Shown: positions 1 to 64,000 of the stretch, piece by piece
Layout: each line of letters begins with the position of its first letter
How positions within the stretch are numbered: position 1 is the first letter of the stretch
Source: Natronorubrum thiooxidans
Lineage (GTDB): Archaea; Halobacteriota; Halobacteria; Halobacteriales; Natrialbaceae
Reading direction: 5' to 3'
NCBI RefSeq assembly: GCF_900156475.1
Contig: NZ_FTNR01000006.1
Span: forward strand, 124,001-188,000
DNA length: 64,000 nt
Made by a program: the position numbers and the translations under genes
The notes under the pieces: model-generated
The model's database searches: none
What the model was told of the DNA's origin: nothing
Seen by the model: only the letters and a program-made list of their open reading frames with translations

Positions 1-1086
1 GTTTACACGCGTGCCAGCGACGAGTGGGTCGGCCAGTTGGACGAGAACTACCTCGATACGCTCGAGAAGGGCGACGTGTTCGTCCTCGGCGGCGACCACT
101 TCGAGTATCGCTACCGGCGGGGTTCGAAGGTGTACGTCGACCGCACGAGCGCCCGCCCGACGGTCCCCTCGTGGTACTCCGAACGGCTGCCGCTGTCGGT
201 CGACCTCGGCCGAGAGATCCTCACGTTCCAGACCGACCTGCTCGACCACTACGAGACTGGCGGACCGCCCCGCGTTCGGGCCTGGCTGCGGGAGTTCCCG
301 CTGGACGACGACAGCGTGCGCGCGATCGCCCGACTGTTCGACCACCAACTCCAGTACGCCGGCCTCGAGAGCGTAAGCACCCACGACCGACTCGCGATCG
401 AGGTCGTCCGCGACCGCGAGGAGTACGAACGCCATTACTACGTCCACTCGGCATACGGCCGCAAAGTCAACGACGGCCTCTCGAGACTGTTTGCCTACCA
501 CTGCGCCCAGCAGGCGACCGCCAACGTCCGTGTCGCCGTCGCTGATAACGGCTTCGTCCTCTCGATGCCGTTAAATCGCAAGGTCGACCTCGAGGGACTC
601 ATCGACGACCTCGAGGCCGACGACGTCCGCGAGGACCTTCGGCGGGCGATTTCGGGCACAGACCTCCTCCAGCGCTATTTCCGGATCAACTCGACGCGGG
701 CGCTGATGATCCTCAAACGCTACAAGGGCTACGAGAAGTCGGCGAGCGAACAGCAGGTCTCGAGTGAGATGTTACTCGGCTTCGCGGAGGACCTCGAGAA
801 CTTCGCTGTGATCGAGGAAACGTATCGGGAGATCCTCGAGGACAAACTCAACGTCGAGGAAATCGAGTCGGTCGTCGGCGCGATCGAGGCCGGCGACCTC
901 GAGGTTTCTCGGCACCTGCTCGATTCGCCGACGCCGCGGGCGTTCGGGCTGGCGACGCTATCGGCCAGCGACGTCGTCCTCGCTGAAGACGAAAGCGCCG
1001 CCTTACAGGCGTTTCACGAACACGTCCTCAAGCAGATCGGCGATGAGTCGGTTCGAGGACTGTCGAGCAGTTCGGCCGACGAGTAA
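1..1086 (+). CDS. lhr: Lhr-type large DEAD/DEAH helicase, C-terminal part (5' end outside window)
   Basis: The open frame runs in from base 1 and encodes about 361 residues up to TAA. The text VYTRASDEWVGQLDENYLDT and the following residues match the post-helicase C-terminal region of Lhr (large helicase-related) proteins, which follows the two RecA domains and winged helix. Lhr is a DNA-dependent ATPase that unwinds DNA and DNA:RNA hybrids in repair. No helicase motifs I-VI are in this fragment; they must lie upstream. The TTG at base 37 is an internal codon, not a start, because the frame is open before it. The family call rests on sequence feel and is fairly sure. Confidence 0.8.
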   Translation, partial: VYTRASDEWVGQLDENYLDTLEKGDVFVLGGDHFEYRYRRGSKVYVDRTSARPTVPSWYSERLPLSVDLGREILTFQTDLLDHYETGGPPRVRAWLREFPLDDDSVRAIARLFDHQLQYAGLESVSTHDRLAIEVVRDREEYERHYYVHSAYGRKVNDGLSRLFAYHCAQQATANVRVAVADNGFVLSMPLNRKVDLEGLIDDLEADDVREDLRRAISGTDLLQRYFRINSTRALMILKRYKGYEKSASEQQVSSEMLLGFAEDLENFAVIEETYREILEDKLNVEEIESVVGAIEAGDLEVSRHLLDSPTPRAFGLATLSASDVVLAEDESAALQAFHEHVLKQIGDESVRGLSSSSADE

Positions 1087-1189
1087 CGAGACGGCCGGCA
1101 GTGTGCAGTCTGCGGTCGGCGGCCCGGATCGGATTAACAACGGTAGCATTCCACCGAAATGGTTTTGTGTTGGAAATTGAAGTGAACAT

Positions 1190-1318
1190 ATGTCACCACA
1201 GACAATGATCGAGCCAGCCGAACGAGGGTTCTGTCGCGTACACGCGAGCAGGCCTCCCAGTCGACGCCACGGCAACTCGAGACTGACGGCCATCGCAAAC
1301 GTGACCGGAGGGGCCTGA
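1190..1318 (+). CDS. possible 42-aa leader ORF abutting the hydrolase gene
   Basis: An ATG at 1190 opens a 42-codon frame whose TGA (1316-1318) directly touches the ATG of the alpha/beta hydrolase at 1319. I do not recognise the peptide (starts MSPQTMIEPAERGF, Arg-rich). The tight abutment could allow translational coupling. It may also be chance in the 232-bp gap after lhr. Low confidence. Confidence 0.2.
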   Translation: MSPQTMIEPAERGFCRVHASRPPSRRHGNSRLTAIANVTGGA

Positions 1319-2179
1319 ATGGTCGACCACGACACCTGGAGCGACCAGCAGGCGACGACACAGGTCGCCGTCGACGGCCACGACCTCGAGGTCGCTTACC
1401 ACGAGGCGGGCCCCGACGAGGGGAGCGACGAGCCGCCCGTCGTTTTCCTCCATGGCATCCCGACGTGGTCGTTCCTCTGGCGCGACATCGTCCCCGCGGT
1501 CGCCGACGCGCGTCGAACCATCGCACCCGATCTGGTGGGCTATGGCAACTCCGCGATGGGCGACGGCTTCGACCGCTCGATCCGCGCCCAGGAAGTGATG
1601 CTCGAGGGACTGCTCGACGATCTCGACTGTGAGACGGTCACGCTCGTCGCCCACGACATCGGCGGCGGTGTCGCACTGCGATACGCGGCGCACAATCCCG
1701 AATCCGTCGACCAACTCGTGCTCTCGAACGCCGTCTGCTACGATTCCTGGCCCGTCGAGTTCGTCTCGAATCTCGGGCTGCCGAAGACGGCCGACCTCGA
1801 GCGGTCAGAACTCGAGGCGCGCCTTGAGTCGGCGTTCGTCGACGGAGCCTACGGCGAGGCAGATCCCGAGTTCGTCGCGGGCATGAAAGCGCCGTGGCTC
1901 TCCGATTCGGGTCACGTCTCGCTCGTTCGCAACGCGGTCGCGACGAACACGAACCACACGACGGAACTCGATTACAGCGGTATTACCGCGGAGACGTTGC
2001 TGCTGTGGGGCGAAGACGACGTGATGCAGCCCTATCAGTACGCCGAGCGCCTGGCCGACGACGTTCCGAACGCGACGCTCGCGCCGCTGTCGGATGCCTA
2101 TCACTGGGTCCCCGAGGATCGGCCGGACGCCTACAGCGACCGACTGCTAGAAATTCTAGACAGAACAGATGCATACTAA
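1319..2179 (+). CDS. alpha/beta hydrolase with Asp nucleophile (haloalkane dehalogenase/epoxide hydrolase type)
   Basis: A 286-aa cytosolic alpha/beta-hydrolase fold protein. The oxyanion segment HGIPTW is at 45-50. The nucleophile elbow is AHDIGGG with Asp113, which is typical of haloalkane dehalogenases, epoxide hydrolases and fluoroacetate dehalogenases. A late acidic segment (LLWGEDDVMQP) and the catalytic His in SDAYHWVPED complete the triad. Dehalogenases usually carry Asn after HG and Trp right after the nucleophilic Asp to bind halide. Here both positions are Ile, so dehalogenation is doubtful and an epoxide hydrolase or other hydrolase role is as likely. The substrate is unknown. It is followed 24 bp later by an HTH regulator on the same strand. 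Confidence 0.75.
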   Translation: MVDHDTWSDQQATTQVAVDGHDLEVAYHEAGPDEGSDEPPVVFLHGIPTWSFLWRDIVPAVADARRTIAPDLVGYGNSAMGDGFDRSIRAQEVMLEGLLDDLDCETVTLVAHDIGGGVALRYAAHNPESVDQLVLSNAVCYDSWPVEFVSNLGLPKTADLERSELEARLESAFVDGAYGEADPEFVAGMKAPWLSDSGHVSLVRNAVATNTNHTTELDYSGITAETLLLWGEDDVMQPYQYAERLADDVPNATLAPLSDAYHWVPEDRPDAYSDRLLEILDRTDAY

Positions 2180-2203
2180 TGACCCACCACACTGCACACT
2201 AAT

Positions 2204-2722
2204 ATGACCGACGACGAACGACCAAACTGGGATTTTAAGGACCGCGATATCGCCATCCTGTGTGAACTCTCGAACGATCCACAACTCTCCTCGCGGGAGT
2301 TGACGAGCGTGCTCAAGTCGGAGTACGATATCGAGGTGTCACACGTCACCGTCAGCGAATCGATCCGGCGGATGCGCGACGAGGGCGTCTTCCGCGAGGC
2401 GATTATTCCGAACGAGGAGTACTACATCTTCGCACTGTTCGAGTTCAAGTTCAACGCGGAACACTTCGAAGAGAGTTGGCGAGCCGCGATGGACCACATC
2501 AAAGGGGACAAGCACACCCTGTTTTTCTTCCTTTCCGACGGGGAGTACCAGTGGAAGACCGTCATGATGTTTCGCAGTCGCGAGCAGATCTCGCGATGGA
2601 TCCACAACTGTTACAAAGAGTACGGCGACGTCATTGCGAACATCCGCAACTCGTCGGTCCACAACGTATTGAAGTTCCAGACCGACCCACAGATCTACAA
2701 GGATCTGCGCGACGAGCAGTGA
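2204..2722 (+). CDS. winged-helix (Lrp/AsnC-like) transcriptional regulator
   Basis: A 172-aa protein. Residues about 10-65 form a winged helix: DRDIAILCELSNDPQLSSRE starts helix 1, and VSHVTVSESIRRMRDEGVFR is the recognition helix and wing, reading like the Lrp/AsnC DNA-binding domain. The remaining ~100 residues do not show a clear RAM ligand domain and look like a haloarchaea-specific sensor domain rich in aromatic residues. It is probably a local DNA-binding regulator, and the hydrolase just upstream on the same strand is a candidate target. A palindromic element lies directly after its stop codon. Confidence 0.7.
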   Translation: MTDDERPNWDFKDRDIAILCELSNDPQLSSRELTSVLKSEYDIEVSHVTVSESIRRMRDEGVFREAIIPNEEYYIFALFEFKFNAEHFEESWRAAMDHIKGDKHTLFFFLSDGEYQWKTVMMFRSREQISRWIHNCYKEYGDVIANIRNSSVHNVLKFQTDPQIYKDLRDEQ

Positions 2723-2747
2723 GCGGGACCCGGCCCTCCCTTGCCGG

Positions 2748-2833
2748 CTCATACGGTCTGTTGGACCGCTGTCCCGCCGATCTCCAGACGGAGTCGGTGA
2801 GAGGCGGGACGTGACGACAGCAGTCCGTATCAG
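2748..2833. repeat. nested inverted repeat, copy A of the catacgg element
   Basis: Left outer arm ctcatacggtctgttg (2748-2763) pairs with right arm gacagcagtccgtatcag (2816-2833) at 13 of 16 positions. Inside it, gtcccgcc (2771-2778) pairs perfectly with ggcgggac (2803-2810), and ctcc/ggag forms a small apical stem. It sits between two convergent genes. The last arm bases include the TGA stop of the minus-strand thioesterase (2830-2832). Three more copies occur in this window with the same outer arms and different inner stems. Confidence 0.85.
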
Positions 2834-3276
2834 TCGCTGGGTCGGAACAGCCGGTAGGTCGTGCGTCCAACGGCTGCCTCGCCGTCAGCACCGGTGATCG
2901 ACACCTCGGTGACGCCTGTCGTTCCGCCGGCGCGGATCACCTCCGCGGTCGCCCGAAGATCACCCGTCGCCGGCCGAAGATACGAGACGTTGAGATCGGT
3001 CGTCGTCAGCCGGGCCGTCGCCGGATCGTCGAACGTCGTCCGGAGGGCGAACGCACTCGCCGTGTCGATCAGCGTCGCGACGATTCCGCCGTGGACTGGG
3101 TCGTAGCCGTCGTTTCCGACCGGGTTCTCGAACTCCTCGTTGTGTTCGACCTCGAGGACAGCCATTCCATCCTCGAGGCGAGCGACGCTGATGTCGAGCC
3201 ACGAGAGGTAGCCGTGTTGCTCGACGAACGAGCCCCACTCGGGCCAGTCGCTCGAGGCCGTCGGCTCCTGTGGCAT
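2830..3276 (-). CDS. PaaI-type hotdog thioesterase
   Basis: A 148-aa hotdog-fold acyl-CoA thioesterase of the PaaI/YbgC class, which hydrolyses (aryl)acyl-CoA thioesters in the cytosol. The signature VHGGIVATLIDTASAFAL has His62-Gly-Gly, where the HGG loop contacts CoA, and the active-site acid Asp71 on the long hotdog helix. Length is normal for the family. The start codon directly abuts the stop of the upstream 3-hydroxyacyl-CoA dehydrogenase/enoyl-CoA hydratase gene, so the two form an operon and the thioesterase probably releases CoA from beta-oxidation intermediates. The stop codon lies inside palindromic element A. Confidence 0.85.
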   Translation of the reverse strand: MPQEPTASSDWPEWGSFVEQHGYLSWLDISVARLEDGMAVLEVEHNEEFENPVGNDGYDPVHGGIVATLIDTASAFALRTTFDDPATARLTTTDLNVSYLRPATGDLRATAEVIRAGGTTGVTEVSITGADGEAAVGRTTYRLFRPSD

Positions 3277-5232
3277 TTATTGGCCCTCGAACTCTGGCTC
3301 GCGGTCTTCGGCGAAGGCCGTGGTTCCCTCCAGCACGTCTTCAGTGCTGGCCAGCAGCCCGAAACCCTGGCTCTCCATGGCGATGGCGGCGTCGAGGCTT
3401 GCGTCTTTTCCTTCGTTCATGACCTTCTTGGCGACCTCGAGGCCGATCGGCGGGCCGCTCCGGAGGTCGTCGACGAACTCGTCGACAGTCTCGCCGAACT
3501 CCTCGCGGTCGACGGCACGGTTGATCAGCCCCCAGTCCTCGGCGCGGTCGGCGTCGATGTGGTTCCCCCGGAAGACCAGTTCCTTCGCGCGGGTCTCGCC
3601 GAGCAGCCGAAGGAGTCGCTGCGTGCCGCCGCCGCCAGGGATCAGCCCGAGGGTAATTTCCGGCGCGCCGAACGTCGAGCGCTCGGTTGCGAGTCGGAGA
3701 TCACAGGCGAGGGCAAGCTCTAAGCCGCCGCCGAGACAGAAGCCGTCGATCTTCGCGAGAACGGGCCGCGGGAAGTCGTTAACCGTCTCGAAGGCCGGCG
3801 TGACGTCCATCAGGTCGGTCGGCTCCGCGCCGGCGAAGCCGCCGATATCGGCGCCGGCGCTGAACGCGCGGTCGCCCGCGCCCTCGATCGTCACACACCG
3901 CACGTCGTCGGTGTCGACCGTCGAGAACAGCTCGTCGATCTCCTCGAGTAAGTCCGACGAAAGCGCGTTCATCCGCGATGGCCGGTCGAGTTCGACCCGG
4001 AGGACGCCGTCCTCGAGCGCGACGTTCAGGTGGTGATAGGAATCGAGGTCGCCGTCGGCGTCGTACTCGTAGAAGCCAGCGCCGGCATCCTCGCCGGTGT
4101 TCCCCGCGTCAACGAGTTCCTCGAGGTACGGATGGGGCTCGAACCGATCGTCGCCGGTCGCCTCGTGGAGCGTCTCGAGTTTCTCGAGGACCCGCTCGAG
4201 CCCGAGTTTGTCCGCGCGTCGGCAGATGCCTTCAGGGAAGCCAAGCCCGAGCTGGACGCCCGTGTCGACAGCCTCGGGGGTGGCGACGTCCTCGCCGACG
4301 AGGTAGGCCGCGCGGTTGATCATCCGGGCCTCGACGCGGAGTGTATCGAACCCCTCGCCATCCCCGCGCTCGTAGTCGGCACCGTCGCCGTCCTCGTAGT
4401 CGTAGTAGCCCGTGCCGGTCTTCCGCCCGAGTGCTTCGGCCTCGACTTTTTCCTCCATGATCGGCGGGATCTCGTCGCCGGCTTCCGTGCGGACGTGGTA
4501 GCCGACGTCGATTCCAGTCAGATCGCCGAGTTCGAACGGACCCATCGGGTAGCCCCGCTGGTGGACCATCGCGGCGTCGGCCTGGCGGATCGTCGCCTCT
4601 TCCTCGGAGACCATCCACGCGGGCTCGCCGATGAACGGCCCGACGATGGTGTTGACGACGAACCCGCGAACGTCCTTGCGGACGTAGATCGGCGTCTTGT
4701 CGATCGATTCGACCCACTCGGAGCCGGCCTCGGCGGCGTCGTCGCTCGTCTCCTCACCGTAGATGACCTCGACGAGATCCATCTTCACCGGCGGGTTGAA
4801 AAAGTGCAGGCCGAGGACGCGCTCGGGCGTGTCGACGACGGCCGCGATCTCAGAGATAGGCAGACTCGAGGTGTTCGTCGCGAGCAGCGTCTCCGCGTCC
4901 GTATAGCGCTCGAGGTCGCTGAAGATGTCGTGTTTCAACTCGAGGTTTTCGGGGGCGGCTTCGATGACCAGATCGGCGTCGCTGACGGCCGCCTCGAGAT
5001 CTGTCGTCGTCTCGATTCGTGCGAGGATCTCGTCGGCGGGATCATCGAGTCGGTCTTTCTCCTCGAGTTTCTCGAGGCTCCAGGCGATCGACTCGTAGCC
5101 GTCCTCGACGAACTCGGCTTTGATATCACGCATCGTGACGTCGTAGCCGGCCATCGCGGTTACTTCAGCGATTCCATGACCCATGTTCCCTGCACCCAGG
5201 ACAGCAACGTGGCCGATGGTTCCGAGTGACAT
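3277..5232 (-). CDS. fused 3-hydroxyacyl-CoA dehydrogenase / enoyl-CoA hydratase
   Basis: A 651-aa bifunctional beta-oxidation enzyme. The N-terminal NAD-binding Rossmann motif VAVLGAGNMGHGIAEV (about 8-24) and the 3HCDH C-terminal domains (two repeats, up to about 390) come first. A crotonase domain follows from about 400, with VELDRPSRMNALSSD and the CoA/oxyanion segment AFSAGADIGG. This order (dehydrogenase then hydratase) is the reverse of bacterial FadB and is known from archaea. It would hydrate trans-2-enoyl-CoA and oxidise the L-3-hydroxyacyl-CoA. It leads an operon with the PaaI thioesterase. A TATA-like cttaatac lies about 20-25 bp before the ATG on the minus strand, so the transcript is probably leaderless. 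Confidence 0.92.
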   Translation of the reverse strand: MSLGTIGHVAVLGAGNMGHGIAEVTAMAGYDVTMRDIKAEFVEDGYESIAWSLEKLEEKDRLDDPADEILARIETTTDLEAAVSDADLVIEAAPENLELKHDIFSDLERYTDAETLLATNTSSLPISEIAAVVDTPERVLGLHFFNPPVKMDLVEVIYGEETSDDAAEAGSEWVESIDKTPIYVRKDVRGFVVNTIVGPFIGEPAWMVSEEEATIRQADAAMVHQRGYPMGPFELGDLTGIDVGYHVRTEAGDEIPPIMEEKVEAEALGRKTGTGYYDYEDGDGADYERGDGEGFDTLRVEARMINRAAYLVGEDVATPEAVDTGVQLGLGFPEGICRRADKLGLERVLEKLETLHEATGDDRFEPHPYLEELVDAGNTGEDAGAGFYEYDADGDLDSYHHLNVALEDGVLRVELDRPSRMNALSSDLLEEIDELFSTVDTDDVRCVTIEGAGDRAFSAGADIGGFAGAEPTDLMDVTPAFETVNDFPRPVLAKIDGFCLGGGLELALACDLRLATERSTFGAPEITLGLIPGGGGTQRLLRLLGETRAKELVFRGNHIDADRAEDWGLINRAVDREEFGETVDEFVDDLRSGPPIGLEVAKKVMNEGKDASLDAAIAMESQGFGLLASTEDVLEGTTAFAEDREPEFEGQ

Positions 5233-5371
5233 GGTCGTGTGCTCGGCCGGGACTGTCTTAATACCACCGACGATTCGTTACCAATGTTAAACACCGACTT
5301 GTCGAACGCACAGCTCGTACGCGGGTTGGGCAGTATCGTAAACTACGGTAATCAGAGGGCAAGTGGTCGAA

Positions 5372-6481
5372 CTACAGCGGCTCGTCACCCTCGAGAATCC
5401 GTTTCGCTCGCGCGGCCAGCGCCGGGACGCGGGCCTCCATCTTCGGGTACAGTGGGTTGTCGCTGTTGCCCTCGAGATAGCGCCGGAAGAACATCTCACC
5501 GAGGCCGGCCAGTTTGTAGACGGCGAGCGTCCGGTAGAACCGTTCGTGCTCGAACGCGAGGCCGGTGTGGGCCTCCCAGCGGTCGACGAGTTCGACCCGG
5601 CTTGGATACCCCACCCGTTCCATAAACCGGCTGGTGAGTTCGGGCATCGACGGCGCGGGGTCCTTTGGATCGCGCCAGTAAGACAGCATCCAGCCCAGAT
5701 CGGCACGCGGGTCGCCCAGCGTGGCCATCTCCCAGTCAAAGACGGCGACGAGTTCGGGCGATTGCTCGCCGTTGTCGTCGGCTGTGCGGTTGGCTCGAGC
5801 CTCGTCGGCTCCTGTCATCCCGAACATGACGTTGTCGAGTTTGTAGTCGCCGTGGACGAGGGTGTGGGGATGGGTGTCGGGGACGTTGGCACGGAGCCAG
5901 TCGCCGACCGCGTGGAGGTCCGGCACCGCCCGTTCGTCTTCGGTCACCTCGAACGCCCACGAGAGCTGTTTCCCCCAGCGGTCGACCTGTCGCTGCGTGT
6001 AGCCGGCGGGCCGGCCGAACTCGCCGAGGCCAACGGCCTCGTACTCGACGTCGTGGATCGTCGCGAGCGTGTCGACGAGTTCGTAGCCAATTCGCTCGCG
6101 GTGTTCGGGCGCGGCGAATCGGTCCGGTTCGTCGTCCCGGAGGACGTCGCCCTCGAGTCGCTCCATCACGTAAAAGTCACTCCCGATGACGTCGTGGTCG
6201 TCACAGGCCAACAGCGGCTCGGGGACGGGGACGTCGGTGTCCGACAGCGCCGCCGTGACCCGATACTCCCGAAGGACGTCGTGGGCCGTGTCGGCGGTTT
6301 CCCCTGGTGGCGGGCGGCGAATTACCAGTTCCCGGTCACCCCAGGTGACGAACAACGTCTCGTTCGAGTGGCCCTCCTGATGACGGACGATATCGGAGTC
6401 GTCAACCGCGCCGAGATGGTCCTCAAGGTAGGCGACCAATGCATCTTCGTCGACCAGCCGCTCGTAGTAGCTGTCGCTCAT
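5372..6481 (-). CDS. APH-like phosphotransferase family protein (ACAD10/11 N-terminal type)
   Basis: A 369-aa aminoglycoside-phosphotransferase/choline-kinase fold protein. The catalytic loop LVHGDYKLDNVMF (His-Gly-Asp...Asn) and the metal motif AVFDWEMATLGDPRADLGW match the family found fused or adjacent to acyl-CoA dehydrogenases (ACAD10/11). Those relatives phosphorylate 4-hydroxyacyl-CoA in lipid degradation. A role in acyl-CoA metabolism fits the neighbouring beta-oxidation genes. I place the start at the Met of MSDSYYERL. A tatatatg element about 55 bp upstream implies a short leader, and the longer upstream frame begins at the TATA region itself. Confidence 0.8.
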   Translation of the reverse strand: MSDSYYERLVDEDALVAYLEDHLGAVDDSDIVRHQEGHSNETLFVTWGDRELVIRRPPPGETADTAHDVLREYRVTAALSDTDVPVPEPLLACDDHDVIGSDFYVMERLEGDVLRDDEPDRFAAPEHRERIGYELVDTLATIHDVEYEAVGLGEFGRPAGYTQRQVDRWGKQLSWAFEVTEDERAVPDLHAVGDWLRANVPDTHPHTLVHGDYKLDNVMFGMTGADEARANRTADDNGEQSPELVAVFDWEMATLGDPRADLGWMLSYWRDPKDPAPSMPELTSRFMERVGYPSRVELVDRWEAHTGLAFEHERFYRTLAVYKLAGLGEMFFRRYLEGNSDNPLYPKMEARVPALAARAKRILEGDEPL

Positions 6482-6614
6482 AGGGTCGCAGGTGTCAATA
6501 CGACGTGGACTGTCGGACTGTGGTGCGAACTCGACATATATGTACAGTACTATCACACCTCTGCTTTACGAAAATAGTTTCGGCGGATTGTACTCTTACA
6601 TTGTTCGGGACGAG

Positions 6615-7340
6615 TCAGCAGCCGTCGCCGTCGATGATCTCGATGACGTCCCCCGGTGACTCGATCCGATACGAGACGGCTGGCCCGTCCTCGGCACCGA
6701 AGGCGACGCCGTGCATCCCTATCTCGTCGGCTCCACACACATCGTGGTCGTAGCGATCGCCGATCATCAGCGACCGACTGGGCTCGACGCCGGCTTTCTC
6801 GAGGGCGGTTTCGAACATCGCCGGATCGGGTTTCGTTCGGCCGACCTCCTCGGAGGTGGTGATCGAGTCGAACGCCTCGCGGACGCCGAACTGCGATAAC
6901 ATCCACTTGCCCTCCTCGTCGTCGACGTCGCTGATGACGCCGACGTGGAGGTCTCGCTCGGCCAGCGCCGTAATCGTCTCGACGGCTCCCGGAACGGGTT
7001 CGATCGACGACTGAACGACGTCTTCGAACGTCGACAGCCACGCCCGTTTCGGAATCGGCTCGGTGGCGAGTTCGTCGATCCCCTTCTCGTAGGCCTCGCG
7101 TGCGGCCCGAAACTCCGTCCCCTCGCGCTCGCGGAAGTGGGTCCCGACGGCTGTTCGCCACGTCGCCGTCGCCTCCTCGACCGTCGTCTCGAGGTCGTGT
7201 CGCTCGACGAGCGTGGCGATAAACGCCTCGTGGGCCTCCCGGACGGACTCAAGGTCGAGGATGACGCCGCCGATGTCCCAGAAGACGGCCTCCCACTCGA
7301 TGCAGTCGGGGTCGCTCGCACTCGAGTTGCGCTCGGCCAT
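6615..7340 (-). CDS. HAD superfamily (subfamily IA) hydrolase
   Basis: A 241-aa phosphatase-like protein. Motif I is VFWDIGGVILD, with the nucleophile Asp in the DxGGV form common in HAD-IA proteins. A cap domain follows. Motif III is the Lys of GRTKPDPAMFETAL, and motif IV is MIGDRYDHDVCGAD. It probably dephosphorylates a small metabolite, substrate unknown. The start MAERNSSASD is chosen over a 56-residue upstream extension of low-complexity Arg-rich sequence. A 41-codon frame upstream ends in TGATG overlapping this start. Confidence 0.85.
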   Translation of the reverse strand: MAERNSSASDPDCIEWEAVFWDIGGVILDLESVREAHEAFIATLVERHDLETTVEEATATWRTAVGTHFREREGTEFRAAREAYEKGIDELATEPIPKRAWLSTFEDVVQSSIEPVPGAVETITALAERDLHVGVISDVDDEEGKWMLSQFGVREAFDSITTSEEVGRTKPDPAMFETALEKAGVEPSRSLMIGDRYDHDVCGADEIGMHGVAFGAEDGPAVSYRIESPGDVIEIIDGDGC

Positions 7341-7465
7341 CAGTCGGCCCTCCGGGCCGTCGGCCGCGTCGCGTCGGCGATCGGCGGCTCGAGTCGGGTT
7401 CCGTTTGCGGCGTTCCGGTTTCGGATCGAGCCCTCGAGTCGGATGGATAGGGTATCGCCTGTCAT
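7340..7465 (-). CDS. possible 41-aa small protein upstream of HAD gene
   Basis: ATG at 7465 opens a 41-codon frame (begins MTGDTLSIRLEGSIRNRN) ending in TGA at 7342-7340. The last A of the stop is the first base of the HAD gene ATG (TGATG), an arrangement typical of translational coupling. I do not recognise the peptide. It could be a genuine short haloarchaeal protein or chance. Confidence 0.3.
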   Translation of the reverse strand: MTGDTLSIRLEGSIRNRNAANGTRLEPPIADATRPTARRAD

Positions 7466-7534
7466 AGTGGTCTGTCGTCGCCTGTCTGTGGCAGTGACTG
7501 CCCCACACTTAACGCTGCGGGATTCATACCCATC

Positions 7535-7541
7535 TTTATTA
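7535..7541 (+). promoter_or_regulatory. TATA box of the SDR-LLM operon
   Basis: The sequence tttatta in an AT-rich stretch lies in the divergent HAD/SDR spacer. A start about 26 nt downstream (near 7565) would put the first ATG at 7575, which opens a 13-codon frame (MVTQTARSVGDRA) ending in TGA at 7614-7616. That stop overlaps the GTG start of the SDR gene at 7613. Confidence 0.55.
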
Positions 7542-7612
7542 ACAAACTCTCCATACACTCGAGTGGAACTAACAATGGTAACACAGACAGCTCGAAGCGT
7601 CGGTGATCGCGC

Positions 7613-8389
7613 GTGAGCACCGCTCAGTTTAGCGTCGACGGCGAGACCGCCATCGTCACCGGGTCCTCGAGCGGGATCGGGCGGGCAATCGCCGAACGGT
7701 TCGCCGAGGACGGCGTCGACGTCGTCGTCTGCTCGCGCGAGCAAGCAAACGTCGACCCCGTCGCCGAGAAGATCAACGAGAGCGACAGCCCCGGCCGAGC
7801 GCTGGCGGTCGAGTGTGACGTCACGGACCGCGAGGCCGTCGAAGCGCTCGTCGAGGCCACCGTCGAGGAGTTCGGCGGCCTCGACGTGCTGGTCAACAAC
7901 GCCGGCGCGTCGTTCATGGCCGCGTTCGACGACGTCTCGCCGAACGGCTGGAAGACCATCGTCGACATCAACCTCCACGGCACGTATCACTGCACACACG
8001 CCGCTGCGGCACACCTCAAAGACGGCGGCGGCACCGTAATCAACTTCGCGAGCGTCGCCGGTCAGCGTGGCTCGCCGCTAATGAGCCCCTACGGCGCGGC
8101 CAAGGCCGCCGTCGTCAACCTGACGACGACCCTCTCCAACGAGTGGGCTCACGACGACGTCCGCGTCAACTGTATCGCCCCCGGCTTCGTCGCGACGCCC
8201 GGCGTCGAGAGCCAGATGGGCGTCTCCGCCGACAATATTGACCGCGAGGAGGTCGCCCGACGGATCGGTACCGTCGAGGAAATCGCCGACATCACGCAGT
8301 TCCTCGCGAGTCCGGCGGCGTCGTACATCGTCGGCGAGACGATCACCGCCGGTGGCGTCCCACAGATTTCGGAGGAGTACGAGGTATGA
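7613..8389 (+). CDS. short-chain dehydrogenase/reductase (SDR)
   Basis: A 258-aa classical SDR using NAD(P). The cofactor motif TGSSSGIGRAIA is at 17-28 and NNAG at 95-98. The catalytic residues are Ser147, Tyr160 and Lys164 (SPYGAAKAAV). The substrate is not readable, but FabG-like or 3-hydroxyacyl-CoA reduction is plausible given the adjacent beta-oxidation genes. The start is GTG. An in-frame ATG is not available nearby, and the upstream ATG at 7575 is in another frame. Its stop overlaps the ATG of the next gene (ATGA), so it is translated with the F420-dependent oxidoreductase. Confidence 0.88.
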   Translation: MSTAQFSVDGETAIVTGSSSGIGRAIAERFAEDGVDVVVCSREQANVDPVAEKINESDSPGRALAVECDVTDREAVEALVEATVEEFGGLDVLVNNAGASFMAAFDDVSPNGWKTIVDINLHGTYHCTHAAAAHLKDGGGTVINFASVAGQRGSPLMSPYGAAKAAVVNLTTTLSNEWAHDDVRVNCIAPGFVATPGVESQMGVSADNIDREEVARRIGTVEEIADITQFLASPAASYIVGETITAGGVPQISEEYEV

Positions 8390-9390
8390 CTGCCCGAGAC
8401 GTCCACTTGCCGGTCGCTGCACAGCCGACCGTCGACTCGATCGTCGACTACACCCAGCGGGCCGAAGCCGGCGGCTACGACTGCGCGTGGCTCCCCGAGA
8501 CGTGGGGTCGCGACGGCGTGACCGTCCTGACGGCGATGGCCGAACGCACCGACTCGATTGACATCGGCTCGAGCATCCTCAACACCTACTCGCGCTCGCC
8601 TGCCTTGCTGGGACAGACGGCAGCGACGCTACAGGAACTCTCCGAGGGTCGCTTCCGACTCGGCCTCGGCCCGAGCGGCCCCGTCGTCATCGAGAACTGG
8701 CACGGGATGGCGTACGGCAACCCGCTCAAGCGAACCCGTGAGACCGTCGACATCGTTCGACAGGTGCTCTCGGGCGAGCCCGTCGACTACGACGGCGACG
8801 AGTTCGACCTCTCCGGCTTTCGGCTGCGCTGTACGCCACCGGAGCCCACCCCGCCGATCGAGGTCACCGGAATGGGACCGAAAGCCGTCGAACTCGCCGG
8901 CCGCTTTGCCGACGGCTGGCACGGCATCATGCTCACCCCCGACGGCGTCCGCGACCGCCTCGAGGATATCGAACGCGGGGCCGAACTGGGCGAGCGCGAC
9001 CCCGAGGACGTGCAGGTCACGACCGGCGTGACCTGCTGTGTGCTCGATGACACCGACCGCGCCCGCGAACTCGCCCGCCAGCACGTCGCATTTTACGTCG
9101 GCGGCATGGGCACGTTCTACCGTGATGCACTCGAGCGACAGGGCTACGACGAGGCCGTAGCGATCCACGACGCCTGGCAGGCAGGCGACCGCGAGCGCGC
9201 ACTCGAGTGCCTCGGTGACGACCTGCTCGACGATCTCTGTGCCGTGGGCGACGCCGAATCGGCTCGCGAGAGCCTCGAGCGCTACGAGGCCGTCGACGGG
9301 ATCGACGCCATCGCGGTCAGCTTCCCGCGCGGTGCGACCGAAGCCGAGGTTCGCCAGACGATGGATGCGGTGGCACCGGACAGCGACTGA
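8386..9390 (+). CDS. LLM-class coenzyme F420-dependent oxidoreductase
   Basis: A 334-aa luciferase-like monooxygenase/F420-dependent reductase TIM barrel. Recognisable pieces are the N-terminal PVAAQPTVDSIVDYTQRAE, SSILNTYSRSPALLGQTA in the cofactor-binding region, and FRLGLGPSGPVVIENWHGM. It resembles the methylene-H4MPT reductase-like haloarchaeal family (TIGR04024 type, from memory). F420 or FMN as cofactor is an inference, and the substrate is unknown. It overlaps the SDR gene by 4 bp, suggesting sequential redox steps on one substrate. Confidence 0.85.
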   Translation: MTARDVHLPVAAQPTVDSIVDYTQRAEAGGYDCAWLPETWGRDGVTVLTAMAERTDSIDIGSSILNTYSRSPALLGQTAATLQELSEGRFRLGLGPSGPVVIENWHGMAYGNPLKRTRETVDIVRQVLSGEPVDYDGDEFDLSGFRLRCTPPEPTPPIEVTGMGPKAVELAGRFADGWHGIMLTPDGVRDRLEDIERGAELGERDPEDVQVTTGVTCCVLDDTDRARELARQHVAFYVGGMGTFYRDALERQGYDEAVAIHDAWQAGDRERALECLGDDLLDDLCAVGDAESARESLERYEAVDGIDAIAVSFPRGATEAEVRQTMDAVAPDSD

Positions 9391-9489
9391 GCAGCGACGG
9401 TCGAACGACGTCGACCGTGGTGTGTGTTTTGCGAAGCCGCTCGAGTCGACCCCGACAGCTACAAACCCCCAATCCCCCCAGTTCGTGGT

Positions 9490-10476
9490 ATGCCCGGCAA
9501 GGTGAGCCCGGACGACTTGCTCGACCACGTCTTCGGCCGGACGGGAACGGCTGCCGACGACGAGACAGTGCTACAGGGACCCGCGGACGGCGAGGACGCC
9601 GCCGGAATCGCGGTGCCCGGCTGCGACGAGACGCTCGTCGTCAGCTCCGATCCCATCTCGCTTGCAGCCTCACAGGTCGGCACGCTCGCCGTCCGCGTCG
9701 CCTGCAACGACGTCGCTGCCTCGGGTGCCGACCCGCGCTGGCTGACGGCCGTCATCATGCTCCCCGACGAGGACGCACCACTCGAGGCGATCACGCGCGA
9801 CCTCGACGCGGCCGCTCGAGATATCGGCGCGTCGATCGTCGGCGGCCACTCGGAGTACGTCGACCAACTCGAGCGCCCGCTGCTCTCGCTGACGGCGATG
9901 GGGATGGCCGAGGCGTTCGTCCCGACACACGGGGCCGAACCCGGCGACAGCGTCGTCCTGACGAAAGCCGCCGGGCTCGAAGGCACCGCGATTCTGGCGT
10001 CCGACTTCGGCGACGACCTCGGCGTCGACGACGCCACCTGCAAGCGCGCCGCGGGATTCGTCGACGAGATCAGTATCGTCGCCGACGGCCGCGCGATCCG
10101 GGAGTATGCCACGGCGATGCACGATCCCACTGAGGGCGGCGTCGCCGCCGGCGCGCTCGAGATCGCCCGCGCCTCCGACGTTCGCCTCGAGATCGATCGC
10201 GACGCGGTGCCGATTCGCGAGGAGACCCAGCAGCTATGCGAGGCGGCCGACGTCGACCCACTGCGGATTTTCGGCTCCGGGGCGTTGCTCGCAACCGTGC
10301 CAAGCGAGGCCGTCGACGACTGCCTCGAGTCACTCGCCGAGGCGGGCCTCGAGGGAGCCGAAATCGGCACGGTACAAGCGGGTGCGTTCGAACTGATCCT
10401 CGACGGCGAGTCAGTCACCGAGCCGATCGAAGACGACCTCTACCCGCTCTGGGAGGCGGCCGACGCCGGGGACTGA
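9490..10476 (+). CDS. AIR synthase family / HypE-like protein
   Basis: A 328-aa protein of the PurM/HypE/ThiL/SelD ATP-binding superfamily. An acidic ATP/Mg site (VVSSDPISLAASQVGTLAV, RVACNDVAASGADPRWLTAV) is followed by the glycine loop GGHSEYVDQ and the C-terminal domain with MHDPTEGGVAAGALEIA, the pattern seen in HypE. No hydrogenase genes are visible nearby, so the function is unassigned. The start MPGKVSPDD is chosen because upstream in-frame residues are unlike the family. Its 3' end overlaps the convergent potassium channel gene by 37 bp. Confidence 0.8.
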   Translation: MPGKVSPDDLLDHVFGRTGTAADDETVLQGPADGEDAAGIAVPGCDETLVVSSDPISLAASQVGTLAVRVACNDVAASGADPRWLTAVIMLPDEDAPLEAITRDLDAAARDIGASIVGGHSEYVDQLERPLLSLTAMGMAEAFVPTHGAEPGDSVVLTKAAGLEGTAILASDFGDDLGVDDATCKRAAGFVDEISIVADGRAIREYATAMHDPTEGGVAAGALEIARASDVRLEIDRDAVPIREETQQLCEAADVDPLRIFGSGALLATVPSEAVDDCLESLAEAGLEGAEIGTVQAGAFELILDGESVTEPIEDDLYPLWEAADAGD

Positions 10477-11606
10477 CCGTCGGGACTGCTGGCTGCCAGC
10501 ACCGCGTCGATGATCGTCTCGATGAGGACCGGGTCGGGCGCGACGACGACGACGTCCGCCCCGAGCCGAACGAACGAGTCGCTCGAGTCGGCCACAGCAA
10601 CGGCCACGATTTTGGCGTCGCTGTGTGACTGGACGGCAGCGATGGCGTCGCGAGCATCGGTTCCAGCAGCCGAAACGAGCACCACGCGACACCGCTCGAG
10701 GCCCGCTCGCTCGAGCAGTTCGTTGTCCGTCACTTCGCCGACGAACCTGCTGACGTCGTCGGGCAGCCTCGACACTGCGCCCTCGCTCGTGACGACCGTA
10801 ACAGACGCGTGTTTCCCAAGCCCCTCAAGTACGGGTGCAAGCGTCGCATCGCTGTCGAGGACGGCGATCTGTGGAGCGTCTCCGTCCTCGGTGCCGCCGG
10901 CGGCATCGGTGTCGTTCGTCGCCATCGTGCGCCGGCCGGTTCGCTCGAGGTGGGCCTCGAGTGCAGGCTGGAACAGGCTGCCGGCGGCCGCGGCGATGGT
11001 TGCGGGCCCGAGGATGGCCAGCGAGATGGCAAAGAGGCGTCCCGAATCGGTGGCCGCGTGGACGTCGCCGTAGCCGACCGTACTCGCGGTGACGACGGTG
11101 AAGTAGATCGCGTCGACGACCCCGTCGACGCCGTCGAACTGCCTGCGGAGCGCGTACGCGCCGGCGGTGCCGTAGCAGAACACACCGACGAGCGCCAGCA
11201 GTGCGCCGATCTGAGTCGCAGTGAAGTGACTCGAGCGGCGGAATCGCGTGCTCGTGGTGACGAGAACGACGAGGCCGCCGACAGAGAGGACGACGAGCGG
11301 GACCGAGAGCAGCCGGTACTGGACGATGCCGTGAGCCGCCGACAGCCCGATGAGGACGACAGCGGCGGCGAACGCGACTCGGTAGCCCCGTCGCATTCCC
11401 CATGCGGTGACGAGGAGAGCAAAGCCGACGATGGTGCCGCTGAACTCCATGACCGTCTGCAGCGTCCCGAGGACGCCAGCCCCCTCGACAGCGGGGTCCG
11501 TGAGAATCGCGACGACGCCGGTGACGATGGACGTCAGCGCGATCACCACGACGATCCAGACCACAACCCGAACGCCGGGCCGGCGCGGGTAAGGCGAGTC
11601 GAGCAT
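10440..11606 (-). CDS. potassium channel with C-terminal RCK/TrkA-N-like domain
   Basis: A 388-aa membrane protein. Five hydrophobic helices (about 13-35, 48-70, 77-95, 102-118, 131-151) precede the pore helix, and the K+ selectivity filter TVGYGD is at 176-181. A final helix (about 190-212) is followed by a cytosolic domain (about 240-388). That domain has beta-alpha units (IAVLDSDATLAPVLEGL, RCVVVLVSAAGTDARDAI) resembling a TrkA-N/RCK ligand-gating module. The first segment lacks an Arg-rich S4, so voltage gating is not indicated. It overlaps the tail of the AIR synthase gene. Confidence 0.88.
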   Translation of the reverse strand: MLDSPYPRRPGVRVVVWIVVVIALTSIVTGVVAILTDPAVEGAGVLGTLQTVMEFSGTIVGFALLVTAWGMRRGYRVAFAAAVVLIGLSAAHGIVQYRLLSVPLVVLSVGGLVVLVTTSTRFRRSSHFTATQIGALLALVGVFCYGTAGAYALRRQFDGVDGVVDAIYFTVVTASTVGYGDVHAATDSGRLFAISLAILGPATIAAAAGSLFQPALEAHLERTGRRTMATNDTDAAGGTEDGDAPQIAVLDSDATLAPVLEGLGKHASVTVVTSEGAVSRLPDDVSRFVGEVTDNELLERAGLERCRVVLVSAAGTDARDAIAAVQSHSDAKIVAVAVADSSDSFVRLGADVVVVAPDPVLIETIIDAVLAASSPDGQSPASAASQSG

Positions 11607-11722
11607 AGCGAGCCCTCACCGCCGACAGCGGTAAACCCCCGGCCGTCTTCCACGCTCCGAGACCGGACCCTGCGCGAATTCGCCTGCACGAGTCTTTTGA
11701 TCGCGACAGCGTTTGTCACAGT

Positions 11723-11920
11723 ATGGCGACAATCGCGTACGAGACGCCCGACGGCACCGCCGAGGACGCGGTCGACGCCGAGCACATTACGGACTCGGGG
11801 AAGGTACAGGGCGTTCGGCTCAGATTCGAGGACGAAGGGTTCGTCCACGTGCCGTACACCCGGCTGTACTGGATTCGAATGAGCGAGGACGAAGGGAGCG
11901 TCGACTACTCGTCGGGGTAA
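11723..11920 (+). CDS. small conserved-looking haloarchaeal protein
   Basis: A 65-aa acidic soluble protein (MATIAYETPDGTAEDAVDAE...) with a beta-rich pattern (GVRLRFEDEGFVHVPYTRLY). I do not recognise a family. Its composition matches genuine haloarchaeal proteins. It lies divergent to the K+ channel gene and its last 16 bp overlap the convergent PAP2 gene. It is probably a cytosolic protein of unknown role. Confidence 0.6.
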   Translation: MATIAYETPDGTAEDAVDAEHITDSGKVQGVRLRFEDEGFVHVPYTRLYWIRMSEDEGSVDYSSG

Positions 11921-12780
11921 CGACTCGAGCGCCGATCGACCACCGCCGAGCCGACGAGTCGGTCGCCGACGTGGCCGACGACCACTGGGGCGACGAGGAT
12001 CCACGCGACGAGGCTGGCGTAGAGTGCACCGAGCGCGAGCGTGGCGCTGACGACCGATTCGACAAGTTGGAGCGCCACGACGCCGCCACCACCGACGGCG
12101 GCGAGGGCGACGCCCTCGAGTCGCGATTGCAGGTCCGGGAGACCGTCGATTCGGCCAGCAGTCAACAGGCCACCGAGCGCTCCGCCGACGGCGAGGATGG
12201 TGTCCTCGCTGACGCCGGTGATGACGAGGGCGGGAACCGCGAGGACGAGCGCGACCGCGAAGCCGACCGCCGGCACGCCGCGAGTGAGTCGGTTCATCGC
12301 GACGACGAAGCCGACGCCCAACAGCATGCCGACGATCACGTCGCCCAGATAGTGAACCCCGATGACGACTCTCGAGAGCGAGATGGCGACGACGAGCGCC
12401 CCGACGCCAGCGACGGTCCACGGTTCTCGAGCGCGGTCGGACATCGAGAGCAGGCCACCGTAGACGACCGTCGCCGCGAACGCGTGGCCGCTCGGGAAAC
12501 CGTAGCCCTCGCGCTCGTCCTCGAGGGCGACCAGCATGGCGTCTTCCGGCGGTCGCGGGAGGGCGAGCACTGTTTTCAGCGCGAGCATCACTGCGAGGCC
12601 GGCGATCGCGTAGCTGATCACGAGCGCGCTCTGCCGGCGATCGCCCCACCAGAACAACAGTGCGAGGATCCCCATCAGTGCCGTGACGCCGCCGAGTTCG
12701 GTGATCGCGATCACGAACTCCGCATACTCTGCCGACACTGCCTCGCGAACGAGTTTGCTCTCCGCTTCGAATCGCATCAC
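11905..12780 (-). CDS. PAP2-superfamily membrane phosphatase
   Basis: A 291-aa integral membrane phosphatase. The three-part phosphatase signature is present: KTVLALPRPP (motif 1), YGFPSGHAFAAT (motif 2) and SRVVIGVHYLGDVIVG (motif 3, catalytic His). About seven hydrophobic segments surround it, and the C-terminal half carries additional helices. Such enzymes dephosphorylate lipid phosphates or isoprenyl diphosphates at the membrane. An isoprenoid carrier pyrophosphate is a plausible substrate in an archaeon, but this is inference. A tataa element lies about 25 bp before the ATG on the minus strand. Confidence 0.88.
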   Translation of the reverse strand: MMRFEAESKLVREAVSAEYAEFVIAITELGGVTALMGILALLFWWGDRRQSALVISYAIAGLAVMLALKTVLALPRPPEDAMLVALEDEREGYGFPSGHAFAATVVYGGLLSMSDRAREPWTVAGVGALVVAISLSRVVIGVHYLGDVIVGMLLGVGFVVAMNRLTRGVPAVGFAVALVLAVPALVITGVSEDTILAVGGALGGLLTAGRIDGLPDLQSRLEGVALAAVGGGGVVALQLVESVVSATLALGALYASLVAWILVAPVVVGHVGDRLVGSAVVDRRSSRYPDE

Positions 12781-12907
12781 GTCTACTGACTGTCAAGCAA
12801 AGCATTATAAACGTATCCCGTCGCCGCGTCGGGCGGTTCTCGAGTCCACAGTTCGCCAACCCGCCAGCACCGCGGAACTCCGAGTGGGCTGGGCGACGCG
12901 AACACCC

Positions 12908-13810
12908 TCACTCGAGGGTCGTCGTGGTCATGACGGCGGCAGTCTCGCCATCGTCGTAGCGCACCGCGAGTTCCGCCCCGACCGGAACGTCCTCGAGCGT
13001 GGCCGTGTCGCCTGCGGTCACCGTCTCGACGCCGAACGGGTTCTCGATTCGATCGCCGTCGACGTCGACGACGACGGCATCGCCCTCGAGGTGGTCGCCG
13101 CTCGTGTGGGTAATCTCGACGGTCGTCCCGTCGTCCAACCGTTCGATACTGAACGCGACCTGTGGAACGGCCTCTGTTTCGGTATCGGCGTCCAGTCGGT
13201 GAATGCCGACGAGCGTCGCCGCATCCGTCTCGAGCGCATTCCGACCGCCGTCGACGACCACGAGGCCGTCGGCGTCGGTACTCGTCTCGAGGTGGACCAC
13301 GCCGGCCTGCAGGTCGTCGAACGACGCTCGACGCTCGTCAGCGGGGGTGTCGTCCACGATCTCGACGAGAGCCCAGTCGGAGAAATCGACGAACGACTCG
13401 TTCGCGAAGACGTGATACGTCACGCTGTCGCCGTCCACGACCGGTGCGATGTAGGCCGTCGGTACGTTACTATCGAGGTCACGGCTGACACGGAGTTCGT
13501 CGGCCGCCGCGTCCGCGCCCTCGAACTTCGCAGCCAGGACGAACGCCGGCCCGGAATCCGAGTACTCGATCCCTCGCCCGTCGTCCATGACGCGCACGTC
13601 GTCGTCGACGAACGCAGGATAGTCCACAGTTGCGTCGGCGAGCGCACTCGAGTCGTCGCTGTCGTCGCTGTCGTCACCGTCGGCCGTGTCGGCGTCGTCT
13701 TCGCTTGGCTCGTCGGATTCGGCGGACGACTCGTCCAGACAGCCGGCACCTGCCGTGGTGACGACACCCGCAGTGATGGCGAGCAGTCGCCGTCTCGATG
13801 ATTCTGTCAT
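12908..13810 (-). CDS. Tat-exported lipoprotein of unknown function
   Basis: A 300-aa secreted protein. The N-terminus (SRRRLLAITAGVVTTAGAGC) combines a twin-Arg motif with a lipobox ending at the Cys near residue 24, so it is likely a Tat lipoprotein on the outer face of the membrane. A Ser/Asp-rich spacer (about 26-55) is followed by a beta-rich domain that I do not recognise. A TATA box (13832-13839) sits about 26 bp before the start, consistent with a leaderless mRNA. Confidence 0.75.
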   Translation of the reverse strand: MTESSRRRLLAITAGVVTTAGAGCLDESSAESDEPSEDDADTADGDDSDDSDDSSALADATVDYPAFVDDDVRVMDDGRGIEYSDSGPAFVLAAKFEGADAAADELRVSRDLDSNVPTAYIAPVVDGDSVTYHVFANESFVDFSDWALVEIVDDTPADERRASFDDLQAGVVHLETSTDADGLVVVDGGRNALETDAATLVGIHRLDADTETEAVPQVAFSIERLDDGTTVEITHTSGDHLEGDAVVVDVDGDRIENPFGVETVTAGDTATLEDVPVGAELAVRYDDGETAAVMTTTTLE

Positions 13811-13831
13811 TGTGACGGCTTTCGAAGCAAT

Positions 13832-13839
13832 CTATAAAC
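13832..13839 (-). promoter_or_regulatory. TATA box of the Tat lipoprotein gene
   Basis: Minus-strand gtttatag lies centred about 26 nt upstream of the ATG at 13810. This fits an archaeal TBP site for a leaderless transcript. Confidence 0.55.
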
Positions 13840-13881
13840 ATGTTGCTAATTCTCCGGAGGAACAAACGCTCCGGTGTCGGG

Positions 13882-16659
13882 CTACGTCCGCGCCCACTCG
13901 AGCATTCGCGCATAAACTGGATCGGACGACAGCGCCGCCGGATCGCCGACGAGCACGAGCGCGCGTTTCGGCCGGGTCAGTGCGACGTTGATCCGCCGAT
14001 AATCCTCGAAGATGGGACCCTCGAGCGAGCCCGTCGCAGTAAAGGAGATGATGATGACTTCCTGACTCGAGCCCTGAAAGCGGTCGACCGTATCGACGGT
14101 GACGTCGTCGGGCACGTGTCTCGAGAGTTCGGAGACCTGCGCCCGGAAGGGTGCGATCACGCCGATTTCGGATCGCTCGAGCCCGGCGGCCTCGTAACGC
14201 TCGATCAGGTCGGCGATCCGCGCTGCCTCCTCGCTGTCGGTGTACTGCCCGCCGTCGCCCTCGACATCGACGAACGCGACCGGATCTTGCAGTTTCGGTG
14301 GGAGTGTCTCTCGTGAGACGCCCACGAGGTCGTTTAGGTTCCGCCCGGCGACTTCGGGTTCTGCGGGTCGGAGTTCACCGTCGTAGAACTCCCGCGAGGC
14401 GAAGGCCTGAATGCGCTGGTTCATCCGGTACTGGCGGTCGAGCATGACGCCAGCCTCGGGATGGCAGTCGATGAGCCGTTCGAACAGCGACTCCGTGAGG
14501 TCGTTTTCGGCGCGGACGACCGGCGGCAGCTGCTCGTGGTCCCCGACGAGGACGAACCGCTCGGTGAGATTGATCGCCGCACAGGTGCCCGGCTCCGTGA
14601 GCTGGGCGGCCTCGTCGACTAATGCGACGTCGAACGCCTGCTCTTTCATCACTCGCGAGCCACAGGTCGCCGTCGTCGCGGCGACGACCTGGGCGCTCTG
14701 GAGTTCGGCGAGGCGGTCTTCGGGGTCGCCCGAGCGCTCGAGGCGATACGGCTCCATGTCCTCGCGGATACCGCTCTCGGAGCCAACGCGGACGACGGAG
14801 ACGGCTTCGCCGTCTCCAGATCGTTGTGTCTGCGACCCAACGCCGTCCTCGAGTTGCTCGAGCAAGGCCTCGAGGGCGTTGTCGACGGCTCGGTTCGTAA
14901 ACGCAGAGAGCAGGACGCGCTCGCCGCGTTCGACCATCGCGCGGATGGCACGGGCGATGGTGTACGTCTTGCCCGTGCCCGGCGGCCCGTGGATCAGCGC
15001 GCAGTCCTGTGCGCCGACGGCTTTCGTTACGGCCTCGTTCTGGGCCGCATTGTTATCAATAAATGTCTCATCGACTTCATCGAATTCGGGATCGGCTCGT
15101 CCGAACAAGATATCCTTGCGGCGCTCGTCGCCTTTGAGCACGGCGTCGTGCATCGCGACCAGCAGCCGGTCGGTCGTCAGTTCGGAGGGGTAGACGTCGA
15201 GCCGAGTGACTTCGACCGGTTCGTCTGCCGTCAGGACGACCACATCGTCCAGTCGTTCGATGGTTGCGAGTTCCGAATTTCCCCGGACCGGGTGGCCGTC
15301 GCTCGCCAGTACGAAGTCGCCTTCTCGAATCTTCGAGTTCGCGCTGCTCGTTCGACGGGCGCGAAGCTCCCAGCGACCGCCCTCGAGCGGCCGTTTCTCG
15401 ACGAACTCGAGGTCGATCAGCGCGCGATCGTCGTCGGCGCGCTCCTGGGCGTCTTGTTCCCAGAGTTTGGCGTACTCGCGGTGGACCTCCCGGCGTTCTT
15501 CTTCGATCGCCTGATAGAACCGATCGAAGTACTCGCGTTCCTCCTCCGGCAGCGGGGTGGCGATCTGGCCGGCTTTGGACTCCTGATCGAGTCGGCCCGA
15601 AACGACCATGCAGGTGTCCTGTTCGAAACAGTACTCGCATTTGGCCGAGCCCTCGTAGCCGGTTGGGATGTCGCCGGCGATCTCCATCGCCGCGAGTTCG
15701 TTGCGCTGGCGGACGACGAACTTCAACAGCCCATCGCCCATCGTGAACTCCTTTGCCGGGGTGAGATCGCCCGTCTCCTCGTTGCGATCCAGCGCCGAGT
15801 TTTTCGTATAGAGCAGCGTCCCGAGGTCGACGTCACCGCCGTGTTCCTCGAGCAAGAGCGCATAACAGGCCGCCTGCACCTTGTCCTTGAATCGCGGCTC
15901 TTTCTTCAGGTTCTTGCCCGTCTTGAGTTCGACCGGCGCGCCCCGACGGACGGCGTCGGCCCGTCCGCGGAGGCCGAACGTTTCGCTGATGAGCAACTGC
16001 TCGGAGCGCCAGCTGTCTTCTTCGGTTAATCGACCCTGCTCGAGCCAGCCTTCGATCGCTGTGGCGTTCTCTCTGACCTCCTCGGCGACGGCCTCGGCCG
16101 TCTCGCCGAGCAAGCCGAGCTCGAGGCCGCGTTCGTCGACGCGGGCGTCGATCGACTCCTCGAGGTCCCGTCCTCGCAAGAGATCGCCGAAGACCTCGTG
16201 GACGAGTGTCCCCTTGACGACGGGGTAGTTCAGCGGCACGCCCGAGAGCTTGTTCAGATAGTAGAGGCGGGGACACTGCACCCAGTTGCGGATCGCTGTC
16301 ACGTTCACCAGAAAGCTCGGCTCGACGACGACGTAGGAGTCGCCCGTCGTGGCGTACTGCGTCTCGCCCCGATACTCCTCCTGTTTCGCGTCAGTGACGA
16401 GCAGTTCCAGCCCCGGCTCGAGGTAGTCGGCCGATTCGGCCCACTTGTTCCAGAGGGTTACCGTCGTGGTCTCGTGATCGTCTGCGGGTTCCGCCGCCGC
16501 GTCGTCACCACCTCGAGCGAACGGTGCCGTCTGTGACGGCTCGCCGCTATTGCCGTCGCCTGCCAGTCGTAGCGGCACCTCGGCGAGTTCGCTCTCGCCG
16601 TAGCTCGTCGACACCGAGCGCGATTCGACCTCCCCCGCGACGGTTCCGCGTATGTGCAC
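13882..16659 (-). CDS. Dna2-like Fe-S nuclease / superfamily 1 helicase
   Basis: A 925-aa protein. A beta-rich OB-like N-terminus (1-110) leads into a Cas4/RecB-type PD-(D/E)XK nuclease. Its active site includes His154, Asp235 (LRGRADAV) and Glu244-x-Lys246 (PVELKTGK). Four Cys that could hold a 4Fe-4S cluster (C129, C341, C344, C350) bracket the nuclease. The SF1 helicase follows: Walker A HGPPGTGKTYT (about 557), ALVDEAAQLT, GDHEQLPPV, LDRQYRMNQ, VDTVDRFQGSSQEV and NVALTRPKRAL. This is the archaeal Dna2/AAA helicase-nuclease layout, implicated in processing of Okazaki flaps and broken forks. Family length is normal and it is apparently intact. Confidence 0.92.
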   Translation of the reverse strand: MHIRGTVAGEVESRSVSTSYGESELAEVPLRLAGDGNSGEPSQTAPFARGGDDAAAEPADDHETTTVTLWNKWAESADYLEPGLELLVTDAKQEEYRGETQYATTGDSYVVVEPSFLVNVTAIRNWVQCPRLYYLNKLSGVPLNYPVVKGTLVHEVFGDLLRGRDLEESIDARVDERGLELGLLGETAEAVAEEVRENATAIEGWLEQGRLTEEDSWRSEQLLISETFGLRGRADAVRRGAPVELKTGKNLKKEPRFKDKVQAACYALLLEEHGGDVDLGTLLYTKNSALDRNEETGDLTPAKEFTMGDGLLKFVVRQRNELAAMEIAGDIPTGYEGSAKCEYCFEQDTCMVVSGRLDQESKAGQIATPLPEEEREYFDRFYQAIEEERREVHREYAKLWEQDAQERADDDRALIDLEFVEKRPLEGGRWELRARRTSSANSKIREGDFVLASDGHPVRGNSELATIERLDDVVVLTADEPVEVTRLDVYPSELTTDRLLVAMHDAVLKGDERRKDILFGRADPEFDEVDETFIDNNAAQNEAVTKAVGAQDCALIHGPPGTGKTYTIARAIRAMVERGERVLLSAFTNRAVDNALEALLEQLEDGVGSQTQRSGDGEAVSVVRVGSESGIREDMEPYRLERSGDPEDRLAELQSAQVVAATTATCGSRVMKEQAFDVALVDEAAQLTEPGTCAAINLTERFVLVGDHEQLPPVVRAENDLTESLFERLIDCHPEAGVMLDRQYRMNQRIQAFASREFYDGELRPAEPEVAGRNLNDLVGVSRETLPPKLQDPVAFVDVEGDGGQYTDSEEAARIADLIERYEAAGLERSEIGVIAPFRAQVSELSRHVPDDVTVDTVDRFQGSSQEVIIISFTATGSLEGPIFEDYRRINVALTRPKRALVLVGDPAALSSDPVYARMLEWART

Positions 16660-16864
16660 GACTGATCGTGACGGGCCGCGCCGTCAAAAGCGCTATCGGT
16701 CGCGGGTGAGAGAAGACTAGTCGAGAATCCAGTCACTACCACCCGATCGGTATTCGCATCGGGGACACACATCGTTGTAACAACCGATTTCCAATGACTT
16801 GCCGTGCGACGCGGTGGAACAGTCGTCGATGTTTTTGCCCCATTAGGGCCACTCCTCGCACGGC

Positions 16865-17413
16865 ATGAGTGACCCGAACAAGGACGACCGTGACCCACAG
16901 GCGGAGCGCGAAAGCGAGGGCGGAGTCGGACGCGACGAGCGCGAACAGACCCCGTCCAACGTCGATTCGGGAACCGGCGTCGGCGACCGACCCGACGGCC
17001 CCGACCCTCGAGACGAGTCCACCGCGATCGCAGACGAGGAACGGCGACGGAAGACGTCGGTGCTCAGCATCGTCATCGCTGCACTCGGCGTCTGGGCCGC
17101 CGTCTCGGTGCTGGCTCTCGACACCAGCATGGCGGCGCTCTGGAACAACCTGCTGGCCGGTGCGGTCGTCGCCATCGCCGCCGGCTACAACGTCTACCGG
17201 CTGTCGAACGACATTCCGCTGAGCATCGGCGTCGCTTCGCTAGTGGCGATCCTCGGCATCTGGCTGATCATCTCCCCGGCACTGCTCGAGATGACTGGGA
17301 TGCTATTCTGGAGTACACTTGGCGCTGGACTGCTCATCGCCGCCTTGGCAGGATACAACGCCTACGAAGCCCGCGGTGCCCGACAAGTCGCGACCGAATC
17401 CACGCGGGCCTGA
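16865..17413 (+). CDS. SPW-repeat membrane protein
   Basis: A 182-aa protein with an acidic, disordered N-terminus (1-60) and then four hydrophobic helices arranged as two similar halves. IVIAALGVWAAVSVLAL and LVAILGIWLIISPALL are the SPW (Ser-Pro-Trp-like) repeats. The function of SPW proteins is unknown, and they are integral membrane proteins common in haloarchaea. It ends 15 bp from the convergent small membrane gene. Confidence 0.8.
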   Translation: MSDPNKDDRDPQAERESEGGVGRDEREQTPSNVDSGTGVGDRPDGPDPRDESTAIADEERRRKTSVLSIVIAALGVWAAVSVLALDTSMAALWNNLLAGAVVAIAAGYNVYRLSNDIPLSIGVASLVAILGIWLIISPALLEMTGMLFWSTLGAGLLIAALAGYNAYEARGARQVATESTRA

Positions 17414-17427
17414 GACGGACTCAGTGG

Positions 17428-17670
17428 CTACGATAGCTCCGCCTCGAGTTGTCGACGCCGGTGTTCGGCGGCGTGATGACGCGTCGCGACGACGGCAAAC
17501 GCGAGCATGACGACGGCGAACGCACTCGAGACGAGGGGCGAGACGCCGTTAACATAGCTGTTCCCGAGTTGTCCGGCGGCCAGTGCGAGCGGGCCGATCA
17601 TGAGGAGGGCGGTTTTGGCTGGTGTCGCACGAAACAGTTCGACGAGCGAGAGTGACTGGCGGACGGACAT
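17428..17670 (-). CDS. small two-helix membrane protein
   Basis: An 80-aa protein (MSVRQSLSLVELFRATPAKT...). Two hydrophobic helices (about 20-37 and 45-62) are followed by a charged tail HHAAEHRRRQLEAELS. The start is the Met nearest the first helix; the long in-frame upstream extension overlaps the promoter side of the divergent AI-2E gene and looks non-coding. Family not recognised. Confidence 0.6.
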   Translation of the reverse strand: MSVRQSLSLVELFRATPAKTALLMIGPLALAAGQLGNSYVNGVSPLVSSAFAVVMLAFAVVATRHHAAEHRRRQLEAELS

Positions 17671-17835
17671 GGGCAAACGGTGGTTACTCGTCCTGTCGGG
17701 GGAGCCATCGTATCCCTTTTGATTCGGTGATGGGCGGGGTCCGATGGCGGTCGTGGCCGGGAAAAGTTGCCGGCCACGCGCTTTTGCACGACGACACGAT
17801 ACGGATGGTATGAACGGACAGGAGTTGGTGATAGA

Positions 17836-18849
17836 ATGAACGTCAGCAAGGGATTTTACCTCCTGCTCGCCACGATTTCGGCCGTGCTGACGCTCGCGTT
17901 GGTGTGGCCGTTCCTCCAGTACGTCCTGCTCGCCGTGCTCTTGGCGTACGTCCTCTATCCGCTTCAGAAACGGCTCGAGCCGCGAATCGGCTCGTCGCTC
18001 TCGTCGCTCTCGCTCGTCATCGGGGCAACGCTTGCGATCATCGTTCCGTTTGCGGTGATGATCGGCCTGATCGCGACCGACGTGTTGCGATTCGCTCGGA
18101 GCCTCGAGGACGGTGGGCCGGGAGTCGGTCGCCTCGAGGCGACGATCAGCGAGCGAACGGGCCAGGACGTCAACATCGCCGACACGGCAACCAGCGGCGC
18201 TCAACGTGTCTCTGAGGGGCTATTAGGCGGTGCGCCCGACGCCCTCAGCGGGCTTATCCACGCCCTGATCGGGATCGGACTGGCCGCGTTCCTCCTCTAT
18301 TTCCTGTTGAAAGACGGGACCCGGCTGTTCGCCTGGACTCGCGAAATCGTTCCCCTTCCCCGGGATGTTCAGGAAACGCTGTTCGAGGAATTAGACCGGC
18401 TGACGTGGGCGGTACTGGTCGGTCACGTCGTCGTGGCGGTCATTCAGGGGGTTCTCGCTGGGCTTGGCCTTCTGGCAACCGGGGTCCCGAACGTCGTCTT
18501 CTGGACGTTCGTCATGATCCTGCTCTCGCTGATTCCGCTGATCGGCTCGTTCGCCGTCTGGGCACCGGCGGCGGTGTGGCTGGCTATCACCGGTTCAACC
18601 GTCGCGGCCGTCGCCCTGGTCATCTACGGGGCGATCGTCGTCGGAACGTCCGACGAGTTCCTTCGACCGCTGATCGTCGGCCGTGCCGACGTCAATCCGA
18701 GCATCATCATCGTCGGCGTCATCGGCGGGATGTACCTCATGGGGTTTATGGGATTGTTCTTCGGCCCGGTCATCGTCGGGGCGTGCAAGGTCATCCTCGA
18801 GACGTTCGACGACCACTACGATGACCTCGAGCCGGCCGGCGACTGGTAA
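17836..18849 (+). CDS. AI-2E family transporter
   Basis: A 337-aa polytopic membrane protein of the PF01594 family (UPF0118/AI-2E exporter), with about eight helices. Hallmarks are the N-terminal pair (FYLLLATISAVLTLALVWPF, LAVLLAYVLYPL), the long cytosolic loop with a coiled stretch (about 85-150), LYFLLKDGTRLF, and the C-terminal VGRADVNPSIIIVGVIGGMY...GFMGLFFGPV. Members export AI-2 or exchange Na+/H+. The substrate in haloarchaea is unknown. The start ATG at 17836 is preceded by ggtgat, whereas an earlier in-frame ATG lacks homology. Confidence 0.88.
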   Translation: MNVSKGFYLLLATISAVLTLALVWPFLQYVLLAVLLAYVLYPLQKRLEPRIGSSLSSLSLVIGATLAIIVPFAVMIGLIATDVLRFARSLEDGGPGVGRLEATISERTGQDVNIADTATSGAQRVSEGLLGGAPDALSGLIHALIGIGLAAFLLYFLLKDGTRLFAWTREIVPLPRDVQETLFEELDRLTWAVLVGHVVVAVIQGVLAGLGLLATGVPNVVFWTFVMILLSLIPLIGSFAVWAPAAVWLAITGSTVAAVALVIYGAIVVGTSDEFLRPLIVGRADVNPSIIIVGVIGGMYLMGFMGLFFGPVIVGACKVILETFDDHYDDLEPAGDW

Positions 18850-18915
18850 GGCTCGACTCGACCGTCGCTCGTCGCGACCGACACGTTCATTCTGTCCGCG
18901 TCACAACCAACACAT

Positions 18916-19467
18916 ATGCGGATTCGCGAGTGGCAGGACGTACTCGAGGACGTCACCGAGCGGAGCGTCGACCCCGAACGTTGGCGCGCCGTCGCCGGTG
19001 ACCGGGCCGGCGGCGTCGGCGAAGACATGTACCTCGCCCATCCCCGCGCCGGGGTCTTCTTCCTGAAGACCTACGCGAAAAACCCCTTCGAGGTTCGCGG
19101 CGTCGGCACGCAGGTCGCGCGCAACCTCGACGACGAAATCGGCTCGTTTCTCCCCGAACGGGACGAAGGCGGCCGCTTTGCGGTCCAGTCCCCGCCCGAG
19201 GACGAGAGCCAGGCCGAGACCGTCGGCAAGCGCCTCGAGACCGTCCTCGAGACCCACGCGGATGCGCCGACGCGGCCACAGGATCTGTTTGACGACGTGA
19301 TGGAGGCCGTCGAGAGCCCCGCGTTCGGCCCGATGGCCTACGATCAGTACGATCGCCCCGACGAACTCGAGGCCCTCGCCGAGCGATTCGAGGAAGCCGA
19401 TGACCTGTTGCACGCGGAACTCGAGGACCTGATCGAGACCGACGAGGTCGATCGCGGCTTCATGTGA
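18916..19467 (+). CDS. conserved haloarchaeal protein of unknown function
   Basis: A 183-aa acidic soluble protein (MRIREWQDVLEDVTERSVDP). The N-terminal half contains EDMYLAHPRAGVFFLKTYAK, a compact beta-hairpin. The C-terminal third (about 135-175) is a predicted amphipathic helix rich in Glu. I do not recognise a named domain. It stands alone on the plus strand between the AI-2E transporter and an NTF2-like gene. Confidence 0.65.
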   Translation: MRIREWQDVLEDVTERSVDPERWRAVAGDRAGGVGEDMYLAHPRAGVFFLKTYAKNPFEVRGVGTQVARNLDDEIGSFLPERDEGGRFAVQSPPEDESQAETVGKRLETVLETHADAPTRPQDLFDDVMEAVESPAFGPMAYDQYDRPDELEALAERFEEADDLLHAELEDLIETDEVDRGFM

Positions 19468-19546
19468 GCGCCGTCGGCTGTAGCATTCATACGGGCTGCA
19501 TGTGCGACCGATGTGTCTTTGGAAGCAGACGCCGACAGGAGACAGT

Positions 19547-19951
19547 ATGAGCGACCGCGCAGAAACCGCCGTCCGAGACTACTACGACGCACTCCGGTCC
19601 GGTGAGCCGCTGTCACCGTACTTTCTCGAGGAGGAGTCGACTGTCAAATTCGGAATCAGCGAGTCGCTGTACGGCTTCGAGGCCGTCAGCGAGGCGCTCC
19701 GGGAACAGACCGAAACGACGGCGGAGTGGGCCGTCGAGAGCCACCACCTCGTCGTCACCGAGCGCGACGGCGTCGCCACGTTCGTCGACGAGGTGACGAT
19801 GGCCTGGACGGACACCGAAGACGACGAGCGACGGCGCTTCGAAACGCGCTGGAGCGGCGCACTCGTCGAGACAGCAGAGAGAGAAACAGCCGTCGACACC
19901 CGCGAGTGGCTGTTCGCGACGATGCACGTCAGTGTGGCCCACGAGCTATGA
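19547..19951 (+). CDS. SnoaL/NTF2-like protein
   Basis: A 134-aa cone-fold protein. The N-terminal helix ETAVRDYYDALRSGE and the later FEAVSEALREQTETTAEWAV, FVDEVTMAWTD and RRFETRWSGALV strands are characteristic of the SnoaL-like/nuclear transport factor 2 superfamily. Catalytic residues cannot be assigned. The start ATG at 19547 is the one nearest the fold. Its stop overlaps the start of a small membrane protein gene (ATGA), giving a two-gene operon. Confidence 0.72.
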   Translation: MSDRAETAVRDYYDALRSGEPLSPYFLEEESTVKFGISESLYGFEAVSEALREQTETTAEWAVESHHLVVTERDGVATFVDEVTMAWTDTEDDERRRFETRWSGALVETAERETAVDTREWLFATMHVSVAHEL

Positions 19952-20172
19952 GGCGTGGGCCCGGTCGCGATCCCGGAGCAACGCCGTCCGGAAGTCAGCT
20001 GACGAGTTCGTCTGCCTGGATCGGGGTCGGATTCGTCTTGCTCGTCGGACTCTCGGGCGGGATGATGGCACTCCAGGGCGGGGCGTCACTGGCCGCGATT
20101 GGGGTGACGATGGTCGGCGGCCTCGTCGCTGGCGGCGCGTTACTCTGGTATCTCTACTGGATTACCGACTAG
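19948..20172 (+). CDS. small two-helix membrane protein
   Basis: A 74-aa protein starting MRRGPGRDPG. A short polar N-terminus is followed by two hydrophobic helices (about 24-43 and 48-70, ending LLWYLYWITD). The start overlaps the preceding gene by 4 bp, which supports this short frame over the longer shadow frame that runs through the NTF2-like gene. Function unknown. Confidence 0.62.
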   Translation: MRRGPGRDPGATPSGSQLTSSSAWIGVGFVLLVGLSGGMMALQGGASLAAIGVTMVGGLVAGGALLWYLYWITD

Positions 20173-20197
20173 CGGCGTCGGCAAACTCCGTGCGTGA

Positions 20198-21187
20198 TCA
20201 GCGCTCGATACGGCGGAGCCACAGCCCCGGCTCGTCGAGTTCGTCGTGTGTCGGGAGGTTCTCGGGACCCTCCCAGACGAGACTCGCCGTCTCGAGGCCG
20301 CGTGCGTCGACGACCGTCTCGAAGAAGTGCTTCCCGCGTTCGTACTGTCGTTCTTTGAGCCCGAGCCCGAGCAGCCGCCGGAATAGTTGTTGAAGTGGCC
20401 CGCGACCCTGTCGTCGCGCGTCGAGTTTCCGGCGCAGGTCGGCGTACTCGTCGTCGAAGGCGTGGTCCATCAGGAGTTCGGCGTATCCTTCGACGACGGT
20501 CATCGCCGCATCGAGTTCGCGGAACGACTCCCGACTGAACGAGCCATCCGAGAGCGCTGCAATGCCGTTTTCCATGCGGGCCTCGAGGTGGGCGGACAGC
20601 CACGGGGCGGCCCCGAACTCGGCGGCATGGGTCACCTCGTGGAAGGCGATCCAGCGCCGGAACCGTTCGGCGTCGACGTCGAGTTTGTCGGCGGCGTTCA
20701 AAATGTTCGGCCGGACGAAATAGAGTGCGTGGTCGTCGTCGGGTGTCTCGGCAAGCAGAAGGGGGTCGTACTGTCCCAGCACGTTTCGTCCGAGAAACGA
20801 GAGCAACACGGTCATCGTGCCCGTATTGACCGTCCGGGCGACGCCGGGGAACGTGCTTGCCGGCATCTGATTCTCGAGGGTGCCCATGACGCGTTCGAAC
20901 GTCGCGATGTTGGCGTCGATCCAGTGGTGACGGTTCTGGATTTCGATGGTGTCGGGGACGTCGAACTCAACGTCTGCAACCGTGCGGACGGCTTCCCGTG
21001 CGTCTCGGACGTCGCGTGCGTAGGCGTCACGTTCGCCGGCCTCGAGGTCGAGCGTGCCCGGTTCGGTTGCTGCTTTCGCAGCGCTGGCGGCCGACCGCCA
21101 GTCGATCATATCGTCACCGGACGCCCCGGCAACGGCCCGGGCGCTACGATAGAGGTTCACGAATACGGGTACGGGAAGCAGGCGCAA
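20198..21187 (-). CDS. zinc-dependent metalloprotease (zincin_2/DUF2342-like)
   Basis: A 329-aa protein with a zinc-binding HEVTH at 183-187 (IAFHEVTHAAEFGAAPW) and helical flanks such as FVRPNILNAADKLDVDAERF. This matches the zincin_2 family (TIGR03624 type), first noted as associated with coenzyme F420 biosynthesis. It has no signal peptide, so it is probably cytosolic. The proteolytic substrate is unknown, and some members may be non-proteolytic. It is followed by a small membrane-anchored gene on the same side. Confidence 0.82.
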   Translation of the reverse strand: MRLLPVPVFVNLYRSARAVAGASGDDMIDWRSAASAAKAATEPGTLDLEAGERDAYARDVRDAREAVRTVADVEFDVPDTIEIQNRHHWIDANIATFERVMGTLENQMPASTFPGVARTVNTGTMTVLLSFLGRNVLGQYDPLLLAETPDDDHALYFVRPNILNAADKLDVDAERFRRWIAFHEVTHAAEFGAAPWLSAHLEARMENGIAALSDGSFSRESFRELDAAMTVVEGYAELLMDHAFDDEYADLRRKLDARRQGRGPLQQLFRRLLGLGLKERQYERGKHFFETVVDARGLETASLVWEGPENLPTHDELDEPGLWLRRIER

Positions 21188-21207
21188 AAGCGTTCGGTCG
21201 ATTCGGA

Positions 21208-21501
21208 TTAGTTGACGATCACGTCGGGTTCGTCTTCGGCCTCGAGGTCGGTCTCGTCGTCACCGCGGAACTTCTTGGCGGCGACGGCGATCCCAACGAG
21301 GACGACGAGTGCGATGATGGCACCGATGGCTTTCCCGCTCGATCCGTCGTCGGCTGTCGCAACCTCGTCGTCGGACTCGTCCTCAAGGTCGGACGACGTC
21401 TCTGACTCGCCGAACGGCAGCGGCGCGTCGAGCGCCCGTGGTCCGAACTGGGTGTCGCCGTCAAGATGCAACTCGATGAATGTAAACTTCTTCTCTCCCA
21501 T
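21208..21501 (-). CDS. small single-pass membrane protein
   Basis: A 97-aa protein starting MGEKKFTFIELHLDGDTQFG. The N-terminal 40 residues are a polar domain; an acidic linker (SETSSDLEDESDDE) leads to one transmembrane helix (AIGAIIALVVLVGIAVAAKKF) and an acidic tail. The topology suggests a membrane-tethered adaptor. Not recognised. It is upstream of the zincin gene (21-bp gap) on the same strand, so the two may be co-transcribed. Confidence 0.6.
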   Translation of the reverse strand: MGEKKFTFIELHLDGDTQFGPRALDAPLPFGESETSSDLEDESDDEVATADDGSSGKAIGAIIALVVLVGIAVAAKKFRGDDETDLEAEDEPDVIVN

Positions 21502-21732
21502 GAGTGGATGCTCAATGAGCGGACACTTAGCCGTTGGGTTACAGTAACAACTGAGACGGTCTGAAACGAGAGTGTGCTGGAATCGAGACCGGTCTCCGCG
21601 ATGAAGACGGGTCCGTCTCCGACCGTGATACTTCATCGGTTCTAGCCAAACGCAGACAATCACCCGTCACAGTCGGTACCAGAGAGATACAGGACCGGTA
21701 CGATTAAGTGTCCATCACCTGCGCTCTTTCGT

Positions 21733-21960
21733 ATGAGTGGACGACCGCTTGACGTCCTCGAGGCGTCACTTGGCGAACGTGTTTCGGTACGACTCAAAAG
21801 TGGCGACGAGTACGTCGGCGACCTCGCTGGCTACGATCAGCACATGAATCTCGTGCTTGAGGACGTGACGATCCCCATCGGGGACGAAGTCGAATCGGAG
21901 TCGCCGGCCGAAGACACAACCATTATACGCGGCGATAACGTCGTTTCGATCACTCCATGA
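21733..21960 (+). CDS. lsm: Sm-like (LSm) RNA-binding protein
   Basis: A 75-aa archaeal LSm protein. The Sm1 motif ([31 protein letters not shown]) and the short Sm2 motif ([10 protein letters not shown]) are both present. It forms heptameric rings that bind small RNAs and U-rich tails. The stop overlaps the start of rpl37e (ATGA), the conserved haloarchaeal lsm-rpl37e operon. A TATA-like cgattaagtg lies about 30 bp before the ATG. Confidence 0.94.
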
Positions 21961-22133
21961 CTGGCGCAGGAACCCCGAGCCAAGGAAAGAAGAACAAGAC
22001 GACGCACACGAAGTGTCGTCGCTGTGGAGAGAAATCCTACCACACCAAGAAGAAAGTCTGCTCGTCGTGTGGCTTCGGTAAATCGGCCAAACGACGCGGC
22101 TACGAGTGGCAGTCGAAAACCGGCGACAACTGA
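21957..22133 (+). CDS. rpl37e: 50S ribosomal protein L37e
   Basis: A 58-aa zinc-ribbon ribosomal protein ([20 protein letters not shown]...). It shows [10 protein letters not shown] and [13 protein letters not shown], a Cys4 zinc finger, in a basic protein. The tail [10 protein letters not shown] is typical of L37e, a component of the large ribosomal subunit. It is translationally coupled to the LSm gene by a 4-bp overlap. Confidence 0.95.
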
Positions 22134-22262
22134 TTCCGACTTCTGCCGTTTTCGCTTCTGCTTTCTCCACCGCGAGTGATAACCCTCGAAGGCAGTAACC
22201 GCCTTCGACAGCGTGAACCCGCCGATGGACAATCATTTGTCTCGGGCCGCGAACACTCGCAT

Positions 22263-23456
22263 ATGGAGACGACGGACGCCTTTGTTGGCCTCGAGTGTGT
22301 CGACTGTGGGGCAACCTACGACGCCGCGGACGAACCGCACCAGTGTCCCGACTGCGGCGGGGCGCTCGATCCGAGCTACGACTACGACGCGATCGACCTC
22401 GATCGCGAAACGCTCGCGTCCCGACCGTTCGACTCGCTGTGGCGCTACGAGGAACTGCTTCCGTTCCCACGAGAGTCGGCGGTAACGATCGACGAGGGGG
22501 CGACGGCGCTGGTCGACTGTCCCGACCTGGCCGACGAACTGGGCGTCGAATGCCTGCTGATCAAAGACGACGGTCGAAATCCGACGGGGTCGACGGCTGA
22601 TCGTGGCCAGTCACTTGCGCTGACGGCGGCCAGCCAGCACGGTGCGACGGACATTGCGCTCGCGTCGACGGGTAACAGCGGGCAGTCAGCCGCTGCCTAC
22701 GCGGGCCGTGCTGGCCTCGAGTCCCACACCTACGTCCCCTCGCGCTCGAGTTTTTCGAACAAAGCCATGATCAACGTCCACGGCGGCGATATGAACGTCG
22801 TCGGCGGCCGCTTCGGTGACGCCGTCGGAGCCTCCGAGGAGGGGCTGGCCGAACACGACGACTGGTACTCGGTCCAGTCGTTCGTCACGCCGTATCGCCA
22901 CGAGGGCGCGAAGACGACCCTTTATGAGATCGTCGAGGAACTCGAGTGGGCAGTCCCCGACGTGATCGCCTACCCGACGGGTATCGGAGTCGGCCTCGTC
23001 GGGGCGTACAAGGCCGCAACGGAACTTCGAGCGCTCGGATTGATCGACGAGGTGCCCGCGCTGTATGCCGCCCAGGCGGCGGGCTGTGCGCCGATCGTCG
23101 ACGCGTTCGAGAACAATCGGGACGTCCACGAGCCGGTCGAGACGCCCGACACCATCTGTGGCGAACTCGAGATTCCGGACCCACCGGCGAGTCGGCGGGT
23201 ACTCGAGGCGCTGTCCGAGACCGACGGCGGGGCAATTGCAACCGAGGATCCGGACATCCTCGAGGCTGCAGTCCAGGTCGCCCAGCAGACGGGCCTCGAG
23301 CTGACGCCGAGCGCGGCGGCGGCCGCAAGCGGTGTGTGGGAACTCGCCGAGCGCGGCGCGTTCGACGGCGACGAGACGGTCGTCATCGTCAACACCGCCT
23401 CGGGGAACAAGGAGGGTGACGTGTTGCGCAGCCACCTGATGAGCCAAGGCGTATAA
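22263..23456 (+). CDS. threonine synthase-like protein lacking the PLP lysine
   Basis: A 397-aa fold-type II PLP-enzyme homologue. The N-terminal zinc ribbon (ECVDC...CPDCGG) and the order of motifs match archaeal threonine synthases. The PLP-ring motif STGNSGQSAAAY and phosphate loop YPTGIGVGLVGAY are intact. However, the segment that should read NPTGSFKDRG is NPTGSTADRG, so the Schiff-base Lys is Ala112. That makes normal PLP catalysis unlikely and suggests a pseudoenzyme or altered chemistry. The frame is intact, with no sign of decay. Start chosen at METTDAF. Confidence 0.82.
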   Translation: METTDAFVGLECVDCGATYDAADEPHQCPDCGGALDPSYDYDAIDLDRETLASRPFDSLWRYEELLPFPRESAVTIDEGATALVDCPDLADELGVECLLIKDDGRNPTGSTADRGQSLALTAASQHGATDIALASTGNSGQSAAAYAGRAGLESHTYVPSRSSFSNKAMINVHGGDMNVVGGRFGDAVGASEEGLAEHDDWYSVQSFVTPYRHEGAKTTLYEIVEELEWAVPDVIAYPTGIGVGLVGAYKAATELRALGLIDEVPALYAAQAAGCAPIVDAFENNRDVHEPVETPDTICGELEIPDPPASRRVLEALSETDGGAIATEDPDILEAAVQVAQQTGLELTPSAAAAASGVWELAERGAFDGDETVVIVNTASGNKEGDVLRSHLMSQGV

Positions 23457-23525
23457 CAGTCCGATACGAACGGGAGCGCCACAACTGGGCCACCGCGTCG
23501 ACGGCCATCGTCACGCGGCCGTCGA

Positions 23526-24953
23526 TCAGTCGGTATCAGTTCGCGCAGCGATGCTCCCGTCCGCGCCGAACAGGGTCTCCGGGTCGTAGGTCGTCTTCAG
23601 GTCGGCCAGTCGCTCGTAGTTGTCGCCAAAGCGCAGTTTCGCGGGATCCTCGTTCAGCCCCGGGAAGTTGCCATAGCTTCCCGACGCAACCGCCAGTTCT
23701 GCCGCTTCGGCGATCCCGTCGCGACCCCAGGTCACGTTCGCGTCGTCGTCGGCTTCGTCCTCCCAGTTGGCCTCGAAGTTGAGCATGTACGGCTTGTCCC
23801 GGTGCCAGAACGCGGTCGCGTCCTGGGGCACGTCAGCGACGGCTCCACCGAGATGCCAGAGGTCGACCGTCGAGAGCGCCGACGGAGCTGACTCGGTGTA
23901 TCGCTCCATGATGTCGACGACCTCGTCGGTAACGTCGGTCAGGAAGATCGACTTCCAGTAGTAGCGCAGCCCGTCGGGGTAGTCCTCGTCGAGCATCGAC
24001 TGCAGGTCGGCGTACGCCATCGACCCGCTGAGGTCGGCGATCGGTGTCGCACTCGAGCGCAGCGGCTCAAAGACGTCGTCTTCAAGGTCGCCACGAGCCG
24101 TCCCGAGCATCGCGACGGCTGGCTCGCCCCACGCCTCCTCGGGGAACTCCTCGAGGTCGGGCACGTGAGCGGTGAACGCGAGCACACCTGCCTCCCGTGG
24201 CGCGTCATCGGTCCACTCGAGGAAGCATGCCATCACGTCGGTCATGTCGTCGGCGTGGAACCAGATGAAAAAGGCGTCCACCTCGGGGCCGACCTCGTGA
24301 AGTTCGAACTCGAAGGCGGTGACGATACCCAGCGTGCCGCCACCGCCGCGGAGTCCCCAGAACAGGTCCTCATTACGGTCGGCGCTGGCGGTGTGGACCT
24401 TCCCGTCTGCGGTGACGACGTCGACCGAACGCAGATTGTCCATCGCGAGCCCGTACTGGCGACTCAGGTGGCCGTAGCCGCCGTTGAGCGTCAGCCCCGC
24501 GACGCCCGTCTCCGAGACCGCACCGAGGGCCGTCGCCAGCCCGAACAGCTGTGTTTCGTGGTCGACATCGCCGAGCGTCGCGCCACCGTCGACGCGGGCC
24601 GTCCAATTCTCGGAGTCGACGCGCACGCCGTGCATCGGCGAGAGATCGACGACGAGCCCGCCGTCGCAGACGGCGGTTCCGGCAACGTTGTGGCCGCCGC
24701 ATCGAACCGCGAGCGGTAGGTCCTGCTCGCGGGCGAACGTCACCGCCGAAACGACGTCGGCGGTGCCGGCACAGCGGGCGATGATCGCCGGGTACTTGTC
24801 GATCATCCCGTTCCAGACCGCTCGTTCCCGTTCGTATTCCGGATCCGCCGGAAGCACGACGTCGCCGCCGAATCCCGTTTCGAACGACCGTACGGGCTCG
24901 CTCGGCAGGTCGGCGAGCGCTTTCTCACCCGGGTGTTTGTCAAATTGTGCCAT
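23526..24953 (-). CDS. FAD-linked oxidase (BBE/berberine-bridge type)
   Basis: A 475-aa flavoprotein of the PCMH/FAD_binding_4 family with a C-terminal BBE motif. RCGGHNVAGTAVCDGGLVVD carries the His to which FAD is probably bound covalently, and NGGYGHLSRQYGLAMDN and GGGGTLGIVTAFEFELHE are the FAD-binding loops. The C-terminal FGDNYERLADLKTTYDPETLF is the BBE segment. It would oxidise an alcohol, sugar or similar substrate with O2. It is divergent to a close paralogue at 25173, and the two share a promoter-proximal motif. Start at MAQFDKHPG, which lies just after a TATA-like element. Confidence 0.88.
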   Translation of the reverse strand: MAQFDKHPGEKALADLPSEPVRSFETGFGGDVVLPADPEYERERAVWNGMIDKYPAIIARCAGTADVVSAVTFAREQDLPLAVRCGGHNVAGTAVCDGGLVVDLSPMHGVRVDSENWTARVDGGATLGDVDHETQLFGLATALGAVSETGVAGLTLNGGYGHLSRQYGLAMDNLRSVDVVTADGKVHTASADRNEDLFWGLRGGGGTLGIVTAFEFELHEVGPEVDAFFIWFHADDMTDVMACFLEWTDDAPREAGVLAFTAHVPDLEEFPEEAWGEPAVAMLGTARGDLEDDVFEPLRSSATPIADLSGSMAYADLQSMLDEDYPDGLRYYWKSIFLTDVTDEVVDIMERYTESAPSALSTVDLWHLGGAVADVPQDATAFWHRDKPYMLNFEANWEDEADDDANVTWGRDGIAEAAELAVASGSYGNFPGLNEDPAKLRFGDNYERLADLKTTYDPETLFGADGSIAARTDTD

Positions 24954-24966
24954 GATATAAATTATA

Positions 24967-24975
24967 CCGCCAGTG
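24967..24975 (-). promoter_or_regulatory. CACTGGCGG motif upstream of the minus-strand FAD oxidase
   Basis: Read on the minus strand this is cactggcgg, directly after TATA-like tttatgat (24979-24985) and before the ATG at 24953. The same 9-mer in the same orientation relative to its gene is found upstream of the divergent paralogue. Confidence 0.5.
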
Positions 24976-25108
24976 ATCATAAACCAGTTTTACCGCAAAC
25001 GCGACGGTCCACCGCGTCGACGTGACGTGTGCGCGACGGATCGAGAATCGACGATAGGCCTCGAGTCACATGCTGATCGGGCGGTTTTCGAGTCTCTCTC
25101 GGCTCGAG

Positions 25109-25152
25109 TTATATATAATTATTATTCATGGTAAGTATATCCGCACTGGCGG
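25109..25152 (+). promoter_or_regulatory. AT-rich promoter and CACTGGCGG motif of the plus-strand FAD oxidase
   Basis: Contains ttatatataatt (25109-25120) and agtatat (25134-25140) as candidate TATA boxes. They are followed by cactggcgg (25144-25152), about 20 bp before the ATG at 25173. The 9-mer repeats the one found upstream of the divergent gene and could be a shared operator or initiator motif. Confidence 0.5.
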
Positions 25153-25172
25153 CGTACTGACTCTGAGGGACG

Positions 25173-26570
25173 ATGGCAGTAACTACCACACCCGTAGACG
25201 ACGGTGCAATAGACGGATTCGGCGAGGGGCTTCACGGCGAGTTGCTCCGTCCCGAGGATCCGAACTACGACGAGACGCGAGCGGTCTGGAACGGCATGAT
25301 CGACCGACGGCCGGCACTCATCGCTCGAGCGAGGGGTATCTCGGACGTGATCGCGGCGGTGGACTTCGCCCGCGAGCACGACATGGTGCTCGCAATTCGC
25401 GGTGCCGGACACAACATTGCAGGGAACGCGGTCTGTGACGACGGCCTGATGCTCGACCTCTCTGCGATGCGGTCGGTGCAGGTCGATCCGGAAGAGAAGA
25501 CGGCTCGAGTGGAACCGGGGGCGACCCTCGCCGACGTCGACCACGAGACGCAGGCGTTCGGGCTGGCGACGCCGCTGGGAATTAACTCGACAACCGGCGT
25601 CGCGGGACTGACGCTCGGGGGTGGATTCGGCTGGCTCACTCGCAGGTACGGCATGACCGTGGACAGCCTGCGATCGGTCGACGTCGTCACCGCCGACGGC
25701 AAGCTTCGTCACGCAAACGAGGACGAGAACGAGGATCTGTTCTGGGGCGTTCGCGGCGGCGGCGGCAACTTCGGTGTCGTCACCGCCTTCGAGTTCGACC
25801 TCCATGAGGTTGGACCGGAGGTGCTCACCGGGATGGTCGTCTACCACGGTGCGGACGCACCGGACGTCCTCCGACACGTGCGGGATTTCAACGAAACGGC
25901 ACCGGACGAGTCGGCCGTCTGGATGGTCCTGCGCAAGGCACCACCGCTTCCGTTCCTCCCGGAGGAGGTCCACGGTGAGGACGTCCTCGTCGTGGTTCCG
26001 TTCTACGCCGGTGACATGGCAGCGGGTGAGGACGTGCTCGCTCCGATTCGTGAGTACGGCGAGCCGATCGCCGATGTCGTCAGTCCACACCAGTACGCCG
26101 AGTTCCAGCAAGCGTTCGATCCACTGCTCGAACCGGGTGCGCGAAACTACTGGAAGTCACACAACTTCAGTACACTCTCGGACGAAGCCATCGAGACGGC
26201 AATCGAGTACGCACAGGAGTTGCCGTCGCCGCAGTCTGAAATCTTTTTCGCACAGCTCGGCGGCGCGATGAAACGCGTCCCGGCAGACGCGACGGCCTAC
26301 CCACACCGGGATGCGGAGTACGCGATGAACGTCCACACGCGCTGGGAGGATCCAGCGGACGACGACCGCTGTATCGCCTGGGCTCGAGCGTTCTTCGACG
26401 CGATGGCCCCATACGCGACCGGCGGCGTCTACATGAACTTCATCAGTGAGGACGAAGGCGAGGAAAACCTCGCCTACGGGACGAACCAGCAACGGCTGGC
26501 CGAAGTCAAGGCCGCGTACGATCCGGAGAACCTGTTCCGGATGAACCAGAACGTCAAGCCAGCGACGTAA
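25173..26570 (+). CDS. FAD-linked oxidase (BBE type), paralogue of the 23526-24953 gene
   Basis: A 465-aa flavoprotein with the same motif order as its divergent neighbour: IRGAGHNIAGNAVCDDGLMLD, GGGFGWLTRRYGMTVDSLRSVDVV, GGGGNFGVVTAFEFDLHEVGPE, and the BBE segment AYGTNQQRLAEVKAAYDPENLF. The first motif has RGAGHN instead of RCGGHN; the His is retained. The two proteins align over their full length, so this is a duplicated gene pair turned head to head. It is probably a soluble oxidase, substrate unknown. Confidence 0.88.
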   Translation: MAVTTTPVDDGAIDGFGEGLHGELLRPEDPNYDETRAVWNGMIDRRPALIARARGISDVIAAVDFAREHDMVLAIRGAGHNIAGNAVCDDGLMLDLSAMRSVQVDPEEKTARVEPGATLADVDHETQAFGLATPLGINSTTGVAGLTLGGGFGWLTRRYGMTVDSLRSVDVVTADGKLRHANEDENEDLFWGVRGGGGNFGVVTAFEFDLHEVGPEVLTGMVVYHGADAPDVLRHVRDFNETAPDESAVWMVLRKAPPLPFLPEEVHGEDVLVVVPFYAGDMAAGEDVLAPIREYGEPIADVVSPHQYAEFQQAFDPLLEPGARNYWKSHNFSTLSDEAIETAIEYAQELPSPQSEIFFAQLGGAMKRVPADATAYPHRDAEYAMNVHTRWEDPADDDRCIAWARAFFDAMAPYATGGVYMNFISEDEGEENLAYGTNQQRLAEVKAAYDPENLFRMNQNVKPAT

Positions 26571-26629
26571 CCCCGTTTTTGCGTACGTTTCGATGGATTC
26601 GAGCGAACGATCGAGGCCAGACTACTTTC

Positions 26630-27937
26630 TCAGTCACCAGTGTCGCCGTGTTGCTCGGCGACGACGTACTGGACCTCGACGGTCAGTGACTCGTCGCTGT
26701 GGTGGCTGATCGCCGTGTGGAGCCGCTCGGCGAGTCCCGGCTCCGGACCAGGCGTCTGCCCGGTGACCGTGATGATAATCCGGTCGACCGACTGGATCGG
26801 ATAGTTGCCGTCGAGTTCGACCACAACGTCGTCGACCTCGCGGGTGTCGTACTGTGGGTCGGCGAGCACCGTCTCGGCCTCGTCCTCGGCAACCGACTCG
26901 AGTTCGGTCGTGTGAAAGTCAAGCAGGGTGACGCCAGCCAGCGGGGCCGCCAACACCAGCAGCGCCACCCCGAAGATCGCCGCGTAGGTGTACGTCGGCG
27001 TCCGGGTCGGTGACACCTCGAACAGCCCCTGTGGACGGTAGCCGGCGACCCACAGAGTCGCCAGCGCGGCGAGATTGATCGACAGGACGTTGACGATCAC
27101 GAGCACGGCGGCCCCAGTCGCCGCACCGTACATCCCCCAGGCGACCGTGATCCCGACCGCGGCCGACGGCGGGATCAACGCGGCGGCGATCATCACGCCG
27201 ACGATGGCTTCCGAAAACCCTCGTGTGAGACTCAAGATGCCAGCGATCCCGGCACCGAGCGCCACCGCGAGCGAAAAGAGGTTCGGCGCGACGCGCTCCT
27301 GGAGTTCGGTAGCGACGACGATGTCGACGCCCGCGGGCTCGAGGCCGGCCAGCCGAGCGAGCGCCGCGAGGGCGATCGAAGCGACGATCACCATCGTCAC
27401 CCCGGCGAGTTGATAGCTGAAGCCGGTCGCCTTGAGTCGGTCGTCGCCGGTGACGATTCCGACATTGGCGGCGAGTGCTGGCCCGAGCAGCGGCGCAATC
27501 ACCATTGCCCCGATCACGACCGCTGGGGAATCAGCTAGGAGACCGGCAGTGGCGACGACGGCGCTGATGAGCAACATGACGGCGTAGATCGGAAACGGCG
27601 GCGTGAGTTCGTCGGCTTTCGTCCGCAGGACCTGTCTCGAGGTTCGCGAACCAGTCTGTCCGCCGTGGCTGTACTGCGCTCGAAGCGTCGAAAACTTCTC
27701 GGAAATTACCGTCTCGGCGTCGATCACGACGACGCTTGCATCCTCGCTGATCCCGGCCTGCCTGAGCCGATCGAGCACCGGTTCGACCGCCCGGGTCGGG
27801 ACAGGAAATCGGACGACAGCAGTGTACCCCCGACCACTGGTTTCATCGCTGACGACGTACTCGATCCCTTCGTCCTCGAGAATGCTGATGACCGCCTGTC
27901 GTTTTCCCTTCGGGACCGTCACCTCCAGATAGCGCAT
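26630..27937 (-). CDS. DUF389/TIGR00341 membrane protein
   Basis: A 435-aa protein. A ferredoxin-like N-terminal domain (about 1-85, MRYLEVTVPKGKRQAVISIL) is followed by a DUF389 membrane core of about seven helices, including AVVIGAMVIAPLLGPALAANVG and FSEAIVGVMIAAALIPPSAAVG. A C-terminal soluble domain (about 335-435) ends the protein. TIGR00341 proteins are widespread in archaea and their function is unestablished. It is not evidently in an operon. Confidence 0.85.
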   Translation of the reverse strand: MRYLEVTVPKGKRQAVISILEDEGIEYVVSDETSGRGYTAVVRFPVPTRAVEPVLDRLRQAGISEDASVVVIDAETVISEKFSTLRAQYSHGGQTGSRTSRQVLRTKADELTPPFPIYAVMLLISAVVATAGLLADSPAVVIGAMVIAPLLGPALAANVGIVTGDDRLKATGFSYQLAGVTMVIVASIALAALARLAGLEPAGVDIVVATELQERVAPNLFSLAVALGAGIAGILSLTRGFSEAIVGVMIAAALIPPSAAVGITVAWGMYGAATGAAVLVIVNVLSINLAALATLWVAGYRPQGLFEVSPTRTPTYTYAAIFGVALLVLAAPLAGVTLLDFHTTELESVAEDEAETVLADPQYDTREVDDVVVELDGNYPIQSVDRIIITVTGQTPGPEPGLAERLHTAISHHSDESLTVEVQYVVAEQHGDTGD

Positions 27938-28023
27938 ATAGGACCGACCATGGAGCCCAAGATAATACCGCGGGCTGGGTGCAGCCAGTTCGTGCTGACG
28001 AACAGCTGTCCGTGTGTGTGCGC

Positions 28024-29115
28024 CTACTGGTACGCCGGCAGTCGATTCGACTGATCGGATCCCTCGACGAACGGCAACGCCGTCACCGTCGCGGGCACTT
28101 CCTCGCCGTCGACACGGACCGTCAGCTCGTCGCTCTCGAGGCCGTAGTCGACGAGCGCGAGCGCGATGACTGACTCGAGCAGCGGGCTCTCGCCCGCGCG
28201 CGTAACCTCACCGACGGAGGCGTCGCCATCGAAGACGGCCGCGCCGGATTCGGGAACGGACTCACCCTCGAGTGTTAGCCCGACGAGTTTCCGGCTGGGC
28301 TGGCCGCGGTTCTCGACGCGGGAGACGACCTCTTGACCGACGTAACAGCCCTTCTCGAAGTCCAGGGCGGTTCGCAGGCCGAGGACGTTCGGCAGCGTCC
28401 CCTCGAGTTCGGTTTCAAAGAGCGGCGACCCGGCCTCGAGGGCGAGACTCTCGAACGTTCGGTAGCCAAAGGGGGCAGCGTTCAACCCCTGATTCAGGAG
28501 GGTGTCGTAGACGGCCGCAGCGTCGTCGGCCGCGCAGATGACCTCGTAGCTCTCCTCGCCGGTGAGGGCGTCGGTTCGGATGACGGAGACGCCTTCATCC
28601 CCCATCGTCCCGCGGACGAACGAGTAGTGTTCGTCGGGCGAGGCGGCTCCGTTGAGGACGCTGGCGATCTTTTCCGTGGCGTTGGGGCCGTGAATCCCGA
28701 AGATCCCGTAGTCGTCGGTCGCGACCCGGATGTCGACGTCCTGAATGAAGACTTTCTCGGACCACTCCTCAGCCAGCGGCTCGGCTTTGGCCGGCGGCGT
28801 AAAGAGGAGTAGTCGCTCGCCGGCGTTGTAGATGTAGAGGTCGACCTCGATCCCGCCCTGTGGATCGAGAACGAGTGCATAACAGCCCTGTCCATCCTCG
28901 TCTGGCACCCGGTTCGAGACCACGTTATCGACGTACTCGAGGCGGTCGTCGCCCTCGACGACGATCACGCCGTAGGCCATCTCGAGTAGGCCGACGACGT
29001 TGCGAACCGCACGATGCGTTCGTTCAGGTCGCCCGAAATGTTCGACGATCGTTCGCCCGTCACGCTCGCCGAACGTCGCCCCGTGGTCGGTATGAATAGA
29101 CTCGATGACGCTCAT
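28024..29115 (-). CDS. YgfZ/GcvT-like folate-binding protein (aminomethyltransferase family)
   Basis: A 363-aa protein homologous to glycine-cleavage T proteins. The KGCYVGQEVVSRVENRG segment is the YgfZ signature, which points to the YgfZ/IBA57 branch that uses tetrahydrofolate in Fe-S cluster or tRNA-modification biology, rather than glycine cleavage itself. No gcvH/gcvP genes are nearby. The C-terminal domain covers roughly residues 270-363. Start Met at MSVIESIHTDHG. Confidence 0.82.
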   Translation of the reverse strand: MSVIESIHTDHGATFGERDGRTIVEHFGRPERTHRAVRNVVGLLEMAYGVIVVEGDDRLEYVDNVVSNRVPDEDGQGCYALVLDPQGGIEVDLYIYNAGERLLLFTPPAKAEPLAEEWSEKVFIQDVDIRVATDDYGIFGIHGPNATEKIASVLNGAASPDEHYSFVRGTMGDEGVSVIRTDALTGEESYEVICAADDAAAVYDTLLNQGLNAAPFGYRTFESLALEAGSPLFETELEGTLPNVLGLRTALDFEKGCYVGQEVVSRVENRGQPSRKLVGLTLEGESVPESGAAVFDGDASVGEVTRAGESPLLESVIALALVDYGLESDELTVRVDGEEVPATVTALPFVEGSDQSNRLPAYQ

Positions 29116-29154
29116 GCATACTCCCTCGGGCCTGAGCGTATCAGGCGTTTCGAT

Positions 29155-29454
29155 TCAAAAAGGAAACCGTTCGCGAAGCCACTCGCCGATGGATTGGTCG
29201 TCGTCCTCGTCGGTCGGAATCTCGGGAATTACCCGTTCGTCGGGTTTGATGACGGTCTCGGTGTGGTCGGACTCGACGACGATCAGGTCGTCTTGTTTGA
29301 GCGTCGAGAGGGCGTCCTCGAGGTGGTCGATATCGACCTCAACGGCGGCACGGAGTTCGAAGACGGTCATGCCGTCGTCGGCCCGATCGACGAGTTCGTC
29401 GAGTACCGCTACCTCGGTCGCGTCCCGGTCTCGGTACTCCCGCTTTGCTCTCAT
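29155..29454 (-). CDS. small winged-helix-like protein (possibly DUF6432)
   Basis: A 99-aa acidic protein. Residues about 12-70 (ATEVAVLDELVDRADDGMTV, VDIDHLEDALSTLKQDDLIVV) have the alternating helix/strand pattern of a winged helix. The tail is acidic and ends WLRERFPF. From memory it resembles the haloarchaeal DUF6432 family. It lies 39 bp upstream of the YgfZ-like gene on the same strand, so the two may be co-transcribed. Confidence 0.6.
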   Translation of the reverse strand: MRAKREYRDRDATEVAVLDELVDRADDGMTVFELRAAVEVDIDHLEDALSTLKQDDLIVVESDHTETVIKPDERVIPEIPTDEDDDQSIGEWLRERFPF

Positions 29455-29559
29455 CCGTCTCGCTATTCGACGGCCGGGGATTTGACGTTTGTCGTTTTCT
29501 CGGTGACTCCCCCGAACTGATACGGTCGGGTCGCGAACTCGGTCCGACAGGCAGCACGT

Positions 29560-29567
29560 TTTTTATG
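29560..29567 (+). promoter_or_regulatory. TATA box of the zinc-ribbon gene
   Basis: tttttatg centred about 27 nt before ATG 29591 supports that Met (MVLRCSLLGHD) as the start of a leaderless mRNA. The earlier in-frame ATG at 29570 would lie inside the promoter. Confidence 0.55.
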
Positions 29568-29590
29568 CCATGACTGGGAACGGTGGGACA

Positions 29591-30646
29591 ATGGTCCTGC
29601 GATGTTCGCTGCTCGGACACGACTACGGCGAGACCGACGTCGAACGCGAGCGCGAAGAACGGGGCAGTGAAGTCGTCGTCACCGTCCAGGAGTACGAAGA
29701 GTGTGTCCGCTGTGGCGAGCGAAACGTCATCAGCGAGAACACCGAGATAACGAGTCTCTCCATCCAGACGGACGCCGACTCGCGTCCCACCAAAGAAGAA
29801 CCCGAGCCAGAGACGACTGCGACGGCCGACACCGAGGCCGTCGAAACACCGCCCGAGACGGCCGTCGAAACCGGTGTTGACACCGAAGTCGTCAACGGCG
29901 GAGACAACGAAGACGACGCCGAGTTCATCGATGCCGAGGCTGAAGACGACGCTGTCGAGTTCGTCCACGACGAGACCGAGGCTGACCCCGCCGACCCGGC
30001 ATCGACATCCACCGTCGCCGACGCCCCCGCGAATGGGGACAACGACGGGTTCGACGTGCCGACCGACGAACACGGCGAACCGGTGACCGACGATGGCGAA
30101 ATCCTCGAGGACGACGACGAGCCGGAACCTGACCGTGATCGCGAACACGGCGAGTGGCCGGCGTCGGAAGACGTCGGCCCACCCGTCGGAGCGGAAGCCG
30201 AGCCAGCAGGCTGGCCGGACGATGAGAGCGAACGCGACGAGTCGGACCCGGTCACCGACGCGGAAACCGAACGCAAAGACGCCGACGTGACGGACGATGC
30301 AGTCGTCCTCGAGGACGACGGCGACGGGACGACCGACGGCGTGATGGGCGAATCGACTGCCGCAGCGGACGCCAGAACGGTCACGACCGAGCCGCCGGCG
30401 ACCGACACAAAACAGGATGCGGACGCCGAGAGCCAGCCGGACGCCGGCGCTGGAACCGGCATCGAGCGAGCGGGGTCGGCACCGGCCCCCGGCGAAAGCG
30501 GCGGTACGCCGCGTGAGGGCGTTCCAACCGAGTTCTACTGTCCACAATGTGGGTACGTCGCGGCCGGCGACCGCGGCTCGCTTCGCACCGGCGACATCTG
30601 TCCCGACTGTCGGAAGGGCTATCTCAGCGAACGGGAACGCCGCTAG
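29591..30646 (+). CDS. haloarchaeal double zinc-ribbon protein with acidic linker
   Basis: A 351-aa protein. The N-terminal domain has Cys pairs (LRCSLLGHD, EECVRCGERN), and the C-terminal one has FYCPQCGYVAAGDRGSLRTG...CPDCRKGYL, two zinc-finger modules. About 260 residues between them are an extremely acidic, low-complexity Asp/Glu/Thr/Ala segment. The architecture resembles the haloarchaeal DUF7093 family (from memory). Its function is unknown, possibly a nucleic-acid or protein-interaction scaffold. Confidence 0.72.
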   Translation: MVLRCSLLGHDYGETDVEREREERGSEVVVTVQEYEECVRCGERNVISENTEITSLSIQTDADSRPTKEEPEPETTATADTEAVETPPETAVETGVDTEVVNGGDNEDDAEFIDAEAEDDAVEFVHDETEADPADPASTSTVADAPANGDNDGFDVPTDEHGEPVTDDGEILEDDDEPEPDRDREHGEWPASEDVGPPVGAEAEPAGWPDDESERDESDPVTDAETERKDADVTDDAVVLEDDGDGTTDGVMGESTAAADARTVTTEPPATDTKQDADAESQPDAGAGTGIERAGSAPAPGESGGTPREGVPTEFYCPQCGYVAAGDRGSLRTGDICPDCRKGYLSERERR

Positions 30647-30736
30647 GACGTTCTACCCTACACTGCTGGCGAGCGTTGAGACGGCCCAACGCCCGCTATG
30701 AAAAGAGGTAAACAGTCCCCCGTGTATCACCAATCC

Positions 30737-31120
30737 ATGAAGGAGTACAAAATGCGCCGCGGAGAGTATCTCGAGGAGCGAATCCCCGATATGGAAGCGT
30801 CAGTCGAGGATTACTTCGGTCCGATCACCGGGACCGAGGAGTTCAAGGGCAGCGACCTCTACGTCATCGGCGAACCCGACAACCCCGTCTTCGAGAAGGT
30901 CGTCGTCGGAACCGTCGAGTACTCCGGCAAGAAGGACAAACTCGGCGTCGAGTTCTACGAACGCGACCCCACCGAACTCGGCCCCGACGAACTCGAGGCC
31001 GCCGGTGACGCCGTCGACGCCAAAAACGACTTCCTGCTCGAGGCGACCGGCCGTGACGCCAAGTCCCGCCGTGAGTCGATGAAACGGACGGTCGAAGACG
31101 ACCCTGACCACGACTTCTAA
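30737..31120 (+). CDS. DUF5611-like conserved archaeal protein
   Basis: A 127-aa soluble protein (MKEYKMRRGEYLEERIPDME). It resembles DUF5611, a short archaeal family of unknown function (recalled, not searched). A beta-rich core (YVIGEPDNPVFEKVVVGTVE) is followed by a charged C-terminus. I start at MKEYKM because the preceding 13 in-frame residues are unrelated in style. Confidence 0.7.
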   Translation: MKEYKMRRGEYLEERIPDMEASVEDYFGPITGTEEFKGSDLYVIGEPDNPVFEKVVVGTVEYSGKKDKLGVEFYERDPTELGPDELEAAGDAVDAKNDFLLEATGRDAKSRRESMKRTVEDDPDHDF

Positions 31121-31167
31121 CGACTCCTGTTCGATCACAGCCACAGCTCGTTCGAGTAGCGTCCCGA

Positions 31168-31623
31168 TCAGCGGCGGCTTTGATGTGACTCGTGGACGGA
31201 TACTAATCCCGCACCGGAACTACGATAGACAATATCGGCGATATCACCGGCCTCGAGTTCGTTGAAATCCTCTCGGACCAGCGTCGTGTGTCGACAGTCG
31301 CCACCGTCGACGTCACAGCCACGAATTCGATACTCGACGATCGCAAACTCGGCCCGAAGGCGCTCCGCGACCGACTCGGCGATCTCGAGGGGATCGCCGT
31401 CGTCGATCTCATCGGCCAGCGGCTCGCGGATTTCGTCGCGATAGGACGGTCCCTCGTCTGGATCGTACCGTCTTACGGCCACATCGATCGATTCGTCTGC
31501 GTCTCGGGGATGAACGCGGACGTACTTCTGGACGATCTCGACGCGGTCGGCGAGCCCGAGACGGGTCGCACAGCCGGCGAGGACGACTGACGGAACAGCG
31601 CCGAGGAACGCACGTCGATTCAC
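31168..31623 (-). CDS. Tat-exported lipoprotein-like small protein
   Basis: A 151-aa protein. The GTG-initiated N-terminus MNRRAFLGAVPSVVLAGC gives a twin-Arg motif and a lipobox Cys, so it is probably a Tat lipoprotein. A 15-residue longer ATG start (31668) is possible but places the RR motif further inside. The mature part has mixed alpha/beta segments (VEIVQKYVRVHPRD, RRYDPDEGPSYRDEIREPL) that I do not recognise. Confidence 0.6.
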   Translation of the reverse strand: MNRRAFLGAVPSVVLAGCATRLGLADRVEIVQKYVRVHPRDADESIDVAVRRYDPDEGPSYRDEIREPLADEIDDGDPLEIAESVAERLRAEFAIVEYRIRGCDVDGGDCRHTTLVREDFNELEAGDIADIVYRSSGAGLVSVHESHQSRR

Positions 31624-31710
31624 TACGAGACGCTTCGTGGGGACTCCTCGAGTACCTTTCCCCAGCACGGTCCGAAACGGCTATTAGCACAACGTCGAAT
31701 CACCCGGACA

Positions 31711-31881
31711 ATGGATCTCGCTGGGTTCGTCGCTGCGACGCTCGTCGCACACATCGGCTTTGCGATCTTCGTCACCGCACACGCCGCGCTGACGGATCAC
31801 GACGCCGGCAACTGGCCGTATATTACGCTCGTGCTCGGGCTTGCAGGCGTCGCTGGCTACTTTTTCTACGACAAACTGTAA
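31711..31881 (+). CDS. 56-aa membrane protein
   Basis: A 56-aa hydrophobic protein (MDLAGFVAATLVAHIGFAIF...). Two hydrophobic helices (about 4-22 and 34-51) are separated by a polar loop and followed by a YDKL tail. TATA-like ctattag about 26 bp upstream of the ATG fits a leaderless transcript. Family not recognised, but the composition and promoter suggest it is real. Confidence 0.55.
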   Translation: MDLAGFVAATLVAHIGFAIFVTAHAALTDHDAGNWPYITLVLGLAGVAGYFFYDKL

Positions 31882-31968
31882 CGGCCCGCTCGAGCAGTGC
31901 TGTCCGTCGTGTCCGGACGAGCACGAGCTATCTGGCAGGCGCGCCGGAAAATCAGTACAGCAGCCCGT

Positions 31969-32056
31969 CTCATACGGACCGCTGTAAGTCTTTTCCGGCG
32001 CGACTGCGTCCCGTCCTGCGGTCGCGCCGGTAAAACGTTACAGCATTCCGTATCAG
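31969..32056. repeat. nested inverted repeat, copy B of the catacgg element
   Basis: Outer arms: ctcatacggaccgctgtaa (31969-31987) and ttacagcattccgtatcag (32038-32056), 16/19 paired. The inner stem ttttccggcgcgac (31991-32004) pairs with gtcgcgccggtaaaa (32021-32035) with one extra base. It lies between convergent genes, and the tca of the right arm (32053-32055) is the stop codon of pitA. A half-arm cagtacagcag (31953-31963) precedes it. Confidence 0.85.
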
Positions 32057-33573
32057 GCGAGGAAGACGTGTCGCGGCCGGTCGGTGAGGATATCGCGACC
32101 GAACTCGACGGCCTCCGAGAAGGCGTCGCTGCGGAAGAACTGCATGGCGTCCTCGCGGGAGTCCCAGCGGCTGGCGATGAACATGTCGTTTTCGTCCTCG
32201 CGGTTTGCTAGCAGGTCGGTCTTGCGGTGACCGTCCATGTCGGCGAGGAGTGCAGCCGCGTCCTCGAAGGTGCCGGTGAAGTCCTCGCGATGGTCCGGCT
32301 TGACCGTGTAGAACATCCCCATCGTTCCCCAGGAATCGCCGTCGTCGTCGCCCGCCTGCCGGACGACCTCGGGGAGGTCGGCGAGGAAGCCGGCGGCCGT
32401 GTTCGCGGCGCGGTCGGTCTCCCAGAGGCTGACGATCGCCGTCTCAGCGTCGTCAGCTCCCGCTTCCGACTCGTAGACGGCGGTCTTGACGTGTGTGTCG
32501 TAGTGGTCGAAGTTCGTCCGCATGCCGTCGACCTCCTCGAACAACTCGTCGGCGTCGGCCGCCGAGTAGAGGACGACCGCGTGGACGTCCTCGCCGTGTG
32601 GCTGGCCCGCATAGACGCCCAAATCCTCGAGTTCGCCGCGGACGTCGTCGCCGCCGGCGCTGCCGGGTGGCCCACCAGCGTGGCTATCGTCACTGCCGTG
32701 GCCGTGACCGTGATCGTCGTCGGCGTCGCCGTGGTCGTGGTGGCCCTCGGCGTGTGGGTGATCGCCCGCGTCGTCTGCGTCCCCTTCGGCCGGGACGGCG
32801 TCGCCGGCCATGTACGCGTCGAGGTCGGCGGGATCGAACCGCCGGCCGACGTAGAACCGACCGAACTCGGCGTACTTCGACGTCGATTGGTCAAAGCGCA
32901 TCTCGGCGAGCAGGTTCTTGATGTTCGCGGGGTCGTCCGCGAACAGCGAGACGCTCCACTCGTAGTCGTCAAAGCCGATGCTCCCGGCAGTGATCTGGCT
33001 GACCTTCCCGCCGTAGCTGCGGCCGATGTCGCCGTGGGAGCTCATGTGCTCCGAGCGCTGCTCGAACGGCAGGTCGTACCAGTTGTGTTCCGGCTGGCGG
33101 CGCTTTTCCATCGGATAGAAGTTGACGTACTCGGCGTCGGGGATCTGCGGGTAGAGCTTCTGCTCTAAGTACCGGGAGAGGCCGGCACTCTCGACCTCCT
33201 CGTCTTCTTCGAAGTAGGCGTCGGTGACGTAGTCGGAGACCTCTGCGACCGAGACGTACGAGTCGGTCTGCTCGGTGAACTCGGCAAACGCCGTCCCGTT
33301 GAACCGTCGCTCGAGCTGTTCGACGTCGGCCATCGTCGGCCGAATGTGCATGAACAGCAGGTCGGTCTCGTGGCCGAGCATGGCGAACAGCCCCGAGTCG
33401 CCGTCTTCGGCGTCCGTGACTCGCTCGCAGTCGGCGAGAAACGCTGCCCCCTCCTCGAGTGCGCGTTCGCGGACGTGATCGGGTGCCTCCCGCCACGCGT
33501 CCCAGTCGACCGTCCGGAAGTCGTGTAGGATGTACCAGCCCTCTTTCGTTCGCGGTGGTGTCCGTCGTTCCAT
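32053..33573 (-). CDS. pitA: PitA: chlorite dismutase/HemQ-like domain fused to ABM monooxygenase domain
   Basis: A 506-aa haloarchaeal fusion. The N-terminal HemQ/chlorite-dismutase-like domain (1-270) has FYPMEKRRQPEHNWYDL with the Tyr used in coproheme decarboxylases, and MSSHGDIGRSYGGKVSQ with the proximal haem His. A His/Asp-rich linker (about 271-305, HHDHGDADDDHGHGHG) that could bind metal joins it to a C-terminal dimeric alpha/beta-barrel (ABM) domain. It is named after the Haloferax PitA fusion. The role is probably haem biosynthesis by coproheme decarboxylation, plus an unknown ABM activity. Confidence 0.9.
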   Translation of the reverse strand: MERRTPPRTKEGWYILHDFRTVDWDAWREAPDHVRERALEEGAAFLADCERVTDAEDGDSGLFAMLGHETDLLFMHIRPTMADVEQLERRFNGTAFAEFTEQTDSYVSVAEVSDYVTDAYFEEDEEVESAGLSRYLEQKLYPQIPDAEYVNFYPMEKRRQPEHNWYDLPFEQRSEHMSSHGDIGRSYGGKVSQITAGSIGFDDYEWSVSLFADDPANIKNLLAEMRFDQSTSKYAEFGRFYVGRRFDPADLDAYMAGDAVPAEGDADDAGDHPHAEGHHDHGDADDDHGHGHGSDDSHAGGPPGSAGGDDVRGELEDLGVYAGQPHGEDVHAVVLYSAADADELFEEVDGMRTNFDHYDTHVKTAVYESEAGADDAETAIVSLWETDRAANTAAGFLADLPEVVRQAGDDDGDSWGTMGMFYTVKPDHREDFTGTFEDAAALLADMDGHRKTDLLANREDENDMFIASRWDSREDAMQFFRSDAFSEAVEFGRDILTDRPRHVFLA

Positions 33574-33724
33574 GGCCGAGGGTTAGGAAGCAACCGACAA
33601 GAAGGAACTGCTTCTTCCCAGCACCGCCCGGGTTCGGGATCCATCGCTCCGAATTGAGCGGCCAACTGGCTCAAGGAGGTGTGTCTGTCTCACGTGAACG
33701 CAAACAGGCCGGAATCCGGAACGC

Positions 33725-35554
33725 CTAGAGCAGGAACGGCAGGAACAGCATCGTCAGGAAGCTGACGAGCATCGTCAGCCCGATGGTCGTCGTCACCGTC
33801 CGGACGTGACCGCGGGTCGCCTCGATCGGCAGTCTCGAGACGATAGCCTCGGTGCTCGTCCGAAGGATGTGCCCGCCGTCGAGCGGGAACGCCGGAATGC
33901 AGTTGAAAAAGCCGAGCTGGACGTTGATCCAGCCGGTCCAGAACAACAGGTTCGCGAGAATGAAGACGGTGCTGTCGCCGAGTGCGGCGAGCGAGCCCTG
34001 CACCTCATAGAAGTTCTCGATTCCCCCGGTGAAGCCGGCGAAGTTGAACGGCAAGAGGCCGATCACGCCGATCACCGGCAGGAAGATCGCCAGTCCGATC
34101 TTCCCAAAGAAGGAGTCGGTCGCGCCGCCGTCACCGCCACCATTACCGCCGAGGATCGAGAGGTACTCCTGAGCAGGATAGAGCTGAACACCGATGTCGC
34201 TGACCTCGAAGCCGGAGATTCCCTGATTTACAAAGATACCGAGGAAGCCACTGTCTTCACGCGGATGGTCGTCGAGTGTCACCGTGTACTCCTCGCGGTC
34301 GTCGCCGAAGTAGCCCACGACCGAGATCTCGTCACCGGCTTCGCTCTCCTCGAGCAGCGCGCTGAGGTCGTCATAGGAGTGCGTTCGCTCGCCGTTGAAT
34401 TCGGTGATGACGAACGTCTCGTCGGTCGGACCGGTTGCGGCCTCGAGCGGTCCATCGTCGCTGACGTCGACGGCGGCACCGATCGGGACTTCGCGTTCGT
34501 CCACCTCGCCGGCTGCGGTCTCGACGGTCAGCGTGACGCGCTCGTCGTCGCCGACGGCCTCGAAGAAGCCGCGCTCGGTCGCGACCTGCTGGCCGTTGAC
34601 GGCGACGATCGTGTCACCGTCGGCGACGCCTGCCGGCCCGTTTGCCATTGCAGTGGTGACGAGCAGCGACCGGTCGACCGTCACGGTTTGCTCGCCGTTG
34701 AGTTCGATCGTGAGCTGGTCACCGGCTGCGGCCTCGAGTCGATCCGCGAGGTCGTCGTTCGTCTCGACGGGCTCGCCGTCGACGGCGGTGATCCGGTCGT
34801 TGGGTTCGATGCCTGCAGCATCAGCAGACGAGTCGGATGCAACACCGCCGACTGCAGCGCCGGGAGCGACGGCAATCGCGCCGGCGATCGGGCCGAAGAG
34901 GATCGCAAACACGAGCAGCGTTACCGCGAAGTTGTTCGTGACGCCGGCGGCGAACATCCGGGTCTGGCCGCCCCTCGAGGCGTCTTGACTGCTCTCTTGG
35001 TCTGGTTCGACGAACGCGCCGAAGGGGATAATCGCGAGCATCGCGACGCCCATCGAGTCGATACCGATGTCCTCGACCCGACAGAGGAGGCCATGGCCGC
35101 CCTCGTGGACGACGAGTCCGACAAGGAGTCCGACGACGATACCCGGCGTTGCGGATAACGGAAGGAAGTCGTTGACGCCGGGGATCGGCGTCACGTTGCG
35201 GGGCTGTTGGACGGCCGAACCGGTCGGCTGTGGCGACGTGATCGCGGAGATCGCTGCGAGAATCAGGACGACGAACATGGTCGCCATCACGATGATCGCG
35301 ATACCGACGCCGAGGTTTGCCCACGCACGCCAGAACCGTTTCGGACCCGCAAGCCAGTCGAGAAACTCCCGGCCGCGTTTGGTGTGGAAGGTGAGAATCG
35401 GGCCCTGGGTCCCGACGTACTCCGGGAGGAGATCAGCTCTCCGGAGCGCGATAACGCCGGCCCAGTAGGCGAACAAGCCAACAAGGGCCCACGTCGCCAG
35501 CTCAGAGCCGAAAAGTTCGGGAACAGAGACGACAGCGGGGAAACCGTGATCCAT
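33725..35554 (-). CDS. site-2 protease (M50) with PDZ domains
   Basis: A 609-aa intramembrane metalloprotease. Zinc site HEGGH is at 150-154, and the second motif NCIPAFPLDGGHILR has Asp559 in the LDG. Between them lie two PDZ-like domains (GIEPNDRITAVDGEPVETND and GVADGDTIVAVNGQQVATERG) and a further soluble segment. About six to eight hydrophobic helices make it integral. It would cleave membrane-anchored regulators. It sits 76 bp after lysS on the same strand, and pitA follows. Confidence 0.9.
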   Translation of the reverse strand: MDHGFPAVVSVPELFGSELATWALVGLFAYWAGVIALRRADLLPEYVGTQGPILTFHTKRGREFLDWLAGPKRFWRAWANLGVGIAIIVMATMFVVLILAAISAITSPQPTGSAVQQPRNVTPIPGVNDFLPLSATPGIVVGLLVGLVVHEGGHGLLCRVEDIGIDSMGVAMLAIIPFGAFVEPDQESSQDASRGGQTRMFAAGVTNNFAVTLLVFAILFGPIAGAIAVAPGAAVGGVASDSSADAAGIEPNDRITAVDGEPVETNDDLADRLEAAAGDQLTIELNGEQTVTVDRSLLVTTAMANGPAGVADGDTIVAVNGQQVATERGFFEAVGDDERVTLTVETAAGEVDEREVPIGAAVDVSDDGPLEAATGPTDETFVITEFNGERTHSYDDLSALLEESEAGDEISVVGYFGDDREEYTVTLDDHPREDSGFLGIFVNQGISGFEVSDIGVQLYPAQEYLSILGGNGGGDGGATDSFFGKIGLAIFLPVIGVIGLLPFNFAGFTGGIENFYEVQGSLAALGDSTVFILANLLFWTGWINVQLGFFNCIPAFPLDGGHILRTSTEAIVSRLPIEATRGHVRTVTTTIGLTMLVSFLTMLFLPFLL

Positions 35555-35630
35555 CGGTCGTATGTCCGGGTGGCGTTCTCAAAGGGCTTTTGTCTATCGA
35601 GTCGACCGAACGACGGACTGTCGAGCCGCG

Positions 35631-37388
35631 TTATCGTTCCCGTCGCAGTCGGGCGACGACGAACTCACGGTCGACCTTCGCGAGGAACGAGCCGAGCTTC
35701 GGTCCCTGGGAGTCGTCGAAAAAGAGCCGGTAGCCCGCACTGAAGAACTCGCCCACGTCGACGTCGTGGCGTCTGGCCGTCTCGTAGATCTCGCCCTGGA
35801 TCTCCTCGGGTTCGTGGCCCGCCTCGATGAAGTCCGCGAGGTCTGCGAGTGCGTCCTCGGTCGCCTCGTCGAACTCGTGATCCGGAATCTCGGCACGCTT
35901 GAGTTCGTAATCGAACTCGTTTTCCGTCCGTCGGGCCCAGTTGCGGGCCTGTTCGACGCGCTCGAGCGCGCCCTCGATCGCCCACTCGGGGGCGTCGTCG
36001 GGAATGTGGCCCTCGCGGCGAGCGATCTCCTCGCGCAAGTCTGGGTCGTCAGTCATCCCCAGCACCGCAGCGAAGGTGTAGGGCAGTCGAACGCGCTCTT
36101 CTCGCGGTTCCTCGACCACGAGCGGGTACACTCGTTTCGCGAACGCCGTCTCGTCCTCGCTGGCGTCGATCTCGTCGAAGTAGATCGCCTCGAGGCGGTC
36201 GAACTCGTCGACCAGTTGGTCGAGGCGCTCGATGCTGAAGTCTCGAGCCTTTGACGGATCCTTGGCAAAGAAGTAGCGCAGGACCTCCGGCTCTAAGAGT
36301 TCGAGCACGTCCGAGACGAGGATGACGTTGCCAGCCGACGACGAGAACGGCTCGCCGTCGAGGGTAAACCACTCGTAAACCATCGGGACAGGCGGCTCGA
36401 TCTCGAGGACGTTACGCGCGACGTCCTGGCCGCTGGGCCAGGAGCCCTCTGCGTGGTCCTTGCCAAAGGGCTCGAAGTCGACGCCCAGTACTTGCCACTG
36501 GGCGGGCCACTCGAAGCGCCAGGGCATCTTGCCCTCGCGCAGGGTCGCGGTCCCCTCGTGCCCACAGCCGTTGATCGTCTGGTCGCCGGCATCCATGTCG
36601 GTACACTCGTACTCGACGATCGGCGGTTCAGCATCCAGATCGACGCCAGTAACGGTCTCGGTAACCTTGCCACACTCAGCACAGATCGGATTGAACGGGA
36701 CGTAGTCCTCGTCGACCTTGTCCTGGTACGCGGCGAGGACCTCGCGGGCGCGATCCTGATTCTCGAGGACAAATCGGGTCACATCCTCGAGATCGCCGTT
36801 CTCGTACAGTTCCGTGTTCGAGACCAGTTCGATCGGGACGTCGAGCGCGTCGGCGCTGTCCTGGATGATCGTCGAGAAGTGGTCGCCATACGAGTCACAG
36901 CAGCCGAAGGGGTCCGGAATGTCGGTATAGGGTGCGCCGAGGTTGCGCCCGAGCGCGCCCGCATCGACCTCGCCGAGATCGACGAGGGTCCCCTCGAGAT
37001 CACAGAGCGTCCGCGGGAGTCCACGCAGCGGGTCGCGGTCGTCGGCAGTAAAGACCTGCCGAACGTCGTGGCCGCGCTCGCGCAGGACGGTGGCGACGTA
37101 GTAGCCGCGCATGATCTCATTGACGTTCCCGAGGTGGGGGACGCCAGAGGGAGAGATGCCGCCTTTGACGACGATCGGCTCGTCGGGGTCCTTGCTCGCG
37201 GGTCGTTCCTCCCCGCTCGTCCCCTCCGTGGCCTCCCGACGGTCGGCCACGCGCTCCTCGACTCGATCCGCGACGGTATCCGCCCAGAAGGCGTGACGCG
37301 TGTCGTCGCTGTCCTCGCGTTGGAGGGTGTAGGGACTCTCGACGTCCCGATCGGCCGGAGACTCCGACGCGTCGTCGTTGCTACTCAT
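35631..37388 (-). CDS. lysS: class I lysyl-tRNA synthetase
   Basis: A 585-aa class I (archaeal) LysRS that charges tRNA-Lys. The HIGH motif is SPSGVPHLGNVNEIM. The second signature reads GEPFSSSAGNVILVSD, without the Lys of a canonical KMSKS. A zinc-ribbon-like CAECGKVTETV...GCGHEGTA insert is present. The start ATG overlaps the 3' end of pyrH by 8 bp, so the genes are co-translated. The longer upstream frame is a shadow of pyrH. Confidence 0.93.
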   Translation of the reverse strand: MSSNDDASESPADRDVESPYTLQREDSDDTRHAFWADTVADRVEERVADRREATEGTSGEERPASKDPDEPIVVKGGISPSGVPHLGNVNEIMRGYYVATVLRERGHDVRQVFTADDRDPLRGLPRTLCDLEGTLVDLGEVDAGALGRNLGAPYTDIPDPFGCCDSYGDHFSTIIQDSADALDVPIELVSNTELYENGDLEDVTRFVLENQDRAREVLAAYQDKVDEDYVPFNPICAECGKVTETVTGVDLDAEPPIVEYECTDMDAGDQTINGCGHEGTATLREGKMPWRFEWPAQWQVLGVDFEPFGKDHAEGSWPSGQDVARNVLEIEPPVPMVYEWFTLDGEPFSSSAGNVILVSDVLELLEPEVLRYFFAKDPSKARDFSIERLDQLVDEFDRLEAIYFDEIDASEDETAFAKRVYPLVVEEPREERVRLPYTFAAVLGMTDDPDLREEIARREGHIPDDAPEWAIEGALERVEQARNWARRTENEFDYELKRAEIPDHEFDEATEDALADLADFIEAGHEPEEIQGEIYETARRHDVDVGEFFSAGYRLFFDDSQGPKLGSFLAKVDREFVVARLRRER

Positions 37389-38109
37389 CTTCGTTCTGTG
37401 CCCAGTAGGTCGGCTCCTCGCCGGCCCCCTCGGGGATGATGTCGGTTCCCTCGTGGTCGCCGTATCGAACCGCACGCGAGATCCGTTCGGGATCGGTGCC
37501 GTCGAGGACGATCGTTCGCATTCCCGAGCGCTGGATGACTTTCGCCGCCAGCAGGTCCACCGGGGACGAAGCTCCAGCATTCATCTCGAGGTCGGCGATG
37601 ACGTCGACGAGTTCCGTCGCGGAGAGCTCCGCAAACTTCGTCGCGTCGGCGTTTTCGTTCGGATCGTCGCTGTAGACGCCCGGCACGCTCGTCGCGTAGA
37701 CGAGCAGGTCGGCGTCGACGTACTCGGCGAGGGCGGCACCGACGGCGTCGGTGGTCTGGGCCGGGGCAACCCCGCCCATGACACAGACGTCGCCGCGGCG
37801 AAGCGCCTCGCCGGCCTCGTCGTAGTCCTTCGCCGGTGCCGTCACCGAATCTTCGTTCAGTGCGGTGATCAACAGGCGCGCGTTGAGCCGTGTGACGTCG
37901 ATCCCCAACTGATCGAGTTCGATTTCGTTTGCCCCCAGATTACGAGCGGCACCGATATACTCACGCGCGACACCACCACCCCCGACGACGGCACCGACAC
38001 GACAGCCATCCTCGACGAGGTCTTCGATGACGGCGGCGTGTTCAGCGACCCGATCGGCCCCGGGTTCGGGTACGAGCACACTTCCGCCGATAGAAACGAC
38101 CACTTTCAT
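37381..38109 (-). CDS. pyrH: UMP kinase (archaeal PyrH)
   Basis: A 242-aa amino-acid-kinase-fold uridylate kinase phosphorylating UMP to UDP. KVVVSIGGSVLVPEPGADRV is the phosphate-binding N-terminus, VVGGGGVAREYIGAARNLG the nucleotide loop, VYATSVPGVYSDDPN the acceptor region, and MNAGASSPVDLLAAKVIQRSG the C-terminal active-site loop. The start MKVVVS is at the family's usual position. lysS follows with an 8-bp overlap, a pyrH-lysS operon. Confidence 0.93.
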   Translation of the reverse strand: MKVVVSIGGSVLVPEPGADRVAEHAAVIEDLVEDGCRVGAVVGGGGVAREYIGAARNLGANEIELDQLGIDVTRLNARLLITALNEDSVTAPAKDYDEAGEALRRGDVCVMGGVAPAQTTDAVGAALAEYVDADLLVYATSVPGVYSDDPNENADATKFAELSATELVDVIADLEMNAGASSPVDLLAAKVIQRSGMRTIVLDGTDPERISRAVRYGDHEGTDIIPEGAGEEPTYWAQNEDE

Positions 38110-38190
38110 GCTACAGCGGTGTAACCGCGAGCCAATCTTAAGGGTTGCCAACTGGCTGGAACCACGCGAGTCGTTTCACCACGGGGCAGA

Positions 38191-39231
38191 TTATCTACCG
38201 ATTGGAAGGACGAGCGCGTCGCCATCGCGGTCGAACTCGGTTTCGAACGGCTCGGACAGTTCTCGCATCCGCTCGCGGGACCACTCGGCTGCACCCTGAC
38301 TCGCCTCGTGGACCGCACAGTCGTCGATCTCGGTCGGGTGCAGTCGCAGTTCGGTCGGCGTTCCGTCGCTCGTCACCGACAGATCGAACAGAAACCCGCG
38401 ATCGTTTCGCAACTCAGGCCCAACCGCGTAGTCGTCGACGAAATCGCCCGCATCGTAGATGATCGGCGCTCCCTCGTAGACCTCGAGTCCCTGAAACACG
38501 TGGGCGCTATGGCCGTGGAGCAGATCGACGCCCTCGTCGATCAGCCACCGGGCAAACGCCTGAAACGAGTCCGGCGGCTCCGTGACCATGTTCGGCCCCC
38601 AGTGCAGCGAGGCGACCAGCAGATCGGGATCGCTCTCGTGTGCTCGCTCGAGCGCCTCCCGGACGCGCTGGCGTGTCGCTTCGTGTTCGACGCCGTCGTC
38701 GGACGCAGTCCGGTTGCTCGAGTCGTGTCGCCAGTCGTCGAGCTCGATCCAGGCCGTTCCCGGCGAGTCCTCGTCGGCTGCGTACTCCGGCGTGTTGTCG
38801 GTCAGTGAGACGACGGCAACGCTGAGGTCGCCGACCGAGAACACTGCCGGCTCGAGCGCCTCGTCGATCGTCTTGCCGGCCCCGGAACGGGCGATGCCTG
38901 CCGCGTCGAGGTGCTCGAGCGTGTCGCGCAAGGCGACCGCCTCGTAGTCGAGCACGTGATTGTTCGCGAGCGCACAGCAGTCGACACCAGCACGCTCGAG
39001 CGCGGGAATCGCCCAGTCTGGATCGGCACGGAAATGAAACGGGCGATGGGTTCGTTGCCACTCCTGACCGCGGGTCGAAAGCACACACTCGAGGTTGATC
39101 ACGAGGCCGTCGAGTTCACGGAGTCGCTCGAGGACGGACCCCCAGACGGCATCGACGGCGCGGTTGCGCTGTCGCTGATCGACCAGCCGACCGAGCATGA
39201 CGTCGCCGGTAAAGCCGATATGGTGTGGCAT
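38191..39231 (-). CDS. CapA-like metallophosphatase-type protein
   Basis: A 346-aa protein of the CapA/PgsA family (PF09587, poly-gamma-glutamate capsule). MPHHIGFTGDVMLGRLVD gives the GDxxL metal motif, INLECVLS and ALANNHVLDYEAVAL the NNH motif, SLHWGPNMVTEP and HGHSAHVFQGLEVYEG the His motifs. Some members act in capsule export, others as phosphohydrolases, and no signal peptide is visible here. It is divergent to moaE. Function is an inference. Confidence 0.85.
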   Translation of the reverse strand: MPHHIGFTGDVMLGRLVDQRQRNRAVDAVWGSVLERLRELDGLVINLECVLSTRGQEWQRTHRPFHFRADPDWAIPALERAGVDCCALANNHVLDYEAVALRDTLEHLDAAGIARSGAGKTIDEALEPAVFSVGDLSVAVVSLTDNTPEYAADEDSPGTAWIELDDWRHDSSNRTASDDGVEHEATRQRVREALERAHESDPDLLVASLHWGPNMVTEPPDSFQAFARWLIDEGVDLLHGHSAHVFQGLEVYEGAPIIYDAGDFVDDYAVGPELRNDRGFLFDLSVTSDGTPTELRLHPTEIDDCAVHEASQGAAEWSRERMRELSEPFETEFDRDGDALVLPIGR

Positions 39232-39339
39232 AGCGACATCGTCACGACGCAGGTGCAAAATCCCCCATCGGCGAGAAGCACACGGCGAACGATGCTGGAC
39301 GTCGACAGCTACAAAGTCCGACGTCACCATATCTCAGCC

Positions 39340-40167
39340 ATGCACGTACTCGGTATTCTCGACCACGGCACACGCGGCGACACACTCGAACGAGTCGTCG
39401 ACCGAACCGTCGATCGGCTCACACAGGAGGGCCGTGTCGGTGTTATCAGATACGACGCCACCATCGCAGACGGAATGCACACCCACGAACCGACGGCCGT
39501 CGGCGGCGATGTCATCTACGACCTCGGTGCCGACGGCGACTGGACCGCCACCGGGACGGGGATGGACGTCACGGACGCGCTCGATGGACTGACACCGACC
39601 TGTGATTATGCGGTCGTCGTCGGCGTTGCCGACCTTCGGTACCCGAAACTCGTCGTCGGTTCGAGCGATGTCGAGGACGACGACGTCATTGCAGCCGTCG
39701 ACACACCCGGCGAACTCGATGTCGAGGCCGTCGTCACCGCCCTTACGGAGACGGAACCCCACGAAACACTCGAGTCGCTGGTCGATCAGGTCAAGCGGTC
39801 ACCGACGGCGGATCGGGCGGGTGCGATCGCGACGTTTACCGGCCGAGTCCGCGCGAAAGACGACGACGACGACGCGCGCACACAGTATCTCGAGTTCGAA
39901 AAGTACGAGGGCGTCGCAGACGAGCGAATGGCCGCCCTCGAGGCGGATCTCGAGGCCCGCGACGGCGTACTCGAGGTCGAACTCTACCACCGGACCGGTG
40001 TCGTCGCCGATGGCGAAGATATCGTCTTCGTTGTCGTCCTCGCCGGCCATCGCGAGGAGGCGTTTCGAACCGTCGAAGACGGAATCAATCGGCTGAAAGA
40101 CGAAGTGCCGCTGTTCAAAAAGGAAGTCACGGTCGACGACGAGTTCTGGGTTCACGACCGCCCCTGA
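39340..40167 (+). CDS. moaE: MoaE (molybdopterin synthase large subunit) with N-terminal MobB-like domain
   Basis: A 275-aa fusion. The N-terminal ~140 residues (MHVLGILDHGTRGDTLERV, CDYAVVVGVADLRYPKLVVG) resemble a MobB-type domain that usually handles molybdenum cofactor nucleotides. The C-terminal ~130 are MoaE: GAIATFTGRVRAK, LEFEKYEGVADERMAALE, VELYHRTGVVADGEDIVFVV, AGHREEAFRTVEDGINRLKD, PLFKKEVTVDDEFWV. It makes the molybdopterin dithiolene with MoaD. Start at MHVLGI. Confidence 0.87.
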   Translation: MHVLGILDHGTRGDTLERVVDRTVDRLTQEGRVGVIRYDATIADGMHTHEPTAVGGDVIYDLGADGDWTATGTGMDVTDALDGLTPTCDYAVVVGVADLRYPKLVVGSSDVEDDDVIAAVDTPGELDVEAVVTALTETEPHETLESLVDQVKRSPTADRAGAIATFTGRVRAKDDDDDARTQYLEFEKYEGVADERMAALEADLEARDGVLEVELYHRTGVVADGEDIVFVVVLAGHREEAFRTVEDGINRLKDEVPLFKKEVTVDDEFWVHDRP

Positions 40168-40422
40168 GGGATTTGTTCGCCGAGATCTCGTTCAAAATAG
40201 GTCATCAATCACGAAAAAAGACAGTCCAGTCACAATGAATATTTAGACACCGATAATAGATTAGAACGAGTTATAAAACGTCTAACAGTCTCTCGAGCGA
40301 CAGTAAAGAGTCAGATAAACACGGATAAAACGGTGGTTACCCCCCAGATTGCTGAACGCAAATGAAACGCCACTAACCATCCTTGCTTTATAACATATCT
40401 CCCCCACAAAGAGCAACTGTCG
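40168..40422. other. AT-rich intergenic region
   Basis: A gene-free stretch that is clearly richer in A+T than its surroundings (for example aatgaatatttagacaccg and gagttataaaacg). No ORF or strong repeat is visible. It carries the promoter for the next gene at its right end. It may be a patch of acquired or relaxed DNA. Confidence 0.5.
40387..40394 (+). promoter_or_regulatory. TATA box of the 79-aa gene
   Basis: tttataac lies about 32 nt before the ATG at 40423 at the edge of the AT-rich spacer, so transcription probably starts a few nucleotides before the start codon. Confidence 0.55.
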
Positions 40423-40662
40423 ATGAGCACTACAGCCCACCCCTCCACGGAAAGCAAGGAACACCGCCTGAAACGCTACCTGCGCAACCGCGCAGCAGAC
40501 GGTGAACTGTACTTCAAAGGCAAGTTCATCGCAGACGACGTCGGGATGTCCCCCAAAGAGATCGGCGCGTTGATGGTCAAGCTCTCGGAGTCGGCAACCG
40601 AACTCGAGATCGAGAAGTGGTCGTACACGAGCGCGACCACGTGGCGCGTCGAACCGGTGTGA
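40423..40662 (+). CDS. small HTH-like haloarchaeal protein (possibly DUF7123)
   Basis: A 79-aa protein. Residues about 16-65 (EHRLKRYLRNRAADGELYFK, FIADDVGMSPKEIGALMVKL) look like a helix-turn-helix: helix, ELYFKGKFIADDVG, recognition helix SPKEIGALM. It resembles haloarchaeal DUF7123 (from memory). A strong TATA box precedes it. Probably a small DNA-binding regulator. Confidence 0.65.
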   Translation: MSTTAHPSTESKEHRLKRYLRNRAADGELYFKGKFIADDVGMSPKEIGALMVKLSESATELEIEKWSYTSATTWRVEPV

Positions 40663-40816
40663 TCGTCCCCCGTCGTGCCGGCGCGTTCGAAATCGCCATC
40701 CGGCACACGTTCTAACTAGTTTCTAACAATATCGTAGCATACGCTCTGCTGGACGGCAGTTCCAGTACAACCCGACCCATCAGGAGTTGGGATAAGACAC
40801 AGGGACAGCAGGCCGT

Positions 40817-40902
40817 CTCATACGGTTTACTGTAGTCAATTACCGCCGATCGCCGACCCGTTCTGGCGATCGGCGATAAATAGTTACAGCAATCCGTCTC
40901 AG
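40817..40902. repeat. nested inverted repeat, copy C of the catacgg element
   Basis: Outer arms: ctcatacggtttactgtag (40817-40835) and ttacagcaatccgtctcag (40884-40902). The inner stem ttaccgccgatcgcc (40840-40854) pairs with ggcgatcggcgataa (40865-40879), 14 of 15 bp. It lies in the 300-bp interval between two plus-strand genes, ahead of the promoter of the second site-2 protease. Copies C and D share tgtagtcaattaccgcc. Confidence 0.85.
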
Positions 40903-40931
40903 CCGTCGGTCGATCCTGTGGACGCAGTCGA

Positions 40932-40938
40932 TTTATAC
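40932..40938 (+). promoter_or_regulatory. TATA box of the second site-2 protease
   Basis: tttatac about 28 nt upstream of ATG 40963 supports that start over an in-frame GTG at 40918 that would lie before the promoter. Confidence 0.55.
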
Positions 40939-40962
40939 GGCGTGGTCCCTGAGTATCGAGCA

Positions 40963-42126
40963 ATGGATGACGTCGACTCGCCCGGGTTCGGATCGTCGCG
41001 GGCGGATGGCCCGTCACTCGAGGACGGCCCGCCCCTCGAGCGGATCGAATCGGTGTTTGCGATCTACGAGGTCCGAGCTGAGGACGAGCAACTGGTGTAC
41101 TACGGCGATCCGCGGGTCCATCCCGAACAGGCGATACAGGAGCTGTGGCCCGTGTTTCGGAAGGCAGGATACGAACCACAGCTGACGACCAAGTACGGCG
41201 AGTACGTCATCGTCGCCGAACCGGTCAGCCTCGGCATCGACGGGATTCCGTGGACGAACATTATCTTGTTCGTGGCCACGGTATTTTCGACACTGCTCGT
41301 CGGTGCGCTGTGGTGGTATCCGTCGATCGATCCGTTCGCTGACCCCCTCGAGATGGTCCACGCCTGGCCGTTTTCGCTCGCGATCCTCTCGGTACTAGGG
41401 ATCCACGAACTGGGCCACTACGCGTTGAGCCGGTATCACGAGGTCGACGCCTCGTTGCCGTATTTCCTCCCCGTGCCGACGATTATCGGGACAATGGGGG
41501 CAGTGATCAAGCTGAAGGGGCGGATGCCAAACCGGAAGGCGCTGTTCGATATCGGCGTCGCCGGTCCGCTGGCGGGCCTGATCGCGACGATCATCGTCGC
41601 CGTGATCGGACTCCACATGCCGCCGGTAACCGTTCCAGAGTCGATCGCCCAGCAGTCCGACGCGGGCGCAGTGCAACTCGGCATTCCACCCTTGCTCGAG
41701 TTGCTCGCGATGGCAGTCGATCAGCCGCTGTACGGTGACGATCCGACGCGAAACATCAATCCGGTCGTCATCGGTGCCTGGGTCGGCATGTTCGTCACCT
41801 TCCTCAACCTGATTCCCGTCGGCCAACTCGACGGGGGCCACATCCTCCGGGCGATGACCAGCGAGTTCTACGAAACGATCGGCGCACTCGTTCCGGCCGT
41901 CCTGTTCGGTCTCGCCGCCTACCTCTATTACGTCGGCGGCTACGGCCTCCAAACGGTGTTCATCTGGGTGTTCTGGGGGCTCCTGGCGATGGTGCTCGCC
42001 TCGGCGGGGGCAGCACACCCGGTCGCCGAAGAACAACTGGGAACCTGGCGGTTTATCGTCGGTATCGTGACGTTCGGGCTCGGGCTACTCTGTTTCATGC
42101 CAGTGCCGCTCGAAGTCATCCAGTAA
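40963..42126 (+). CDS. site-2 protease family membrane metallopeptidase (M50)
   Basis: A 387-aa membrane protease. A cytosolic N-terminus (1-95) precedes about seven to eight helices. The zinc site HELGH is at 148-152, and the second motif LNLIPVGQLDGGHILRAM supplies the Asp ligand. LPYFLPVPTIIGTMGAVIKLKGRMPNRKALFDIGVAGPLAG is characteristic of the archaeal/plant EGY-type branch, which has no PDZ domain. It probably cleaves membrane-spanning proteins. Convergent to thiL. Confidence 0.9.
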   Translation: MDDVDSPGFGSSRADGPSLEDGPPLERIESVFAIYEVRAEDEQLVYYGDPRVHPEQAIQELWPVFRKAGYEPQLTTKYGEYVIVAEPVSLGIDGIPWTNIILFVATVFSTLLVGALWWYPSIDPFADPLEMVHAWPFSLAILSVLGIHELGHYALSRYHEVDASLPYFLPVPTIIGTMGAVIKLKGRMPNRKALFDIGVAGPLAGLIATIIVAVIGLHMPPVTVPESIAQQSDAGAVQLGIPPLLELLAMAVDQPLYGDDPTRNINPVVIGAWVGMFVTFLNLIPVGQLDGGHILRAMTSEFYETIGALVPAVLFGLAAYLYYVGGYGLQTVFIWVFWGLLAMVLASAGAAHPVAEEQLGTWRFIVGIVTFGLGLLCFMPVPLEVIQ

Positions 42127-42144
42127 CGAGTACGCACACTGGAG

Positions 42145-43032
42145 CTATCCACCGTGGGTGAAGCCCCGATCCGCGAGTGGCTCGCCGTCCAGCGTGATCC
42201 CGTGGCCAGGGTCCGTAACCTGCCCGATCACCGAACAGTCGATGTCGATCGCCGACTGGACGGCCTCGAGTGCCGATTCGGGCAGCGTGACGACGAGTTC
42301 GAAGTCCTCGCCGAACGTCGTCGCACGCTCGAGAACGTCATCGTCGGCAGCCACCTCCAGCAAGGCGTCGGCGATTGGCACCGAGTCGGACTCGATCGCA
42401 AACCCACAGTCGCTGGCCTCGGCAAGCTGGTGGAGCGAACGGGCGAGTCCGTCACTCGAGTCCATCATCGCCGTCGCGTGGGGAGCAAGCGCCCGCCCGG
42501 CTGCGACGCGTGGCTCGAAACGGAACAGCTCGTTTGCCCGCTCGAGGGCGGCGTCATCGCCGCGCTCAAAGAACTCGAGGGCGGCGGCGCTGCGGCCAAG
42601 TGTGCCGGTGACACAGACGAGATCACCGGCTCGAGCGCCGCTTCGGGAAACGGGGTCGTCGATGTGGCCGATGGCCGTCGTCGTCACGGTAAACTCGTCG
42701 TGGCCATCGAGATCGCCGCCGACGTATTTCGCGTCGACGCGATCACAGACATCGCGTGCGCCACGGACGAAGCCGAGCAATTCCTCGGGATCGAACTCCG
42801 GAGCGGCGTAGGCGGCGACGGCAGCCGTCGCCTCCGCACCCATTGCAGCCACGTCCGACAACGACGCACCGACGGCTCGCCAGCCTGCCGTGTAGCGGGT
42901 CGTGCCGTCGGGAAAGTCCGTCCGATCGTGGAGCATGTCCGTCGTGATCACGAGCCCGTCGATGATGGCGGCGTCGTCGCCGGCAAACTCGAGTTCGCGC
43001 GCTAAAAGCGCCAGGGCGGCGCGTTCGTCCAT
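42145..43032 (-). CDS. thiL: thiamine-monophosphate kinase
   Basis: A 295-aa ThiL, making thiamine diphosphate from thiamine monophosphate and ATP. FAGDDAAIIDGLVITTDMLHDRTDFPDG has the metal-binding Asp cluster. WRAVGASLSDVAAMGAEATA, YVGGDLDGHDEFTVTTTAIG, MMDSSDGLARSLHQLAEAS and EDFELVVTLPE match the PurM-like fold. It is divergent to rps19e. Length and motifs are complete. Confidence 0.92.
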   Translation of the reverse strand: MDERAALALLARELEFAGDDAAIIDGLVITTDMLHDRTDFPDGTTRYTAGWRAVGASLSDVAAMGAEATAAVAAYAAPEFDPEELLGFVRGARDVCDRVDAKYVGGDLDGHDEFTVTTTAIGHIDDPVSRSGARAGDLVCVTGTLGRSAAALEFFERGDDAALERANELFRFEPRVAAGRALAPHATAMMDSSDGLARSLHQLAEASDCGFAIESDSVPIADALLEVAADDDVLERATTFGEDFELVVTLPESALEAVQSAIDIDCSVIGQVTDPGHGITLDGEPLADRGFTHGG

Positions 43033-43124
43033 GCACCCTGTTTCGACTCGAGGGCGAAAAACGATGCGGGCCGAACGTGGCGAATGTGGCTTGGAGAGAC
43101 GAACGCTGAGGGCGATACGATGCT

Positions 43125-43132
43125 CTTAAATG
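43125..43132 (+). promoter_or_regulatory. TATA box of rps19e
   Basis: cttaaatg about 28 nt before ATG 43156 fits the observed start MATMYDVP and a leaderless transcript. Confidence 0.5.
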
Positions 43133-43155
43133 CCGCGGACGGGAACCACACGCCA

Positions 43156-43611
43156 ATGGCTACGATGTACGACGTTCCGGCGGACGACCTCATCGAGGCG
43201 CTCGCCGACGAACTCGAGGACCAACTCGACGAACCCGACTGGGGCAAGTTCGCAAAGACCGGTGTCGACCGCGAACTCCCACCAGAACAGGAAGACTTCT
43301 GGGCAACGCGTGCTGCAAGCCTCCTGCGCAAGGTCGCTGACCGCGGCCCTGTCGGTGTCGAACGACTCTCGACGGAGTACGGCGGTGGCAAGAACGGCTC
43401 GAACCGCTACCAGGTCGCTCCCGACAAGCGCGCCGACGGCTCGAAGAACCTGATTCGAACGATTCTCCAGCAGCTCGAAGAGGAAGACCTCGTCGAGACC
43501 GCTGAAGGTGAGGGACGCCGTATCACGCCCGAGGGACGCAGCCTGCTCGACGACACCGCCGGCGACGTTCTCGAAGACCTCGACCGTCCGGAACTCGAGC
43601 GCTACGCGTAG
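43156..43611 (+). CDS. rps19e: 30S ribosomal protein S19e
   Basis: A 151-aa ribosomal protein of the small subunit with a winged-helix fold. MATMYDVPADDLIEALADEL, WGKFAKTGVDRELPPEQEDFW, ASLLRKVADRGPVGVERLSTEY and GGGKNGSNRYQVAPDKRADGSKNLIR are conserved S19e blocks. It is followed 110 bp later by the PDCD5 homologue, the usual archaeal neighbour. Confidence 0.95.
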   Translation: MATMYDVPADDLIEALADELEDQLDEPDWGKFAKTGVDRELPPEQEDFWATRAASLLRKVADRGPVGVERLSTEYGGGKNGSNRYQVAPDKRADGSKNLIRTILQQLEEEDLVETAEGEGRRITPEGRSLLDDTAGDVLEDLDRPELERYA

Positions 43612-43721
43612 ACGACGGATTCGGAGTCCAGTTTTCACGCCGACACAACCGCAGAGAGCCGTCTGGCGTTCACGGTCGTCCGAAATCATTTTCCGCCGTG
43701 CGACGGTAGATGCGTGTAGCT

Positions 43722-44072
43722 ATGAGTGGTTCACCAGACGAGGAGAAACTCGAGGAACTCCGCCAGAAGAAGATGGAACAGCTCCAAGAACAGGCAGAGG
43801 GCCAGCAAGGCGGTGCCTCCCAGGAGGCCGCCCAGCAACAGGCCGAAGCCCAGAAAAAAGCCGTCCTGCGCCAGCACCTGACCGACGAGGCTCGCAAGCG
43901 GCTCAACACTGTCAAGATGAGCAAGCCGCAGTTCGGCGAACAGGTCGAACGACAGGTCGTCACACTCGCCCGCAGCGGTCGCATTCAGGGGAAGATCGAT
44001 GACGACAAAATGAAACAGCTCCTGCAGGAGTTAAAGCCCGACTCGAAGAGCTTCGACATCAAGCGCCGCTAA
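43722..44072 (+). CDS. PDCD5-family DNA-binding protein
   Basis: A 116-aa helical protein of the archaeal PDCD5 family. [20 protein letters not shown] is the N-terminal coiled stretch, then [40 protein letters not shown] and [20 protein letters not shown]. It binds DNA or acts as a chaperone-like partner. Its stop overlaps the next ATG by one base (TAATG). Confidence 0.92.
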
Positions 44073-44668
44073 TGGAGCTCGGCGTCCTCTACAGCGGCGG
44101 CAAAGATTCGACGCTCGCGGCCCTTCTCCTCGAGGAGTTCTACGACGTAACGCTCGTCACAGCCCACTTTGGCATCAGTGACGACTGGAAACACGCCTGC
44201 GAGACCGCCGAGGCCATCGGCTTTGCGTTCGACCGGCTCGAACTCGATCCCGCAGTTGCCCACGACGCCGTCGCCCAGATCCGGGCCGACGGCTTCCCCC
44301 GCAACGGCATCCAACAGATCCACCAGCACGCCCTCGAGCGGCTGGCCCAGCGGGAGTTCGACGCCATCGCCGACGGCACCCGACGCGACGACCGGGTCCC
44401 GACGGTCTCGAGAGCCCAGGCTCAGAGCCTCGAGGATCGTCACGACATCGACTACATTGCGCCGCTGTCGGGCTTTGGCCGCACAGCCGTCGACCGGCTG
44501 GTCGAGGATCGACTTGAAGTGATTGCCGGACCGAGCGAGGAGATCGATCGGGCCGATTACGAAGCGGAATTGCGAGCGCTCATCGCCGACGAAGACGGGC
44601 ACGCGGCGATCAGAGAGCTGTTCCCGGACCACGATCAGACGTACGTCACTGGCGTTCATCGCGGCTAA
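44072..44668 (+). CDS. PP-loop ATPase-like protein (diphthine-ammonia-ligase-like fold)
   Basis: A 198-aa PP-loop (HUP) ATP pyrophosphatase. YSGGKDST (7-14) binds ATP pyrophosphate, and GFPRNGIQQIHQHALERL, DAIADGTRRDDRVPTVSRAQ and GFGRTAVDRLVED follow. It resembles a haloarchaeal alpha-hydrolase/N-type ATP family near diphthine-ammonia ligases. Activation of a carbonyl by adenylation is likely, but the substrate is unknown. One-base overlap with the PDCD5 homologue gene. Confidence 0.8.
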   Translation: MELGVLYSGGKDSTLAALLLEEFYDVTLVTAHFGISDDWKHACETAEAIGFAFDRLELDPAVAHDAVAQIRADGFPRNGIQQIHQHALERLAQREFDAIADGTRRDDRVPTVSRAQAQSLEDRHDIDYIAPLSGFGRTAVDRLVEDRLEVIAGPSEEIDRADYEAELRALIADEDGHAAIRELFPDHDQTYVTGVHRG

Positions 44669-44712
44669 GGGCCGGCAGTGATCGCCGTGTGCCGACAGTA
44701 AACGAGCAATCA

Positions 44713-44720
44713 CTAAATAA
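44713..44720 (+). promoter_or_regulatory. TATA box of hisS
   Basis: ctaaataa is about 40 nt before ATG 44756. Transcription should begin near 44742, after the alternative GTG at 44738, which supports the ATG at 44756. Confidence 0.45.
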
Positions 44721-44755
44721 CAGGATAGAAGTTCGCCGTGCCCCAATACCGGGGC

Positions 44756-46054
44756 ATGTACGACGGCATCAAGGGCTTTCGTGATTTCTACCCCGGTGAG
44801 ATGGCCGCCAGGCGGGCGACCATCGACACCTTAGAGGACACTGCCCGCAGCTACGGCTTCCGTGAGATCGGTACGCCCGCACTCGAGCGCGCGGAGATGT
44901 GGACCGACAAGAGCGGCGATGACATCGTCGATGAACTCTATTCTTTCGAGGATCAGGGCGGCCGCCACGTGACGCTCACCCCGGAGCTGACGCCGACGGT
45001 CGCACGGATGGTCGTCGCCAAACAACAGGCGCTCTCGAAGCCGATCAAGTGGTTCTCGACGCGGCCGTTCTGGCGCTACGAGCAGGTCCAGCAGGGCCGC
45101 CAGCGCGAGTTCTACCAGACCAACGTCGACATCTTCGGCTCCGAGGAACCCGAGGCCGACGCCGAGATCCTCGCCTGGGCCGCCGACGCACTGACCGGGC
45201 TGGGACTGACCGGCGAGCACTTCGAGTTCCGCATCTCCCACCGCGATATTCTGGGTGGCGTCCTCGAGAGCTACGAGGCCGACGTCGACACCGAGGCGGC
45301 GATTCGGGCCGTCGACAAGTCCGATAAGCTCTCACAGGTCGAGTACCACGACCTGCTGATCGGCGCCGGCCTGACGGCAGATCAGGCCGCCGAGTTTGGT
45401 GACCTCATCGCCGGCGGCAACCTCGAGGCAGTCAAGTCGTTTGCCGACACCGAACGCGTCGACGACGCCGTCGAGAACCTCCAGAACGTCCTCGACGCCG
45501 CCGACGATTTCGGCGCGCGTGAGTACTGTACGATCTCGCTCGAGACCGCGCGCGGTCTCGATTACTACACCGGCGTCGTCTTCGAGTGTTTCGACTCCGC
45601 AGGTGAGGTCTCGCGGTCGATCTTCGGCGGTGGCCGCTACGACGACCTCATCGAAGGCTTCGGCGGCCAGCCGACACCCGCGGTCGGCGTTGCACCGGGT
45701 CACGCAACGCTGCCCCTCCTGATGCAGCGCGCGGGCGTCTGGCCCGAGGAGGAAGTGACGACGGACTACTACGTCCTCCAGATCGGCGACACGCGATCCG
45801 AGGCGGCCCGGGTCGTCCGCGACCTCCGCGACCGTGGCCACATCGTCGAAACCGACGTCGCGGGCCGCTCCTTCGGCGCGCAACTGAACTACGCCGACTC
45901 GATCAACGCCGAGACGGTCGTTATCGTTGGCGAACAGGACCTCGAGAACGACGAAGTAACGATCAAGGATATGGAATCGGGCGACCAGACGCAGGTTCCA
46001 GTTGACTCGTTCCCCGGCGACCACGAGCGGCCGACGTTCGACGACCTCGCGTAA
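44756..46054 (+). CDS. hisS: histidyl-tRNA synthetase
   Basis: A 432-aa class II HisRS. MYDGIKGFRDFYPGEMAARR is the usual archaeal N-terminus, TPELTPTVARMVV motif 2 flank, RPFWRYEQVQQGRQREFYQ the ATP-site region, ETARGLDYYTGVVFECF the His-specific loop, GGRYDDLIEGFGG motif 3, and the C-terminal ~100 residues the anticodon-binding domain. Start chosen from TATA spacing and homology. Confidence 0.95.
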   Translation: MYDGIKGFRDFYPGEMAARRATIDTLEDTARSYGFREIGTPALERAEMWTDKSGDDIVDELYSFEDQGGRHVTLTPELTPTVARMVVAKQQALSKPIKWFSTRPFWRYEQVQQGRQREFYQTNVDIFGSEEPEADAEILAWAADALTGLGLTGEHFEFRISHRDILGGVLESYEADVDTEAAIRAVDKSDKLSQVEYHDLLIGAGLTADQAAEFGDLIAGGNLEAVKSFADTERVDDAVENLQNVLDAADDFGAREYCTISLETARGLDYYTGVVFECFDSAGEVSRSIFGGGRYDDLIEGFGGQPTPAVGVAPGHATLPLLMQRAGVWPEEEVTTDYYVLQIGDTRSEAARVVRDLRDRGHIVETDVAGRSFGAQLNYADSINAETVVIVGEQDLENDEVTIKDMESGDQTQVPVDSFPGDHERPTFDDLA

Positions 46055-46128
46055 GGACTCTCCGTTTCATAGCCTCGAGCGACCCGTTATGGGCAAAGAC
46101 GTTTCCCCGTCCTTGGGCTACGTCGCCT

Positions 46129-46938
46129 ATGACTGACCGAGGAGAGACGGTCGAGTCGTTCCCGATCCAGCGCCGTGGGACCGTCGATTACATGCAGGCG
46201 GCCGGCAGACGGAGCGTCGTCCACGGGCTCGTCGAGTTCGACGTTACCGACGTGCGGCGCCGCATCCGGAACGGCGAAACCGAGCGTGGAGAGCAACTTT
46301 CGTTCACGGCGTTTCTCGTATACTGTCTGGCGCAAGCCCTCGAGGACCACCCAACGCTCCAGTCGTATCGCGACTGGCGGGGACGAATTGTTCGGTTCGA
46401 CGACGTCGACGTGATGGTCATCGTCGAAACGCAGGTCGACGGCGTGCAAACCGGCGTCCCACACGTTATCAGGGCGGCGAATCGGCGGTCGTTACGATCG
46501 ATCCACAACGAGATTCGTGCCGCCCAGCGCGACCCCAACGAGGGACGACAACCCAAATTGGCGTCGCTGGGCCTTCGACTCCCAGCACCCGTTCGACGGC
46601 TGTTCTGGCGGCTGCCCCAGTACTTTCCGCGACGCTGGAAACGGATTGCGGGCACTGTCGCCGTAACGTCCATCGGGATGTTCGGCACGGGCGGTGGCTG
46701 GGGGATCAGTCCGACGAACTACTCGCTGCAGCTGACAGTCGGTGGCATCGAACGAAAACCGGGCATCGTCGACGGCAACATCGAACCCCGCGAGTACCTC
46801 AATCTCACGGTGACGGTCGACCACGACGTCGTCGACGGTGCGCCGGCCGCGCGGTTCGTCCAACGGTTGAAAGAACTCGTCGAAGACGGTCGAGGGATCG
46901 AGACGGCGCTCGAGTCGCAGCCATCAGGACACGACTGA
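46129..46938 (+). CDS. stand-alone E2-type acyltransferase catalytic domain
   Basis: A 269-aa 2-oxoacid dehydrogenase E2-like (CAT-fold) acyltransferase. VTVDHDVVDGAPAARFV contains His232...Asp236-Gly, the HxxxDG active site. FSLIST-type segments are visible (EQLSFTAFLVYCLAQALEDH, DGVQTGVPHVIRAANRRS, GTVAVTSIGMFG). It has no lipoyl or peripheral-subunit domain, so it cannot be a normal E2 core on its own. Probably a CoA-dependent acyltransferase of unknown substrate. Immediately upstream of the sulfatase. Confidence 0.82.
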   Translation: MTDRGETVESFPIQRRGTVDYMQAAGRRSVVHGLVEFDVTDVRRRIRNGETERGEQLSFTAFLVYCLAQALEDHPTLQSYRDWRGRIVRFDDVDVMVIVETQVDGVQTGVPHVIRAANRRSLRSIHNEIRAAQRDPNEGRQPKLASLGLRLPAPVRRLFWRLPQYFPRRWKRIAGTVAVTSIGMFGTGGGWGISPTNYSLQLTVGGIERKPGIVDGNIEPREYLNLTVTVDHDVVDGAPAARFVQRLKELVEDGRGIETALESQPSGHD

Positions 46939-46970
46939 CCGTTCGCGTCGAATCCAGACCAGGCCCCAAC

Positions 46971-46978
46971 ATTAACTA
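46971..46978 (+). promoter_or_regulatory. TATA box of the sulfatase gene
   Basis: attaacta centred about 26 nt before ATG 47001, fitting a leaderless transcript and supporting ATG 47001 over the TTG at 46998. Confidence 0.55.
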
Positions 46979-47000
46979 CACTCTTGGTGTACGACCCTTG

Positions 47001-48479
47001 ATGGTCGACGCCGATCGCCCGAACGTCCTCTTTGTCCTTACCGATCAGGAGCGATACGACTGCAGCGCACCCGAGGGATCGCCCGTCGAGACGCCGACGA
47101 TGGATCGGCTCTCGAGCGAGGGCATGCGCTTTACACACGCGTTCACGCCGATCAGTATCTGTACGAGCGCTCGCGCATCGTTGCTGACCGGCCGGTATCC
47201 CCATAGTCACGGGATGTTGAACAACAGCCACGAGGCCGACTCGATTCAGCCGAACCTGCCGTCCGAGCATCCCACGTTTTCCGAACAGTTGGCCGAACAC
47301 GGCTACAATCTGAGCTACGTTGGCAAATGGCACGTCGGCCGCGACCAGACGCCCGAGGAGTTCGGCTTCTCGTATCTCGGCGGCAGCGACACCCACCACG
47401 ACGACATCGACGACGCGTTCCGCGAGTATCGCCGCGAGCGCGGGGAACCGATCAAAGCGGTCGAACTCGAGGACGAGATCTACACGGGGACGAACCCCCG
47501 AGACAGCACTACGGGGACGTTCGTCGCAGCGAAAACGCCGATCGACGTCGAAGAGACCCGTGCGTGGTTTCTCGCCGAGAAAACGATCGAGGCGATCGAC
47601 GCCCACGCCGAGCGCGACCGGGACGGACCGTTTTTCCACCGAGCCGATTTCTACGGGCCACACCACCCCTACGTCGTCCCCGAGCCGTACGCCTCGATGT
47701 ACGATCCCGACGAGATCGAGCGGCCCGAAAGCTACGCCGAGACCTACGATGGGAAACCACGGGTGCAGGAGAACTACCTTCATTATCGCGGCGTTGATGG
47801 CTTCGACTGGGAACTCTGGGCCGAAGCCATCGCGAAGTACTGGGGCTTCGTGACAATGCTCGACGACCAACTCGAGCGCGTGCTCGAGGCGCTCGAGCGC
47901 CACGGCCTCGCCGAGGAGACGGTCGTCGTCCACGCCTCGGACCACGGCGATTTCGCCGGCGGCCACCGCCAGTTCAACAAGGGGCCGTTGATGTACGACG
48001 ACACCTATCGAATTCCACTGCAGGTTCGCTGGCCCGGCGTTACCGACCCGGGAGCGGTCTGTGATGCCCCTGTTCATCTCCACAACCTCGCGGCGACGTT
48101 CCTCGAAATCGGCGACGTCGCGGTCCCGGACGCCTTCGACGCTCGGAGCATCGTTCCCTTGCTCGAGTCCGGCGGAAATCCGAACGACGTGTCGCTGGAG
48201 TGGCCCGACTCCACGTTCGCCCAGTACCACGGCGACGAGTTCGGCCTCTACACCCAGCGAATGGTCCGCACGAAGCGATACAAGTACGTCTACAACGGGC
48301 CGGATATCGACGAACTGTACGACCTCGAGGCCGATCCCGCCGAACTCCAGAACCTGATCGACCACCCCGAGTACGGAGAGGTTCGCAGCGAGATGCGGGA
48401 GCGATTGATCGAGTGGATGGAGGAGACGGACGACCCGAATCAGGGCTGGGTGCCGGACGTGCTCAGAGACGCGTCGTAA
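47001..48479 (+). CDS. sulfatase family hydrolase
   Basis: A 492-aa alkaline-phosphatase-fold sulfatase. Metal motifs VLFVLTDQERYD and HASDHGDFAGGH (metal Asp-His) are present. The sulfatase signature reads CTSARASLLTGR (Cys54), where the canonical CxPxR core has Ser in place of Pro. Maturation to formylglycine needs an FGE or anaerobic enzyme, none of which is visible here. No signal peptide, so probably cytosolic. GKWHVGRDQTPEEFGF is typical of arylsulfatase-like proteins. Substrate unknown. Confidence 0.86.
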   Translation: MVDADRPNVLFVLTDQERYDCSAPEGSPVETPTMDRLSSEGMRFTHAFTPISICTSARASLLTGRYPHSHGMLNNSHEADSIQPNLPSEHPTFSEQLAEHGYNLSYVGKWHVGRDQTPEEFGFSYLGGSDTHHDDIDDAFREYRRERGEPIKAVELEDEIYTGTNPRDSTTGTFVAAKTPIDVEETRAWFLAEKTIEAIDAHAERDRDGPFFHRADFYGPHHPYVVPEPYASMYDPDEIERPESYAETYDGKPRVQENYLHYRGVDGFDWELWAEAIAKYWGFVTMLDDQLERVLEALERHGLAEETVVVHASDHGDFAGGHRQFNKGPLMYDDTYRIPLQVRWPGVTDPGAVCDAPVHLHNLAATFLEIGDVAVPDAFDARSIVPLLESGGNPNDVSLEWPDSTFAQYHGDEFGLYTQRMVRTKRYKYVYNGPDIDELYDLEADPAELQNLIDHPEYGEVRSEMRERLIEWMEETDDPNQGWVPDVLRDAS

Positions 48480-48526
48480 CGACGCCCGAACAACTGGCAG
48501 TCCACGTCGATCACTGACTGTCCACG

Positions 48527-48641
48527 TGCGGTGGCGCGCGCTGTCGACGAACCCGAACTCGGTGAGTGTGCGTCGACGACGTCGTGTGAGGGGCGAGTGA
48601 GTGAACGACGTGAACGAGCGAGTCGGCTGGGGAGGCTGTGG
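48527..48641 (+). repeat. dispersed ~115-bp intergenic repeat, copy 1
   Basis: Starts gcggtggcgcgcgctgtcga, ends ctggggaggctgtgg, with gtgtgcgtcgacgacg and gtgaacgacgtgaacgagcg between. The reverse complement of 50295-50407 aligns to it nearly end to end with scattered mismatches. It faces copy 2 across the JAMM/btuF operon. Confidence 0.7.
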
Positions 48642-48674
48642 CGCTCATCATTGCCAGCGCGAGTGTGTTTTCGT

Positions 48675-48736
48675 CTGTCTCAGCTCACACAAAGATGCGC
48701 GAGCGACCACTATCGCTCCAACCACACCTGAGACAG
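48675..48736. repeat. inverted repeat at convergent gene ends (possible terminator)
   Basis: ctgtctcag (48675-48683) pairs perfectly with ctgagacag (48728-48736), and inside gagcga (48701-48706) pairs with tcgctc (48713-48718). It lies between the dispersed repeat and the stop of the JAMM gene. Confidence 0.6.
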
Positions 48737-48740
48737 CCAC

Positions 48741-49175
48741 TCACTCGAGAACGAGACGCTCTCGTTCGAACCGACCCGCATCCTCGTCCTCCCGCCAGCG
48801 CCACGAGCCGACCTCGCGTGGCTCGAGCGAGACGATCAGATACGAGCGATCCGGCCAGGTCGCCTGTGCGACGTCGGTCTCGCTCGGCCGCGGTGGGCCG
48901 CGGGGATGGGAGTGATAGAAGCCGACGATTTCCTCGCCGCGCTCTTCGAGGCGATCGAAGAGCTCGAGTTGGGCCTCCGGATTGATCCGGTAGCGCGTCC
49001 GTGGCGTCTCGGCGACGTTGTCGGCGGGGTACTGCGAGCGAACGCGACTTCGCCCGTCGGGGTCGTATTCGCCGCCGAAGACTCCACAGATCTCTTCGGG
49101 GCGACCGTCGCGAGCACGCTCGAGGATCACGTCACGGATCGCGGTCGGAACGACGAGTTCGGGATCGGGCGTCAT
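48741..49175 (-). CDS. JAMM/MPN metalloprotease (HvJAMM1-like desampylase)
   Basis: A 144-aa Mov34/JAB domain. The JAMM zinc site is intact: Glu in EEICG (28/29), HSHPRGPPRPSETD with His88, His90, Ser98 and Asp101. The spacing is like the characterised haloarchaeal desampylase HvJAMM1 (from memory), which removes SAMP (ubiquitin-like) modifiers from proteins. It is a compact single-domain protein. The start is MTPDPELVV, 7 bp after the cobalamin-binding gene, so the two are an operon bracketed by inverted repeats. Confidence 0.87.
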   Translation of the reverse strand: MTPDPELVVPTAIRDVILERARDGRPEEICGVFGGEYDPDGRSRVRSQYPADNVAETPRTRYRINPEAQLELFDRLEERGEEIVGFYHSHPRGPPRPSETDVAQATWPDRSYLIVSLEPREVGSWRWREDEDAGRFERERLVLE

Positions 49176-49182
49176 CAGCTGG

Positions 49183-50133
49183 TTAGGCGTCCGCCTCGAG
49201 TCGCGCCGAAAGCGTCTCGAACGGAACCGCGATCTCCGAAAGCGGTTCCGGCGGCGTCTCGTCGTCGAACAGATCGGGCTGGACGATCGAGGCCAGCGCC
49301 TCGAGGGTGTCGACCAGTCGCGGGCCGGGCCGATTGAGGTAGTGGTCGCCGTCCATCGCCCAGACGCGCCCGTTCTGGACTGCAGTAAGCTCGTCCCAGC
49401 CCTCACGCTCGGTGAGATCCGCCGCGTTGGCAGCGATCTGCTCGAGGCCAAAGCCACAGGGGGCGACGATCACGAGTTCGGGATCGTACGCACGAATCTC
49501 GTCCCACTCGCGGGGCCGCGAGCGCTCGCCGGCGTCGGCCAGCCCGTACGTGCCGCCGGCCCACTCGACGAGGTCGGCCGTCCAGTGGCCCGCGATCATG
49601 GCGGGGTCGGTCCAGTCGAAGATGGCGACCCGTGGCCGTTCGTTGGGGTCGAGGTCAGCAGTTTGGGTCCGAATCGCGTCGATTCGGGACTCGAGGGCGG
49701 CCCGGACCTCGCGGGCGCGTTCCTCGCGACCCGTCGCGTGGCCGACTCGCTCGAGGTCGTCGAGGACGTCGCCGACGCTGTGAGGGTCGGTCGTCAGGAT
49801 CTCTGGGTCGGAATCGAGGGTGTCGACGGCCTCGGTGACGACCGTCTCGTCGACCGCACAGACGTCACACATCCCCTGCGTGACGATTAGCTCCGGCTCG
49901 AGCTCTGCGAGCAGGTCGGTGTCAACGTCGTAGACGCCCCCGTCGTCGGCGGTCTCGAGCACCTGACTGTCGATGTCGGCACTCGAGCCGTCGGTGTCGA
50001 TTCTCGAGGCCGTAACCGACGGGAGTGTTTCGACACCGGGTGGGTGGTCGCATTCGTGGGAGACGGCCGCCGGTTCGAGATCGAGGGCGGCGACGGTTTC
50101 GGTCGCCGAGGGAAGCATCGTAACGATTCGCAT
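49183..50133 (-). CDS. cobalamin-binding (BtuF-like) protein without signal peptide
   Basis: A 316-aa periplasmic-binding-fold protein of the BtuF/COG0614 class. MRIVTMLPSATETVAAL, ELIVTQGMCDVCAVDETVV, RVAIFDWTDPAMIAGHWTADLVEWAGG and YDPELVIVAPCGFGLEQIAAN are the ligand-lobe segments. The Cys in the CDVC region is unusual for the family. No signal peptide or lipobox is visible even in the 16-residue longer frame, so it is probably cytosolic and perhaps a corrinoid-handling protein rather than an ABC receptor. Followed by JAMM. Confidence 0.82.
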   Translation of the reverse strand: MRIVTMLPSATETVAALDLEPAAVSHECDHPPGVETLPSVTASRIDTDGSSADIDSQVLETADDGGVYDVDTDLLAELEPELIVTQGMCDVCAVDETVVTEAVDTLDSDPEILTTDPHSVGDVLDDLERVGHATGREERAREVRAALESRIDAIRTQTADLDPNERPRVAIFDWTDPAMIAGHWTADLVEWAGGTYGLADAGERSRPREWDEIRAYDPELVIVAPCGFGLEQIAANAADLTEREGWDELTAVQNGRVWAMDGDHYLNRPGPRLVDTLEALASIVQPDLFDDETPPEPLSEIAVPFETLSARLEADA

Positions 50134-50443
50134 GGAGGATCGTAGGGAGCGGACGGGCAAAAACAGCCGGCTCGAGGTCACCCTCGAGTCGGGCTGATCG
50201 AGCTGAGAACGACTAATGAGGACTCGACTTCGAGTTCAAGTGACAGATTCGAATGACGAAGTCAAGCGAACTGCTCAGACTGCACCACCGATTTCCACGG
50301 CCTCCCCAGTCGATTCGTTCACTCTCGTCGGTCGTTCACTTACCCCACGCGGTGTCGTCGACACACTTTCGTGGCGCTCGAGCGCGTCGACAGCGCGCGC
50401 CGCCTACATGGAGTGTCTCGAGCGAAAGAACGCCGAAACGCGG
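50134..50443. other. gene-poor spacer containing dispersed repeat copy 2
   Basis: 310 bp without a convincing gene. About 113 bp (50295-50407) are the second copy of the dispersed repeat. The rest carries short uncorrelated frames only. Confidence 0.6.
50295..50407 (-). repeat. dispersed intergenic repeat, copy 2 (inverted)
   Basis: Its reverse complement begins with gcggcgcgcgctgtcgac and ends with ctggggaggccgtgg, matching copy 1 at 48527-48641 along its length, including gtgtcgacgac and gtgaacgac in order. The outer (ggcgcgcgctg) ends point away from, and the ggggaggc ends toward, the JAMM/btuF pair. Confidence 0.7.
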
Positions 50444-51112
50444 CTACTGGAATTTGACGCCGACGTCGTGGAGATCGGCGTTGTGTTTGGCGATGTTGAT
50501 CACCAGCGGCGTGACGCTTTCGACCTCGGCGGCGTTGGCCAGCGGGCCGACATCGAGTGCGCGCAGGCCTTCGATTTCGTTCGCAAGGTTGCGGACGGTC
50601 TCCTTTGCGTCGTCGTCGTTTGCGACCAGCAGGGTGTCGAGGTCGAGGTCGGTGTCGAGGTCCGCAAGCGCGTCGGCCGCGAGGTTGTGGAACGCGCCGA
50701 CGACGGGTACCTCATCGGGCGCTCGCTCGGCGACGAGTTCGGTGACGCTGCCGGTTCCCGGCGGGTGGTAGTGGAGGCCATCTTCGTCGCCTTTCATCCC
50801 GACCGCGGGGGTGACCAGGATCGTCTCCTCGTCGAGACGGTCTTCAACGGCCTCGATCGTGTCGCCGACGTGGTACGGCGGGACGCTGAGGACGACGATG
50901 TCGGATCGATCGGCCGCCATCTCGTTGGCAAAGCCCTTGATGTTCGCGTCGACGCCGCGGCCCTCGAGTTCGGCCTCGTAGTCGTCGACTGCCTCGCGTG
51001 CCTTTTCGGGGTCTCGAGAGCCGATAAGGACCTCGTGGTCCGTATCGCGCGCAAAACGCAGGGCCAGTCCCTGTCCGATGTCGCCGGTTCCGCCGAGTAA
51101 TGCGATTCGCAT
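50444..51112 (-). CDS. npdG: F420H2:NADP+ oxidoreductase (NpdG-like)
   Basis: A 222-aa Rossmann protein of the NADPH-dependent F420 reductase family. MRIALLGGTGDIGQGLALRF binds NADP, HEVLIGSRDPEKA is the adenosine-phosphate recognition segment, and VVLSVPPYHVGDTIEAV, PAVGMKGDEDGLHYHPPG and VVGAFHNLAADALADL line the active site. It moves hydride between F420 and NADP, linking the F420-dependent enzymes near 8.4 kb with NADP. The start MRIALLGG is at the conserved position. Confidence 0.9.
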   Translation of the reverse strand: MRIALLGGTGDIGQGLALRFARDTDHEVLIGSRDPEKAREAVDDYEAELEGRGVDANIKGFANEMAADRSDIVVLSVPPYHVGDTIEAVEDRLDEETILVTPAVGMKGDEDGLHYHPPGTGSVTELVAERAPDEVPVVGAFHNLAADALADLDTDLDLDTLLVANDDDAKETVRNLANEIEGLRALDVGPLANAAEVESVTPLVINIAKHNADLHDVGVKFQ

Positions 51113-51237
51113 GTCAGACACTCGGGACGGCAGCCGAATAAAAGGGATGGAGCGCGGCCGATCTCGCCGGGTTCTCGAGAGCGGACACACCGACCCAGTC
51201 GCGGCGGTCACAGCTCGAGAGCAAGTGTCTCTGTCTG

Positions 51238-51522
51238 TCAACCGCTGACTGAGGGGAGCAACTCGAGTGCTGTCGCAGCGATCACGAAGCCAAGCGCGAT
51301 TGCGCCACCGCCGAGGACAGTCCCGGTCGTCGACGACGTGGTAAAAAGCGCCTGTGCACCCACAGCCACGAAAAGGAGGGCAAACCCGAGGAGGGAGACG
51401 GTACCGAGGATGTCGAGGAGGGCATCTTTGACAGCGGTTCGGACAGTCGTATAGAGTTCGTCCTGATCGAACCCGACAGTCGCGCCACCGTCCGTTTTCG
51501 GTTCAGGGTCCGAATCGGTCAT
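51238..51522 (-). CDS. small two-helix membrane protein
   Basis: A 94-aa protein. An acidic soluble start (1-30) is followed by two hydrophobic helices (about 40-58 and 68-88). Not recognised. Upstream is the gene at 51580 on the same strand. Confidence 0.6.
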   Translation of the reverse strand: MTDSDPEPKTDGGATVGFDQDELYTTVRTAVKDALLDILGTVSLLGFALLFVAVGAQALFTTSSTTGTVLGGGAIALGFVIAATALELLPSVSG

Positions 51523-51579
51523 CAGTTAATTCGTTCTGAACATGTTGTAATAAAACCATCAGAAGGAACACGAAACGGA

Positions 51580-51837
51580 CTACGGCGCGTCCTCCTCTTC
51601 CGGATTCATCGCCGCACCCAACTCGCTGTCGTAGGCGTCGCGGTTCCTGACCTCGCGAATCCGCTGCTCGAGCGTCGTCGCGAGTTCCCGTCGACGAGCT
51701 TCGTCGACGGCTGGCTCTCCTTCGAGGGCCGCAAGGTTCTGACGGGCCGTCCGTAACTCGTCGACGGCAGCCTCGGTCTCGAGGTCAATCGCGCGGTCGA
51801 GACTGTGTTGGACGTCTGCGAGCGTGGTCTCGGGCAT
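51580..51837 (-). CDS. small helical protein of unknown function
   Basis: An 85-aa predicted all-helical acidic protein (MPETTLADVQHSLDRAIDLE). Helix pairs resemble a helical hairpin with no known motif. The start Met is at the natural N-terminus; a longer frame overlaps the neighbouring Tat gene's region. Function unknown. Confidence 0.6.
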   Translation of the reverse strand: MPETTLADVQHSLDRAIDLETEAAVDELRTARQNLAALEGEPAVDEARRRELATTLEQRIREVRNRDAYDSELGAAMNPEEEDAP

Positions 51838-51906
51838 GGAACGAGCTTCGAGCGCGAGCGTCGTGAAGGCTGGGCCGTCAGTCGTCGGGTGCGACACCGT
51901 TGGCCG

Positions 51907-52896
51907 TCAGTTCCGTTCTCGCCACATCCCCGTCGCCGTCACGCGGTCGTCCTCGATATCGAGCGAGCGCTCGTCCGCCGAGGCACCGAGGACGGCCTCG
52001 AGTGTCGCCTCATCGAGATCGTCGATGACCGCTGCGAACTCACCGGTGGAGGTCTCTTCGTCCTCGACAGTAAGCGACGAGACGATGCTCTCAGCATCCT
52101 CGAGTCCGTCGAACGCGAAATCGACGACCCCATCGCCGTCGCCGTACTGCCCGACGATGACGTCGCCGTCGCCAGCGCGCTCGAGGGTCCACGCGAACGC
52201 CTCGGACGCATCCGTCATCCGGTCGGCAGTTCCCGTCGACGCACCGATAGGTCGCTCGAGTCTGGTTCGTGGATCGTCAGCTGCGTTAGGGTCCTCGCCG
52301 GTAACGATCACGAGCGCCTCGTCGCCAACGGCTATCGCTGCGTCAGTGGCTTCGGAAACCGGTGTGTAGACATCGTATCCTTCGATCTCGTCAGTCCGCT
52401 CGAGTTGCCTGATGAACTCGGCTTCCGGCGCTGCCGTGATTTGGGCATCGATCTCTGCAGGGTCGATCCGGCCGGTCACGACGAATGCGTCGGTCGTCCG
52501 GAGCAGTCCCTCGATGGTCGACTCGAACGCCTCGTCGTCGAGGAGTCTGCCGAGCCTGAACTGGCCGAGCGTGAGCCCGACGAAAAGATACGTCGAGAGC
52601 GAGCCCTCCGAAACGGGTGCAATCATCGGATCCGCTTCGTACGCTGCCGGAACCGCTTCGTTAGGGTTGGCCGTCTCGAGTTCGTCCTGGACGTACTCGT
52701 CGAGAGCCGCCCAATCGACGAAGGCGAACTCGAGGCCACCGTCGTCGACCGGAAGCCACTGGCTGTACGCCGGGAGGTCGCCGTCGACCGGCTCCTGTGC
52801 AGTGACTGTGACAGTGCCCGCGATGCCGACAGGAGCCATCGCCGCCGTCGCCGTCGTGCCCGCGAGTCGCAACACGTCTCGTCGGCTTGGTGTCAT
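51907..52896 (-). CDS. Tat-exported protein of unknown function
   Basis: A 329-aa secreted protein. MTPSRRDVLRLAGTTATAAM carries a Tat RR motif followed by a hydrophobic stretch, with no lipobox Cys. The mature region has an alpha/beta repeat pattern with acidic surfaces (GYDVYTPVSEATDAAIAVGD). A similar overall layout (Tat signal, about 300 residues, two-lobed) is seen in the protein at 59813, and the two may be distant homologues. Unassigned. Confidence 0.65.
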   Translation of the reverse strand: MTPSRRDVLRLAGTTATAAMAPVGIAGTVTVTAQEPVDGDLPAYSQWLPVDDGGLEFAFVDWAALDEYVQDELETANPNEAVPAAYEADPMIAPVSEGSLSTYLFVGLTLGQFRLGRLLDDEAFESTIEGLLRTTDAFVVTGRIDPAEIDAQITAAPEAEFIRQLERTDEIEGYDVYTPVSEATDAAIAVGDEALVIVTGEDPNAADDPRTRLERPIGASTGTADRMTDASEAFAWTLERAGDGDVIVGQYGDGDGVVDFAFDGLEDAESIVSSLTVEDEETSTGEFAAVIDDLDEATLEAVLGASADERSLDIEDDRVTATGMWRERN

Positions 52897-52980
52897 GGGC
52901 AGGTACCATGTGATCGATTTCGATATAGCCCGACCCTTCGTTCATCAGGGGCTGACTGTCCGGTGGCGGCGGTTGGCGTG

Positions 52981-53070
52981 TGCTATAGTAGCCACTGAAC
53001 GTCACTGCACACCTGATCGCACGACGGCTGTGCGATCAACTGTGAATCGCTTCCGTTGTTACGATAGCGT
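52981..53070. repeat. intergenic palindromic element near ABC-2 permease end
   Basis: tgatcgcac (53014-53022) and gtgcgatca (53030-53038) form a perfect 9-bp stem with a 7-bp loop inside a longer conserved-looking stretch. The permease stop codon lies just after it, so a terminator role is possible. Only one copy is in this window. Confidence 0.6.
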
Positions 53071-53072
53071 GC

Positions 53073-53855
53073 TCAAATATCCCGACGAGTGAAGACAAAG
53101 ACAGCGATGGCAACGAGGACGAGAAAGACTGCCAGCAGGATGCCGGCGTCAAGAAGCGCGTACTCTTCGCGGACGAGAATCGCCGTCGGATCGTAGTAGC
53201 GACTCGGCGCAAGGTCGCCGATCCACTCATACTCCGGATCCACGCTCGAGACACTGTCGACGAGCCACAGGGCAAACACGATACTCAGCGCCGTCGCTCT
53301 GGCGGTTCGAACGTGATCGATGAGCACCGAGAGCACGAGTCCAATCCCGGCACAGACCAGTAGATAGGGAACGGAGAGCAGGTGCGCCATCGCGAGGGAA
53401 ACCGGGTCGAACGACTCGCCAATGACGAGCGCGCCGACGTAGACGATGATCGAAACCCCGACGTTCAGGGCGACCAACGGAACCCACAGCGCGGCGACTT
53501 TCTGGAGGACGACCGACTCGCGAGAGACGGGATTCGAGAGCGTAAGATCCATCGTCCGGTTCTGGATATCGCTGGCGATCAGGCCAGCCCCGATGTACGC
53601 AAAGTAGATGGCGACGAGCAACACCCAGAAGAAGGCGTAGATTTCGGCGGCGATGAATCCCTCAACCGTGTGTATCGCTTCGATGCCGAACAGTTCGAAC
53701 ATGTACTCCGGGAACGCCTCCTCGAAAACGTCCATCTCGTCTTGGATACCGGGGAACATCGAGAAGTACAGCGCCGACAACAGGGCGAAGACGGCGACTA
53801 ATACGGTCGAACTCCGAACCCGCTTTCTGGACTCGAGGCGGAAAATTGCGGTCAT
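53073..53855 (-). CDS. ABC-2 type transporter permease (copy 2)
   Basis: A 260-aa membrane protein of the ABC-2 exporter family with about six helices, after MTAIFRLESRKRVRSSTVLVAV. It is exactly the same length as the adjacent permease and aligns along its full length (for example SNPVSRESVVLQKVAALWVPL and PSRYYDPTAILVREEYALLDAG). It starts one base after the upstream permease stop. Probably one half of a heterodimeric permease. Substrate unknown. Confidence 0.85.
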   Translation of the reverse strand: MTAIFRLESRKRVRSSTVLVAVFALLSALYFSMFPGIQDEMDVFEEAFPEYMFELFGIEAIHTVEGFIAAEIYAFFWVLLVAIYFAYIGAGLIASDIQNRTMDLTLSNPVSRESVVLQKVAALWVPLVALNVGVSIIVYVGALVIGESFDPVSLAMAHLLSVPYLLVCAGIGLVLSVLIDHVRTARATALSIVFALWLVDSVSSVDPEYEWIGDLAPSRYYDPTAILVREEYALLDAGILLAVFLVLVAIAVFVFTRRDI

Positions 53856-53856
53856 C

Positions 53857-54639
53857 TCAGATATCCCTCCGAACGAAGATGAGAACAGCGAGTCCCACCA
53901 AGACGAGAAACGTCGCGAGGAGGATGCCAGCGTCGACCAGCGCATACTCCTCGTGGACAAGAATCGCCGACGGATCGTAGTACCGACTTGGTGTGAGGTC
54001 GCCGACCCACTCGAAATCGGGGTTCAACTGGGAGAGTCCGTCGACCAGCCAGAGGAAGAATACGATCACCAGCGCCGTGGCCTGGGCGGTTTCAACGCGG
54101 TCGAAGATGACGGAGCAGACGATACCGATGCCGGCGCAAACCAACAGGTAAGGAACCCCGAGCAGATGGACCATTCCGAGCGCGACAGCATCGAGCGACT
54201 CGCCGAGGACTGCCACACCGGCGAGTAACACGGCCGCCAGCCCGAGATTCAACGCGACCAGCGGGACCCACAGCGCACCGACCTTTTCGAGGACGACCGA
54301 CTCGCGAGAGACTGGTCCTGCGAGCGTGAGATCCAGCCGCCGCGTGCGACTATCCCTCGAGATCATCCCCGCGCTGACGTACGCGAAGTAGATTCCAGCC
54401 AGCAAGACCCAGATGAACGGGAAGAGATAGCCGCCGATGAACCCCTCGATCGTGTGCAGTTCTTCGACCCCGAGCAACAAGAGGAGATACTCCGGATACA
54501 CCGCCTCGAACAGCGCCGCTTCGTCCTGAATTGTCGGAAACACGACGAAGAAAAACGCCGAGAGCATGACGAGCAGCCCCGTCAGGGTTAGCGACCCACG
54601 GAGCAGCTTTCCCGACTCGTTGCGAAGAATGGCCGTCAT
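53857..54639 (-). CDS. ABC-2 type transporter permease (copy 1)
   Basis: A 260-aa ABC-2 permease starting MTAILRNESGKLLRGS. Six hydrophobic helices. Conserved with its tandem partner, including GPVSRESVVLEKVGALWVPL and PSRYYDPSAILVHEEYALVDAG. It overlaps the ATPase gene by 4 bp at its start, so all three genes form one operon. The tandem duplication and the one-base spacing to the next permease suggest both subunits are needed in equal amounts. Confidence 0.87.
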   Translation of the reverse strand: MTAILRNESGKLLRGSLTLTGLLVMLSAFFFVVFPTIQDEAALFEAVYPEYLLLLLGVEELHTIEGFIGGYLFPFIWVLLAGIYFAYVSAGMISRDSRTRRLDLTLAGPVSRESVVLEKVGALWVPLVALNLGLAAVLLAGVAVLGESLDAVALGMVHLLGVPYLLVCAGIGIVCSVIFDRVETAQATALVIVFFLWLVDGLSQLNPDFEWVGDLTPSRYYDPSAILVHEEYALVDAGILLATFLVLVGLAVLIFVRRDI

Positions 54640-55532
54640 CTGCCCTCCGAGGGGGTCTCGTCCCCGTAGTAGTGTTTGAAGATATCGTCAAGCTGTGGGT
54701 CCCCGATATCGACGTCGTCGATCTCGAACCGGACGAGATGGTCCAACAGCGCTGCGGCCTCTCCAGTGTAAGTAAACCGAACCGTGCTGTCGACGGTCTC
54801 GACGTCGATCATCTGCTCCGTGACGAACGCTCTCTCGTCGACTGACTCGGTCAGCTGCACTCGAACCTCCTTGCCGCCCCGCTCGAGTAAGTCGTTGATA
54901 TCCTCGAGGGCGACCAGTTTCCCCTCCCGAATGATGCCGACGCGGTCACAGACGCGTTGGACCTCGCTCAGGACGTGTGAGGAGAAGAAGATGGTTTTGC
55001 CAGCGTCGCGTTCGGCCTCGAGAAAGGCGTGCATACGGTCTTGTTTGAGCGGGTCCAACCCGGCCGTCGGTTCGTCCAGAATCGCGACTGTCGGATCGTG
55101 CATAAACGCCTGAACGATCCCGAGCATCCGCTGATTCCCCGCCGAGTACGTCTCGATCCGCTGCTCGAGTGGCGGATCGAACAGTTCCAGAAGTTCGTCT
55201 CGCCGCTCGTCGCCGCGCATCCGGGAGAAGTAATCGAGCGCCTCCCGACCGGTGAGTCGCTCCTCGAAGCCGAGCGTATCCGGTAGATAGCCGAGGTCAG
55301 CTTTCGCCGCAGTGAGCGCCCGTCGGTCACGGATGTCCGCACCGAGCAGCTTCGCCGTCCCCGACGTTGGCTTGATGAGCCCGAGCAACAGCCGAATCGT
55401 CGTCGTCTTGCCCGCGCCGTTCGGGCCGAGATAGCCGAAGATCTCGCCACGTCCGACCGCGAAAGAGATGCCGTCGTTTGCGGCGATCTCGCCGTATCGT
55501 TTGGTGAGATCGGTGATCCGAATGGCTGACAT
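54636..55532 (-). CDS. ABC transporter ATP-binding protein
   Basis: A 298-aa ATPase of the ABC-2 drug/Na-type subfamily. Walker A GPNGAGKTTTIR, Q-loop and LGYLPDTLGFEERLTG, signature YSAGNQRMLGIVQAFMHD (a variant of LSGGQ), Walker B AILDEPTAGLDPLKQDR and the H-loop FFSSHVLSEVQRVCDRVG. It is the first gene of the operon and overlaps the first permease by 4 bp. Exporter direction is inferred; substrate unknown. Confidence 0.93.
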   Translation of the reverse strand: MSAIRITDLTKRYGEIAANDGISFAVGRGEIFGYLGPNGAGKTTTIRLLLGLIKPTSGTAKLLGADIRDRRALTAAKADLGYLPDTLGFEERLTGREALDYFSRMRGDERRDELLELFDPPLEQRIETYSAGNQRMLGIVQAFMHDPTVAILDEPTAGLDPLKQDRMHAFLEAERDAGKTIFFSSHVLSEVQRVCDRVGIIREGKLVALEDINDLLERGGKEVRVQLTESVDERAFVTEQMIDVETVDSTVRFTYTGEAAALLDHLVRFEIDDVDIGDPQLDDIFKHYYGDETPSEGR

Positions 55533-55646
55533 GGGGATCGCACACTGGGATGATACTTAAACGTGAGTCACGGACGCTGCTCTGTCCGCGACCGAATTTT
55601 CAGGGGAACAGTTACAGCCGTCTGTTTGAAACTATCTCAATCAACA

Positions 55647-56480
55647 ATGGCTGTCCCCATCGTGATCGCCCACCGCGGCTACGCCGGCGTCGCCCCCGAA
55701 AACACCATTGGCGCGGCCGTCCGCGCCGCTGCAGCCGACGAGACAGCGATGCTCGAGATCGACGTGCAGCCAGCCGCCTGTGGCACGCCCGTCGTGATCC
55801 ACGATGTCCGACTCGATGGCAGCCGCGATGGCCGCCCACTCACCGATGCGTCGGGGCTCGTCTGGGAGACGAGCCTCGAGGACCTTCGGGCGACCCGGGT
55901 GCTTGGCACCGAGGGAACAGTGCCGACGCTCACCGAGTTCCTTGCGGCGATTCCCGAGACAGTCGGCGTCAACGTCGAGTTGAAGAACCCGGGGAGGAGC
56001 GACCTGCGGGTCGGCGACCCACTCAGCAATGGCGAGCGAGCCAAGCGCCGCGAGGTCTGGACGCCGTTCGTCGAGCGCGTCGTCGAGGCGTGTGCGGCCT
56101 TCGACGGCGAGTTCCTCTTCTCGTCGTTCTGTGAGGGAGCACTCGCTGCCGTCCGCGAGATTGCACCCGCCTACGCCGCCGCAACACTCGTCTGGGACGA
56201 CCTCGAGGCGGGCCTCGAGATCGCCCGTCGCTACGACTGCGAGGCGATCCATCCCCCAAGAAACGCGATTGCTGGGACAGGGTTGGTGGAGACATCGTAT
56301 GCTGGGCTTTCGGAAGGGGAGCGCGAGATCGACATCCTTGAGGCAGCCCACGCGGAGGGTCGGACGGTCAACGTCTGGACGGCCACGAACTGGCACCAGT
56401 TCGAGCAGCTGGCGGCCGCGGGCGTCGACGGGATCATCGCCGACTATCCGGGACTGGGTGCGGGCTCGAGCGCGCGGTGA
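55647..56480 (+). CDS. glycerophosphodiester phosphodiesterase
   Basis: A 277-aa GDPD TIM barrel. MAVPIVIAHRGYAGVAPENT has the first catalytic His, ETAMLEIDVQPA the acidic metal ligands, and VVIHDVRLDGSRDG the second His. NVWTATNWHQFEQLAAAGVD ends the barrel. It hydrolyses glycerophosphodiesters, which in this organism probably come from ether lipid turnover, or related substrates. No signal peptide, so cytosolic. The upstream in-frame extension is not convincing. Confidence 0.9.
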   Translation: MAVPIVIAHRGYAGVAPENTIGAAVRAAAADETAMLEIDVQPAACGTPVVIHDVRLDGSRDGRPLTDASGLVWETSLEDLRATRVLGTEGTVPTLTEFLAAIPETVGVNVELKNPGRSDLRVGDPLSNGERAKRREVWTPFVERVVEACAAFDGEFLFSSFCEGALAAVREIAPAYAAATLVWDDLEAGLEIARRYDCEAIHPPRNAIAGTGLVETSYAGLSEGEREIDILEAAHAEGRTVNVWTATNWHQFEQLAAAGVDGIIADYPGLGAGSSAR

Positions 56481-56482
56481 TC

Positions 56483-58075
56483 TCAATCCCGATCCGGGTT
56501 CAGATCGGATTCCGGCCGTCGCATCGGCAAGTCGTCAGTCGCCGGCCCCTCGAGGACCGCGCCGTTGAGTCCGAAGCGTGAGCCGTGACAGGGACAGTCC
56601 CAGCTCCGCTCGGCGTCGTTCCACTGGACGAGACAGGAGAGGTGGGTACAGATCGCCGACGTGGTGTGGAGGACACCATCGGCGTCGCGGGCACAGGCGA
56701 TCGGTGTCCCGCCGTGGCGGACGACCCGTCCCTCACCGGGCTCGAGCGACTCGACACCGGGGGTCAAGAGGGTCCGTGCCCAGTCGGTCGCGAACTGACT
56801 CGCCGCATCGGCGTTCTCGGTGAGCGTCTTGCTGAGCGAAGCCTTCGGTGTGAATCGAAGCGGGGAGAACAAATCGCGTTCCGGCGGGCTTGCGCCCGTG
56901 ATGAGATCGGCAAGCAGGCGTCCGGCAGCGACGCCGTTTGTCATCCCCCAACCGCGAAAGCCGGTCGCAATGAAGACGTTCTCACCACCAGGGCCGACTC
57001 GACCAACGAACGGAACCTTGTCGACCGTCTGGTAGTCCTGAGTCGACCACCGGTAGTCGATCGACGCGACCGGAAACCGTTCGCGTGCCCAGCGCTCGAG
57101 TCGTCGGTAGCGGTCGGCAGTCGAGCCACCCTGTCCCGTCTTGTGGTTCTCGCCGCCGACGAGCAGGAGCGTTCCGTCCGAATCGTGGTGGGTTCGCACC
57201 GAGCGGTAGTTGTCTCCCGACCGGTAATACATCCCTTCAGGCGGGTCGCCATCGAGGCGAATCCCGAGCACGTAGGACCGTTTCGGGTGCATCCGGGCGA
57301 AGTAGCCCGCCCGGTCGAGGATTGGGAAGCCGGTCGCGAGGACGACGCGCTCGGCTGTCACCGTCGCCTCGCGAGTATGGACACGACAGGGAGACCCCGG
57401 ATCGACGTCCGTGACGCGGGTGTGTTCATAGACGGCCGCGCCGTCGTCGCGCCGGAGTTCGGCCGCGATTCCGAGGAGGTACTGTCGCGGGTGAAACCAC
57501 GCTTGCTCGTCGAATCTGACCGCCGCCTGCGCGCGCTCGAACGGCGGCACCGAGGTCACGTAGGTCGCGGAGAGCCCCACAGCCTGTGCAGCGTCAGTCT
57601 CGCGCTGGATCTCGTCCGGTTCGTTGCTGTAGAGATACGAGGGGTGGCGTTCGAACCCACAGTCGATTTCGAGGTCGTCGATCCGCCGTTCGACCTCGTC
57701 GATTGCGTTCTCCTGGAGTCGTGCATACTGGGTCGCTTGCCGGCGACCGAACTCCCGGCGCAGGTGATCGTAGATCACCCCGTGTTGACTCGTCAGTTTC
57801 GCCGTCGACTTCCCCGTTGTTCCCGTCGCGACGCGATCACGCTCGAGGACGGCGACCGACTGGCCTCGGTCACGCAGTTCGACCGCCGTCGAAAGGCCGG
57901 CGATCCCGCCGCCGATAACGGCCACATCGACCGATCGATTCGACGTGAGCGGCTCGTCGTGTGCGGTCGTCTCCGTTCGGTCATCTTCGCGGTCGTCGTG
58001 ATCGGTCTCGAGCGTACTCGCAAGCCAGAGCGAGGTCGGTTCGCCGGGAAGATCGCTGGGGAAACACTCGGCCAT
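56483..58075 (-). CDS. FAD-dependent oxidoreductase with C-terminal Rieske domain
   Basis: A 530-aa protein. A polar N-terminal ~45 residues precede the DAO-type FAD domain (VDVAVIGGGIAGLSTAVELRDRG at about 49), and the C-terminus is a Rieske [2Fe-2S] domain with CTHLSCLVQW...CPCHGSRF supplying the two Cys and two His. This combination resembles the Rieske-associated glycine-oxidase-like family. It probably oxidises an amine or similar substrate and passes electrons to the Rieske cluster. It lies convergent to the GDPD gene. Confidence 0.88.
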   Translation of the reverse strand: MAECFPSDLPGEPTSLWLASTLETDHDDREDDRTETTAHDEPLTSNRSVDVAVIGGGIAGLSTAVELRDRGQSVAVLERDRVATGTTGKSTAKLTSQHGVIYDHLRREFGRRQATQYARLQENAIDEVERRIDDLEIDCGFERHPSYLYSNEPDEIQRETDAAQAVGLSATYVTSVPPFERAQAAVRFDEQAWFHPRQYLLGIAAELRRDDGAAVYEHTRVTDVDPGSPCRVHTREATVTAERVVLATGFPILDRAGYFARMHPKRSYVLGIRLDGDPPEGMYYRSGDNYRSVRTHHDSDGTLLLVGGENHKTGQGGSTADRYRRLERWARERFPVASIDYRWSTQDYQTVDKVPFVGRVGPGGENVFIATGFRGWGMTNGVAAGRLLADLITGASPPERDLFSPLRFTPKASLSKTLTENADAASQFATDWARTLLTPGVESLEPGEGRVVRHGGTPIACARDADGVLHTTSAICTHLSCLVQWNDAERSWDCPCHGSRFGLNGAVLEGPATDDLPMRRPESDLNPDRD

Positions 58076-58241
58076 GGGAACTGCGGCGAGCTACACCAGG
58101 GGCAGGTAAAAAAGGGCTGGGCAGTCGACTCGAGGTCGACACGTCGGGTGTGTCGGTCGCTTCCGGTCCGTAGCTGAGTGCTGAGCCGAGAACGCATTGG
58201 ACCACCACGTCATTCATTTTCAACACGGCCGTAACGAGTGT

Positions 58242-58697
58242 ATGACACCACCAGCCCAAAATGCGATCGCGATACTGCTGGTCGAGCCGAACCCCGGAGA
58301 TGCGAGGTTATTTACCGAATCGTTCGCGGATGCGAGCATCGCAAGCGACGTCCACACCGTTACCGACGGGGAAGCGGCACTCGAGTTCGTCCACCAGCGT
58401 GGCGAGTATGCCGACACCCCCAGGCCCGATCTTATTCTGCTTGATCTCCAGCTTCCGGGCACGAGCGGCGAAGCCGTCCTGTCGGAGCTTAAATCCGAGC
58501 CGGCCCTGCGGTCGATCCCCGTGATCGTGCTGACCAGTTCGGATTCCGAAGAAGACATCGCTCGGTCGTACGAGCTCCACGCGAACGCCTACCTCCAGAA
58601 GCCGGTCGATCCCGAGGAGTTCGTCGACCTCGTTCGCTCGTTCGAAGAGTTCTGGCTGACGTTCGTTCGACTCCCCGGCGACGGCGACGGCGCGTAA
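58242..58697 (+). CDS. orphan response regulator (single REC domain)
   Basis: A 151-aa receiver-domain protein. Phosphoacceptor Asp68 (ILLDLQLPG), Thr98 (VIVLTSS) and Lys120 (LQKPVDP) are present. The N-terminal acidic pair, normally VEDN, reads VEPN, so the second Mg-binding acid is lost. No histidine kinase or DNA-binding domain is encoded nearby. It is probably an adaptor REC (Rcp1-like); the start is the ATG of MTPPAQNAI. Confidence 0.85.
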   Translation: MTPPAQNAIAILLVEPNPGDARLFTESFADASIASDVHTVTDGEAALEFVHQRGEYADTPRPDLILLDLQLPGTSGEAVLSELKSEPALRSIPVIVLTSSDSEEDIARSYELHANAYLQKPVDPEEFVDLVRSFEEFWLTFVRLPGDGDGA

Positions 58698-58729
58698 GTT
58701 ATCGCAGCCACAGGGACCGTGTGACGAGC

Positions 58730-59611
58730 TTACGCCTCGAGCAATGCTGGCAACTCGGTAATCGACTCGAGGACAGCCGACGCGTTCGCATCGTCGTACT
58801 TCCGGCGTCCGTCCTCGCCAGTGAGCCCGCCGGTGAGCACGCCGACCCCGTGATACTCGCGGTCGGGATCGGTCTCGTCGGCGTTGGTGGCCGTTCGGAT
58901 GTCGTCTAAGGTGTCACCGACGAAGACGACGGTGTCGGCGTCGAACTGTTCGGCGAGCGTCACCAGCGCTTTCGGGTGCGGCTTGCCCTCCTCCCAGTCG
59001 TCCATCGTAAACCGATGGTCGACGGGAATCGCGTCCTCGAGGCCCACTCGCTCCAGCGCGATCTCGGCCTCGGCTTCGGGTCGGCCGGTCACGACGCCGA
59101 CGTCGTAGCCCTCGAGCAACGCCGTACGCGTCTCGTCGTCGAGCAACAGCGGCTCGTCGTGGATGAAGCCCCGACTCTCAATCTCGGGTTCGCCGCCCTC
59201 GAGTCCGCGATAGAGTTCGGCACCGAGATACAGCTGCTGGAAGACGTCACGGAGTCGGTCGCAATCTAAGCGATCGGTCACACGCTGGGTCGCCCGCGCA
59301 CCGAGGGCGTCCCGAACCGCGACTTTGGCTGCCTCGAGGCCACCACCGTTCGCAGCGATGGCATCAGTAAACGTCTCGATCGACTCGCCGTACCCCTCGC
59401 CGGTCGCGAGAATGTACAGCGCAGCCGCGTAGGTGAGCTCCCAGTCGTTGTTGAACCCGCCGGCATCTTTGAACGCCTGAATGTCGTCTTTTCGGATCGT
59501 TCGGTCGTAGACGCGGTCGACAGACTCGACGATCGCGCGGCGATAGGAGTCGGCGACGTCGACGAGCACGCCATCAATATCGAGGACGACGGCATCGGCA
59601 CGGATGGTCAT
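58730..59611 (-). CDS. HAD-type hydrolase, TIGR01548-like
   Basis: A 293-aa HAD protein. [20 protein letters not shown] is motif I with the usual DxDGV. A helical cap, then [20 protein letters not shown], and [16 protein letters not shown] as motif IV. It belongs to the archaeal TIGR01548 group of unknown substrate. The true start is the ATG of MTIRADAVV; upstream sequence is not homologous. Confidence 0.85.
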
Positions 59612-59711
59612 ACGCGGGCTAACGGCCCACTGTGAATAAAGGGCGACGGATCGAGATGCGGCGAGCAACAACGCGCAGAGACGAGCTAGCACGCTCGAGG
59701 TACGGATACGA

Positions 59712-59799
59712 TTCATACGGACTGCTGTAGTCAATTACCGCCGATCACCAGAGACGGGGTCGGTGATCGGCGGTAACTCGGTACAGCAGACCGTATCAC
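59712..59799. repeat. nested inverted repeat, copy D of the catacgg element
   Basis: Outer arms: ttcatacggactgctgtag (59712-59730) and tacagcagaccgtatcac (59782-59799). The inner stem ttaccgccgatcacc (59735-59749) pairs perfectly (15/15) with ggtgatcggcggtaa (59762-59776). It lies between two minus-strand genes (HAD and Tat protein). Best-formed copy in the window. Confidence 0.88.
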
Positions 59800-59812
59800 G
59801 ACCCGTTCGGAG

Positions 59813-60796
59813 TCAGTCGGCCGACATGGACGGCTGGGGCGAGTCCACGGCGAACTGTTCGTGGGCGGCCCACAGCGACGGTGTCTCGACCGCGGCGTCG
59901 ACGACGACCGTCCGTCCAGAGCGGTGGATCGTCGGCTCTGTCAGGGCGTGATCGCCCGTCGTGGCTTCATCGACAAGCGCGTCGATCGTCTCCCGCGAGA
60001 GTCGAGACGGACCAGTGACGATTCCGTACCGGAGACGAGAACGGGCCGATCCCACCCGAAGTGAGCACCCGATTGCGCTGGCAGCCTCGACAACGGCGGC
60101 GAGTGACTCGGAGCGATCCGCCGCGCGCTCAGTGAGAAACGCCCGGGTCTTCGGGCCAAGATCGGCGTACGCGACAGCATCGCCGTTGAGTAGCGACGGC
60201 AGCGAACCGTAGCTGGCGGTCGGCGTGCGCGTTCGAGGCTGTCCTCGAGAGTCGTCTGCAAGCGCTGCATCAAGATGTTTCATGGCACGCGCTCGAGTCC
60301 GTCCGTATCCGACCCGAAGCGTCGACGACTCGAGTGCGACTGCGTACGGATCGTCGGTGGCGACGAACTGTTCGGCGTCGTCGCGTCGTCGTCGAGAGCC
60401 GACGCTGGTAAATCCACGTTCGTGGTCCCGGAGTTCGGCTTCGACTGCCTGAGTGTCGAACGAGCCGACCGCGGCGGCACAGCCACCGGCGATCGTGGTT
60501 CCGTCGATGGCAACACTTCCGCGGACGTACTCGACGTCGCCGAGCGAAACCGAGCGTGCCCGAGCACGTGCGTCCGTAAGCACCGACTCGATCGGGTCGG
60601 GAACGCCGACACTCTCCACGACCGCTGGATCGGCTGCTGCGACCGCCGTCGTCGCAGCATCAGCGACAGCACTGGCATCGTACCACCCAGTCGTCGGGAT
60701 CGACCGCGACTGTGTCGCCGTCCCAACACCGGTTGAAAGGAAACCGCCACAGACGAGGGCCAACGCGTTTCGAGCGAGCGACCGTCTTGAGACCAT
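59813..60796 (-). CDS. Tat-exported protein of unknown function
   Basis: A 327-aa protein. MVSRRSLARNALALVCGGFL shows a Tat-type RR followed by a hydrophobic segment. The mature two-lobed region (GSFDTQAVEAELRDHERGFT, VGYGRTRARAMKHLDAALAD) is roughly laid out like the protein at 51907. Start chosen because a TATA box lies about 27 bp before it; a longer Met-rich extension is less likely. Divergent to sppA. Confidence 0.65.
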   Translation of the reverse strand: MVSRRSLARNALALVCGGFLSTGVGTATQSRSIPTTGWYDASAVADAATTAVAAADPAVVESVGVPDPIESVLTDARARARSVSLGDVEYVRGSVAIDGTTIAGGCAAAVGSFDTQAVEAELRDHERGFTSVGSRRRRDDAEQFVATDDPYAVALESSTLRVGYGRTRARAMKHLDAALADDSRGQPRTRTPTASYGSLPSLLNGDAVAYADLGPKTRAFLTERAADRSESLAAVVEAASAIGCSLRVGSARSRLRYGIVTGPSRLSRETIDALVDEATTGDHALTEPTIHRSGRTVVVDAAVETPSLWAAHEQFAVDSPQPSMSAD

Positions 60797-60818
60797 TAAC
60801 CGATGGTTCTGGTAGAAC

Positions 60819-60827
60819 ATATATAAG
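60819..60827 (-). promoter_or_regulatory. TATA box of the Tat-exported gene
   Basis: Minus-strand cttatatat about 27 nt before ATG 60796, consistent with a leaderless mRNA. The divergent sppA gene has its own catacatatc element on the other strand. Confidence 0.55.
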
Positions 60828-60901
60828 TAGAAAGCACGACATTCGCGTCGAGAAAACACACTTGCATTCATACATATCCGATATGAGAACGATTGGAATA
60901 C

Positions 60902-61852
60902 ATGGAATTACGTCCGTGGCGGCGTCTCACACGCCGACAACAGGTCACTGCAGTCGTACTCGTCGCGATCGCGGCGGGTGCACTCGCAGCACCACAGGTT
61001 TACGCCCAGGCGAATGGACCAGACGAAACCGTTGCAGTAATCGAAGTCAGCGGGGCAATCGACTCGAACACCGCACAGGAGTTCGAAGACCAGCTTCGGG
61101 AGGCTCGACACAACGAGTCGGTCGGAGCCGTCGTGCTGGATGTCAATAGCCCCGGCGGCCAGCCCGCGTCGAGCGAACGGATGTACATGGCGGTCGAACG
61201 GACATCGGCAGCGATGCCGGTGATCGCTGCTGTCGACCAGATGGGTGCATCCGGTGGCTACTACGCGATGCTTCCCGCTGACGAAATCTACGTCACGCCA
61301 TCCTCGACAGTCGGGAGCGTCGGCGTGATGGGGCCTGCGCCAACGCCGACGGGGCCAAGCGAGAGCACAACGGCACCAGATAAGGGAACCTCACACCCCG
61401 ACGACACGCGAGCGGACACCGAACTGATCAAGGAGACGTTCGTCGAAAGCGTGTTCGAACAGCGAGGGGACGACCTCGAACTCACTCGAGAGGAGGTTTC
61501 ACACGCACGAATCTACTTCGGTACCGAAGCGGTCGACAACGGGATCGCAGACGAGATCGGGACGGTCGACGACGCGATTCACGACGTCGCAACTGACGCC
61601 GAAATGGGGTCGTACGACGTCGTCACGCACCGGTCCGAAGCGGGCGTTAGAATGCCGATCGGATTCGATACTGCGGGAGACGAACACGAGACGGTCGTCG
61701 TCGGTGAGCGGTCGGACAAGGCGCTCAACCCGCACCAGCCCCAGCTGGTGACTCCTGAAATGTGGCACAACGCGGTCGATGACACCGATTTCGACGGATC
61801 GGCTACCCACCCACAGGAGACGGCAGTCGAAACCGGAGGTGAGACGGAATGA
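60902..61852 (+). CDS. sppA: S49 family signal peptide peptidase (SppA-like)
   Basis: A 316-aa S49 serine peptidase with a short cytosolic N-terminus, one membrane helix (about 14-35), and the extracellular/peripheral catalytic domain. MGASGGYYAMLPADEIYVTPSSTVGSVG contains catalytic Ser117; the likely Lys base is around Lys161 (PDKGTSHPDD). AVVLDVNSPGGQPAS precedes it. It degrades signal peptides in the membrane. Its stop overlaps the start of the DUF4350 gene (ATGA), so they are coupled. Confidence 0.9.
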   Translation: MELRPWRRLTRRQQVTAVVLVAIAAGALAAPQVYAQANGPDETVAVIEVSGAIDSNTAQEFEDQLREARHNESVGAVVLDVNSPGGQPASSERMYMAVERTSAAMPVIAAVDQMGASGGYYAMLPADEIYVTPSSTVGSVGVMGPAPTPTGPSESTTAPDKGTSHPDDTRADTELIKETFVESVFEQRGDDLELTREEVSHARIYFGTEAVDNGIADEIGTVDDAIHDVATDAEMGSYDVVTHRSEAGVRMPIGFDTAGDEHETVVVGERSDKALNPHQPQLVTPEMWHNAVDDTDFDGSATHPQETAVETGGETE

Positions 61853-62880
61853 GCGGCCGCGCCACAACCCTAATCGCTGCGTTCGTCGCCGTCTTCGTGC
61901 TGACAGTTGGCGTCGTCTCGCTTGGAACGCTGGCACTCGAGGAGGGGACACCCGAGCAGCCAACGGTCGAAACCGACCACTTCCAGCCTGAGAACGCACT
62001 TCCAGACGAAACGGCCGATGGGGGTGAGATTTCGATGGACAGTGCCGAACCGGCGAACGACGTGGTAATCCACACCGGGACCGGGATGGGAGGCGGACAG
62101 CCGCTGAGTATCGCTACAGACGACGGCGACCGCGAACTGTCGACTGGCTCTGTCGGCGGTCCGGAACGCGGTGTCGGCCCGCTCGCCACGACGCTCGTCT
62201 CGAACGGCCACGGCGTCGAGTTCTACGCCGACGAGTTCGAAGACGGACCGCTCCAGCAGACACTCGCCGACGCCGACGCGTTCGTGACGACCGCGCCGGA
62301 ACAGCTCTCGAGCGCTGAGCGCGACCAGATCGACGAGTTCATCGACGCCGGCGGCCGCGTCGTGATCGCCGCGGATCCGGGCAGTTCCGAAGGTGTCATG
62401 CAACTTGGCTCGTCAACCGGCATGTACACCGAAGCGGGGTATCTTTACAACCTCGCCGAGAACGACAACAACTACCTCAGTCTGTACGCCGAACCAGCGG
62501 GCGATTCGCCGCTGACCACGGGTGTCGACGAGGTCGTTCTTCGGAGTGCAGCCGCAGTCGGGACCGCACAGGGAACAACCACGATGAAGACGAGCGCCGA
62601 CACGCGGCTCTCGACCACCCGCGAGGCCGACAGCTACGCCGTCGGTGCCCACCACGGCGACCTCGCGGTGATCGGCGACTCGAGTTTCCTGACTCCGGAG
62701 AACGCCTACCGAGCCGATAACAACGTCCTCATCGGCAACGTCGCCGAGTTCCTCGTAACCGGAGAGGAGACGGGCGAAATCGGACCTGACGACCCGGTCG
62801 AAACCGATCTCGGAGCACAGCCACCGGGTGAGGAACCGATCGGAACGGAGCCGATAGACGAGCCGTCCCCGACACCGTAG
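61849..62880 (+). CDS. DUF4350-type membrane-anchored protein
   Basis: A 343-aa protein with an N-terminal membrane helix (MSGRATTLIAAFVAVFVLTVGVVSL) and a DUF4350-like alpha/beta domain (VSNGHGVEFYADEF, ADAFVTTAPEQLSSAERDQIDEFIDAGGRVVIAADPGS) followed by a Pro/Glu-rich C-terminus. DUF4350 proteins are class-I glutamine-amidotransferase-like folds of unknown role. It overlaps sppA by 4 bp, so it may be a partner or regulator of the peptidase. Confidence 0.8.
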   Translation: MSGRATTLIAAFVAVFVLTVGVVSLGTLALEEGTPEQPTVETDHFQPENALPDETADGGEISMDSAEPANDVVIHTGTGMGGGQPLSIATDDGDRELSTGSVGGPERGVGPLATTLVSNGHGVEFYADEFEDGPLQQTLADADAFVTTAPEQLSSAERDQIDEFIDAGGRVVIAADPGSSEGVMQLGSSTGMYTEAGYLYNLAENDNNYLSLYAEPAGDSPLTTGVDEVVLRSAAAVGTAQGTTTMKTSADTRLSTTREADSYAVGAHHGDLAVIGDSSFLTPENAYRADNNVLIGNVAEFLVTGEETGEIGPDDPVETDLGAQPPGEEPIGTEPIDEPSPTP

Positions 62881-62983
62881 CCGACTCGAGTCCCATCATC
62901 GGTCCGGACCGGTGTTGTGTCCACTTCCCTGAACGTTGTCTGAAAACGACAGGCAGCGACACTCGATTCTGTTTTGATCCGTT

Positions 62984-63643
62984 TCAGGGGAGTAATAAGC
63001 CGACCGCATAGAACGCGATGACGGCCAATCCAACAGCGTAGAGCACGTCGGCCCACAGCCACGAGAGCAGGTTTGCGACGTAGATGACGAGGACGACGGG
63101 GACCCCGACCAGAACGATCGGTGAGCGCCGCCACTCCGCTCGCGAACGGGCCCAAAGCGTGTTCGCATCGCCGGTACTTGGAAACGCCTGCATGCCGACG
63201 GCGATACCGAGCCACCCCAGCACGGCTGCAAGGACGAGCACGTCGCTCGAGACCGTCTCGAGGTCGGCGAGCAACTCGAACGAGACAGGACTCTCGGTGA
63301 CCGTGGTCACGAGGACGGCGAAGCCGAAAAAGACAGCAAGTGAAACGATCGTGTTGACCAGAAACGGCGCAACGCTGATGACGAACGACTGACGATAGCG
63401 TTCAGGCTGCACGTGGCGAACGTAGCCCGATGGGTCGCCGAATCTGAAGTATGCGACCTCGAGGACGGGGACGCCAACGAGATCACAGGCCCGCTTGTGG
63501 GCGAATTCGTGAACGACGATGCCCGGGAGCATGAGTAGTTGCACGCCGATCCACCACAGCGTTCCGAGCCCGATGACCGCGAGCGCGAGCGCCACGAGTA
63601 CGAGGGCAATCGCGACAGCCAGAACGACAGTGTCGGCGGGCAT
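62984..63643 (-). CDS. membrane metallopeptidase with HEFAH zinc motif (M50-like)
   Basis: A 219-aa protein of about six helices. The zinc motif VVHEFAHKRACDLVG is at 45-49 inside a helix, resembling DUF3267/M50B-type peptidases. VRHVQPERYRQSFVIS and FGDPSGYVRH follow. The second Asp ligand is not obvious. The start ATG at 63643 (MPADTVVLAV) is chosen; the preceding GTG is an alternative. It lies convergent to the DUF4350 gene. Confidence 0.75.
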   Translation of the reverse strand: MPADTVVLAVAIALVLVALALAVIGLGTLWWIGVQLLMLPGIVVHEFAHKRACDLVGVPVLEVAYFRFGDPSGYVRHVQPERYRQSFVISVAPFLVNTIVSLAVFFGFAVLVTTVTESPVSFELLADLETVSSDVLVLAAVLGWLGIAVGMQAFPSTGDANTLWARSRAEWRRSPIVLVGVPVVLVIYVANLLSWLWADVLYAVGLAVIAFYAVGLLLP

Positions 63644-63731
63644 CACTCACGTAACTGTCGTAGCCGGTCCTAATACCTTCGGCTCCTGATATGGGGGTGA
63701 GGCGTCGACTTCGAGTGACTGCGTGACCACG

Positions 63732-64000
63732 TTACCGATCCATCGCTCGAGCCACATACAGCGTCCCCGTCTCGATGGTCCGGCGTTCGACCGGCACCGT
63801 CGGCTGGTCGCCGCCGAGGGTCGTAAACAGGAAGTCGGCATCGGCCGCGCGGGCAGCCTCGAGTGTCGGGCGATGGAGTTCGGGCGGCAGGTTCAGGGCA
63901 TAAATCGCGTCCGTATCGGCGTAGACCGATGGGTCGGGATCGACGATATCGTCGCGGACGAATCGGACACCGTCGGGTACCTCGCGGTGGTGAACATCGG
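63732..64000 (-). CDS. UPF0146 family protein, C-terminal part (5' end outside window)
   Basis: The minus strand is open from the window's right edge to a TAA at 63734-63732. It ends with RRTIETGTLYVARAMDR, and contains VRDDIVDPDPSVYADTDAIY and LNLPPELHRPTLEAARAADA, a pattern matching the archaeal UPF0146 family (SAM-dependent methyltransferase-like Rossmann fold of unknown role). N-terminus missing. Confidence 0.75.
   Translation of the reverse strand, partial: DVHHREVPDGVRFVRDDIVDPDPSVYADTDAIYALNLPPELHRPTLEAARAADADFLFTTLGGDQPTVPVERRTIETGTLYVARAMDR

Follow-up and report, generated by a model that had tools for sequence, protein, structure and literature searches.

A lysine-less threonine synthase-like protein of Natronorubrum thiooxidans: a probable pseudoenzyme from a family with repeated, in-place loss of the PLP lysine

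A gene that has lost the codon for the Schiff-base lysine of a PLP enzyme, and that still encodes a complete threonine synthase-like protein, raises the question of what its product is kept for. Such a gene occurs in Natronorubrum thiooxidans, in a window of 64,000 nucleotides (contig NZ_FTNR01000006.1, positions 124,001 to 188,000), to which all coordinates below refer. Its product, P0001, scores 326.3 bits against NCBIfam NF006050 / PRK08197 (curated cutoff 303), and automatic annotation would name it threonine synthase, a name implying an activity that, to judge from the sequence, would be impossible for P0001 by the usual mechanism. The gene could be decaying, it could encode an enzyme with another chemistry, or it could be maintained for a role in which the lysine is not needed.

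The window protein and its PLP site

The initial annotation of a long and clean frame agrees with a direct reading of the sequence, in which the gene for this 397-residue protein starts with ATG at 22263 and ends with a stop codon at 23454–23456. Pfam assigns the PALP domain (7.6e-59), and the score against TIGR00260 thrC, 141.7 bits, is below the curated cutoff of 167.1. The AlphaFold2 model has the threonine synthase fold (fold type II; mean pLDDT 94.9), and the top Foldseek matches are ThrC structures with TM-scores to the query of 0.74–0.90, the best being Mycobacterium tuberculosis ThrC (PDB 2d1f; E 2e-29; 34% identity in the structural alignment). Alignment with solved threonine synthases (PDB 2d1f, 1uim/1v7c, 6nmx) is nearly full-length, covering residues 61–388, which is most of the protein. 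Also common to P0001 and the ThrC of its own genome are the frame NPTG-x-x-x-DRG and the N-terminal zinc ribbon, which had earlier been described as intact and indeed has all four cysteines (Table 1).

The replacement of the Schiff-base lysine by alanine, as originally noticed, is confirmed by the alignment with solved threonine synthases, in which A112 coincides exactly with the lysine of NPTGSFKDRG. Codons 111 to 113 read acg (T, 22593–22595), gct (A) and gat (D, 22599–22601). A sequencing or assembly error could be ruled out, since the separately sequenced Natronorubrum sulfidifaciens carries a protein (L039) that is 88% identical to P0001 and also has alanine at this position (SMADRG), and many other genomes lack the lysine as well. 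The accompanying claim that the other PLP motifs (STGNSGQ, GIGVG) are unaltered does not hold: Lys-bearing orthologues have SAGNAGQ and YPTGGGVGL at these positions, and a second lysine, K216, is also replaced by alanine.

A lysine-containing threonine synthase elsewhere in the genome, which the initial annotation had suggested looking for, was found as the canonical L002 (G000:C34), with the motifs NPTGSFKDRG, STGNTS and PVGNAGN. A second Lys-bearing ThrC-like gene, L003 (G000:C47), is present in the same genome. Two features of catalytic ThrC, the Schiff-base lysine of S-F-K-D-R and the phosphate loop G-N-A-G-N, are both absent from P0001, where the phosphate loop is PTGIGVG instead of PVGNAGN. 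The NSVNP segment of ThrC aligns with SFVTP in P0001 and with TFVTP in its Lys-bearing orthologues.

Table 1 Features of the P0001 gene and its upstream neighbours in the window
Feature	Position	Strand	Evidence or remark
LSm (Sm-like) protein gene, upstream neighbour	21733..21960	+	PF01423; same neighbour in Lys-bearing Natrialbaceae
Ribosomal protein L37e gene, upstream neighbour	21957..22133	+	PF01907; same neighbour in Lys-bearing Natrialbaceae
Threonine synthase-like protein P0001, lysine-less (probable pseudoenzyme), 397 aa	22263..23456	+	ORF, translation, Pfam, NCBIfam, AlphaFold, Foldseek
N-terminal zinc ribbon, residues 12–31 (C12, C15, C28, C31)	22296..22355	+	Cysteines kept in 88–99% of Lys-less rows
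Schiff-base loop, residues 106–115, NPTGSTADRG (Lys-bearing orthologues NPTGTFKDRG)	22578..22607	+	Orthologue comparison
Codon 112, GCT, Ala at the PLP Schiff-base Lys position	22596..22598	+	Read directly; alignment to solved threonine synthases
Substrate-carboxylate / O3' loop, residues 134–141, ASTGNSGQ (Lys-bearing orthologues ASAGNAGQ)	22662..22685	+	
Conserved segment N171–R183	22773..22811	+	N171 and R183 near-invariant in Lys-less and resident Lys-bearing copies; absent from relocated Lys-bearing duplicates
Codon 216, Ala; second Lys (EGKKT) in all resident Lys-bearing orthologues	22908..22910	+	Co-lost with K112
PLP-phosphate loop, residues 238–245, PTGIGVGL (Lys-bearing orthologues PTGGGVGL)	22974..22997	+	
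Segment P295–E303 (PDTICGELE)	23145..23171	+	P295, D296, G300 and E303 invariant in 128/128 Lys-less rows
C-terminal tail, residues 388–397, LRSHLMSQGV	23424..23453	+	Near-universal except in relocated Lys-bearing duplicates

Distribution, genomic locus and loss of the lysine

A first sampling by a scan of GTDB contigs yielded 78 haloarchaeal loci. Of 293 Halobacteriales genomes, 289 yielded a family member in profile searches (E≤1e-100), and about 249 of these have a single family copy according to the search table, and searches inside single families of the order gave a similar, near-universal presence. Outside Halobacteriales the matches fall to about 340 bits and lower, which by score is the range of ordinary ThrC.

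Reading 235 distinct members in detail allowed four classes to be distinguished. The 70 Lys-intact members have F-K-D-R, SAGNAGQ and PTGGGVG as well as the C-terminal tail, 15 are relocated and tailless but Lys-bearing, and 146 are Lys-less, in which any of 13 other residues takes the place of K112 (T, A, L, V, Y, R, D, F, I, H, Q, E, G). The remaining four (L011, L127, L043, L233; TSKDRG or TVKDRG) have K112 together with a decayed phosphate loop, and their lysine looks like an incidental return. The possibility that STADRG might mark a conserved subfamily did not survive this comparison, in which no constraint is apparent on the second and third letters (STT, SRT, SVR, TVL, TVY and others). 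Distant Lys-less members fall under the NF006050 / PRK08197 cutoff, as illustrated by L069 with 193 bits. A separate Lys-bearing ThrC-like subfamily with NPTNTFKDRG (NPTN rather than NPTG) is found in a few haloarchaeal genomes (L116, L278, L279, L286, L071).

Lys-bearing and Lys-less copies share one locus. In most Natrialbaceae, the lsm–rpl37e pair is located upstream of both kinds of copy, including the Lys-bearing L123 from the genus of the window, and outside this family the upstream neighbour of both kinds is a divergently oriented gene for an FAD amine-oxidase-like protein (PF01593). At loci with enough flanking sequence, the FAD gene adjoins 72 of 120 Lys-less and 24 of 66 Lys-bearing copies, and in Natrialbaceae it is, with few exceptions, separated from the family locus. 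Its product has weak similarity to HpnE/CrtI, and L339 of the window genome is a relocated counterpart (56% identical). For the 15 tailless Lys-bearing copies, the sequenced flanks examined did not contain the FAD gene in any case, and for this reason these copies are called relocated. Other neighbours in the window are a zincin-like metallopeptidase gene (PF10103; 20198–21187, minus strand) upstream of the lsm–rpl37e pair and, downstream of the P0001 gene, two adjacent divergent genes for berberine-bridge-type FAD oxidases (FAD_binding_4 and BBE; 23526–24980, minus strand, and 25173–26570, plus strand).

On a careful tree of 90 rows, from which the motif columns had been removed, parsimony requires at least 11 changes of the lysine state, or 9 if the pocket is scored as intact or not intact. 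The AU test rejects a single clade of all Lys-less forms (p=3.35e-13), and it also rejects uniting the Lys-less group of the Natrialbaceae with the Haloferacaceae/Haloarculaceae group (p=0.00685). A quick tree of 205 rows had united these groups; the separate origin of the two main Lys-less groups is accepted because of the 90-row tree, the AU test and the synteny. A single ancient Lys-less paralogue followed by differential loss was also considered, and was rejected on the basis of the 90-row tree, the AU test (p=0.007) and the synteny, which favours loss in place. The lysine was thus lost several times independently, in place. In G391 and G393, Lys112 alone is gone (TFTDRG) and SAGNAGQ and GGGVG are retained, which shows that loss of the site can begin with the lysine. 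Nested within a Lys-less group is L166 (G214), whose PLP site and tail are both fully intact, which suggests recombination or still more independent losses.

Selection, pocket decay and a possible second conserved site

If catalysis had become superfluous and the gene were turning into a pseudogene, the many losses of the lysine and the pocket would be expected, as would the larger average divergence of Lys-less rows (53% mean pairwise identity, vs 72% for Lys-bearing rows). However, open frames are long throughout the family, dozens of positions are invariant and the gene is retained almost universally. The median dN/dS (pairwise, Nei-Gojobori) is 0.173 for Lys-less pairs vs 0.180 for Lys-bearing pairs, and the value for P0001 vs L039 is 0.145. 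With a dN/dS of 0.17 and intact frames the pseudogene reading is largely refuted and was rejected; we find it hardly credible. What has decayed is the pocket. Among 179 positions that are near-invariant in resident Lys-bearing copies, retention in Lys-less forms is below 50% at 7 of the 12 positions that we take to be PLP-site positions from what is generally known of fold-type II enzymes, vs 18 of the 167 others (Fisher p=2e-4), and about 40 other positions stay invariant. The phosphate-loop residues G241, V243 and G244 decay alongside K112, as do F111 and A139, and K216 (EGKKT), which may be a catalytic-site residue in enzymes of this class, is present in 100% of resident Lys-bearing vs 2% of Lys-less rows.

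These observations bear on the possibility that P0001 is still a PLP enzyme, in which the cofactor would be held with no internal aldimine, or else by a lysine at another position, and a different base would carry out the proton transfers. The well-preserved fold would allow this, and Asn138 and Gly242 are kept in 68% and 98% of Lys-less rows, respectively. Nevertheless, the residues found at position 112 include no conserved replacement, and a relocated Schiff-base lysine was rejected since no position gains a conserved lysine in Lys-less forms, K101, K167, K217 and K383 being common to both forms. Loss of the lysine is accompanied by decay of the phosphate loop and of the ring-contact positions, which speaks against lysine-independent PLP chemistry, and we consider such chemistry very unlikely. 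Of the two options originally offered for P0001, a pseudoenzyme or an enzyme with lysine-independent chemistry, it is the former that gains support from the repeated loss, the 13 substitutes without a gained lysine, the pocket decay and the purifying selection (dN/dS 0.145–0.17).

Eight of the positions that stay invariant behave in the opposite way. N171, R183, P295, D296, G300, E303, M393 and G396, a set that was chosen after seeing the data, are each kept in at least 97% of 128 Lys-less rows, despite the mean pairwise identity of 53% among these rows, and almost all Lys-less lineages that were inspected read NRPDGEMG at them, whereas in the 15 relocated Lys-bearing duplicates the eight positions are kept in only 0–40%. 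The duplicates have also lost the tail RSHLMxxGI, while all 12 PLP-site positions are 100% kept. Since the relocated duplicates form a single clade, their loss of the invariant set counts as one event. Both copies were read for six genomes, and in each of these it is the resident one that lacks the lysine. This contrast is the pattern that subfunctionalisation would leave, with catalysis presumably in the relocated copy and another role in the resident one. In G130 a relocated Lys-bearing copy is the only one found at the threshold used, and the second role may therefore not be universal. In L223 and L224, whose PLP site is otherwise still intact, R183 is replaced by Q, as it is in L027, a Lys-bearing relative of the two.

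Possible roles of the lysine-less proteins

We consider it probable that P0001 is a folded pseudoenzyme, kept for a second, PLP-independent role of an ancestral PLP enzyme that likely consists of binding or regulation. The ancestor would have been a PLP enzyme with an added role needing neither the lysine nor the cofactor; this role would be what selection keeps in all members, and the PLP chemistry would be dispensable and could be shed in place many times. As far as can be judged from its residues, P0001 could not form an internal aldimine and would no longer bind or use PLP. Most likely its role is one of binding rather than catalysis, be it as a partner with no activity of its own or as a ligand-sensing subunit. 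The residues involved would be located around N171, R183 and P295–E303 and in the tail, on the scaffold of zinc ribbon and PALP domain, and the invariant residues may form one functional surface.

A PLP-independent enzyme is an alternative that we regard as unlikely, although it deserves consideration. In this case R161, K167, H173, R183, C275, D296 and E303 would constitute a different or re-used active site, and the invariant set does contain many residues that are polar or of a kind used in catalysis, they are conserved like an active site and purifying selection is strong. On the other hand, K167, H173 and G174 also match ordinary threonine synthases, which makes the set partly structural, and a PLP-free activity on this fold was not found in the literature searched. 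The preferred reading of a pseudoenzyme with a binding role can also be made more specific, with P0001 as a regulatory subunit of the catalytic ThrC of the same genome, as the initial annotation had suggested, or of the divergently encoded FAD amine-oxidase-like protein. The presence of a canonical ThrC in the genome and the occurrence of the FAD gene, both beside many loci of the family and elsewhere in the genome of the window, fit this proposal, for which there is also a precedent: in core eudicots, the TSB-like protein is a fold-type II pseudoenzyme retained as an activator of TSA (PMC12727527). Yet no co-fusion was found and in Natrialbaceae the FAD gene is mostly apart from the locus, so that this version appears improbable. 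In other organisms canonical ThrC needs no partner.

In the literature on haloarchaeal ThrC paralogues and lysine-less fold-type II proteins, we found only the TSB-like precedent and a Haloferax volcanii mutant with a transposon in thrC3 (HVO_2969), which is rescued by glycine, serine and threonine (PMC4300041). The latter is also a ThrC-type haloarchaeal gene, presumably of the canonical class of L002. TSB-like likewise derives from a fold-type II PLP enzyme, has given up catalysis and is retained in an allosteric or partner role, such as we propose for P0001, but it is a duplicate beside a working TSB and has TSA as its partner (PMC12727527), whereas the haloarchaeal case concerns a single resident gene with repeated lysine loss across an archaeal order. 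A pseudoenzyme as such is thus of a known kind; what is unusual here is that it arises in place, repeatedly and in a core gene.

Lys-less members such as P0001 that pass the NCBIfam threonine synthase cutoff are likely misannotated. When resident Lys-less copies are compared with relocated Lys-bearing ones, the two putative functions can be told apart at the level of single residues. It is conceivable, and we propose this tentatively, that the family is a core protein of the order with a universal PLP-independent job carried out by the second site (N171/R183/P295–E303 and RSHLMxxGI), and with an optional catalytic site that was shed in place, catalysis being confined in some genomes to a relocated duplicate without the second site; the second site would then have been overlooked owing to the threonine synthase annotation of the gene. 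Pseudoenzymes usually are duplicates beside a working copy, but here the single resident gene itself loses its lysine again and again under the same selection, an indication of a core function not yet recognised in haloarchaea.
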